Positions 1 to 34,074 of a stretch of DNA of 34,074 nucleotides are shown here, one piece after another. The stretch is from positions 1 through 34,074 of IMG/VR virus record IMGVR_UViG_3300042879_001010. One strand, written 5' to 3'. This DNA comes from a virus. Position numbers and translations under genes: made by a program. Every line of letters begins with the position of its first letter. The first letter of the stretch is position 1. The notes under the pieces are model-generated. The model saw only the letters and a list, made by a program, of their open reading frames with translations, was not told the DNA's origin and did not search any database.

Positions 1-127
1 CCGTATTTGATGAACGATGCGCGAGTCAACACATGGAGTGTCATGTTTGATCGTGCCATGAGTTCCCTTACCAGGTCTGACGAGCAAGGTCAGTATTCTG
101 GTGTTCCTTTGGCAATGCGAACCGTAG
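1..127. repeat. Terminal direct repeat, left copy (circular assembly overlap)
   Basis: These 127 bases are identical to the last 127 bases of the window, and the reading frame of the adaptor-like gene continues unbroken across the join. The length matches a commonly used assembly k-mer, so this is most simply the overlap left when a circular or circularly permuted genome is assembled. It need not be a biological terminal repeat. The unique genome is then 33,947 bp. Confidence 0.95.
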
Positions 128-135
128 CGAGGTAA
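1..135 (+). CDS. Adaptor-like head-completion protein, 3' part (continues from 33462)
   Basis: This is the last 44 codons and the TAA stop (133-135) of the gene that begins at 33462 and crosses the circular join. Positions 1-127 duplicate 33948-34074 in the same frame, and the complete product is 206 residues. The stop is followed 3 bases later by the start of the next late gene at 139. The putative role, in the head-to-tail connector, is described at the 5' part. Confidence 0.85.
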   Translation, partial: PYLMNDARVNTWSVMFDRAMSSLTRSDEQGQYSGVPLAMRTVAR

Positions 136-138
136 AAA

Positions 139-525
139 ATGGCTGAAATGAGTAATTATTTGGAGAACGCACTTATCAATGCGGTTCTTCGCAATACGAC
201 TTACACAAGTCCTGCGACTGTGTATCTTGGGCTTTACACGACTGACCCGACTGATGCGGATACGGGGACTGAGGTTTCTGGCAACGCTTATGCGCGGCAG
301 TCGATTACCTTTGGTGCTCCGAGCAACGGGGTGACAACGAACACTGCTGCGATTGAGTTCCCGCAGGCCACAGGGTCATGGGGGACAGTTGCATATGTCG
401 GGATTCGTGATGCCTCAACGGGTGGTAACTTGTTGTTCCATACCGCTTTGGATGCTTCAAAGACGATTGATACTGGTGATGTTTTCCGCATTGCCATAGG
501 GTCGCTTAGTGTGACGCTGGCGTAA
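139..525 (+). CDS. gp53-like minor capsid / tail protein
   Basis: This 128-residue protein resembles a family common in podovirus-like phages, variously annotated as gp53-like minor capsid or tail fibre protein. The recognisable parts are an N-terminus of the type NYLENALINAVLRNT, a segment TSPATVYLGLYTTDPTDAD, and an alternating beta-rich body ending in GDVFRIAIGSLSVTLA. No catalytic motif is seen, so the role is structural. A GAGG Shine-Dalgarno sequence lies 6 bases before the ATG. The gene begins 3 bases after the adaptor stop and its own stop overlaps the next ATG (TAATG), as in a tightly packed late operon. The family resemblance is recalled rather than searched, and whether it sits in capsid or tail is not settled by the sequence. 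Confidence 0.75.
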   Translation: MAEMSNYLENALINAVLRNTTYTSPATVYLGLYTTDPTDADTGTEVSGNAYARQSITFGAPSNGVTTNTAAIEFPQATGSWGTVAYVGIRDASTGGNLLFHTALDASKTIDTGDVFRIAIGSLSVTLA

Positions 526-1448
526 TGGCAACAGTAGGACTTACGCTTGAACAATTAGACCAATTCGGGTCTATAGATTCGCTTGCGTATAGTCTTGATT
601 CACCTCTATGGAATTCAACTGACCAAAAGGATGTCACTGGCCCGTGGTCTATTGATGGCATTGATGCCTTCAACACCAATCTTGATGCACTTTCATTCAG
701 TCTTGATGATCCTGTCTGGAATACTGCGACATTATGGGACGGTGTTGGGTCTATATCGGCTTTAGCAAATGTTTCTGCTGTCCCAATTGTTTACAGAAAC
801 ACAAGTGCATCTGTAACTTGTTCTTCAAGTGTTTCTTGCGATGCAATTAGAATCAGATATGTTGATGCAAGCGTTACATCAAGTGCGACTGTCAGTGCTA
901 ACGCAATTCGTGATAGATATACATCAGCATCTGTCTCTTGTACTGGAAATGCATTTGCTCAAGCCACCAGGGTTAGGCTATCTGACGCAAACATAACAGC
1001 TTTCGCAACCGTATCTGCGCTTGGTGGAATTGTTGCAAATGGTGCGGCATCAATTACCTCTGATGCTAATCTAACTGCCAATGCAGTCCGAGTCAGGCTT
1101 GACAATGCTTCTGTTATATGTGCTGGAACATTCACGGCCCTTGGTGGTATTGTTGCAGACGGTCACGCACAGGTAACATCTTCATCAAATGTTGTTTGTT
1201 TTGCAACTGCAAGGTTGGCTGGCAATGCATCAATCAATGCAAATTCAAGCATCACTTGCGCTGGTCAAAATGGACGAAACTGGACACCGATTCCGGTGAG
1301 TACGGACACATGGACACCTGGTGCAAGCGACACAAACACTTGGACACTGATAGATGTATCGGTCAATAACTGGACTCTCGATGCTGCCAACAGTAATACC
1401 TGGGCAGACCAAGCACAAGGAAGTAACACATGGCTACGACAAGGATAA
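525..1448 (+). CDS. Repeat-rich structural protein with LEQLD motif
   Basis: This 307-residue product of unknown exact role has three zones. Residues 7-65 hold two copies of a motif of the form (LEQ)LD..SID(S/A)L..SLDSPLW. Residues of about 85-255 are roughly eight imperfect units of about 20 residues around ASVT..ATVSA.AIR.RY, likely stacked beta repeats. The C-terminus has four to five short repeats ending in (D/N)TW. The composition (Ser, Thr, Ala, Asn and Val-rich, almost no Lys) suits a virion surface or fibre-like protein. The LEQLD motif recurs inside the next gene, the tail-stabilisation protein, which suggests an interaction module or a duplication. The start overlaps the previous stop by one base, with no strong Shine-Dalgarno sequence, so translational coupling is likely. 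The 3' end overlaps the next gene by 19 bases. Confidence 0.7.
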   Translation: MATVGLTLEQLDQFGSIDSLAYSLDSPLWNSTDQKDVTGPWSIDGIDAFNTNLDALSFSLDDPVWNTATLWDGVGSISALANVSAVPIVYRNTSASVTCSSSVSCDAIRIRYVDASVTSSATVSANAIRDRYTSASVSCTGNAFAQATRVRLSDANITAFATVSALGGIVANGAASITSDANLTANAVRVRLDNASVICAGTFTALGGIVADGHAQVTSSSNVVCFATARLAGNASINANSSITCAGQNGRNWTPIPVSTDTWTPGASDTNTWTLIDVSVNNWTLDAANSNTWADQAQGSNTWLRQG

Positions 1449-2878
1449 CCTTTGGTGAGTGGATGCCTGACCAGCCTGGTGTTACAGGGGCTTTGACGGA
1501 TGCAAAGAATGTTGTATCTCAGGCAGTCGGGTATGGCCCACTACCTACGGCTGCTGTGTTCTCTCAGGCGGCAGATCAAAACCTGACCACTCTGGTTGCT
1601 GGGAAACTTCCTACAGGCGGCACGAAGCTATTTGCTGCTGGCCTGACGAAGATATTTGATGTCTCTGGTGTTGGTGTTGTTACTAACGTATCGAAATCAG
1701 GTAACTATTCACCGAGTGCGAATAACGACAGATTTCGGTTTACGCAGTTTGGCAAGGTCATCATTGGGACAAACAACAGCAACCCGATGCAAGCGTTTAC
1801 TTTGGGGACATCATCACTATTTGCTGATCTTGCTGCTGGAGCGCCGATCTGTAAGTTTCTGACAGTTGTTCGGGATTTTGTGGTGACCGCTTTTACTACT
1901 GAAAGCAGCACTGTCTACCCAACCAGGGTCAGGTGGTCTGGGATCAATGATGAGACCGCATGGGGTTCTAGTCAGGTCACACAAGCTGATTTTCAGGACA
2001 TTCCTGATGGTGGGCAGATTCTTGGGATTCGTGGTGGTGAGTTTGGCCTGGTGTTTATGGAGAGGGCTATCCACCGCATGACCTATATTGGGACACCTTT
2101 TGTGTTCCAGTTTGACAACATCTCTAGGGGAAAGGGTTGTCTTGCGGCATCTTCTATCGCACAGATTCAAGGGGTGACTTTCTTCCTGTCTGATGACGGG
2201 TTCTATATGTGTGATGGTCAACAGGTCGTTGGGATTGGTTCTGAGAAGGTAGATCGCTGGTTCTTTGCCAACGCTGATGAGACAGATTTTGAGAACATGA
2301 GCGCAGCGATTGATCCCATTCGTAAGCTGGTGATCTGGAACTTCAAAACCAAGTTCTCACAAAGACAGTTGTTAATTTACAACTTCAAGACCCAGAAATG
2401 GACATATGGAGACACGGACGCTGATTATGTTTCCGATGCCTCTACTGCTGCGGTGACCCTTGAGCAGCTTGACTCCATCAACCCAAGCATCGATGCCCTG
2501 GTTGTATCTCTGGATTCGGTTTTGTACATGGGTGGAAAGTATTTCTTGGGTGGAACGGACGGGGCGTATGTTGTTACTTACAACGGCCCGAACGCGACTG
2601 GATATGTCACTACGGGGGATGTGGGGGCAGGAACAAGGTCTGTGATTACCTTAGCTCGTCCGCAGGTAGATAACGGCTCTGCAACCGTTTCTGTGGCTTC
2701 TAGGACGCTTTTGAGCGATGGTTTGACCTTTGGCACTGCGGTGGCGGCAGACTCTGAAAACAGGGTGTCTCTAAGATCTAATGGAAACTATCACAGACTG
2801 AAAGTGACTCCAACTGGCGATAACTGGACAACCGCTGTTGGGGTGGATATTGAGATCATTGGTCAGGGTGTGAGATGA
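1430..2878 (+). CDS. P22 gp10-like tail / packaged-DNA stabilisation protein
   Basis: This 482-residue protein has the opening and beta-propeller-like composition of podovirus tail-stabilisation proteins. The start ATTRITFGEWMPDQPG and the following DAKNVVSQAVGYGPLPTA are typical. These proteins plug the portal-adaptor complex after packaging and form the connector to the tail. Residues 343-366 carry the TLEQLDSINPSIDAL..SLDS motif also found twice in the upstream protein, followed by GGKYFLGGTDGAYV. The start is supported by AAGGAAG a few bases upstream. The gene overlaps its upstream neighbour by 19 bases and its downstream one by 4 (ATGA). Its place after coat, adaptor and gp53-like genes matches P22-type order. 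Assignment is by recognition of the family style, without a search. Confidence 0.75.
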   Translation: MATTRITFGEWMPDQPGVTGALTDAKNVVSQAVGYGPLPTAAVFSQAADQNLTTLVAGKLPTGGTKLFAAGLTKIFDVSGVGVVTNVSKSGNYSPSANNDRFRFTQFGKVIIGTNNSNPMQAFTLGTSSLFADLAAGAPICKFLTVVRDFVVTAFTTESSTVYPTRVRWSGINDETAWGSSQVTQADFQDIPDGGQILGIRGGEFGLVFMERAIHRMTYIGTPFVFQFDNISRGKGCLAASSIAQIQGVTFFLSDDGFYMCDGQQVVGIGSEKVDRWFFANADETDFENMSAAIDPIRKLVIWNFKTKFSQRQLLIYNFKTQKWTYGDTDADYVSDASTAAVTLEQLDSINPSIDALVVSLDSVLYMGGKYFLGGTDGAYVVTYNGPNATGYVTTGDVGAGTRSVITLARPQVDNGSATVSVASRTLLSDGLTFGTAVAADSENRVSLRSNGNYHRLKVTPTGDNWTTAVGVDIEIIGQGVR

Positions 2879-3678
2879 CAGTCCAATTTAGAACGCTCCC
2901 GGCTTTTGGTGGTGACCCTCGGGCTACCGCTGAGATCGTCAATGGGCTGATGAATGGTAAATCAAACAACACCGGGTTGGTGACGCTGGCGACCGGAAAC
3001 GCAACAACCACAACCCTGACGGATGCCAGGATCAGTCCTGATTCCAAGATTTTCCTGATCCCATTCTCTGCGGCTGCTTTTTCAGACAGCACACCTTACG
3101 GGGCTTTTCAGGACTCCACAGACCAGGCCGCTGCAAGCACAACCGCTGCGTATGCGGTCAAATTTAACACCACAGACTTCACCAATGGGGTGACTGTAAG
3201 CAACGACTCAAGACTAAATGTCAAGAGTTATGGCATCTACAATGTGCAATTTAGTATACAGTTTGCAAATACGGATACGCAGATTCAGGATGTGGACATT
3301 TGGTTCAGAAAGAACGGGACTGATATTGCCAACTCAAATAGCAAATACTCAATACCTAACAGTCACGGCGGGACAGACGGGCACTTAATTGCCGCGCTCA
3401 ATTTTTGGATTGAGATGAACGCCAATGATTATGTAGAAATCATGTGGCACACAACATCCACCAATGTTCGGATTGAGCAACTGCCAACTCAAACAACACC
3501 AACCAGACCGGCAACACCCTCTGCGATTGTGACTGTGAACTATGTTTCATCGAACGGGACAACAGCCGCAGGAGATTACAGCGTTTATGCCAGCGCCCAA
3601 TCAAAGGGGTCTGCGACATTGACGCATTTCGCAAACAGCACTGCTGATAAAACATATGCCTATGTTGTTATTGGTTAA
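2875..3678 (+). CDS. C1q/TNF-like jelly-roll virion protein
   Basis: This 267-residue protein starts with a short helical N-terminus (ATAEIVNGLMNGKSNNTG). A beta segment follows, then from about residue 100 a domain resembling phage C1q/TNF-type jelly rolls: LNVKSYGIYNVQFSIQFANTD, then an RKNGTDIANSNS strand, ALNFWIEMNANDYVEIMWHT, and a final beta hairpin. Such domains are trimeric surface or tail appendage modules and may bind host glycans. No enzyme motif is visible. The start is coupled to the previous stop (ATGA). The stop at 3678 is followed by a short promoter-bearing gap before the ejection-protein genes. The fold assignment rests on sequence pattern only. Confidence 0.65.
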   Translation: MTVQFRTLPAFGGDPRATAEIVNGLMNGKSNNTGLVTLATGNATTTTLTDARISPDSKIFLIPFSAAAFSDSTPYGAFQDSTDQAAASTTAAYAVKFNTTDFTNGVTVSNDSRLNVKSYGIYNVQFSIQFANTDTQIQDVDIWFRKNGTDIANSNSKYSIPNSHGGTDGHLIAALNFWIEMNANDYVEIMWHTTSTNVRIEQLPTQTTPTRPATPSAIVTVNYVSSNGTTAAGDYSVYASAQSKGSATLTHFANSTADKTYAYVVIG

Positions 3679-3691
3679 AAGTGCTTATAAT
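3665..3691 (+). promoter_or_regulatory. Candidate sigma70-type promoter inside the late region
   Basis: A perfect TATAAT (3686-3691) lies in the only appreciable gap of this stretch, with TTGTTA (3665-3670) 15 bases upstream. Initiation near 3698 would leave a short leader with AAGGAG at 3728-3733 before the ATG at 3739. The -10 match is strong, while the -35 match and spacing are only fair. Confidence 0.5.
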
Positions 3692-3738
3692 GGATTCGCA
3701 GGATCAACCGCTGTGGAATCCGTCACTAAGGAGTGAAC

Positions 3739-4533
3739 ATGGCAACCCAAATTGATCCCGTCATCCAGCCATTCTTGAAGTATGGCCTGACTGAAGCGCA
3801 GAGACTCTACCAAGAGGGTGGGCCACAGTTCTACCCTGGTCAGACCTTTGTTTCCCCCACGCAAACCACGCAGACCGGCATTCAGGCTTTAGAGGCTCGG
3901 GCAATGGGTGGTTCGCCACTGGCTCAAGCGGCGCAACAGCAGTTATTGGGGACTGTTGGTGGGCAGTATCTTGGTGGGAATCCGTTCTTTCAGGGTGCGT
4001 TTGCACCAGCCGCACAAGCCGCGCAACAACAGTTTGAGACTGCTTTAGGGTCTATTGGGTCTGCCGCAAGTAAAGCCGGTCGGTATGGTGGCGGGGCTAT
4101 GGATACGCTACAAAACCGCGCTGCCGGTCAGTTTGCACAGTCGTTGGCAAACACCGCAGGACAACTGGCTTATCAGAACTACGAGGCAGAGCGCGCCCGA
4201 CAGCAGGCGGCAACGATGGCTGCGCCTGCGATGGCTCAGACTGATTACCAAGACATCCAGAATCTGTTGCAAGCAGGACAGCTCAGAGAGGGGTATCTTG
4301 GACAGCAGCTCCAGGGTGACATTCAGCGGTTCAACTTCTTGCAAAACCAGCCCCAACAAAATATTGCCAATTACCTCAATGCGGTCTATGGCAATCCGCT
4401 TGGCAGGCCAATGCAATATGAGCAAGGCCCATCTACCTTGCAGAACTTGTTGGGTACTGCGGCAACCCTTGCAGGCATTGAGAAGAATACTGGTTGGCTA
4501 TCTAGTGGCTGGAACAAACTCTTTGGAGATTAA
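3739..4533 (+). CDS. Probable internal virion / ejection protein (Gln/Ala-rich)
   Basis: This is a 264-residue protein, very rich in Gln, Ala and Gly and predicted mostly helical. Gly-rich turns occur at GSIGSAASKAGRYGGGAMDT (about residues 110-130). A long helix (about 135-215) then contains many QQ, AQ and YE pairs. This style, together with the two large genes that follow, matches the DNA-ejection proteins of podoviruses, which are packaged in the capsid and pass through the portal on infection. The ATG at 3739 is preferred over a GTG at 3733 because the GTG overlaps the AAGGAG Shine-Dalgarno sequence, which is well spaced from the ATG. No membrane segment or enzymatic motif is apparent. 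The assignment is by context and composition. Confidence 0.55.
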   Translation: MATQIDPVIQPFLKYGLTEAQRLYQEGGPQFYPGQTFVSPTQTTQTGIQALEARAMGGSPLAQAAQQQLLGTVGGQYLGGNPFFQGAFAPAAQAAQQQFETALGSIGSAASKAGRYGGGAMDTLQNRAAGQFAQSLANTAGQLAYQNYEAERARQQAATMAAPAMAQTDYQDIQNLLQAGQLREGYLGQQLQGDIQRFNFLQNQPQQNIANYLNAVYGNPLGRPMQYEQGPSTLQNLLGTAATLAGIEKNTGWLSSGWNKLFGD

Positions 4534-4535
4534 AC

Positions 4536-5855
4536 ATGGCTGGCCTTCTTGATGTGTTCGGTACTGGCGGCGGCGAGAGTTTGAGTCTTTTGGGGATGAC
4601 CCCAGAGGACATTAAACGGGCGCAAGCAGATGCCCAGGCGCAGGCTTTATATGCCCTTGCTGGTCGTTTGTTCCAAGGTGGTAAGACTGGTCAATCTATC
4701 GCGCAGGGTCTACAGATGGGCCAGCAAGCCTATCAGCAAGCGATGAAAGGCCAGATGGCAGATCGTCTACAGATGGCGCAGTTGCAACAGATGCAACAAC
4801 AGCAGCGAGAAGCAGCAGAAGCTAAAGCAAGGCAAGTGGCTGTTCAAAAACTGATCCCCCAGGCGATGCGTCCTGCTGTTCCTGGTATGCCTGCACAGAT
4901 GGTGGAGGAGGAAGGCCGGTATCTTGGTGAAACTCCTGCGGTAGCAGCTCAACCAGCCAGGTTTGATCTGCAAGCAATTGCCCCTCAGTTGATGACCACT
5001 CCTGAAGGTCTGACAGCACTTGCCAACCTCTCTAAAGCGCAGGAGGCATTGCAACCTAAGCTGCAAACTCTGAAGCCAGAGGAGCAACTTGGTTATATGC
5101 AAGATGGTCGTTTTGTTACTGTTGCACAGGGTGCGCCGAAGCCTGCTGAACCTGTAAAACCACCCTCTGCTGTTCTTGAGTATGAATATGCAAAGAGTCA
5201 AGGATATAAAGGCACTTTCGATCAATTCAAACAACTCAACAAACCAACAACCACAGTAAATGTCGGTGATAAATCATTTGCATCTGCATTTGGTCAGGGT
5301 GTTGCACAGTCTGTAGAAAATACCTTTACTGCTGCTCAGGGCGCTGTTAGTACGCTGGCAAGAATTGAGACTCTGAAGCCGCTTGTTTCTGATGCAAAAG
5401 TATTTTCTGGCCCGTTGTCAGGCGCTCAACAAGTCGCAATAAGGATTGCTGATTCATTCGGCGTAGCAGGCGCTAATCAACAAGAAAAGTTAAAAAATAC
5501 GGCTGTTGCAATGCAACAACTTGCAGGTCTTGAATTGAATGCGGCAGAAGCAATGAAAGGGCAGGGCGCAATTACAGAGAATGAGCGTTCACTGATTAAA
5601 CGTGCTGCTGGTGGCGATCTTTTGACAATGACTGCCGGAGAAGTTAGTTCTTTGCTTGGCGCTCTTGAGAAGACTTCTAAATTCAAGATTTCTGCACATC
5701 AAAGGAATGTTGATCGACTTAGAAAAAATCCGCAACTTTCTGAGTTGGTTCAGTTTTACGAGATGCCTACTGTTCAGGAAACTCCTGTGACAATACCTGC
5801 CGACTCGGCAGCGCAAGCTGCTGCTGAACTTGCTAGACGCAGAAGGAGACAATAA
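4536..5855 (+). CDS. Probable ejection / internal virion protein
   Basis: This 439-residue protein begins with a conserved-looking N-terminus (AGLLDVFGTGG then SLLGMTPEDIKRAQADA). Residues 60-105 form a Gln-rich coiled coil (MGQQAYQQAM, then LQMAQLQQMQQQQREAAEA). A linker rich in Pro follows, and then a helical C-terminal half including an ALEKTSKF segment and ending in RRRRRQ. Long amphipathic helices and a basic tail fit a protein packaged with the DNA and injected. It lies 2 bases after the preceding ejection-type gene, with a GGAG ribosome site, and its TAA overlaps the next ATG. The function is inferred from position between two similar proteins and the tail-fibre gene; no catalytic domain was recognised. 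Confidence 0.55.
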   Translation: MAGLLDVFGTGGGESLSLLGMTPEDIKRAQADAQAQALYALAGRLFQGGKTGQSIAQGLQMGQQAYQQAMKGQMADRLQMAQLQQMQQQQREAAEAKARQVAVQKLIPQAMRPAVPGMPAQMVEEEGRYLGETPAVAAQPARFDLQAIAPQLMTTPEGLTALANLSKAQEALQPKLQTLKPEEQLGYMQDGRFVTVAQGAPKPAEPVKPPSAVLEYEYAKSQGYKGTFDQFKQLNKPTTTVNVGDKSFASAFGQGVAQSVENTFTAAQGAVSTLARIETLKPLVSDAKVFSGPLSGAQQVAIRIADSFGVAGANQQEKLKNTAVAMQQLAGLELNAAEAMKGQGAITENERSLIKRAAGGDLLTMTAGEVSSLLGALEKTSKFKISAHQRNVDRLRKNPQLSELVQFYEMPTVQETPVTIPADSAAQAAAELARRRRRQ

Positions 5856-7408
5856 TGGATTTGTCTAAGCTGTCAGAAAAAGACTTGGAAGCATTGTCAA
5901 AAAATGACTTTGCTTCTATTTCTGATGCGGGTCTGCAAATTATTTCTGGGCAACAACCACAAAAAGAGGCTCCCATTTATAGGGCTGCTGGCCTTGCGAC
6001 AAGGGCTATTGCACCGACACTAGTTGGCGCACAGATCGGCGCTGCTGGTGGGCCTATGGGTGCTGTCTTGGGTGCTACAGCAATTCCTTTCGCCGATGCC
6101 CTAAACAATCTTCTTAATCTGATTGCATCACCATTTACAGACAAACGATTGATTCCAGCATCTCAGGCAATTCAGAATCTGATGACTGCTGCTGGTGTTC
6201 CTGCTGCGCCAGAAACTCAAACGCCAACAGAAAGGGTTGTTTCTGGTGGCCTTGAGTCGTTAACTGGTGTGGCAAGGACAATTCCCGAGTTTGTGCGCCG
6301 TGGCACTGAATTAACACCAACTGTTGCCGGTGGGGTTTCTCGCCAAATGGCTGTTGCTCCTGGAACACAGGCTGTTGTCACTCCTACAGCAACGATGGCG
6401 GGGCAAACAGTAACAGAGGCAACTGGAAGTCCATTGGCAGGCATGGCAACAACACTTGCGACTGGTACTGCCGGGTCAGTGAAGCGGCCTCAACGTGAGC
6501 AAGCATTGCCTGCTGCAACACTTGATCGGATTGCTTCTGAGCGATATAAGTTCCTTGAAGAATCTGGCATCGAACTGAATAACGATGCTTTTTCAAAATC
6601 AATGTCTGATGTTGCAAAAAATCTCAGAAAAGAAGGATATACGCCAAAGGCATACCCGAAAATCAGCGGCGCTATTGATGAATTGACTGCGACAGAGCAG
6701 CCAAAAGATTGGACTGAATTGCAAGCCTTGAGAAAAATGATTAAGGCTGGTCAGAAAAGTACAGACCCTGAAGAACGTAGATTGGCATCCATTCTTTTAG
6801 ATGAGTATGACAATTATCTAATGAATGTCCCCAAAACAGACATTCTAAAAGGTGATGTAAAAGCTGTTGGACAGGCGTGGGATGAAGCAAGAAATGCTTA
6901 CTCGCGCATGAAGAAGTCTGAAGTTTTTGAAGATATGCTTGATGAAGCAAAACTTGATGTGAGTAAATTTACTCAGTCAGGTGAAGAAAACTCATTGGCA
7001 AAGCAGTTGCGTCAATTAGCGAAGAACGACAAGAAAATGCGTTTGTTTACTGCTGATGAACGTAAAGCGATTGAGCAAGCCGCCAAAGGTGGGACAACTC
7101 AAAACCTGTTGAAGTTTTTTGGAAGATTTGCGCCAACTGGCCCTGTCAGTGGAATTTTTACGGGTGGCGCTAGTGTCCTTGCCCCGCAAATTGGAATCCC
7201 TATGGCGCTTGGGTCTGCTGCATCGCGAGTCGCAGCAACAAATATGCGGCGTAGTACTGTTGAGGATTTGGCAAACATCATGAGGATGGGCAGGACTCCA
7301 GATGTAACTGGTGGGCCATTTAGGGCTTTGCCAGCAACGACAATTCGTGGCCTTCTGTCCTTGCAAGACTTGGAAGAACAGCAAAAAAACCTTATGGGCA
7401 TCCAATAA
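5855..7408 (+). CDS. Probable ejection protein with membrane-active segments
   Basis: This 517-residue protein has a short acidic N-terminus with an LSEKDLEALS pattern. An Ala/Gly-rich hydrophobic segment follows (about residues 45-95: AAGLATRAIAPTLVGAQIGA and on), then a Thr/Val-rich middle, a charged helical region (about 220-400), and a second hydrophobic Gly/Ala-rich segment (about 425-465). This layout is typical of internal virion proteins that build a conduit across the host envelope. AAGGAG with a 6-base spacing precedes the ATG. It is the last of three consecutive proteins of this type and is followed by the tail fibre gene. It could instead be a tape-measure-like protein, but it is short for that and the podoviral context argues against it. 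Confidence 0.55.
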   Translation: MDLSKLSEKDLEALSKNDFASISDAGLQIISGQQPQKEAPIYRAAGLATRAIAPTLVGAQIGAAGGPMGAVLGATAIPFADALNNLLNLIASPFTDKRLIPASQAIQNLMTAAGVPAAPETQTPTERVVSGGLESLTGVARTIPEFVRRGTELTPTVAGGVSRQMAVAPGTQAVVTPTATMAGQTVTEATGSPLAGMATTLATGTAGSVKRPQREQALPAATLDRIASERYKFLEESGIELNNDAFSKSMSDVAKNLRKEGYTPKAYPKISGAIDELTATEQPKDWTELQALRKMIKAGQKSTDPEERRLASILLDEYDNYLMNVPKTDILKGDVKAVGQAWDEARNAYSRMKKSEVFEDMLDEAKLDVSKFTQSGEENSLAKQLRQLAKNDKKMRLFTADERKAIEQAAKGGTTQNLLKFFGRFAPTGPVSGIFTGGASVLAPQIGIPMALGSAASRVAATNMRRSTVEDLANIMRMGRTPDVTGGPFRALPATTIRGLLSLQDLEEQQKNLMGIQ

Positions 7409-7419
7409 CGGAGTAAATC

Positions 7420-8094
7420 ATGCCGAAGACAAAAATCTCAGAATTTTCAGCAACGCCTGGTAACAACACAGACATTGATGGAATCAACATAGCCGAAGGG
7501 TGTGCGCCTTCAGGTATTAACGATGCTATCCGTGAGCTGATGGCTCAGTTAAAGGACTTCCAAGCTGGTACTGCTGGGGACTCGTTTAACGGGCCTGTGG
7601 GGACTTCTACGGCGGCTGCTGGTGCGTTTACAACGCTATCAGCTAGCAGCACATTTACTTTGACAGGGAACATCTCTGCCAACGGCGCAACGATTAGCCC
7701 TACGGAACTTTCTTACCTTGATGGCGCAACGTCTACGGTAGCTGGCCTGGGGACTGTTCAGTCATTTACCAAGGCCCAGAGAGGGACGATTTCTGCGCTG
7801 ACAGACGGTGCAACGATTACGCCAGACTTTTCACTTGCAAATAATTTTAGCGTCACCTTGGGCGGCAATCGCACACTGGCAAACCCCACCAACCTCACTG
7901 CTGGACAGCATGGTGTAATTGTGATTACGCAGGATGGCACTGGATCGCGCACTCTTGCGTATGGTAGTTATTTCAAATTCCCTGCCGGGGTTGCGCCGAC
8001 ACTGACGACAACTGCAAGCGCGGTGGATGTTTTGGCGTACTATGTTGAAAGCACAACCCGCATCACAGCCCGTTTGATTGGAGACACCAAGTGA
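7420..8094 (+). CDS. Tail fibre protein, T7 gp17-like N-terminal attachment type
   Basis: The 224-residue product opens with KISEFSATPGNNTDIDGINI and then EGCAPSGINDAIRELMAQLK, a pattern typical of the N-terminus of phage tail fibre proteins that dock to the tail. The remainder is low-complexity Ser, Thr, Ala and Gly beta sequence with SPTELSYLDGATS, ending in a compact beta domain (GVIVITQDGTGSRTLAYG). It is too short to carry a full receptor-binding tip. The tip is probably supplied by the next, 796-residue protein, whose GTG start overlaps this stop (GTGA), so the two are translationally coupled. GGAG lies 6 bases before the ATG. Confidence 0.75.
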   Translation: MPKTKISEFSATPGNNTDIDGINIAEGCAPSGINDAIRELMAQLKDFQAGTAGDSFNGPVGTSTAAAGAFTTLSASSTFTLTGNISANGATISPTELSYLDGATSTVAGLGTVQSFTKAQRGTISALTDGATITPDFSLANNFSVTLGGNRTLANPTNLTAGQHGVIVITQDGTGSRTLAYGSYFKFPAGVAPTLTTTASAVDVLAYYVESTTRITARLIGDTK

Positions 8095-10481
8095 GCGCAA
8101 TGATCGGCAACCCCCTAATGCTTGGTAGTGCCGACTATCAGATCACCAGGTCTTTGCGGTTTCGCAGCAGTGCGTCTGCGTATCTGAGCAGGACACCGGC
8201 AAGCACCACAAACAGAACCACATGGACATGGAGTGCATGGGTAAAACGCGGCGCAATTGGCTCCGCAACTATGGGCATTTGGGGTGTTGACGGTTCCACA
8301 AACTATATGTTCATGATTTTGAACAATAGTGGAACAAATAATGAATTAGATTGCGGTGAACTTGCCACGACTCAACAATGGCGCAAGCAAACAACGCAAG
8401 TTTTCCGGGACGCCAGTTCTTGGTATCACCTTGTTTTGGCATTTGATTCGACGCAGGCAACAGCATCAAATCGAGTTAAGATTTATGTTAATGGCTCACA
8501 GGTTACAGCTTTTGCCATTAGTGCTGACCCATCATTAAATTACAACTCCATAGTTAACACGACAACAGCGCATTCTATTGGCAGGGTGGCATTGCCCACT
8601 GGTTTTTATTTTGACGGATATTTGGCTGAAGTCAACTTCATTGATGGTCAAGCCCTGACACCTAGCAGCTTTGGAGAGACAGATAGCGTCACTGGCGCGT
8701 GGCTGCCCAAGAAGTTTACGGGCACATACGGAACCAATGGGTTCTATTTGCCCTTCACTGACAACAGTGGAGCAACGTCCACCACCATCGGTAAGGACTA
8801 TTCTGTCAACGGCAACAACTGGACACCCAACAACATCAGCGTGACCAGCGGTGAGACGTATGACTCAATGACGGATGTGCCGACACTGACTAGCCCGACT
8901 GCGGCGAACTACTGTGTGTTGAATCCGCTACGAATTGAAAACGTAAGTATTGCCGCCGGAACAATTTCTGACGGAAACCTAAAAGTCACAACATCAGCAA
9001 CTAACGCCGCTTATTCAAACCAATACGGCTCAATGGCTTTCCCAACAAGCGGGGGTTGGTATTACGAGGCCGTTTTTAGCGGCGCATTTGGAAATTTAGC
9101 GGCAAACTATGTTGGCATAGTCGGCAACTCAAACTCAAGCCTTGCGTGTACTTTGACTTGCACAACATCGGTTTCAATCCAAAAGAATTTTTCCAATGTG
9201 CAAACCGGATTGTCGTTCTCTCCCGGCGATGTACTTGGAGTCGCGTTTGATGCCACAAACTTGGCTATCACTTTTTACAAAAACGGAAGCATATTAGGCT
9301 CTCAAGTTACTGGGCTTACTTCGGCTGAATATATTCCGTTTGTTCTTGCCTCTAACGGCGCAGGGACTCAAAGCAACTGGGTTGTCAACTTCGGTCAGCG
9401 CCCCTTTGCCTACACACCGCCAAGCGGCTTTGTTGCGCTCAACACATTCAACCTGCCAACGCCTGCGATTTCTGCTGGCAACAAGCACATGAACGCCACG
9501 CTGTACACGGGCAATGGAAGCACTCAGAGCATTGTCAATAGCGGGTCAATGCAGCCGGATTTGCTGTGGACTAAAGCCCGCAGTTCAAATGCTTATCACT
9601 ATTTACAGGACTCAGTTCGCGGTGTTAACAAAGCAATATTTTCTAATGGAACGGATGCCGAGTATTCAATTTCGCCAACAACGACTACGATAAACAGCAA
9701 TGGATTTTCTTTCAATGGCGGCGAGTCTGGCCTCAACGCAAACACTGTCACCTATGTCGCTTGGCAGTGGAAAGCCAACGGCGCAGGCTCATCCAACACT
9801 GCTGGCTCCATCACCAGCACTGTGAGTGCCAACACGACCAGCGGGTTTAGTGTGGTGACTTATACGGGCAACGGGACAAACGGGGCAACCGTTGGGCATG
9901 GCCTTGGTGTCACGCCATCATTGCTTATATTCAAAGCTAGGGGCGGCACAAATAATTGGGTTGTAACTCCAGGCAATTCAACATTATTTGGCGGTTCATT
10001 CTATTTGCAACTAAACACCAACTCTGCCGTTATATCAAATAGCAACATATATACATCGTATCCCAGCTCTAGCGTGTTTTATTTGGGAACAAGCGGTGAT
10101 GTAAATACTTCAAGCGCAACCTATGTCGCCTACTGCTTCGCCCCCATTGCAGGGTTCAGCGCCTTTGGCTCTTACACAGGCAACGGCAGCACAGATGGGC
10201 CGTTTATCTACACGGGGTTCAGGCCGAGGTGGATTCTTCAAAAGCGCACAAGCGGAGTAGGCGAATGGCGAATGTGGGACACATCCCGCCAAACCTTTAA
10301 CGTAGTCGGCAATACGTTCAATGCAAATACTTCCGATGCAGAATACTCTGGAACTTACATTGATATTCTGTCCAACGGATTCAAACTCAGGGTGGCTAGC
10401 GTTGAATTAAACGGATCAGGTGACACATACATTTACGCAGCCTTTGCCGAAAACCCATTCAAGTATTCACTCGCGAGGTAA
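8091..10481 (+). CDS. LamG-type tail spike / receptor-binding protein
   Basis: This 796-residue protein has several lectin-like regions. Residues of about 20-200 look like a concanavalin-A/LamG domain (SLRFRSSASAYLSRT, then WTWSAWVKRG, then ASSWYHLVLAFDSTQ and VKIYVNGSQV). Residues of about 300-450 look SPRY-like (GGWYYEAVFSG, then GDVLGVAFDATNLAITFYKNG). The C-terminal half has three related modules, each starting YTGNG and followed by a P..(L/I)L.K segment, near 9500, 9860 and 10170. This composition fits an adhesin that binds host surface glycans. The GTG at 8091 is preferred because GGAGA sits 6 bases upstream and it overlaps the previous stop; an ATG at 8100 is an alternative. Receptor identity cannot be inferred. 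Confidence 0.7.
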   Translation: MSAMIGNPLMLGSADYQITRSLRFRSSASAYLSRTPASTTNRTTWTWSAWVKRGAIGSATMGIWGVDGSTNYMFMILNNSGTNNELDCGELATTQQWRKQTTQVFRDASSWYHLVLAFDSTQATASNRVKIYVNGSQVTAFAISADPSLNYNSIVNTTTAHSIGRVALPTGFYFDGYLAEVNFIDGQALTPSSFGETDSVTGAWLPKKFTGTYGTNGFYLPFTDNSGATSTTIGKDYSVNGNNWTPNNISVTSGETYDSMTDVPTLTSPTAANYCVLNPLRIENVSIAAGTISDGNLKVTTSATNAAYSNQYGSMAFPTSGGWYYEAVFSGAFGNLAANYVGIVGNSNSSLACTLTCTTSVSIQKNFSNVQTGLSFSPGDVLGVAFDATNLAITFYKNGSILGSQVTGLTSAEYIPFVLASNGAGTQSNWVVNFGQRPFAYTPPSGFVALNTFNLPTPAISAGNKHMNATLYTGNGSTQSIVNSGSMQPDLLWTKARSSNAYHYLQDSVRGVNKAIFSNGTDAEYSISPTTTTINSNGFSFNGGESGLNANTVTYVAWQWKANGAGSSNTAGSITSTVSANTTSGFSVVTYTGNGTNGATVGHGLGVTPSLLIFKARGGTNNWVVTPGNSTLFGGSFYLQLNTNSAVISNSNIYTSYPSSSVFYLGTSGDVNTSSATYVAYCFAPIAGFSAFGSYTGNGSTDGPFIYTGFRPRWILQKRTSGVGEWRMWDTSRQTFNVVGNTFNANTSDAEYSGTYIDILSNGFKLRVASVELNGSGDTYIYAAFAENPFKYSLAR

Positions 10482-10483
10482 TC

Positions 10484-11020
10484 ATGTTTGCAATTGTTCA
10501 AAACAACACCATCGTCCAGCTTGTGCCAGAGGGCGCAGCGTTTGAATTAAATGGGGTTCAATACCCTGCCAACTGGTGCAACCTGTCCAGCCCCGAGGAC
10601 AAGGCTGCTATCGGCATGGTCGATGTGATCTACGGGCAAGCACCGTCTGACACCTACTATTGGGTGACACAAGAAGCGCCAGCCCTCATCAATGGTCAGG
10701 TGGTGGTGAATTACACCTCGACACCAAAAGACTTAAACACTACCAAATCCAGATGCAAGTCGCAGATCAACACCACGGCCTACACGCTGCTGTTGCCAAA
10801 CGACTGGATGGTTGTCAAGGCCACAGAAACCAACACACCGATGGATGCCGCATGGAGCGCATGGAGGCAATCAGTTCGCACAGCGGCAGAGGGGTATGTC
10901 GCATCCATTACTGGCGCTGCTGATATGCCTGCACTTGAGGCTGTGATGGCAACCATTTCATGGCCCAATGACCCCGACTACGTTGAGCCAGTACAGCAAT
11001 CACCACGGGAGACCCCATGA
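10484..11020 (+). CDS. Possible tail fibre assembly / chaperone-like protein
   Basis: This 178-residue protein starts MFAIVQNNTIVQLVPEGAAF, followed by NGVQYPANWCNLSSPEDKAA. This beta-rich N-terminal style is seen in small proteins encoded directly after phage tail fibres. The middle (KDLNTTKSRCKSQINTTAYT, then LLPNDWMVVKATET) and the helical C-terminus resemble fibre-assembly or DUF4376-like proteins. It lies 2 bases after the receptor-binding protein with GAGG 5 bases from the ATG, and its stop overlaps the next start. The function is inferred from position and resemblance; a structural role in the fibre itself is an alternative. Confidence 0.5.
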   Translation: MFAIVQNNTIVQLVPEGAAFELNGVQYPANWCNLSSPEDKAAIGMVDVIYGQAPSDTYYWVTQEAPALINGQVVVNYTSTPKDLNTTKSRCKSQINTTAYTLLLPNDWMVVKATETNTPMDAAWSAWRQSVRTAAEGYVASITGAADMPALEAVMATISWPNDPDYVEPVQQSPRETP

Positions 11021-11697
11021 GACTTATCGCACTTCCTATCGCGCTGGCCCTGACCGGCTGTGCATCCACAGAGTATGCTGCTTATGCCGAGGCGCAAAAG
11101 GCTCGGGCCAGTGCCGATGCCGCCAGGTATGCTGCACTTGCAAAGATCGCCGAGATGGGCGACACCACCGCAAAGGTCGCAGCGGTCATCAGTCTCAATG
11201 TCCAGGGCAATCAGCAACCCCAGATGGCAATGCCGCGCTCCTGGGCCGACTACGCCCTGACTTTCACTGGCGCTCTCCTGCCTGTGGTGGGTCAGATGTA
11301 TGCTGTCAACAAACAGACCAGTCTTGGCATTCGCCAGTCTGACAACGCCACCCTGCTTGGCATCTCCCAGGCCAACAGCAACCGGGATGTGCAGACCGCG
11401 ACAGTCACTGGCTTTTCAAGTATGGCAAGCCTGGGATTCAAGGCTGCATCGGATATTTCCACTGTCGGTTTCAAGGCCACCAGCGATATCGCGGTGAATA
11501 TCAAGCAGCCGCAACCGAACATCACCATCAGTGGCACAGGCATTGTGGGTGGGGGTACACTCAGCACCACCACGAACACGATGAGCAACAGCACCGGGGT
11601 TCTTGGAACTGGCAGCTACATGACCGACAACCGGCCTAGCACCAGCACATCCACATCCACCTCATCGAGTTTGACTTGTACAACCGGGCCATGCTAA
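11017..11697 (+). CDS. Phage lipoprotein (lipobox LTGC)
   Basis: The 226-residue product begins with a short signal peptide, MRLIALPIALALTGC, with a clear lipobox in which Cys15 would be lipidated. The residue after it is Ala, which favours outer-membrane sorting. A helical Ala-rich segment follows (AAYAEAQKARASADAARYAA), then alternating Val/Ala/Ser sequence, and a low-complexity Ser/Thr tail with two cysteines (CTTGPC). It sits at the front of the lysis module, coupled to the preceding gene by ATGA. A spanin-like role or a superinfection or cell-surface role is possible, but no spanin hallmark is clear. Presence of the signal and lipobox is direct; function is unknown. Confidence 0.6.
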   Translation: MRLIALPIALALTGCASTEYAAYAEAQKARASADAARYAALAKIAEMGDTTAKVAAVISLNVQGNQQPQMAMPRSWADYALTFTGALLPVVGQMYAVNKQTSLGIRQSDNATLLGISQANSNRDVQTATVTGFSSMASLGFKAASDISTVGFKATSDIAVNIKQPQPNITISGTGIVGGGTLSTTTNTMSNSTGVLGTGSYMTDNRPSTSTSTSTSSSLTCTTGPC

Positions 11698-11706
11698 GAG
11701 GTAAAG

Positions 11707-11883
11707 ATGGGCAGTATTTCAGAAACCGAAGCGCGGTTAATGACGCACGAAGAGGTCTGCGCGATTCGCTATGACCAGATCAATGCTCGGCTCAAGCGCA
11801 TCGAAGGAATAATGATTAAGACTGCTGGTCTAATGATTATTTCGATGACCGGTGTAATCTTTTCTGTTGTGTGGATCAAATGA
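11707..11883 (+). CDS. Small coiled-coil and single-TM protein, holin-like (XhlA-type layout)
   Basis: This is a 58-residue ORF. The N-terminal half is charged and helical (EARLMTHEEVCAIRYDQINA), continuing into RLKRIEGI. The C-terminal half is one membrane segment (about residues 36-56, MIIKTAGLMIISMTGVIFSV-like composition), ending WIK. This order, coiled coil then membrane anchor, is that of XhlA/haemolysin-like lysis accessory proteins. AAGAGG precedes the ATG. It lies between the lipoprotein and a 30-residue membrane peptide whose ATG overlaps this stop (ATGA). Function is inferred from layout and location. Confidence 0.6.
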   Translation: MGSISETEARLMTHEEVCAIRYDQINARLKRIEGIMIKTAGLMIISMTGVIFSVVWIK

Positions 11884-11972
11884 ACGATTGGTTGCTGTCC
11901 TTCATAGCGGCGGCATCCGTTGTTTTGCTTGTTCTGTGGACAATTCACATTCTTATATGGGCCTTTCTGTGA
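11880..11972 (+). CDS. 30-residue single-TM microprotein
   Basis: This ORF encodes 30 residues, starting MNDWLLSFIAAASVVLLVLW and ending IWAFL, almost wholly one transmembrane helix. Its ATG overlaps the stop of the preceding membrane protein, and its TGA abuts GAGGAAG, the ribosome site of the next gene, so it fits exactly into the operon. It may act as a lysis regulator, for example an antiholin-type peptide, but no homologue was recognised. The fit between neighbours and the uninterrupted hydrophobicity are the evidence that it is expressed. Confidence 0.5.
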   Translation: MNDWLLSFIAAASVVLLVLWTIHILIWAFL

Positions 11973-11978
11973 GGAAGT

Positions 11979-12428
11979 ATGTTAGCGGAACTGGCAGCGG
12001 CAAATGCAGCGTTTGCTGTCATTAAAGCTGCGTTAAAGAATGGGAAAGAACTTGTCGATGTTGGTGGCAAGGTTGCAGAGTATTTTGATCTAAAAGACAG
12101 ACTCCAAGAGGGGGCCAGTGAGAAGGCCGGTGGTCGGCCTCTTCATGGAAGGACAGACATTGAAGAGTTTATGGCGCTTGAGCAGCTACGGCAGCAAGAG
12201 ACGCAACTTAAAGAAGAAATGATCTATGCCGGTCGCCCAGGAATGTGGGAAGACTGGCAACGCTTCCAGGGGATGCTGGCCCGAAAGAAACGCGAGGAGC
12301 GTGAAGCCGCTGAACGTGCCCACAGGATACGGATGGAAAAGCGCCAGCAGGCTTTAGAGATATTCCTGGCGGCACTCTTTGCCACGGCAGCCTTCATCGG
12401 TGTGGTGATCGGGATTGCACTGATATGA
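11979..12428 (+). CDS. C-terminally anchored coiled-coil membrane protein
   Basis: This 149-residue protein has an Ala-rich helical N-terminus (LAELAAANAAFAVIKAALKN). A long charged coiled coil follows (about residues 55-125, including ALEQLRQQETQLKEEMIYAG and RKKREEREAAERAHRIRMEK), and then one hydrophobic C-terminal segment (about 128-149, LAALFATAAFIGVVIGIALI). GAGGAAG precedes the ATG and the stop is coupled to the next start. A tail-anchored topology with a cytoplasmic coiled coil is likely. Similar proteins of unknown function are, as far as I recall, found next to lysis genes in podoviruses; an i-spanin would have its anchor at the other end. Confidence 0.65.
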   Translation: MLAELAAANAAFAVIKAALKNGKELVDVGGKVAEYFDLKDRLQEGASEKAGGRPLHGRTDIEEFMALEQLRQQETQLKEEMIYAGRPGMWEDWQRFQGMLARKKREEREAAERAHRIRMEKRQQALEIFLAALFATAAFIGVVIGIALI

Positions 12429-13021
12429 GCGACAAAATCATCGACAGGGTACTTACCTATGTAGACAGTCCATTTAAGCTGTTTGCGGTCATTCTGATGG
12501 CTTTGGTGGCCTTTCTTGGGTATGTTTTCTGGGCCAATCAGGACTTCATGAGGGATGCGTACAAAGAAAGCAAGAAGCTCCCAGAGATTAATGATCGCAG
12601 CGATGATGTAGCGTCAATGCTGTTTAAGAAAACCGGGGCCAGTGTGGTTGCGGTGTTTAAGGTCAATCCATTGTTCAACAGCCGTGTTCTGCACAGAGCC
12701 TACACAAAGGATGGGCGAGACAAGTCCATAGAGGGTATTGATGTTGGGTTGTTTAGCGGTAACTCGGCAAACAATGCTGATGTGGTTAAGCTGATGGCAA
12801 GCGAGATGCCCTGTGGAGAGTACCGGTACGCTCAGTCTGAAGTGGGTTTGTGGTATATCGAAAAAGGGGTAGGATTCACCTGTCGGGTGAGCATCCCCCC
12901 AGATTCACACAGGTTTGTGGGACAGATTACTGTGGGGTGGACTGAGCAACCTGAAAACCTGCCGCAACTGAAGTTCATGCTTGAGATCGCAGGCGCGATG
13001 ATGACCAAAAGGGGACACTGA
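12425..13021 (+). CDS. Single-pass membrane protein with periplasmic domain
   Basis: The 198-residue product has one N-terminal membrane segment (about residues 17-37, FKLFAVILMALVAFLGYVFW). A soluble domain of about 160 residues follows, with two cysteines (EMPCGEYRY and GFTCRVSIPP) that could form a disulphide outside the cytoplasm. The soluble part is mixed alpha/beta (ASVVAVFKVNPLFNSRVLHR, then VGQITVGW). It is translated in overlap with both neighbours (ATGA upstream, one base downstream) inside the lysis module. A role in envelope disruption or in superinfection control is possible; no family was recognised with confidence. Confidence 0.6.
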   Translation: MSDKIIDRVLTYVDSPFKLFAVILMALVAFLGYVFWANQDFMRDAYKESKKLPEINDRSDDVASMLFKKTGASVVAVFKVNPLFNSRVLHRAYTKDGRDKSIEGIDVGLFSGNSANNADVVKLMASEMPCGEYRYAQSEVGLWYIEKGVGFTCRVSIPPDSHRFVGQITVGWTEQPENLPQLKFMLEIAGAMMTKRGH

Positions 13022-13524
13022 TGCTTTCACTTCTATCGACTCTTGGTGGCTTGCTTATCAGCGGCTTGCCTAAGTTATTGGACTTTTTCCAAAACAAGGC
13101 TGACCAGGCGCACGAACTCAAACTTGCTGCACTGCAAAATGAACGGGAACTAGCCCTCGCCGCACAGGGATTTGCTGCTCAACAGCGGATTGAAGAAATC
13201 CGTACTGACCAGGTGCAGATGGAGACCGATGCCAAGATGACCGAGGCGGCTCTGAAGCACGATGAGAAAGTATTGGAGAAGGCATCTAAATGGGTGGCTA
13301 ACTATGTTGGGACTGTGCGTCCAACGATTACATACATCTTTGTGATGGAGCTGGTAGCAATCAATCTGTTCTTGTGCTACTACTTGTGGAGCCACCCTCA
13401 ACTTATCCAGAGCATTGAGGATGTTTTGAAGTATTCTGAGATTGTGTTTAGCAGTGACGAGATGGCAATGCTTGGCGGGATCATTGGGTACTGGTTCGGG
13501 TCAAGGGGCTGGGCGAAGAAATGA
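13021..13524 (+). CDS. 3TM-type (GTA-like) holin
   Basis: This 167-residue protein matches the 3TM holin family found next to endolysins. It has a short hydrophobic N-terminus (LLSTLGGLLISGLPKLLDFF) and a charged coiled coil (HELKLAALQNERELALAAQG and on). A basic turn is followed by a membrane segment (TVRPTITYIFVMELVAINLF), and a last hydrophobic stretch is followed by GGIIGYWFGSRGWAKK, a characteristic ending. Holins form lesions in the inner membrane that release the endolysin. It is directly followed, with overlap, by the endolysin gene, which lacks its own export signal and would need such a holin. Confidence 0.75.
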   Translation: MLSLLSTLGGLLISGLPKLLDFFQNKADQAHELKLAALQNERELALAAQGFAAQQRIEEIRTDQVQMETDAKMTEAALKHDEKVLEKASKWVANYVGTVRPTITYIFVMELVAINLFLCYYLWSHPQLIQSIEDVLKYSEIVFSSDEMAMLGGIIGYWFGSRGWAKK

Positions 13525-14027
13525 GAACATCCGACAAAGGCATCCACTTGATGCACTTGTTTGAGGGATACAGAGACCGTCCATATTTATGTTCGGCGCA
13601 TATGTGGACGATTGGCTGGGGCCACGTTCTTTACCAAGATCAGATTAAATGGCCTGTGGTAAAGGTTGCTGGTAGCACTGCTGGGCAACTGAGGAAGGAC
13701 TATCCTCTTAGGTCATCAGATAACAGGAAGTGGTCAAAAGATGAACTGGTCGAAATTTTCAAGAATGACCTCGTTTATTTTGAGCGCGGTGTTCTTAGAC
13801 TTGCTCCCAATCTTGTTAACCGTCAAGGTGCATTTGACGCTTGTGTCGCATTTTCCTTTAATGTGGGATTGGGGAACTTCCAGCGGTCTACTATCCGAAT
13901 GAAGATAAACCGCGAGGAGTGGGACGAAGCAGCCGAGGCGTTTATGTCTTGGACAAAAGCCGGTGGGCAGGTTCTCAAGGGTTTGGTGCGGAGACGCGAG
14001 GCCGAGAAGTCTTTATTTCTAAGCTGA
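13521..14027 (+). CDS. Endolysin, T4-type lysozyme (GH24), E-C-T catalytic triad
   Basis: This 168-residue muramidase hydrolyses the glycan strands of peptidoglycan. The active-site region reads FEGYRDRPYLCSAHMWTIGW from residue 14. Glu15, Cys24 and Thr30 fit the pattern E-8aa-(D/C)-5aa-T, with Cys where T4 lysozyme has Asp20. A Cys at this place is known to support activity in this family. The helical C-terminal lobe includes CVAFSFNVGLGNFQRSTIRM and the usual LVRRREAEKSLFL ending. No signal peptide or SAR anchor is present, so the enzyme is cytoplasmic until the holin upstream triggers. It is coupled to the holin gene and is the last rightward gene of the late region. Confidence 0.92.
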   Translation: MRTSDKGIHLMHLFEGYRDRPYLCSAHMWTIGWGHVLYQDQIKWPVVKVAGSTAGQLRKDYPLRSSDNRKWSKDELVEIFKNDLVYFERGVLRLAPNLVNRQGAFDACVAFSFNVGLGNFQRSTIRMKINREEWDEAAEAFMSWTKAGGQVLKGLVRRREAEKSLFLS

Positions 14028-14172
14028 TCGGTATGTAGATGCAGGCTTCAGACCTGCTGTTTTCCACTGATACGACAGACCGCCCAGGACTGTTATTGAC
14101 GAACCTTTTACAGTTTAAGCAATAACTGTCTGGGCTGATTGGATTACACCGGATGATTCCGGGGTCTAGCAC
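13975..14172 (-). CDS. Uncertain small Cys-containing ORF antisense to the endolysin end
   Basis: This GTG-started ORF of 65 residues lies directly behind the MazG-like gene, its GTG 1 base beyond that stop, with a GGAG 10 bases upstream. It includes RCNPISPDSYCLNCKRFV, a C-x8-C-x2-C arrangement suggestive of a metal knuckle, and a further Cys in SEACIYIPIS. Its last 53 bases overlap the endolysin gene on the other strand. An imperfect inverted repeat falls inside it. It might be a genuine fifth gene of the leftward operon, or just an open frame through a terminator region. Confidence 0.35.
   Translation of the reverse strand: MLDPGIIRCNPISPDSYCLNCKRFVNNSPGRSVVSVENSRSEACIYIPISLEIKTSRPRVSAPNP
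14083..14134. repeat. Imperfect inverted repeat between convergent operons
   Basis: CCCAGGACTGTTATTG at 14083-14098 faces CAATAACTGTCTGGG at 14120-14134 with a 21-base spacer. The arms pair except for one mismatch region and one bulge. It lies where the rightward lysis operon and the leftward recombination operon converge, so a bidirectional transcription-termination or RNA-processing role is plausible, though no clean T-run follows. A second, weaker hairpin (GCAGG/CCTGC, 14041-14057, then TGTTTT) is just beside it. Confidence 0.5.
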
Positions 14173-14468
14173 TTGACGAACACTCCTTCAGGGGTCAGGT
14201 GACCTTTCCTGTCTTTGATCTGTGCATACGCCAGAGCGAGGCATTCTGTCACTGTGGTTTGTTGAATGCAACACTGCATGATAAGGGTAACCACGATGTC
14301 ACCAATGGCATCTTTGATTGCGTCCTTATCGTCCTTGTTTACGGCATCCAGAAGTTCTACGGCTTCCTCCAGCGTTTTTACTGCTTGCCCCATAGGTTTG
14401 CCATGCTGGATGATTTTGCGGTCATAGCCCCAGGCAGACACTTCATTCTCGTAATAAGCAAAACTCAT
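14166..14468 (-). CDS. MazG-like nucleotide pyrophosphatase
   Basis: This 100-residue all-helical protein has the signature of MazG-type NTP pyrophosphohydrolases: KTLEEAVELLDAV (Glu34, Glu35, Glu38), then DAIGDIVVTLIMQC (Asp53, Asp57), where acidic residues bind Mg2+. The family hydrolyses NTPs or dNTPs to monophosphates; in phages it may adjust nucleotide pools or alarmones. The ATG at 14468 is chosen because GAGG lies 6 bases upstream; an in-frame TTG at 14480 overlaps that ribosome site. It follows the SSB gene by 8 bases in the leftward recombination operon. Confidence 0.75.
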   Translation of the reverse strand: MSFAYYENEVSAWGYDRKIIQHGKPMGQAVKTLEEAVELLDAVNKDDKDAIKDAIGDIVVTLIMQCCIQQTTVTECLALAYAQIKDRKGHLTPEGVFVKC

Positions 14469-14476
14469 GGTTGTCC

Positions 14477-14821
14477 TCAAAATGGAATATCGTTCTGTTC
14501 TTCTTTGTCTTTGTGATCTTCTTTCTTACCCTGAAGAGCAAGTTCACCAACCCGCAGGTTCAGTGATATTTTTTCAGCACCGTTCTTGTCGGTGTATTTG
14601 CTTTGTGTGAGACCACCCACCACAGTGACTTTTGCACCTTTCGTAAGGTACTTGCCCAAAGTCTCTGCTCGTTTTCCAAAGATAGAACAGTTCCACCAGA
14701 TAGTGTCCTTGTCCTTTCCCTGGCTGTCGGCAATGGAAAAGTTAGCCACCGGGTCACCACCAGGTGTGTATCTTGTCTCTGAGTCTTTTCCGATGATGCC
14801 TGCTACTGTGATCTGGTTCAT
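14477..14821 (-). CDS. ssb: Single-stranded DNA-binding protein
   Basis: This 114-residue OB-fold protein has the bacterial SSB start (NQITVAGIIGKDSETRYTPG), the central WWNCSIFGKRAETLGKYLTK segment, and KVTVVGGL with a charged loop. An acidic tail ends in NDIPF, which normally recruits partner proteins. It coats single-stranded DNA during replication and recombination. AAGG lies 5 bases before the ATG. It is placed after the exonuclease and before the MazG-like gene, all leftward, so it is probably co-expressed with the ERF/exonuclease pair. At 114 residues it is shorter than chromosomal SSBs (about 170), as is usual for phage versions. Confidence 0.95.
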   Translation of the reverse strand: MNQITVAGIIGKDSETRYTPGGDPVANFSIADSQGKDKDTIWWNCSIFGKRAETLGKYLTKGAKVTVVGGLTQSKYTDKNGAEKISLNLRVGELALQGKKEDHKDKEEQNDIPF

Positions 14822-14823
14822 AT

Positions 14824-15447
14824 TTACCTTTCATGCTGCTTTGCGATTTTGTTTACTACTTCATCAAAATATGATCTTGCTTGCGTTACTTTGGTGACGA
14901 TTTTCTCCTCTAAAGATTTATCTCGTTTGTAGTCCACAAAAGTGACCCGTAGCTCTGGGTTGATGTGGTCAACGATATGGATCGATCTGTTCTCATACCC
15001 GATGAGGTGTTCGGGCGTTGAAACCAGGCAGTAAGCAATCTGGGCCTGGTCTACATCCCACAGCCACATATAGGCTCTGAGCTGCCATTCGTATCCTGAA
15101 TCAACACCTTGTTCGGACATACATGGGAAGGTTTCCAAAGACCATGAACTCTTGATGTCGATGATCTGGTCACCAGTGAAGATGTCGCACTCCCCTGTAA
15201 TCCAGTCATTTTCCTTACGTTCGGTGTTTTTTGTGTAGCTGGTGAACAGGACAGAGTTAAGAAGGTCGATGGATTGATCTTCTACCTGGAGACCTTTGTC
15301 CATGTATTTCGAGGTAACAACCCTGTCGTACCCGTAGACGAACTCCTTTGCCAGTCGTTCGACATAGGTTTTGGCCCCAGCGGAGAGTCCTTCTCCCTTT
15401 CCGTTGGTCATGATCTCCCCGAGGGAGGATGCGCGGAATTTAAGCAC
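14824..15447 (-). CDS. YqaJ / lambda-exo-like recombination exonuclease
   Basis: This is a 207-residue nuclease of the PD-(D/E)XK superfamily. The motifs are in order: KGLQVEDQSIDLL (Glu56), TGECDIFTGDQIIDIKSS (Asp88, Asp97, Lys99), and YEWQLRAYMWLW (Gln122, Tyr126). Such enzymes resect double-stranded ends to give 3' single strands for the partner annealing protein, here the ERF protein whose gene overlaps this one by 8 bases upstream. The start is GTG at 15447, with GGAGG 6 bases upstream. The pairing of a viral exonuclease with an ERF annealase is a known recombination cassette in phages. Confidence 0.85.
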   Translation of the reverse strand: MLKFRASSLGEIMTNGKGEGLSAGAKTYVERLAKEFVYGYDRVVTSKYMDKGLQVEDQSIDLLNSVLFTSYTKNTERKENDWITGECDIFTGDQIIDIKSSWSLETFPCMSEQGVDSGYEWQLRAYMWLWDVDQAQIAYCLVSTPEHLIGYENRSIHIVDHINPELRVTFVDYKRDKSLEEKIVTKVTQARSYFDEVVNKIAKQHER

Positions 15448-16009
15448 TGAGAGCCTCCACCAAAAGGTTTTCTTGCTTTTCAGTCAAATGGAACTCTGAC
15501 CGAAGTTTGTCTGTCGTGTATTTACCTGCTTTGATTGCTTCCACCGCTTTTGCGAACCGAGCATCAGAGATTGGAGGAATGACCTCATGGGTCTGTGTCT
15601 CGGTATCGCTATGTGACTCTGTGGGGATTGAGAATGCCTGGAAGCAAGCGTATTTATAGGCTGCTGACATTGCTTTGTTTGTCCCCTTATCCCCCGAGTC
15701 CATTGCTTCGCCGAAGGTCTTTACAACGTGCTTAGACCCGTCCTCCGAGGCAACAAAGTCAAACTCGACCTCGACAGTTGTGTAAAACAACGCACCACCT
15801 TGCTTGGAGACACGCTCTACACATTCCCTAGAGAGAACTCGAGGCAGGATACACAGCCCATGCTTAGAAAGGAGAGGGGCAACTGTGTTGTATACATCGT
15901 CTATCCCCCGGAAGTTGTACCCGGTTCCCTGGGTATTGCGTCTGTCTTTGGTGATCCCCAGGGTTGCCAGTTCGCTTTGGACTTTGTTGATTGCTTGATA
16001 GATTTTCAT
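15440..16009 (-). CDS. erf: ERF-family single-strand annealing protein
   Basis: This 189-residue protein carries the ERF superfamily core. It starts KIYQAINKVQSELATLGITK, followed by NTQGTGYNFRGIDDVYNTVA, with PLLSKHGLCILP, a beta region, and GEAMDSGDKGTNKAMSAAYKYACFQAFSIP. ERF proteins form rings and anneal complementary single strands in RecA-independent recombination, which in P22 circularises the incoming genome. The C-terminal tail is helical. The ribosome site is weak (GGGA), so coupling to the small membrane-protein gene upstream may matter. The role fits a genome with terminal redundancy. Confidence 0.88.
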   Translation of the reverse strand: MKIYQAINKVQSELATLGITKDRRNTQGTGYNFRGIDDVYNTVAPLLSKHGLCILPRVLSRECVERVSKQGGALFYTTVEVEFDFVASEDGSKHVVKTFGEAMDSGDKGTNKAMSAAYKYACFQAFSIPTESHSDTETQTHEVIPPISDARFAKAVEAIKAGKYTTDKLRSEFHLTEKQENLLVEALSA

Positions 16010-16051
16010 GCTGTTCCCATTGTTGATATGTTTGCCAGAATTGAATTTCGC

Positions 16052-16231
16052 TCATGACCACCAGACCACAAGCAAGGTCGCCAGTGCGATGCCGATCAGG
16101 ACTGCTGTGAGAACGTCTGCGTAACGCTCCCATGGTTCTGTGCGGTATCCCATAGACCTAGCGGTTGTGTACCCAGGTGTCCAGTGGCACTCATTCATTG
16201 TGCGCGGGGTCTTTATGTGAGAGGGTTTCAT
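16052..16231 (-). CDS. Small tail-anchored membrane protein of the early leftward operon
   Basis: This 59-residue ORF has a soluble N-terminus (NECHWTPGYTTARSMGYR, then TEPWERYADV) and a hydrophobic C-terminal helix of about 19 residues (TAVLIGIALATLLVVWW). TAAGGA lies 6 bases before the ATG, and the stop is 42 bases before the ERF start. It is the first well-supported gene of the leftward operon; its ATG overlaps the stop of a possible 19-codon leader. I recall similar short membrane proteins in phages of Burkholderiales, but cannot name a function. Confidence 0.65.
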   Translation of the reverse strand: MKPSHIKTPRTMNECHWTPGYTTARSMGYRTEPWERYADVLTAVLIGIALATLLVVWWS

Positions 16232-16287
16232 GTGCTTTCCTTAGTTGAGGGATGTTCATTGTGCGCCGAAAAGATATGCCATTCCAT
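16228..16287 (-). CDS. Possible 19-residue leader peptide starting in the palindrome
   Basis: An ATG on the last base of the TAGGG-N5-CCCTA palindrome, read leftward, opens a frame of 19 residues (MEWHIFSAHNEHPSTKEST). Its TGA overlaps the start of the small membrane-protein gene (ATGA). The exact fit suggests translational coupling. Its expression is unproven and the only support is the arrangement, which recurs at two other copies of the palindrome. Confidence 0.3.
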   Translation of the reverse strand: MEWHIFSAHNEHPSTKEST

Positions 16288-16301
16288 AGGGGTTTTCCCT
16301 A
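16287..16301. promoter_or_regulatory. TAGGG-N5-CCCTA palindrome in the divergent early control region
   Basis: TAGGG GTTTT CCCTA lies between the leftward recombination operon and the rightward early genes (gap 16288-16336). Read leftward it is TAGGG-AAAAC-CCCTA followed by TGGA, matching 17 of 19 positions of the copies at 18214 and 19705. It could be an operator for a divergent promoter or, in RNA, a hairpin hiding a ribosome site. No convincing -35/-10 pair was identified around it. Confidence 0.55.
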
Positions 16302-16336
16302 GTGTTGCAAAATGGTTTTTGTTGTACGCTTGTGTT

Positions 16337-16516
16337 ATGAACACTGAACAATCTGAAAACGAAGCAGCCGATGCGTTGATTGACTATTCATTCACGATGG
16401 TCAAGCACTACACCGACCACCCTGGTGACATTGACGCTGCGATGGTGGCGCTCCTCGCAAGAGCGTTGGAGAAGATTCTTAATAAGGAGGTAAGTATTCG
16501 TGGCTTCTATTTATGA
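16337..16516 (+). CDS. Small acidic hypothetical protein, first rightward early gene
   Basis: This is a 59-residue helical protein (NTEQSENEAADALIDYSFTM, then a segment with DIDAAMVALLARALEKILNK). No Shine-Dalgarno sequence is visible before the ATG at 16337. The first ATG after the divergent control region is chosen over a longer frame that would run back through it. The 3' end overlaps the next gene by 17 bases and supplies its AAGGAGG ribosome site. No family was recognised. Confidence 0.5.
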   Translation: MNTEQSENEAADALIDYSFTMVKHYTDHPGDIDAAMVALLARALEKILNKEVSIRGFYL

Positions 16517-16865
16517 AAATTTTTATCTTGAGCAAGTTAAAAAGGGGACTCAAAACGATGCGACTATTGCCGAGCGATTCAGGAAAAAATTTCCCAAAGG
16601 GGATGTTAGCAAGACGAGACAATCACTGCTAAACAAGGGGCTGATTGTGGTCATCAGGCGAGAGCAAAGGAATGGTAGGACGTATTCTTTTTATGACATC
16701 CCCAGAGAGCTGAAAGAGCAATCTACTCACTGGGAAGATGGAACTAAGAAATCCATCGGAAATGCTTTTGACTGGCGATCATTTGCCAAAGGCATCATGA
16801 CCCAGCAAAATACCCTCGTGCCAGTAGCTGCACCACACAGAATCACCGTTTACTCAAGAGCATGA
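16500..16865 (+). CDS. Probable winged-helix DNA-binding protein
   Basis: This 121-residue protein starts with GTG, with AAGGAGG 9 bases upstream. Residues of about 18-62 look like a winged-helix: TQNDATIAERFRKKFPKGD, then VSKTRQSLLNKGLIVVIRRE, then GRTYSFYDI as the wing. The C-terminal part is basic and less structured. Being the second gene of the rightward early cluster, it may regulate early transcription or join the replication proteins downstream. The fold is inferred from the pattern of helices and wing; the DNA target is unknown. Confidence 0.6.
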   Translation: MASIYENFYLEQVKKGTQNDATIAERFRKKFPKGDVSKTRQSLLNKGLIVVIRREQRNGRTYSFYDIPRELKEQSTHWEDGTKKSIGNAFDWRSFAKGIMTQQNTLVPVAAPHRITVYSRA

Positions 16866-17104
16866 AGTCAGGATCAGAAGGCCAATGTTTAGGTAAGTTC
16901 AAGTACCAGACATTTGACTTAGCGAATATGGTTGCCAAGCGGAACAAGGATTCCACTTATCAGCCATACCACTGCCCACATTGTGGGTCTTTTCACATTG
17001 GGAATAGTCCCAAGAAACTCAAAGGAGACAGGAATGTTCGGATTCAAGAAGATGACCCAGATGGACAAGTTGCGTTCTTTGCTACAAAGAAAAGGCGGCG
17101 TTAA
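16862..17104 (+). CDS. Small zinc-knuckle protein
   Basis: This 80-residue protein has YHCPHCGSFHIGN (Cys38, Cys41, His45) after a helix (KYQTFDLANMVAKRNKD). The layout of basic helix, then CPHCG.(F/Y)H(I/V)GN, is common in short phage proteins of unknown function that probably bind nucleic acid. The C-terminus is basic (TKKRRR). The start is coupled to the previous stop (ATGA). The last 71 bases overlap the next gene in another frame. Confidence 0.6.
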   Translation: MKSGSEGQCLGKFKYQTFDLANMVAKRNKDSTYQPYHCPHCGSFHIGNSPKKLKGDRNVRIQEDDPDGQVAFFATKKRRR

Positions 17105-17249
17105 GTCCTGGGAGATCGTAAAAGCCCTCCCTAGTGTATCTCCTCACCGCAGACTAAGCGATCTCAAGGAGCAGGGCTGGACGATTACTTTCAAGATGTG
17201 CCCAGACAACAAGACGAAGATTTACTTTGGAAAGCCGCCGAAAAAATGA
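17034..17249 (+). CDS. Small winged-helix / helix-turn-helix protein
   Basis: This 71-residue protein has the core MDKLRSLLQRKGGVKSWEIV, then VSPHRRLSDLKEQGWTITFK, a compact winged helix of a type frequent in phages and often placed next to replication genes. AAGGAG is well spaced from the ATG at 17034. Downstream ATGs at 17052 and 17061 are alternatives that shorten the overlap with the zinc-knuckle gene. The stop overlaps the next start (ATGA), so it is probably co-translated with the replication protein that follows. Confidence 0.65.
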   Translation: MFGFKKMTQMDKLRSLLQRKGGVKSWEIVKALPSVSPHRRLSDLKEQGWTITFKMCPDNKTKIYFGKPPKK

Positions 17250-17650
17250 ATGATTTGTTTGAGTCAGGGTTTGATCGGTTTTGGGCGGCATGGCCTAAGA
17301 GCATCCGAAAGGGTGGCAAATCCGCTTGCAAGGCAAGGTGGGCAAAGGGCTATTACGAGACTTGTGCCGATCAGATCATCAAGCACGTTGAGTGGATGAA
17401 AACCACAGACCAGTGGCGTAAGGATGGAGGGGCGTTTATCCCTGCACCATTGGTCTACTTGAACCAACAAAGATGGGATGGGGCTGAGATTCCTGAATCC
17501 TTTGGTGTTCCAGTTGCACAACAAATTGATCCTGCTTTGGTAAAAATCCACCAGGACAGGGCAAAAGCAGTAGCCATGCCAGAAGAAATCCGTAAAAAAT
17601 TTATGGAGTTGCGTAAAAAACCTGTTGCAAGCCAGCAAAACCTGTGTTAA
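17246..17650 (+). CDS. Replication-initiation-like protein (replisome recruitment domain)
   Basis: This 134-residue protein resembles the C-terminal module of phage replication proteins. It has FDRFWAAWPKSIRKGGKSAC at residues 9-28, an Ala/Lys-rich helix, IIKHVEWMKTTDQWRKDGG, and FIPAPLVYLNQQRWDGAE. In related proteins the FIP.P..(Y/W)LN..RW element follows an origin-binding winged helix. Here that helix may be the separate 71-residue protein encoded just upstream, as if a two-domain initiator were split into two coupled genes. No helicase or primase gene is present, so recruitment of the host helicase is the likely role. A strongly structured region begins immediately at the stop. Confidence 0.65.
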   Translation: MNDLFESGFDRFWAAWPKSIRKGGKSACKARWAKGYYETCADQIIKHVEWMKTTDQWRKDGGAFIPAPLVYLNQQRWDGAEIPESFGVPVAQQIDPALVKIHQDRAKAVAMPEEIRKKFMELRKKPVASQQNLC

Positions 17651-17653
17651 TCT
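17625..17653 (+). promoter_or_regulatory. Weak candidate promoter for the structured RNA
   Basis: TTGCAA (17625-17630) and TAATCT (17648-17653) are separated by 17 bases and would start transcription near 17660. Matches to consensus are modest (4/6 and 3/6). The RNA could equally be the 3' part of the early-operon transcript. Confidence 0.3.
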
Positions 17654-17812
17654 CACGCTGTCAGATGTGGCAGTCTGGCAGTGAGAGATTCCGAACCCCA
17701 GTCTATTTAGGTGGGGCTTGTGTAGTTTCAGACAAGACTCTTGGAGTCTCTCACTTGCCTGATTCTGCCCACGCCAAGGGCCATGCCCCTCCTAAGTTGA
17801 CTGGGGTTTTTT
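17649..17812 (+). ncRNA. Candidate structured RNA with intrinsic terminator
   Basis: Several helices can be read directly. (1) AATCTCACG CTGTCAGA (17649-17665) pairs with TCTGGCAG TGAGAGATT (17674-17690) through 17 positions with one A-A mismatch and an 8-base loop. (2) CCCCAGTC (17696-17703) pairs with GACTGGGG (17799-17806). (3) Stacked inside it, TTAGG-T-GGGGC (17707-17717) pairs with GCCCC-T-CCTAA (17785-17795). (4) Inside that, TTGT/ACAA (17718-17735) and AGACTC/GAGTCT (17735-17749) form small hairpins. Six Ts follow helix 2. GTGAGAGA (17681-17688) can instead pair perfectly with TCTCTCAC (17747-17754), which would open helix 1 and the last hairpin, so a switch is conceivable. No protein frame of substance is seen. 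No known RNA family was recognised. Confidence 0.65.
17785..17812 (+). terminator. Intrinsic terminator closing the structured RNA
   Basis: The 3' arms GCCCC-T-CCTAA and GACTGGGG pair with 17696-17717 and are followed directly by TTTTTT (17807-17812). It would end the early transcript that includes the replication-like protein, or a separate small RNA. The hairpin is unusual in enclosing about 67 bases that contain further helices. Confidence 0.65.
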
Positions 17813-18027
17813 CTTTGGCTGACCCGCACGACTCCGGTTAGTCATGGGCCTGAATGGGCTGCAAGTCAGAATACACCGCACCAGTTACACCCGCTGGCTA
17901 AACGCGATCCAACTTGGTTGAGGTATGGATAGTCCCGTTGGTAACTCAGGTGGAAAGCTAGGCCAACGTGGGAAGCGAATCAACCCGTCTAGCGCACTTG
18001 GTCTTTTTGTGATTTTGATTGACCTTT

Positions 18028-18042
18028 TAGGGTAAATCCTCA
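18028..18042 (+). promoter_or_regulatory. Degenerate copy of the TAGGG palindrome
   Basis: TAGGG TAAAT CCTCA keeps the left arm and spacer of the intact copies at 18214 and 19705, but the right arm is altered and no ATG follows directly. It may be a decayed or weaker binding site. Confidence 0.4.
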
Positions 18043-18061
18043 TAGAAAGATGGAGCAGGTA

Positions 18062-18083
18062 GGATAAGAATCCCATCTTATCC
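18062..18083. repeat. Perfect 8-bp inverted repeat
   Basis: GGATAAGA and TCTTATCC flank the six bases ATCCCA. No T-run follows, so a terminator is unlikely. It sits 15 bases before a short gene without a Shine-Dalgarno sequence and may be an operator or an RNA element controlling that cluster. Confidence 0.55.
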
Positions 18084-18098
18084 ACCCTAGCCAGAACT

Positions 18099-18221
18099 AT
18101 GTCAAAACAAATCATGACTTACTTTGAAGCAAAGACAATCCTTGACCGGCTCAAAGAAGGTTGGAGTTATCCAGCGCACATTGTTGACCAGGCTTTGAGA
18201 TTAACTGGAGACTTAGGGTAA
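18099..18221 (+). CDS. 40-residue hypothetical protein
   Basis: The predicted peptide is mostly two helices (MTYFEAKTILDRLKEGW, then IVDQALRLTGDLG). I recall short proteins of this style in phages of Burkholderiales, with no known function. The ATG at 18099 lacks a Shine-Dalgarno sequence and an in-frame ATG at 18114 is an alternative. Its last codons, Leu-Gly-TAA, fall inside the palindrome at 18214-18228, whose final base is the first base of the next ATG. Confidence 0.5.
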   Translation: MSKQIMTYFEAKTILDRLKEGWSYPAHIVDQALRLTGDLG

Positions 18222-18228
18222 ATCCCTA
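18214..18228 (+). promoter_or_regulatory. TAGGG-N5-CCCTA palindrome joining two genes
   Basis: TAGGG TAAAT CCCTA has perfect 5-base arms. The stop TAA of the upstream gene occupies the loop, and the ATG of the next gene starts on the last base. AGGG lies at Shine-Dalgarno distance (9 bases) from that ATG and would be masked if the arms pair in RNA, so translation of the upstream gene could open it. A protein-binding DNA operator is the alternative. Confidence 0.6.
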
Positions 18229-18437
18229 TGGATACAAACCAAGGAATAAATAAACTCTCGGACAGACAACTACTGGAGTTGTCCGAAGCCAGGGTGCTTT
18301 ATTCCACTTACGTTTTGACAAAGAAAAAGGTCATGACACACCAGAGGATTGAGCATCTTGAGAAGCTCTACGGCAAGGGAAGTGTTGACCGGATTCTTCG
18401 TTACATGAAAGGACTACAAGATGGAACTATCGATTGA
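18228..18437 (+). CDS. Hypothetical helical protein
   Basis: This is a 69-residue, charged, helix-rich protein (NKLSDRQLLELSEARVLYST, then KVMTHQRIEHLEKLYGKGSV). No family was recognised. Its start codon is the last base of the palindrome plus TG, and it follows the preceding short gene by 6 bases, so expression is probably coupled. It overlaps the next gene by 17 bases. Confidence 0.6.
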   Translation: MDTNQGINKLSDRQLLELSEARVLYSTYVLTKKKVMTHQRIEHLEKLYGKGSVDRILRYMKGLQDGTID

Positions 18438-18648
18438 TGTTGAGATTGAAGATGAGACCGCAACCCTGATTGCTGATTTCTGGGAAGATGATGGGTTTAT
18501 CGTGACAGACATCATGTCCGGGCGAATCAAGATCATCTGGAAGAATCTGGATGTCTCCCCTTTGATGAGCAAAGAACAATGGAATTTAATCGCTCGTCAA
18601 CTGGATGAGAAGCAACCCGAGTTAATTGAAATGTTCATGGATGCCTAA
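18421..18648 (+). CDS. Hypothetical acidic protein
   Basis: This 75-residue protein is notably acidic. It has a beta-like first half (MELSIDVEIEDETATLIADF, then GFIVTDIMSGRIKIIW) and a helical end (KEQWNLIARQLDEKQPELIE). AAAGGA precedes the ATG, and the stop overlaps the RusA start by one base. Placed directly before RusA and NinB, it may belong to the same recombination group, but no family was recognised. Confidence 0.65.
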   Translation: MELSIDVEIEDETATLIADFWEDDGFIVTDIMSGRIKIIWKNLDVSPLMSKEQWNLIARQLDEKQPELIEMFMDA

Positions 18649-19061
18649 TGTTCCAAGTCATTTTCAATGTGTATGGTGACCCCGTACCCAAGAAGCGCCC
18701 CAGGTTCACCAAAACAGGCCGAACCTACACGCCTAAAGAAACGATGACCTATGAAGCCGAGGTCGCAAAGATGGCTAAGTCAGCGATGGGCAGCACAGAC
18801 CCCTTAGAAACGCCCGTAGGAGCGTTTATTTACATCAACTATGCCATACCCCCAAGCTACTCAAAAAAACGCCGGGAAGCCTGTTTAAACCGATCTGAAA
18901 GGCCAAAGCGCCATGACATCGATAACGTGGCAAAAGCAGTCCTGGATGCTTGTAATGGAATAGTCTACAAAGATGATGTGCAGGTTGTTTCGCTCCATGT
19001 AACTAAGAGGTATGACACTGTTGCATCTGTCCATGTTCTTTTTAGGGAAGAACTGGAGTGA
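18648..19061 (+). CDS. rusA: RusA-type Holliday junction resolvase
   Basis: This 137-residue endonuclease has the RusA signature: PKRHDIDNVAKAVLDACNGI, then VYKDDVQVV. Asp90, Asp92 and Asp100 with Asp109/110 supply the acidic metal-binding cluster. The N-terminus VYGDPVPKKRPRFTKTGRTY is also typical. RusA dimers cut four-way junctions made during recombination and resolve branched DNA before packaging. It follows the acidic hypothetical gene directly and is coupled to NinB by a GTGA overlap. Confidence 0.93.
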   Translation: MFQVIFNVYGDPVPKKRPRFTKTGRTYTPKETMTYEAEVAKMAKSAMGSTDPLETPVGAFIYINYAIPPSYSKKRREACLNRSERPKRHDIDNVAKAVLDACNGIVYKDDVQVVSLHVTKRYDTVASVHVLFREELE

Positions 19062-19465
19062 AGATCAAACTTCACAGTGCCCAGCAGGGTCATGCGGAGA
19101 TTCTGAGGGTATGGCCTGAAATCAAGAATGCACTGATGGCTGGTCACAAGTTAGAGATAGAGATCAGGCGGGAGTCTAAAAGCCGAGACCAGGAGGAGAT
19201 GTATCACGCCCTGATTAACACCATTGCCAAGCAAGCCAGTCACCTGGGGGCGAAATGGAGCGCCGAGGACTGGAAGCGGTTTCTTGTGTGGCAGTTCTCA
19301 AAAGAAAATGGGGCAGACACTGGCAGGCTGGTTCCCAGTCTTGACGGGACAGGAATCGTCCAGTTAGGTCTACAGACAAGGAAATTCACAAAGGACGAAG
19401 CCAGCCAGTTTACTGAATGGCTCATTGCCTGGGCAACAGAAAATGGGGTGAATGTTGAACAATAA
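19058..19465 (+). CDS. ninB: NinB-like recombination mediator
   Basis: This 135-residue protein resembles lambda NinB (Orf), a recombination mediator that acts with SSB and can replace RecFOR functions. Recognisable parts are AGHKLEIEIRRESKSRDQEE, then MYHALINTIAKQA, the WSAEDWKRFLVWQF segment, and the ending TRKFTKDEASQFTEWLIAW. The start is GTG at 19058 overlapping the RusA stop. The neighbours RusA and an HNH protein mirror the nin region of lambdoid phages. Confidence 0.85.
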   Translation: MKIKLHSAQQGHAEILRVWPEIKNALMAGHKLEIEIRRESKSRDQEEMYHALINTIAKQASHLGAKWSAEDWKRFLVWQFSKENGADTGRLVPSLDGTGIVQLGLQTRKFTKDEASQFTEWLIAWATENGVNVEQ

Positions 19466-19712
19466 GTTGAATCAAAAGGAGCGAATCCACCTGGCAAGGG
19501 TGAAGGAGCTGCCCTGTTCTGTGTGTGATTCAAAAGAAGGATCAGAGGCTCATCATGTTGTTCAGGGACTGCAATACACCTGCATTGCTCTATGTCCTGA
19601 TTGCCACAGGGGGTCTTTCAACGGGATACATGGACAAAAGAGGATGTGGTCTGTCATGAAGATGACGGAGATGGATGCGCTCAATGTCACTTTGATGCGT
19701 CTATTAGGGTAA
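19452..19712 (+). CDS. HNH / treble-clef nuclease-like protein (Ref-like)
   Basis: This 86-residue protein has a zinc-binding frame: CSVC (Cys22, Cys25), EAHHV (His34, His35), then ALCPDCHRG (Cys48, Cys51, His52) and NGIHG (Asn57, His60). This order is that of HNH nucleases and resembles the core of the P1 Ref family or NinG-type proteins that sit beside NinB. Its likely role is nicking or cutting during recombination. The 3' end, Leu-Leu-Gly-TAA, falls inside the palindrome at 19705-19719. Assignment to Ref rather than another HNH family is tentative. Confidence 0.7.
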   Translation: MLNNKLNQKERIHLARVKELPCSVCDSKEGSEAHHVVQGLQYTCIALCPDCHRGSFNGIHGQKRMWSVMKMTEMDALNVTLMRLLG

Positions 19713-19719
19713 GTCCCTA
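19705..19719 (+). promoter_or_regulatory. TAGGG-N5-CCCTA palindrome after the HNH gene
   Basis: TAGGG TAAGT CCCTA followed by TGGATA. A 22-base stretch is identical to that around 18214 except at one base. The upstream stop is again in the loop. The ATG at 19719 opens a 33-codon frame (19719-19820) that overlaps the next gene and may be a leader or a decayed gene. Confidence 0.6.
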
Positions 19720-19773
19720 TGGATAATTCTGTGGACAATCGCATAATTGAACCATCAACAACGAGGAAGCGTA

Positions 19774-19968
19774 ATGAACCAAAGACTTTTAGCAGATCGT
19801 CCCTGGATCAAATTCATTGATGACGAAAGGGACATAGGCAACAGTCTCATCGTCACACTCAAAGATGGCTGGCGATTTAAAGATGGCGACAAAGAGGGTG
19901 TCCGTGGGTTCGACACAATGTCAGAACTCAAAGCCGATACCAAGAAATCCAACGTAGAACAGTATTGA
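19774..19968 (+). CDS. Small hypothetical protein
   Basis: This is a 64-residue protein with a beta-rich core (RPWIKFIDDERDIGNSLIVT, then LKDGWRFKDGD). The ATG at 19774 is chosen over a TTG at 19747 because GAGGAAG lies just upstream of it. No family was recognised. It belongs to a run of short early genes with tight spacing. Confidence 0.6.
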   Translation: MNQRLLADRPWIKFIDDERDIGNSLIVTLKDGWRFKDGDKEGVRGFDTMSELKADTKKSNVEQY

Positions 19969-19982
19969 ACCAAGGAACTGTA

Positions 19983-20171
19983 ATGAACCAATTTATGACC
20001 CTCACCGAAAACAGGAAAGCGCCAGTTGTGGTTATTTACACAACAAAAAATGACCTGGTGGATTCTTTTCTTGTTTACTACAGAAGTCAGGACATCACCA
20101 GTGTTCTTCACGAGAACGATCTGAGAGAGATCGAAATCCAATGCGATATGCACTACCAGGAGCAACCATGA
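19983..20171 (+). CDS. Small hypothetical protein
   Basis: This is a 62-residue alpha/beta protein (NRKAPVVVIYTTKNDLVDSF, then LVYYRSQDITSVLHENDLRE). AAGGA sits 6 bases before the ATG at 19983; a TTG at 19965 would give 6 more residues. The stop is coupled to the next gene (ATGA). No function was recognised. Confidence 0.6.
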   Translation: MNQFMTLTENRKAPVVVIYTTKNDLVDSFLVYYRSQDITSVLHENDLREIEIQCDMHYQEQP

Positions 20172-20368
20172 AAGCTATTTTTCTCGCACTCATCATTGCC
20201 GCCAACCTTGCGCCGAGCATTGCGCTGGCAAGGGCCGGGACGCTTGTTCGTTGTGACTTTGTGACCACCGCTCAGGGAGCAAGGTACATCGGGACGTATT
20301 GTGTTGATTTTCAGTGTTCATACACCACGACCCGCATCTTCACTTCCTACTGTCCTTACAGCATATGA
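20168..20368 (+). CDS. Small exported protein with four cysteines
   Basis: This 66-residue product has a classical signal peptide (MKAIFLALIIAANLAPSIAL, then ARA) with probable cleavage after residue 23. The mature part is about 43 residues and contains four cysteines (VRCDF, TYCVD, QCSY, YCPY), suitable for two disulphides in the periplasm. AGGAG lies 5 bases before the ATG, which overlaps the previous stop. It is an early-region gene encoding an exported protein, perhaps acting on the host envelope or blocking superinfection; no homologue was recognised. Confidence 0.6.
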   Translation: MKAIFLALIIAANLAPSIALARAGTLVRCDFVTTAQGARYIGTYCVDFQCSYTTTRIFTSYCPYSI

Positions 20369-20399
20369 ACAGAGCCGCCATCCGAGCAAGGGGACAGAC

Positions 20400-20606
20400 A
20401 TGAGTGACTGCCCACAATGTGAGTACCACAAGAACCGCGCCGCCAGATGGAGGGCCGAAGCCTACCGGCAGGCCGGTCACGATGTGATCGAGTTGCCTTG
20501 GGTGGGCCTGACGCATAGGGAGTTCCAACAAGTGACGGAAGGTCTTGAAGATTTGGAAGACTGCTGGATTGCTATCGAAGCCAAACTCAAGGAGAAGAAT
20601 GGATGA
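20400..20606 (+). CDS. Hypothetical protein with CxxC motif
   Basis: This 68-residue protein begins SDCPQCEYHKNRAARWRAEA, a CxxC followed by a basic helix, then a second helix (LTHREFQQVTEGLEDLEDCW) and a Lys-rich end. Metal binding through the two N-terminal cysteines is possible. GGGG lies near the ATG at 20400; a longer frame exists upstream but lacks a ribosome site. The stop overlaps the next start. Confidence 0.55.
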   Translation: MSDCPQCEYHKNRAARWRAEAYRQAGHDVIELPWVGLTHREFQQVTEGLEDLEDCWIAIEAKLKEKNG

Positions 20607-20743
20607 AGTGCTGCAACCATGACTGCAACCAAGGTAAGGATTGTCCTCATAGATTTTCTGTGCGGACAATCTGGATATTTATTGCTTTTGTGTTGCTTCT
20701 GTTCTGGCACATTGTCATTTACTTGGGTTATCTAATGTGGTAA
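20603..20743 (+). CDS. 46-residue Cys-rich membrane peptide
   Basis: The N-terminus MKCCNHDCNQGKDCPHRF holds four cysteines and two histidines within 18 residues, followed by one hydrophobic helix (about residues 22-45, TIWIFIAFVLLLFWHIVIYL). A CNQG..CP pattern before a membrane segment is one I recall from short phage proteins of Burkholderiales; its role is unknown, and metal binding near the membrane face is plausible. AAGGAG lies 8 bases before the ATG, which overlaps the previous stop. Confidence 0.6.
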   Translation: MKCCNHDCNQGKDCPHRFSVRTIWIFIAFVLLLFWHIVIYLGYLMW

Positions 20744-20764
20744 TCTCTAGGCAAGGAGAACACC

Positions 20765-21220
20765 ATGCCTGGACTGCTTGCCCCCAAAGTCGAGATAGAA
20801 ATTGAGATCAAGAGTCAGGAGGAAGAGTCGTGTCCTCTTGCTACGCATGACGTAGAAGAAAACCTCAAGAATCGCCAGAAGGCCATTGACAAGGCAAGTT
20901 ATGGCCCGATGAATCCTAACGAGCCAAACACCGATTACTGGCGCAAGCTGGCTAATGGATGGCGACTCTCTCCCGATCAAGCAAAGAAAAGCCGCTGCGG
21001 GAACTGCGCTGCTTTTATCCAAACACCATCAATGATGGACTGCATCGAAAAGGGCATGGGTGAGCCTGATGCCTGGGAAGTCATCGATGCTGGAGACTTG
21101 GGATATTGTGAGCTGTTTCACTTTAAGTGTGCTGCCATGCGAACCTGCGCGGCATGGATCGTTGGTGGGCCTGTAACCGAGGAGCAAGAGCATGGGGACA
21201 ACGAATCAGATTCCGATTAA
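20765..21220 (+). CDS. Cys-rich protein, possibly HiPIP-like iron-sulphur or metal-binding
   Basis: This is a 151-residue protein. The first 70 residues are charged and helical. The C-terminal half has the cysteine array CGNCAAF, MMDCIEKG, LGYCELFHFKCAAMRTCAAW, ending AWIVGG. The pattern resembles short phage proteins annotated as high-potential iron-sulphur-like, but metal type cannot be read from sequence. AAGGAG lies 6 bases before the ATG. It may be a virion or early protein; it begins the group of genes leading to the virion region. Function is unknown. Confidence 0.6.
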   Translation: MPGLLAPKVEIEIEIKSQEEESCPLATHDVEENLKNRQKAIDKASYGPMNPNEPNTDYWRKLANGWRLSPDQAKKSRCGNCAAFIQTPSMMDCIEKGMGEPDAWEVIDAGDLGYCELFHFKCAAMRTCAAWIVGGPVTEEQEHGDNESDSD

Positions 21221-21326
21221 TGTCAAGCAAGCCAAGAAGTTTGCCGAGGAAGCCAGGAAGCAGGCCGAAAAGCGCGGTATGCAGCCTATGACCTACAAGT
21301 TCTCCAAACCGAAAGGCAAGAAATGA
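21192..21326 (+). CDS. Small basic protein
   Basis: This 44-residue, Lys-rich, helical peptide (NVKQAKKFAEEARKQAEKRG, ending KPKGKK) overlaps the end of the Cys-rich gene and is coupled to the next start by ATGA. GGAG lies 7 bases before the ATG. It is the first of four consecutive short, strongly basic proteins that may bind DNA or serve as minor virion parts. Confidence 0.55.
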   Translation: MGTTNQIPINVKQAKKFAEEARKQAEKRGMQPMTYKFSKPKGKK

Positions 21327-21508
21327 AACTCACCGCAGCAGCCAAGAAAATCGGCAAGGTCATGGGTGAATACAAGGAAGGCAAACTAAAGTCCTCCTCT
21401 GGTCAAAAGGTCAAGAGCCGGGATCAGGCAGTAGCGATTGCCATGAGTGAAAGTCGGGCATTGCCTAAGCGCGGTGGACGGACTGCTACCAACAAATCCA
21501 AGAGGTGA
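21323..21508 (+). CDS. DUF6496-like small basic protein
   Basis: This is a 61-residue protein with the pattern KIGKVMGEYKEGKLKSSSGQ, then KVKSRDQAVAIAMSESRALP, which I recall as a DUF6496-type phage family. It is rich in Lys and Arg with a Ser/Gly hinge between two helices. Function is unknown; DNA binding is possible from composition. It is coupled to the preceding gene. Confidence 0.65.
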   Translation: MKLTAAAKKIGKVMGEYKEGKLKSSSGQKVKSRDQAVAIAMSESRALPKRGGRTATNKSKR

Positions 21509-21511
21509 GCC

Positions 21512-21667
21512 ATGCCTGGACTCTATGAGAATATCCACAAAAAGCGTGAGCGCATTGAGAAGCAGAAAGCCGCTGGTAAAACGCCAGAACGCATGAGAAA
21601 GCCTGGGCAAAAGGGTGCTCCTACGGCAGCGGCATTCAAAGCCGCAGCAAAGACTGCAAAAAAATGA
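21512..21667 (+). CDS. Small basic protein
   Basis: This is a 51-residue peptide (PGLYENIHKKRERIEKQKAA, then GKTPERMRKPGQKGAPTAAA) with a GAGGTGAG ribosome site and an ATGA overlap with the next gene. The pattern PGLY.NI..KR..I and the KPG.KGAPTA end are of a kind I recall from short phage proteins of unknown role. The gene is intact despite its shortness. Confidence 0.6.
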   Translation: MPGLYENIHKKRERIEKQKAAGKTPERMRKPGQKGAPTAAAFKAAAKTAKK

Positions 21668-21963
21668 GTGCAGCCTGGACACGCAAAGAGGGTAAAAACC
21701 CGAAAGGTGGCCTCAATGAGAAGGGTCGCAAGTCCTATGAGCGCGAGAATCCTGGGAGCAATCTGAAGCCCCCTGTTAAATCTGGCGACAATCCCCGTAG
21801 AGCGTCTTTTCTTGCCAGGATGGGTAATATGCCTGGGCCAGAGAGAAAACCTGATGGAAGCCCTACACGCCTGTTGCAGAGCCTACAGGCATGGGGAGCC
21901 AGTTCTAAGGTAGATGCCCGTCAGAAGGCAAAAGCTATTTCTGAGCGAAACAAGAAGAAGTAA
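21664..21963 (+). CDS. DUF6321-like basic protein
   Basis: This 99-residue protein contains AWTRKEGKNPKGGLNEKGRK, then NLKPPVKSGDNPRRASFLAR, MGNMPGPE, and LQAWGASSKVDARQKAKAIS. This matches the DUF6321 type as I recall it, found in many tailed phages. Function is unknown. It has a net positive charge and low hydrophobicity. It is the last of the basic group, with the large polyvalent-type gene starting 2 bases after its stop. Confidence 0.7.
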   Translation: MSAAWTRKEGKNPKGGLNEKGRKSYERENPGSNLKPPVKSGDNPRRASFLARMGNMPGPERKPDGSPTRLLQSLQAWGASSKVDARQKAKAISERNKKK

Positions 21964-21965
21964 TC

Positions 21966-23660
21966 ATGGACGGAATCCGCGCAACCCCATACATAAACCC
22001 GCTGCTTGGCTCAGTCAATGAGTTGGTTGGTGGGTTATTGGGGTATATGCGTGATCCAAGGCGTACTCAGCAGCTTCAGGGTTTGGCTGGCTTGTTGGAA
22101 AGCACAGGAGTGCCTAAAACATTAGAAAGGCTGGCATACGGTGAGCCTTTGACAAACATCCAAAGGGCAAATGTCCCGGTACTTAGGCCAGAGACAGCGG
22201 AGGCGCTTCTTACTTTGTCGCCAGTTCCACGAGCGACAAGCAGGGCTGCAATGGCAGCAGGTCGTGCTGGTGAGCGCATGGCTGAGAGAGTTGTCCCGCA
22301 GATCATGGAGCGTGGCGGTATGCCAGCGGGATTACTTCAGGACTTGGCGCAGGGTTCAGTTTCCAGAATAACACCAGATGCAAGTCGTTTAGGTTCTATA
22401 ACAAGAGAATCATTTGTTCCTGGTGTTGAAGCTGGCAAAGAAATGATTGTGCATCACAACATTAGTCCAGAAAAACTTGCGCGAGTTGAGAAGATTGGTG
22501 GTATGCCTGTCCCATCCCTAGCGGTGTCAAATGTTGAGAATCCAATGATGGGATTTGGTGACATTTCACTAATTGGGTCAAAAAATATGGCAATACCATC
22601 GGCAAAAAATCCTGTTTATGGATTTGATGCTTACACTTCTAGGACTCCAAGCATTGAATATGTTTTTGATGCTAAATCTTCTAAAAATTTAGACAATTTA
22701 TTTTCAGATGTAAAAGATTCATTAAATAGTGGCACTATTTATAATCTTAAAGATAATTGGAAAGATCGTCAATTTAATGATGCAATGAAGGCCAAATTCT
22801 TGAAAGAAAAAGGCATGCTTGCAGAACCAGACAAATTCAAAGATAAATGGGATTATTCAAGAGATATTGGCGCAAAGGTAGATCAAAACTGGAAAGAATA
22901 TACTGAGTGGGTCAATGAATTTGACAGGCGTTTGCCTGACGCTGGCGTAAACATTCAAGAACGAATTTTCAAAGGCTATACAGACTTAGGGAATCGCCGG
23001 TATGCTCCTGCAACACTTGAAAATCTTGTGAAAGAGATGAAGGGAGGGGCTGGTGCTGAAGGCTTTTTCTACGGCGTTGGAAATATCAGAGCAGTTGCTA
23101 CTCCAAAGTTCAAAAATCTTAATCAAGTAAAAGCAGCTAGAGAAAATATAATAACAAAAGAAGAATTTGAGCCGATTAAAAAACAGATTGATGATGCTTT
23201 TCAGAGCATCAATGAGCGTTTGCGTAAACTTGATAACCAGGCTGGATATGGATATGATGCGCCTGATGCTCTTTACGAAATTGGTCAAACGAGAAATGTA
23301 AATCTTTTGGATAAAATTTATAAAGATGTTCCAAAGTCACTGAAAGCGGATGTGCAAATTTTCATGAATAAAGTTCGTGAAATGCCAACAGAATACTTTG
23401 AGATAAAACCACAAAGAGCTTTGCAGGTTGAGGAATTTAAGGGCGCAATTCTGCCAGAAAATGCACCAAAACAATCAATTGAATACCTGAAAAGCCAAGG
23501 CATTAAAGATTTGTATTACTATGCAACCCCGGAAGAGCGCAAAGAATTGTTTAAGAAGTTTGCGCCAGAAATGTTTGGCGTGTTACCATTAGGATTGCTA
23601 GCAGACGAAGAACAAAGGAAGAAAGCAGAGGACTATTTCCGTTCGTTGCTAGGCCAGTAA
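21966..23660 (+). CDS. Large polyvalent-type protein, candidate virion-delivered effector
   Basis: This is a 564-residue protein. The N-terminus is Ala, Leu and Arg-rich (residues 1-130). Residues of about 161-232 read VHHNISPEKLARVEKIGGMP, then VPSLAVSNVENPMMGFGDIS, then LIGSKNMAIPSAKNPVYGFD and AYTSRTPSIEY. This resembles a domain associated with large polyvalent proteins of phages and plasmids. The remainder is long, helical and Lys-rich, ending in a helical tail. From about 22550 to 23550 the coding sequence is visibly richer in A and T than its neighbours, suggesting separate origin. It lies between small basic genes and the DNA-modification pair, so it may be packaged and injected, or protect the genome. 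No catalytic motif was identified. Confidence 0.5.
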   Translation: MDGIRATPYINPLLGSVNELVGGLLGYMRDPRRTQQLQGLAGLLESTGVPKTLERLAYGEPLTNIQRANVPVLRPETAEALLTLSPVPRATSRAAMAAGRAGERMAERVVPQIMERGGMPAGLLQDLAQGSVSRITPDASRLGSITRESFVPGVEAGKEMIVHHNISPEKLARVEKIGGMPVPSLAVSNVENPMMGFGDISLIGSKNMAIPSAKNPVYGFDAYTSRTPSIEYVFDAKSSKNLDNLFSDVKDSLNSGTIYNLKDNWKDRQFNDAMKAKFLKEKGMLAEPDKFKDKWDYSRDIGAKVDQNWKEYTEWVNEFDRRLPDAGVNIQERIFKGYTDLGNRRYAPATLENLVKEMKGGAGAEGFFYGVGNIRAVATPKFKNLNQVKAARENIITKEEFEPIKKQIDDAFQSINERLRKLDNQAGYGYDAPDALYEIGQTRNVNLLDKIYKDVPKSLKADVQIFMNKVREMPTEYFEIKPQRALQVEEFKGAILPENAPKQSIEYLKSQGIKDLYYYATPEERKELFKKFAPEMFGVLPLGLLADEEQRKKAEDYFRSLLGQ

Positions 23661-23716
23661 CCAACCAGCAGATGTAAGTCTGCACTAACATTGAACAACC
23701 CGAAAGGGATTCAAAC

Positions 23717-24223
23717 ATGATGGATAGAAAACTTGAATGGCGCAACATCGGTGAAATCATTCCGTATGCGCGAAACTCCCGAACCCATTCCGAGGAGCAA
23801 GTTGCACAAATTGCCGCCTCAATCAAGGAATTCGGTTGGACAAATCCGGTCTTGATTGATGAAGAAAACGGCATCATTGCTGGTCACGGCAGACTGGCAG
23901 CGGCTAGGAAGCTAGGCCATACAGAAATCCCCGTCATAGAGCTAACAGGGCTGTCCGAGGCTCAGAAACGGGCTTACGTCATCGCCGACAACAAACTCGC
24001 CCTAAACGCTGGGTGGGACACCGAAATGCTCGTCAATGAGTTGCGTGACCTGGAGGGTATTGATCTGTCATTGACTGGTTTTACCATTGATGAGATCAAT
24101 GCGCTGCAACCAGTTGACTTTGATCCAGCGACAGAAGAAGAACAAGGAAAGTTAGATCAGCTTGATCCTAAGTGGATTGCTTGTCCTCATTGCGGGAAAG
24201 AATTTGATGCAAGACAAGCCTAA
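23717..24223 (+). CDS. ParB/Srx-domain protein with C-terminal CxxC
   Basis: This is a 168-residue protein. Residues 8-95 form a ParB/sulfiredoxin-type N-terminal domain: IIPYARNSRTHSEEQVAQIA, then VLIDEENGIIAGHGRLAAAR (GHGR at 56-59), followed by ADNKLALNAGW. A helical linker and CPHCGKEF (Cys156, Cys159) end the protein. In phages this domain is usually joined to DNA methyltransferases or other modification enzymes near the terminase; here the partner is a separate, overlapping Mom-like gene. The single CxxC could be half of a metal site. An AAAGGG ribosome site is 8 bases upstream. Plasmid partition is unlikely, since no ParA is present. Confidence 0.85.
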   Translation: MMDRKLEWRNIGEIIPYARNSRTHSEEQVAQIAASIKEFGWTNPVLIDEENGIIAGHGRLAAARKLGHTEIPVIELTGLSEAQKRAYVIADNKLALNAGWDTEMLVNELRDLEGIDLSLTGFTIDEINALQPVDFDPATEEEQGKLDQLDPKWIACPHCGKEFDARQA

Positions 24224-24926
24224 ACTTAAGATTGATTGGGCCAGTCATGAAGCGGCTAAGTATGCCTGTTTGAATTGGCACTATTCAAAGGCTATACCGA
24301 TGCCGCCAATCGTAAAAATTGGTGTTTGGGAAGAATCAAAATTTATTGGCGTTGTTTTATTCTCAAGAGGTGCAAGCCCAATGTTAGGTGCAGCCTACAA
24401 ATTGGGTCAAACAGAATGTTGTGAGCTAACAAGAGTTGCTCTTACAAAACACAAAACAAGTGTTTCAAGAATTATTGCTATTTCAATAAAGTTTTTGAAA
24501 AAAAACAGCCCTGGCCTTCGTTTGGTTATAAGTTTCGCAGATCAAAACCAGGGACATCACGGCGGCATTTATCAGGCTGGTGGATGGATTTATTCGGGTA
24601 AATCAGCAGAAAAATTTGATTATATCGGTCCAGATGGGAAAAAATATCTTAGCAGGCAAGTTGCTGAATCCGGATATGTGAAGCAATTTGGTAAAGTTAC
24701 AAAGGCATTCAAAAGAAGCGAATGCATTTCTGTTCCAGTTGCAGGAAAGCACCGTTACCTGATGCCGCTAGATGATGAGATGAGGAGTAAGATCGCACAT
24801 CTTTCCAAACCATATCCTAAGCGTCCGAAGCAGGCAGAAGCCGGGCCACCGGAATTGCGGGGGGGCAGCACCCACCCGGACGCTCCATCGTTAGTAACTA
24901 CTAACGAACTTGTTTCGGAGATATAA
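24207..24926 (+). CDS. Mom-like DNA-modification protein
   Basis: This 239-residue protein resembles phage Mu Mom, a GNAT-like enzyme that converts adenine to N6-carbamoylmethyladenine and so blocks host restriction. The recognisable parts are CLNWHYSKAIPMPP (His25-Tyr26-Ser27), FIGVVLFSRGASP, CELTRVAL, LVISFADQNQGHHGGIYQAG then GWIYSG, and KHRYLMPLD. The ATG at 24207 overlaps the ParB/Srx gene by 17 bases, recalling the overlapping com-mom genes of Mu. The last 35 residues are Pro and Gly-rich and may be an extension. A near-perfect palindrome lies at its 3' end, just before the terminase genes. The family call is by pattern; the exact modification is inferred. Confidence 0.75.
   Translation: MQDKPKLKIDWASHEAAKYACLNWHYSKAIPMPPIVKIGVWEESKFIGVVLFSRGASPMLGAAYKLGQTECCELTRVALTKHKTSVSRIIAISIKFLKKNSPGLRLVISFADQNQGHHGGIYQAGGWIYSGKSAEKFDYIGPDGKKYLSRQVAESGYVKQFGKVTKAFKRSECISVPVAGKHRYLMPLDDEMRSKIAHLSKPYPKRPKQAEAGPPELRGGSTHPDAPSLVTTNELVSEI
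24889..24906. repeat. 18-bp palindrome upstream of the terminase small subunit
   Basis: CGTTAGTA-AC-TACTAACG has 8-base arms and a 2-base centre. It lies inside the end of the Mom-like gene, 21 bases before the terS start. It might be a TerS recognition (pac-like) site or an operator for the packaging operon. No T-run follows. Confidence 0.55.
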
Positions 24927-24927
24927 A

Positions 24928-25278
24928 ATGCAAGGAAGTAAACATAATCCAACTGAAGAGAACAGGAAGATTTGTAAGACTTTGGCTGCGGTGGGTATTC
25001 CTTACGAGGACATTGCAACAAAGCTGGAGATCAGTTCTGATACCTTGGTTAAGTATTACAAGTCTGATCTGGAGGCGGGTCGGATCGATGCCAATGCCAG
25101 CATAGGGCAGACTTTGTTCCAGCAGGCAAAGAAGGGAAACACGGCAGCGGCTATCTTCTGGCTCAAGACCAGGGCGCGGTGGAGGGAGACAAACACTGTT
25201 GAGCATACCGGGTTGAATGGTGGCCCGATTGAAGTCTCTGAGATCGCAATCAAGCTGGTTCGTCCTGATGGAGCTTGA
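24928..25278 (+). CDS. terS: Terminase small subunit
   Basis: This is a 116-residue protein. An N-terminal helix-turn-helix (NRKICKTLAAVGIPYEDIAT, then KLEISSDTLVKYYKSDLEAG) would recognise phage DNA. A helical oligomerisation segment (QTLFQQAKKGNTAAAIFWLK) is followed by TRARWRETNT, a common TerS pattern. The ATG at 24928 is chosen because GGAG lies 7 bases upstream, rather than a TTG at 24910. It overlaps the large-subunit gene by 11 bases. It would select the genome and start packaging. Confidence 0.88.
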   Translation: MQGSKHNPTEENRKICKTLAAVGIPYEDIATKLEISSDTLVKYYKSDLEAGRIDANASIGQTLFQQAKKGNTAAAIFWLKTRARWRETNTVEHTGLNGGPIEVSEIAIKLVRPDGA

Positions 25279-26518
25279 ACTTGATTTTCCCGAGAAGCTA
25301 GATTTCCTGTTCCAGCCATCCCGGTACAAGATTCTTTATGGGGGGCGAGGTTCTGGTAAGTCTTGGGGTGTCGCCAGAGCATTGATAGCAAAGGCAGTCC
25401 AAAGCCCAACTAGGGTGCTTTGTGCGCGGGAGCTTCAGAATTCCATCTCAGACTCTGTGATCGCTCTATTGGCAGACCAGATCAAATCTATGGGTCTGGA
25501 TTCATTCTTTGATGTACAAAGAACGGCGATCTACGGCAAGAATGGCTCTGAGTTCTCCTTTGTTGGTCTTAAACATAACGTCACATCCATAAAATCATAC
25601 GAAGGTGTTGATATTTGTTGGGTGGAAGAGGGTCAAGCGGTATCTAAAACCTCTTGGGAGACCTTAATCCCCACAGTTCGTAAACCTGGTTCTGAGATTT
25701 GGGTCACATTCAACCCTGACCTGGACACAGATGAGACTTACAAGCGGTTTGTGGTCAACCCACCGGGGAATGCGGTTATCCGTAAAGTGAACTGGAACGA
25801 TAACCCTTGGTTCCCTGAAGTCTTAAAAGAAGAGCTGACCCAGCTCAAAGAGAAAGACCCTGATGCTTATTTGAATGTCTGGGAGGGTCATACCAGGCAG
25901 ATGCTAGATGGGGCTGTCTACGCTAACGAGTTGAGAAAAGCACAAGAGGATGGAAGAATCAGGGACTTCCTTATAGATAAAAGTATTCCCGTCCAGACAT
26001 TCTGGGATTTGGGCTGGGCCGACATGACTTCAATCTGGTTCGTCCAGTACATACCTGGTGGAGAAGTGAGGGTGGTGGATTTCTACCAGAACTGCCAAAA
26101 GACCATAGATCACTATGTTCATATATTGGAGACAAAGGGTTATGTCTACCGGGATTGGTGGCTCCCCCATGACGCTGAGAACAAGAACATGACCGGGAAA
26201 TCGGTCAAGGATATTCTTGAGGCAATGGGCAAACCAATCAGGATTACGCCGAAGCTCTCGGTCTCTGACGGGATTAACGCTGCCAGGACACTGCTAAACA
26301 GGTGTTTTATACATGAGACAAACTGTGCAGACGGGATGCAGAATCTACGTCACTATCGTTACGATGTAGACCCTAACACAAAGATGTTTTCTAATAAGCC
26401 TCTCCACGATCAGCACTCACACGCTGCTGATGCTTGGAGGTATGTCGCCGTTGCTCTGGATGAGAACACCTCTTCCTGGGGCAAATCTATCAATGTCAAA
26501 CCGAAGTGGGTGGTTTAA
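25268..26518 (+). CDS. terL: Terminase large subunit
   Basis: This 416-residue packaging motor and nuclease has a Walker A motif (GGRGSGKS, residues 25-32), a Walker B motif (VDICWVEE, 114-121), and the ATPase coupling segment WVTFNPDL. Its C-terminal RNase-H-like nuclease includes TFWDLGWADM (Asp247), HDAENKN (Asp302) and HAADAWRY (Asp388). The start ATG at 25268 overlaps terS and is used in preference to an upstream frame. It pumps DNA through the portal, whose gene lies just downstream, and cuts it at the end. The length is somewhat short for the family but all motifs are present. Confidence 0.95.
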   Translation: MELELDFPEKLDFLFQPSRYKILYGGRGSGKSWGVARALIAKAVQSPTRVLCARELQNSISDSVIALLADQIKSMGLDSFFDVQRTAIYGKNGSEFSFVGLKHNVTSIKSYEGVDICWVEEGQAVSKTSWETLIPTVRKPGSEIWVTFNPDLDTDETYKRFVVNPPGNAVIRKVNWNDNPWFPEVLKEELTQLKEKDPDAYLNVWEGHTRQMLDGAVYANELRKAQEDGRIRDFLIDKSIPVQTFWDLGWADMTSIWFVQYIPGGEVRVVDFYQNCQKTIDHYVHILETKGYVYRDWWLPHDAENKNMTGKSVKDILEAMGKPIRITPKLSVSDGINAARTLLNRCFIHETNCADGMQNLRHYRYDVDPNTKMFSNKPLHDQHSHAADAWRYVAVALDENTSSWGKSINVKPKWVV

Positions 26519-26700
26519 TGTATCTCGTACCTCAAGGACAGAATCCTCTTGCACTGATCGCGGCACTTGAAAAACGTGTAATTCTGTTGGAAAATGCCAT
26601 GAAAAGGTTAGAATTAGACCCAAAGCCCAGAATGGGCAGACCTCCAAAGGTGAAAGATGAGTCAAATCAGCCTGAAGGCCGCAGTCCAAGCGGCGATTGA
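26518..26700 (+). CDS. Small coiled-coil protein with AT-hook-like motif
   Basis: This is a 60-residue protein. The first half is a helical coiled coil (NPLALIAALEKRVILLENAM), and the second is basic with MGRPPKVKD, an AT-hook-like GRPPK. The start overlaps the terL stop (TAATG) and the end overlaps the portal gene by 44 bases. It could assist packaging or bind DNA, but no family was recognised. Confidence 0.6.
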   Translation: MYLVPQGQNPLALIAALEKRVILLENAMKRLELDPKPRMGRPPKVKDESNQPEGRSPSGD

Positions 26701-28738
26701 TGACTCTATCGGCTATCTGGAAACAGAGACAGTCGAGCAGAGAAAACTTGCAATCCAAGCATATCTGCGCCAGCCTTACGGTAATGAGGTTGAAGGTAAG
26801 AGTCAGATCGTCACTGGCGAGGTTGCAGAGGCCATTGATGGTGCGCTCCCTCCCCTGCTGAGAATCTTTACAGGCTCGGACGAGTTGTGTGTCGCAGACC
26901 CTGTTGGCCCTGGAGATGAGGCCACCGCTAAACAAGTCACCCAATATCTGAACTACATCTTCATGAAGGATAACCCTGGGGTTATCATCATGCACGACTG
27001 GTTCAAGGACGCTTTACTTCAAAAGAACGGCATTGTTAAGGCTTATTGGGAAGACAAAGAGGATGTAACGAAGGAGTCCTACGAAGGTCTTACGGACGAT
27101 GAACTGACCCTGATGCTCCAAGATGAGAGCATAGAGGTTGTCGAGCAAGACACCACTACCCGTCCAGCGGTTGACCCGGTGACCGCAGAGCAGATTCTAT
27201 TGGCAGGCGGCGAGGTTCCGACCTTTAACCTGCACGATGTCAAGATCAAGAAGAAGCTCAAATCAGGCAAGGTCACTATTGAGAACGTAGCTCCTGAAGA
27301 GTTCCTAATCTCTAAAAAAGGGCTGACCACCAAGAACACCCCGTTTGTTGCTCACCGCAGACAGATCACACGCAGTGACCTAATTGCAATGGGTTTTGAT
27401 CGGGATGTGGTGGATTCACTGCCTTCGGGAGATTCTCTTGCTTACACGCCTGAGAGGGTTGCTCGGTTTTCTCGAGGTGAGCAGCCGTATGACACTCAAT
27501 CTGAAGAGTTCGCATTACAAGAGGTCGAGGTCTTTGAGTGCTACATCTACCATGACGAGGACGAGGATGGTATCGCCGAGCTTCGTCAAGTGTTCTATGC
27601 TGGCAATGAGATTCTAAGCAACGAAGAGACGGATTATGTCCCGTTCTATTCAATCTGCCCGTTGCCGATTCCGCACAAATTCTTCGGTAACTCCCTTGCT
27701 GACAGGACGATTGACCTACAACTTATCAAGACCACGATTACCCGTCAGATGCTTGATAACCTGTATCTGACAAACGATGCAAAACTTGCTGTTGTTGAGG
27801 GGCAAGTCAATCTGGACGATGTGCTTACATCTACCGCTGGCGGGATCATTCGGACTAAATCACCTGGGGCTGTGCAGCAATTGACTGTTGCCTCTACTGC
27901 CTCGCAGTCATTCCCGATGCTTCAGTATCTTGACCAGGTGCAGCAAAAGCGCACAGGCGTTACTGAATCCAGTCAAGGTTTAGACCCGAACATCCTTCAG
28001 AACGTGACCGCTGCCGCTGTTGCCGCGATGCAACAAGCTGGTGCAGGAAAGATTGAGCTGATAGCCCGTATCTTTGCCGAAACCGGCGTGAAGGAGCTTT
28101 TTGAGGGCATTCTTCACTTGGTGACAAAGTACCAGAACAAGCCTCGCATCGTTCGTTTGTTGGGTAGCTATGTGACGATTGACCCGAGGTCATGGGCAAG
28201 CAAATACGACATTTCAGTTAATGTTGGTTTGGGTACGGGTAACCGGGATCAGCAACTGGCAATGCTTCAGATGGTGCTTTCAAAGCAGGAGCAGATGCTA
28301 GGTCAGTTTGGCCCTGCCAATCCGCTGGTGTCTTATGGTCAATATAGGAACACTTTGGGTAGGTTTATTGAAGCAGCAGGGTTTAAGGATTCTGCTGAGT
28401 TCTTCAAATCAATCACTCCAGAGATTGACCAGGCTTTGTCTAATCCTCCACCGCAGCAACCGCAAATGCCGCCAGAAGTCCAAGCTATCATGGCGAGGAC
28501 ACAGGCAGACATCCAAGCGCAGCAGGCAAAGATGCAAGCAGAAATGCAGCTCCAGAGGGAGAAGGCCGCGCTTGAGTTGCAACTATTGCGTGAAAAAGAG
28601 ACCGCGAAGATGCAACTTGAGATGGAGAAGTTCAGGGCAGAGATGGCTCTGAAGCAAGAAGAGTTCCAAGCAGAAGCCCAGCTTAAAGCGATGAAGATCG
28701 GCGCTGGTATCAGTGGCAATGTAGAGATTCCGGGGTGA
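26657..28738 (+). CDS. Portal protein (P22-type)
   Basis: This 693-residue protein forms the dodecameric channel for DNA entry and exit. Recognisable parts are an N-terminal SDEL-type segment (LPPLLRIFTGSDELCVADPV), a stem-wing region with GVIIMHDWFKDALLQKNGIV, EDEDGIAELRQVFYAGNE, and ICPLPIPHKFFGNSLADRTI, followed by KTTITRQMLDNLYLTNDAKL and KRTGVTESSQGLDPN. The C-terminus is a long coiled coil (QADIQAQQAKMQAEMQLQRE and on) like the barrel of podoviral portals. It is next to terL, as expected, and its size fits P22-like portals (about 725). An AAGGTG ribosome site precedes the ATG. Confidence 0.93.
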   Translation: MSQISLKAAVQAAIDDSIGYLETETVEQRKLAIQAYLRQPYGNEVEGKSQIVTGEVAEAIDGALPPLLRIFTGSDELCVADPVGPGDEATAKQVTQYLNYIFMKDNPGVIIMHDWFKDALLQKNGIVKAYWEDKEDVTKESYEGLTDDELTLMLQDESIEVVEQDTTTRPAVDPVTAEQILLAGGEVPTFNLHDVKIKKKLKSGKVTIENVAPEEFLISKKGLTTKNTPFVAHRRQITRSDLIAMGFDRDVVDSLPSGDSLAYTPERVARFSRGEQPYDTQSEEFALQEVEVFECYIYHDEDEDGIAELRQVFYAGNEILSNEETDYVPFYSICPLPIPHKFFGNSLADRTIDLQLIKTTITRQMLDNLYLTNDAKLAVVEGQVNLDDVLTSTAGGIIRTKSPGAVQQLTVASTASQSFPMLQYLDQVQQKRTGVTESSQGLDPNILQNVTAAAVAAMQQAGAGKIELIARIFAETGVKELFEGILHLVTKYQNKPRIVRLLGSYVTIDPRSWASKYDISVNVGLGTGNRDQQLAMLQMVLSKQEQMLGQFGPANPLVSYGQYRNTLGRFIEAAGFKDSAEFFKSITPEIDQALSNPPPQQPQMPPEVQAIMARTQADIQAQQAKMQAEMQLQREKAALELQLLREKETAKMQLEMEKFRAEMALKQEEFQAEAQLKAMKIGAGISGNVEIPG

Positions 28739-28741
28739 TTT

Positions 28742-30949
28742 ATGGATGAGATCATTGACAAGCTGGCAAAGCAGATACTTGCTCAGGGCACTAAAGGATG
28801 GACAGGTGAGGGTTTTGGTTCTGCCGAAGCCAATGCTAAAGACATGGCAAGGATTCTTGCTCAAGCAGGGATTACTGACATTAACCAGTTTGGAACAAAG
28901 ATTGTTGATGTGCCAGAGAGTAGGATTTTTGTTGATGATGAGTTTGGTGGTTCCGAGCAAGTCACCCCGGCATCTCAAAGAAGAATTTACTACAATAAGG
29001 CCACCGATCAGGAAATCATGCCTAATTACTCTCGGGCCGGTGGAAACATCTGGTCTGGGACTTTCTCGGGTAAAGGTTCTACTGGCTACGGGGTGCGGTT
29101 CGATGACAAGGGCAATCCCCAGTTCTATACAGAATACGGCGGCACAACGAGCGATTGGGTTCCGTTTAGGGAAAACATCCTCAAACCTGCTGCATTAGCC
29201 GCTGCTGCCATTTATGGCATTCCATTGGTTAGCGAGGCGTTAACAGGTGCTGCCGCTGGCGCTGGTGCAGGAGCCGCAGGTGCTGCTGGCGCAACCGCTG
29301 CTGAACTTGCTGCCGCTGCTGAACTTGCCTCTGCCGCAGGAACTGCCGCAGGAACGGCAGGGACTTTGGGTACTGCCAGCGCAATTCCTAACATTCTTGT
29401 CACTACTGGAAAACTTGCGCCGGTCATGACTGCTGCTGAAATTGCGGCACTTGCTGCGCCGGTAACCGCTGGGTTGCTTTCTACACCTACTGTAGCTGAA
29501 CCCACGACTAACATAGAAGTGACCGGGGCAAAGATTAAGCCTCCTGTGGATGGCATCTTCCCGACTATCGGCGCTGGGCTTTTGGGGGCCAAGTTGGTCA
29601 GTGGCACTGGTGCAAAGACCACATCCAAGATCACTCCGAGCGATGTGATAAAGGGTATTGGTACAGCAGCGACTGTTGCCAGCTTGCTCTCTGATGGCAA
29701 AAAGGAGTCAGGCTTTGACATTGTTGATGTTCCTTCGGACTGGAGAAGCCCGACACGCACTACTGGCACATCTGGTGGTGTTGGTGGGGTTGGTGGTGTT
29801 GGAAATGTGCCGATTGACTTTGGAACGATGGAGTTGCTTCGCGGCACGCAGTGGGAGAGGTTGATTAACCCTGCGATTCAAAGATCGTCCGTACAGACTG
29901 CCATGCCTGGTGTTATGCCAGGACAACTTGTCCAGCCAAGAAGCATCCCAACACAGTTTGTGATTGACCAGATTGCAAATCAGACTGTGCCGATTGCTCC
30001 AGTGGCTCCGGGAACTGCTGCTGGCCCTAGTGCTGCGCCTGTCGGTACTACAGGGTTGAACCTGTACGAACCTGGATATGAGCAAAGGTTTGGTGTTACC
30101 CCACCAGGTTCTTTTGTAGTTGGTGGTGACGGTCAGCGCACCCCAGAAGAGCTAAGAACTGAGTACGAGAAGAATGTCCGCGATACTGCGCTTGGTGGTG
30201 CGAGATACCTGCAAGACCTATATAACTACCAGCCTACCGGAAGGTCAGCTTTTGGAGACCTTTACACAAGAGCGTTGGCTGATCCTTCCCTGATTAGCAG
30301 AGGGGCCAACGAAAGCATAGAGGATGCACTTCTGCGCTTAAAAGCAAATGTCAGGGAAGCAGAAGATCGGCAAGCAGGCCGTGAGGCATTGAGGGCGCAG
30401 TTTGAGGGGCAAGGTGGTAACCAGTTCATTATCACTGGTCAGCCATACGGAACTGACATGACTGACCCGTATATGGGCGCAAGTCTGGGAACTGCCCTTG
30501 AAAATCTGCGGCGCATCCAGGCTCAAAATCCAGAGTATCAGGACATTCAGTCTGTGATTTCTGCGCTAACCGGATCGCCGGTCTCTGGTGTTGTTCCGAC
30601 CGCACCTACAGCACCAATAACGATGGAGAATGTCACCCCGGCTAGTTTCCCAACCATGCCGGTAACTGGTGGGCCTGGTGCAGTGCCTAAATTTCCAGAA
30701 GCGCAACTTATTAGCGCACCCGATGACTTTAATATGCTCCGCAGGATGCAGGAGTTCAGGGAAACAGTCCCGGCTCCACAACAAATCTCTGCTGATGTTG
30801 GTTTAATACCACAGTTCCCTCAGCCTGTGGGTGTTCCACTTCCTTATATGCAACCGCAGTCTTACACCCCGGTTGGGCAACCAATTGGGCTTGAATCCTT
30901 GATCTACGCTTTATCTAATGGACAAACTGACGCAAGCGCAATGGTGTGA
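28742..30949 (+). CDS. Large Ala/Gly-rich probable virion protein
   Basis: This is a 735-residue protein of unknown exact role. Residues 1-150 are a soluble domain (DKLAKQILAQGTKGWTGEGF and on). Residues of about 150-290 are hydrophobic Ala/Gly/Thr repeats (AAAGAGAGAAGAAGATAAEL and on), suggesting membrane insertion. The rest is Pro, Gln and Thr-rich, likely extended, with ITGQPYG and a tail PLPYMQPQSYTPVGQP. It sits between portal and scaffold, where similar phages have variable internal or ejection proteins. It follows the portal by 3 bases. The function is inferred from composition and place. Confidence 0.55.
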   Translation: MDEIIDKLAKQILAQGTKGWTGEGFGSAEANAKDMARILAQAGITDINQFGTKIVDVPESRIFVDDEFGGSEQVTPASQRRIYYNKATDQEIMPNYSRAGGNIWSGTFSGKGSTGYGVRFDDKGNPQFYTEYGGTTSDWVPFRENILKPAALAAAAIYGIPLVSEALTGAAAGAGAGAAGAAGATAAELAAAAELASAAGTAAGTAGTLGTASAIPNILVTTGKLAPVMTAAEIAALAAPVTAGLLSTPTVAEPTTNIEVTGAKIKPPVDGIFPTIGAGLLGAKLVSGTGAKTTSKITPSDVIKGIGTAATVASLLSDGKKESGFDIVDVPSDWRSPTRTTGTSGGVGGVGGVGNVPIDFGTMELLRGTQWERLINPAIQRSSVQTAMPGVMPGQLVQPRSIPTQFVIDQIANQTVPIAPVAPGTAAGPSAAPVGTTGLNLYEPGYEQRFGVTPPGSFVVGGDGQRTPEELRTEYEKNVRDTALGGARYLQDLYNYQPTGRSAFGDLYTRALADPSLISRGANESIEDALLRLKANVREAEDRQAGREALRAQFEGQGGNQFIITGQPYGTDMTDPYMGASLGTALENLRRIQAQNPEYQDIQSVISALTGSPVSGVVPTAPTAPITMENVTPASFPTMPVTGGPGAVPKFPEAQLISAPDDFNMLRRMQEFRETVPAPQQISADVGLIPQFPQPVGVPLPYMQPQSYTPVGQPIGLESLIYALSNGQTDASAMV

Positions 30950-31157
30950 GAATCTTCTGAATGATGACTTTTTCAGAAAAGTCATAGAAGATTTGAAAAC
31001 CCAGCAGATTGGTGTAATAATGGGTTCAAATCCGTATGATGTGGATGTAAGAGAAGATGCTTACAGGCATATCAGGACGATTGATCTGATCGTTGGACAC
31101 TTGCAGGGCATTGCCGCCGAAAAGCAAATCCGCGAGAAGAAATGGAAGATTTTGTAA
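30918..31157 (+). CDS. Small hypothetical protein upstream of scaffold
   Basis: This 79-residue helical protein (TQAQWCENLLNDDFFRKVIE, then YDVDVREDAYRHIRTIDLIV, and AAEKQIREKKWKIL) overlaps the preceding gene by 32 bases. I recall short helical proteins of this kind between portal and scaffold genes in other podovirus-like genomes. No ribosome site stands out, so coupling is likely. The role is unknown. Confidence 0.6.
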   Translation: MDKLTQAQWCENLLNDDFFRKVIEDLKTQQIGVIMGSNPYDVDVREDAYRHIRTIDLIVGHLQGIAAEKQIREKKWKIL

Positions 31158-31203
31158 CGAAAGTTACCCGAGCAGGCGGTTCCTGTGATTTTTGAGATGA
31201 CAC

Positions 31204-32118
31204 ATGGAAAACACCAACCCCCAGGGGAGTGAAAACCTAAGCGTGAATCAAGCTGCCTCTTCTTTTCTTGGTTTGATGGGTGACGATGGAGCCGATGAAG
31301 GCCAACCGGAGGAAATCCAAGAGACCGAGGAAGTTGTAGAGGAATCTGCCGAACAGGTGGAAGAGCCGAAGCCTAAATATAGGGCAAAGGTTGATGGCGA
31401 GGAGGTCGAGGTTGAAATTGATGAGTTAATCAATGGATACCAAAGAACTGCTGATTACACGAAAAAATCTCAGGCTTTGGCTGAACAGCGTAAGGCACTA
31501 GAGGCCGAACGAGTCCATCTGGAGCAGGTAAAACAAGAGCGACTGGCATATGCCCAGAAACTGCAAGCACTCAATCAATTCTTGAGTCAGCAGGGTCAGG
31601 GTGAGAACTTAGAGGCTCTAAAGGAAGTCGACCCCATCGGCTATGCCGTGAAGGTCGCAGAACGCACCGAACGCGACAAGCAGCTTGCAGTGGTTCGTGC
31701 TGAACAGCAACGCATTGCCCAACAGCAACAAGCAGAGCAGCAGCAGTCCCTCCAGAGGCACATTGCGTCAGAGGCCGAAAGGTTGAGTGCGGCTATTCCT
31801 GAACTGTCAGGCCCGAAGGGTGACGATGTTCGCAAGCAAATCCGCGAATATGCGAAATCCCAAGGCTGGTCAGAGCAAGAGCTGGGTTCCGTGTATGACC
31901 ACCGCGCTGTTGTGGCTTTGTATAAAGCAATGAAGTTTGAGCAACTTCAGAAGTCGAAACCTGATATTCAGAAGAAGGTTTCCCAGGCTCCGAAGATGCT
32001 TAAATCTGGAACTTCAGTGCCTCCTACACAGTCGCAGCAAGACAAAGCGTTGGCGCAGAGGCTCCGACAGACCGGCAAGGTCAAGGATGCTGCTGCGTTA
32101 TTTGAAAAATTCCTTTAA
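31204..32118 (+). CDS. Scaffolding protein
   Basis: This is a 304-residue, acidic, highly helical protein. The N-terminus is rich in Glu and Asp (EEIQETEEVVEESAEQVEEP). A short segment KYRAKVDGEEVEVEIDELIN precedes a long coiled coil (about residues 85-200, YTKKSQALAEQRKALEAERV and on). The end is basic and helical (QDKALAQRLRQTGKVKDAAA). This is the usual build of capsid scaffolds, whose C-terminal helix-turn-helix binds coat protein. It lies 9 bases before the coat gene. No strong Shine-Dalgarno sequence is visible. Confidence 0.88.
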   Translation: MENTNPQGSENLSVNQAASSFLGLMGDDGADEGQPEEIQETEEVVEESAEQVEEPKPKYRAKVDGEEVEVEIDELINGYQRTADYTKKSQALAEQRKALEAERVHLEQVKQERLAYAQKLQALNQFLSQQGQGENLEALKEVDPIGYAVKVAERTERDKQLAVVRAEQQRIAQQQQAEQQQSLQRHIASEAERLSAAIPELSGPKGDDVRKQIREYAKSQGWSEQELGSVYDHRAVVALYKAMKFEQLQKSKPDIQKKVSQAPKMLKSGTSVPPTQSQQDKALAQRLRQTGKVKDAAALFEKFL

Positions 32119-32127
32119 GGAGCAATC

Positions 32128-33078
32128 ATGGCAACCTATCAAACCTATACCGCAATTGGTATGCGGGAAGACCTCTCGGATTTGATCTATAACATCAGTC
32201 CAACCGACACGCCTTTCATGTCATCCATTGGCAAGACCAAGGCAACCGCTGTTCTGCACGAGTGGCAGACCGATTCGCTTGACGCGGCCGTTTTGACGAA
32301 CGCTGCCGTAGAAGGTGCAACGGCATCTGATGCCACCATGTCACCGACTGTTCGCGTTGGTAACCGCACCCAGATTTTCCAGAAAACCATCAAGATTTCT
32401 GGCACTCTGGACGCTGTTGACAAGGCTGGTCGCAAGTCTGAAAAGGCTTACCAGTTGGCTAAGGCTTCGGCTGAAGTCAAGCGCGACATCGAAGTTACCC
32501 TGCTGTCGAACCAAACCGCTACGAACGGCAACTCCAGCACCGCCCGTAAACTGGGTGGCTTGCAGGCGTGGCTGGCTACGAACGGCGACTTCGGCGTGGG
32601 TGGCTCTGGTGGTTCTCTGGGAACGACTGCCCGTACCAATGGCACGAACCGCACCTTCACTGAAACCGAACTGAAGACCGTCATCAAAGAGGTTTATCAG
32701 TCTGGCGGCAACCCGAAAGTGCTGATGGTCAACCCTGGTCACAAGCAGACCGTATCGGCTTTTGCCGGTATCGCTGCCCAGCGTTACATGGCTCCTTCAA
32801 ACGAGCCTACCACCATCATCGGCGCTGCTGATGTGTACCTCAGCGACTTCGGAACGGTGAGCGTGGTTCCCAACAGGTTCATGACCAGCACCAACACTGG
32901 CGATGAGGTCGCTTTTGTGGTTGATCCTGACATGGCTGCTGTTGCTTACCTGCGTCCTTTCCAGACCAATGAACTGGCTAAGACCGGCGATGCCGAGATG
33001 ACCCAGCTCTTGGCTGAACTGACCCTTGAGGTTAAGAACGAAGCCGCACACGGCATCATTGCCGACATCACTCCCTAA
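32128..33078 (+). CDS. Major capsid protein (SU10 / DUF5309 type)
   Basis: This 316-residue coat protein has the signature of the SU10/DUF5309 family: MREDLSDLIYNISPTDTPFM, then SSIGKTKATAVLHEWQTDSL, VGNRTQIFQKTIKISGTLDA, and the ending EVKNEAAHGIIADITP. It would adopt the HK97 fold. AAGGAG lies 5 bases before the ATG, giving a strong ribosome site as expected for the most abundant product. A strong terminator follows 18 bases after the stop. Codon use looks more C-rich than in neighbours (many AAC, ACC, GGC), typical of a highly expressed gene. Confidence 0.93.
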   Translation: MATYQTYTAIGMREDLSDLIYNISPTDTPFMSSIGKTKATAVLHEWQTDSLDAAVLTNAAVEGATASDATMSPTVRVGNRTQIFQKTIKISGTLDAVDKAGRKSEKAYQLAKASAEVKRDIEVTLLSNQTATNGNSSTARKLGGLQAWLATNGDFGVGGSGGSLGTTARTNGTNRTFTETELKTVIKEVYQSGGNPKVLMVNPGHKQTVSAFAGIAAQRYMAPSNEPTTIIGAADVYLSDFGTVSVVPNRFMTSTNTGDEVAFVVDPDMAAVAYLRPFQTNELAKTGDAEMTQLLAELTLEVKNEAAHGIIADITP

Positions 33079-33096
33079 TCCGGTGTGACCCAAAAG

Positions 33097-33127
33097 AAGC
33101 CCTGGCCCACAAGGTCGGGGCTTTTTT
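33097..33127 (+). terminator. Intrinsic terminator after the major capsid gene
   Basis: AAGCCCTGGCC and GGTCGGGGCTT form an 11-base stem (two wobble pairs) around CACAA; six Ts (33122-33127) end the stem and run on. It would stop or attenuate transcription after the coat gene. Confidence 0.88.
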
Positions 33128-33141
33128 CTTTTAAGCGTAAC

Positions 33142-33150
33142 TGATAGAAT
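33142..33150 (+). promoter_or_regulatory. Extended -10 promoter, possibly giving a leaderless mRNA
   Basis: TGATAGAAT fits an extended -10 (TGnTAnnnT). Its 3' end is 6 bases before the ATG at 33157, which has no Shine-Dalgarno sequence, so the transcript may start at or next to the start codon. A promoter is expected here because a terminator precedes it. Confidence 0.45.
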
Positions 33151-33156
33151 TTGACC

Positions 33157-33462
33157 ATGACCGAATATCGTAAATCCGTTGCTCATGCTGATGGCGAGGG
33201 TGGTTTGATTATTCAGACTGCTCAGGATGTCACTTCTTTGGTTGAACAAAACAAGAAAGAGTTCAACTCTTACGATGAACGGGCGCGATGGTCTGACGAG
33301 GTATTTGGCAACAAGATTGCCTCAATTCCTTTTACTGCCATTGATGACTTGAATCGACAGGGCATCATGCGCGGGTTCCAAGTGGTAGATCATGCCCGGT
33401 TTGCGATGTTCCTGAACAACCCTGAAAATCGCGCTTGGCGCACTCGACCAGGAGTTATCTGA
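33157..33462 (+). CDS. Hypothetical protein between coat and adaptor
   Basis: This is a 101-residue protein with an N-terminal region TEYRKSVAHADGEGGLIIQT and helical centre (QDVTSLVEQNKKEFNSYDER), then VFGNKIASIPFTAIDDLNRQ and VVDHARFAMFLNNPENRAWR. It is placed where podovirus-like phages have small head-associated proteins of unknown function. The ATG at 33157 is preferred to a TTG at 33151. The stop overlaps the adaptor start. Confidence 0.6.
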   Translation: MTEYRKSVAHADGEGGLIIQTAQDVTSLVEQNKKEFNSYDERARWSDEVFGNKIASIPFTAIDDLNRQGIMRGFQVVDHARFAMFLNNPENRAWRTRPGVI

Positions 33463-34074
33463 TGGCCTTCACCAGTTACTCTGATCTCAAGACTACGGTT
33501 GCCGGGTATCTGGCCCGTTCAGACTTGACCACACAAATTCCTGACTTTATTCAGCTTGCTGAGATTCGCCTGCGAAGAGATGTGCGGATTCGTCAGATGC
33601 TCAAAACTGTCACCACCTCCACAACTTCTGGCGATGCTACTGTCGAGCTTCCTAATGATTTTCTTGAGGTTAGGGATTTTGTTGTTACTGGCAGTCCTGT
33701 TCAGCCTCTAGCCTATGCAAGTCCTTCTGCTTTTAATAGAGACACAAGGTCTTGGAGTTCTGGCAAGCCATTGGACTACACAGTTCTGGCTAATGAGTTC
33801 CAGTTATCACCAATCCCTGATGGGGTTTACACGCTGAAATTGCTTTATTACGCAGCTCCTGCGTACCTGAGTGATTCCAACACCTCCAATGTATTCCTGG
33901 CAAATACGCCAGATGCATTGCTTTACGGGGCTTTAATCGAGGCCGAGCCGTATTTGATGAACGATGCGCGAGTCAACACATGGAGTGTCATGTTTGATCG
34001 TGCCATGAGTTCCCTTACCAGGTCTGACGAGCAAGGTCAGTATTCTGGTGTTCCTTTGGCAATGCGAACCGTAG
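33462..34074 (+). CDS. Adaptor-like head-completion protein, 5' part (continues at 1)
   Basis: These are the first 204 codons of a 206-residue protein that finishes at 135 across the circular join. The sequence AFTSYSDLKTTVAGYLARSD, then FIQLAEIRLRRDVRIRQMLK, is the N-terminal pattern of phage adaptor (gp6/gp4-like) proteins that bind below the portal. A beta part (VELPNDFLEVRDFVVTGSPV, then LANEFQLSPIPDGVYTLKLL) and helical end (DALLYGALIEAEPYLMNDAR) follow. It would form the ring joining portal to tail, and its place after coat and before the stabilisation protein agrees. It overlaps the upstream gene by one base. Confidence 0.8.
   Translation, partial: MAFTSYSDLKTTVAGYLARSDLTTQIPDFIQLAEIRLRRDVRIRQMLKTVTTSTTSGDATVELPNDFLEVRDFVVTGSPVQPLAYASPSAFNRDTRSWSSGKPLDYTVLANEFQLSPIPDGVYTLKLLYYAAPAYLSDSNTSNVFLANTPDALLYGALIEAEPYLMNDARVNTWSVMFDRAMSSLTRSDEQGQYSGVPLAMRTV
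33948..34074. repeat. Terminal direct repeat, right copy
   Basis: This is an exact copy of positions 1-127. It lies inside the adaptor-like gene that starts at 33462, so the window ends in mid-gene and the gene finishes at the left end. See the left copy for interpretation. Confidence 0.95.

Follow-up and report, generated by a model that had tools for sequence, protein, structure and literature searches.

GOLLD and ROOL are large, ornate RNAs associated with phages, and morons are phage transcription units that work autonomously, each being equipped with a promoter and a terminator. Accessory phage modules are usually regarded as protein genes. GOLLD is described in PMC12286853 as named for a lake metagenome. 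The cassette described here recurs in well over 100 freshwater phage contigs (lake and river), and its conserved product consists of two folded RNAs, termed A and B.

The starting point was the window, a complete 34,074-base IMG/VR record of a tailed phage, in which the terminase was identified by profile match. An earlier note on this sequence had proposed a new structured RNA with a possible switch at 17649–17812, following a replication-like gene, and had suggested an attenuator, an anti-host small RNA or an origin RNA as its role.

Materials and methods

Homologues were gathered from viral contigs through the neighbouring replication gene, exact patterns and local nhmmer searches, and counts from pattern searches are among the matches listed. 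In the type II pseudoknot, MAFFT misplaced certain rows by a single base, so that type II elements were scored without alignment; a one-base shift also affected helix Pa (window row). The structure of B1 was drawn by hand from its alignment, the automatic RNAalifold consensus being poor. All coordinates are those of the window, and the genes and RNA elements mapped in it lie on its plus strand.

Results

The upstream gene (17246–17650, 134 aa) encodes a replication initiation or primosomal protein, matching PHROG 9474 and 270 ('replication initiation protein') with E-values of 7e-14 and 3e-11. The gap, of 448 nt as previously described, runs from its stop codon (17650) to the next ATG (18099), which opens a 40-codon ORF read from the sequence (MSKQIMTYFEAKTILDRLKEGWSYPAHIVDQALRLTGDLG, 18099–18221); a small protein resembling it is found 3' of B1 in phage MW202484 (L002). 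A small intergenic repeat hairpin, GGGTAAATCCC/T, occurs three times in the window (18030–18040, 18216–18226 and 19707–19717; 0.7 copies expected), and was seen too in relatives, L024 and L065 among them.

Element A (about 17660–17812) is certainly a conserved structured RNA, with a promoter-like sequence on its 5' side and a predicted intrinsic terminator at its 3' end. The minimum free energy of 17640–17830 was -84.2 kcal/mol, against a dinucleotide-shuffle mean of -58.6 (z -5.5; none of 200 shuffles was as stable), and the stretch from the predicted transcription start (17660–17812) gave z -5.3 against shuffles. Element A opens with hairpin P1 (17660–17679), a 7-bp stem with the loop GUGGCA, of which UGGCA is conserved in 30 type I sequences. 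The 5' strand of a pseudoknot helix (AGTGAGAGATTCCG, 17680–17693) comes next and forms 14 consecutive pairs with the 3' strand TGGAGTCTCTCACT (17742–17755). The terminator stem, whose 5' arm (17693–17717) pairs with 17785–17809, consists of 11 + 7 + 5 pairs separated by U-U mismatches and encloses smaller hairpins; its 3' arm and the U-tract TTTTTT (17807–17812) constitute the predicted intrinsic terminator (17785–17812), as read from the fold and the type I alignment. That alignment also places hairpin P4 at 17767–17781 (loop ACGCCAA); the GCCA of its loop could kiss the UGGC of the P1 loop, a contact whose bases are invariant and hence give no covariation signal.

The hairpins, the six-T end and the two octamers singled out earlier were all found where they had been placed, 17681–17688 (GTGAGAGA) being complementary to 17747–17754 (TCTCTCAC). 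The first hairpin is indeed present from 17649, but its outer 5' arm TCTCAC (17651–17656) overlaps the predicted -10 box and shows no conservation; likewise, the proposed extent of 17649–17812 captures a real element A but stops short of conserved structure that continues to about 18101.

The type I form of A, to which the window belongs, is marked by P1 with its UGGCA loop and a following strand that pairs into the terminator domain. Full-length similarity was found in L004 (E 8e-38 with the window's own profile) and in L003 (E 3.6e-15 in the window with the L003 profile), and was weaker in the L149 group (E 6.7e-7). A GC-rich stem with a U-tract closes every aligned member of A, and GGGGTTTTT in the 3' terminator region is retained in all 30 aligned type I relatives. 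The sequences of the pseudoknot strands differ widely, as in L003 (CATCACCCGATTA/TAATCGGGTGGTG) compared with the window, and the long-range helix nevertheless averaged 12.2 consecutive bp across 35 distinct relatives, against 8.1 (maximum 9.0) for permuted pairings.

In type II elements, P1 is a stem of 5 bp, and its loop forms 7 bp with a strand that separates two helices within the terminator domain. This pairing was complementary at 7/7 positions in 74 of 79 distinct elements, the five misses looking like mis-parsed hairpin starts; counted by distinct loop sequence, 23 of 27 were fully complementary, against 3.5 by permutation. Type III (L104 and others) shares the layout of types I and II as judged by eye; layout and position are what unites the three types as a group.

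Compensatory changes are thus abundant in type I A and type II A, as they are in B1 (below), so that the covariation test proposed for the locus was passed. The possibility that the hairpins are stable by chance, or that a coding region had gone unrecognised, draws on an open frame at 17644–17841, which overlaps A, and on a hypothetical protein (UOF77725.1, 33533–33892) that the depositors of MW202484 annotated over the A-B1 cassette and that is probably a spurious gene. A protein-coding gene was rejected as a candidate: many homologues have stops in these frames, their lengths are not divisible by three, conservation of a coding frame was not seen among them, and the compensatory changes are overwhelming; this explanation is refuted and retains a negligible probability.

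No known family accounts for the locus either. With Rfam 15, no match was obtained at the gathering threshold in the window and 15 related loci, and relaxed thresholds returned chance-level matches alone; the GOLLD and ROOL covariance models had no match in the same sequences, and ARAGORN predicted no tRNA or tmRNA. The proposal of a new structured RNA outside known families is borne out by the zero Rfam matches together with the massive covariation in homologues. The element was likewise unreported in the titles and abstracts of the literature searched. Within this scope, the absence of Rfam matches and the two-RNA modular layout mark the cassette as new in structure and arrangement.

A predicted sigma-70 promoter precedes A (17625–17653), with TTGCAA (17625–17630) and TAATCT (17648–17653) separated by a 17-nt spacer, and a promoter-like sequence stands at the same position in homologues. 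Transcription would start at about 17660. In homologues, the best -35/-10 match 5' of P1 averaged 10.0/12, compared with 6.3 for random stretches and 7.1 for shuffled upstream sequence, and matches of at least 10/12 occurred in 83 of 131 upstream sequences versus 4 of 3000 background sequences. The window promoter is among the weaker ones, with 8/12 in the scan, where it was scored on an overlapping register.

The layout of A, a pseudoknot followed by a terminator, is common among riboswitches, and the order promoter-A-terminator-B-D is fixed. Both features speak for a cis-acting leader, with A as an attenuator (aptamer-like pseudoknot plus terminator) and B1-D as a 5' leader, giving riboswitch-like gating of B and the downstream gene; we consider this possible, though it is the view of a minority share of our confidence. 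A may be an attenuator. The two mutually exclusive folds put forward earlier were not supported, however, because the supposed alternative helix of GTGAGAGA and TCTCTCAC is the conserved fold itself in 35 relatives: the pseudoknot forms within the loop of the terminator, and the two can coexist. For the competing outer arm of the first hairpin, pairing reached 3.9 bp, against 3.85 for shuffled sequence. No conserved antiterminator partner for the terminator 3' arm was found in type I (5.7 versus 6.2 shuffled) or type II (5.2 versus 4.9 shuffled), and with no conserved alternative partner a switch lacks sequence support; mutually exclusive terminator and antiterminator folds, the mark of a riboswitch or attenuator, were not seen.

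Comparative analysis places a second structured RNA, B1 with hairpin D, behind A at about 17825–18101. With nhmmer, the B1 region was located in 168 places, of which 147 are distinct and include flanks. In an alignment of 33 representatives, the core (17825–18001) has six tested helices, one of which is a pseudoknot; 97.8% of cells were paired, versus 79.3% when shuffled and at most 42% in slid controls, double-sided changes occurred at 25 of 31 pairs, and the covariation score was 0.509 against 0.150 shuffled. The 6-bp pseudoknot, formed in the window by GGTTGA (17916–17921) and TCAACC (17980–17985), was paired in 100% of cells across the 33 sequences, with double-sided changes at four of the six pairs. 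G-U pairs dominate at several positions (columns 25–40, 99–107 and 119–157), which fits an RNA made from the plus strand. The plain MFE fold of B1 has a z near +1, and a search based on folding energy alone would therefore overlook this RNA.

Hairpin D and the 3' tail of B1 (GGATAAG, CTTATCCACCC, CTATG in order; 18050–18101, 3' limit approximate) were found by exact search 3' of B1 in the great majority of loci, namely 97 of 112 by pattern, most of the other 15 being visibly variant; the tail 3' of D reads CACCC-UUGG-GAAC-CUAUG. B1 and D are probably one RNA of about 280 nt, since the GGUG(G/A) loop of B1 pairs with (C/U)CACC of D. In the window, the GGTGG of this Pg loop (AGGTGGAA, 17948–17955) faces the CCACC of D. 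Across 117 distinct loci the pairing was GGTGG-CCACC in 72 and GGTGA-TCACC in 14; one or both sides were unread in 28, mostly owing to the search pattern, and three A-C reads are probably pattern artefacts, CGGTGG also occurring in those loci. B1-D would fold via at least two long-range pseudoknots.

Hairpin D lies between two copies of a Shine-Dalgarno-like motif, as in CTTGGAGAA-hairpin-CTTGGAGAA with CCTATG next in order (window 18050–18101; L002, L081, L326). The B3 RNAs carry a similar duplicated motif before their ATG that varies among phages and matches within each (GAAGAGGAA/AAAGAGGAA; AAGGACAC twice).

In many phages the end of B1-D directly abuts a start codon preceded by GGAG, often that of a replication gene, which makes a leader role conceivable and counts against action in trans. 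The downstream gene varies by phage, however: a start codon follows D in 95 loci, about 29 of which have an ORF of at most 18 codons, and a replication gene, a DNA-modification-like gene, ORFs of 3–14 codons and others are all represented, so that no constant class of gene follows. As the CUAUG of D is often succeeded by only 3–14 codons, B1-D cannot be regarded just as a leader for a single gene.

The two RNAs are closely linked: 136 of 139 distinct A elements are followed by a structured B RNA (B1–B4) on the same strand. The combinations observed were I-B1 (18), I-B2 (11), I-B3 (13), II-B1 (77), II-B2 (1), II-B3 (4), II-B4 (2) and III-B1 (10), so the types mix freely, as would be expected of interchangeable, recombining modules. 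Conversely, the search detected no A for 22 of the 151 B-type elements, although an A-like element is visible by eye in at least L002 and L119. Covariation in the other B classes is preliminary, coming from 5 and 13 representatives, with 16 covarying pairs in B2 (7.5 column-shuffled) and 8 in B3 (2.4), respectively. The fourth class, B4 (L322, L006), starts like B1 (CCTCAGAGCGGGTTAGCTAAT) and then diverges. Extra stem-enclosed inserts of 90–200 nt lie between A and B1 in L106, L141, L144, L139 and L103; the L141 insert was considered as a tRNA in view of its T-arm-like GGTTCGATTCC, yet ARAGORN predicts none.

Proximity to replication genes would suit a replication-origin RNA or primer: among the matches listed, 31 of 51 pattern-found loci with enough flank have a replication-initiator homologue within 2.5 kb upstream or downstream, often within about 170 nt. 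The cassette is not tied to such genes, however, as in other phages its neighbours are a scaffold-like and a capsid gene on either side (L304, L187, L270), or it comes directly behind the terminase (L265) or a RuvC-like gene (L151, L241), these neighbours being named from our own reading and not by profile search, and the window has no GC-skew switch at the locus. These positions in other phages largely refute the origin RNA suggested earlier, which we now hold to be highly improbable. Small zinc-ribbon-like ORFs (MRICKCGGVV.../MRLCSCGGVI...) lie right behind the cassette in L012 and L265, phages that are otherwise different.

At the scaffold-capsid site, A and B were both present in 12 loci, B alone in 5, and neither in 54 related loci. 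Where the site is filled, as in L187, the cassette comes after the T-run that ends the terminator upstream and before TTGACA of the capsid promoter; L346 is an empty example. A separate promoter-like sequence for the capsid gene thus lies 3' of the cassette, which weighs against a cis-acting leader. Presence in about 17 loci against absence in 54 at one site between conserved genes suggests an RNA-only 'moron', and the promoter and terminator signatures agree with this, the promoter being weaker in the window. Exchange of the cassette between phages, or its mobility, is probable from this distribution. In loci L327–L406, the leader 5' of the capsid ATG resembles a conserved structured element (GACAACCGCAAGGCC ... 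AAGTC..GGCCC ... GGACAACC), which occurs in phages with and without the cassette.

The same presence and absence, together with several B classes at equivalent places and the large size, multiple pseudoknots and many invariant unpaired bases of the RNA, could also be explained if B1-D (and B2–B4) were catalytic or mobile, ribozyme-like selfish RNAs that spread from one intergenic site to another and for which A served as the transcription unit. This we consider unlikely, as no similarity to group I or II introns or known ribozymes emerged at low thresholds and neither a nuclease nor a reverse transcriptase was noticed in the flanks read.

Searches of phage collections returned one relative, MW202484, and scans of genome collections one phage-like contig. 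The latter, the sole match in cellular genomes, was binned in a Comamonadaceae MAG and suggests, with uncertainty, a host among the Burkholderiales.

Discussion

We give about even chances to the reading that the locus is an RNA-only cassette for a pair of stable folded RNAs acting in trans, the trans role itself being a guess. A host sigma-70 promoter would drive synthesis of RNA A, a compact, pseudoknotted molecule of about 150 nt whose 3' end would be set by its own intrinsic terminator, and B1-D (about 280 nt) would be transcribed by polymerases that read through that terminator or that arrive from genes further upstream. The A+B pair would be inserted between genes as a 'moron', gained and lost at fixed sites, with A and B recombining as interchangeable modules. 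The stable RNAs would then target the host or competing phages or elements instead of one adjacent gene, and a protein would probably assist them. Somewhat more tentatively, and a little short of even, we propose an RNA-only moron made of a constant, promoter-driven A in three structural types and an exchangeable B1–B4, acting in trans on the host cell or its defences.

A difficulty for action in trans is that a clear promoter is lacking for B itself, which is preceded by a strong terminator, so that A could gate B in cis; the strict order of A then B is also left unexplained if A simply acts alone. Since A and B vary separately yet stay together, their interplay can be tested by module swaps. 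If action in trans is correct, the cassette would represent a new means by which phages manipulate their hosts and a new structural target; if action is in cis, it would add new classes of regulatory RNA.

Among known systems, GOLLD and ROOL resemble the cassette in being elaborate, pseudoknotted, phage-encoded RNAs, whereas the cassette has no Rfam match in any part, is smaller and is organised as a promoter-A-terminator-B pair. The fluoride and preQ1 riboswitches similarly have a 5' pseudoknot followed by an intrinsic terminator with a U-tract, but the pseudoknot of A is compatible with its terminator, and the cassette has neither an antiterminator nor a constant regulated gene. The 6S RNA of lambda (the short pR'-tR' leader) and the immunity RNAs of P4 and P1 are likewise short phage RNAs running from a strong promoter to a terminator; no sequence or Rfam relationship to them was found, and A differs in occupying varied loci, almost always with B behind it. 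Packaging RNA of the phi29 type is also a pseudoknotted phage RNA of similar size, yet the cassette has no Rfam match at the gathering threshold and a different genome context. Like phage morons, the cassette carries promoter and terminator signatures, lies between genes and is present or absent in close relatives; unlike them, its conserved content is structured RNA instead of protein.
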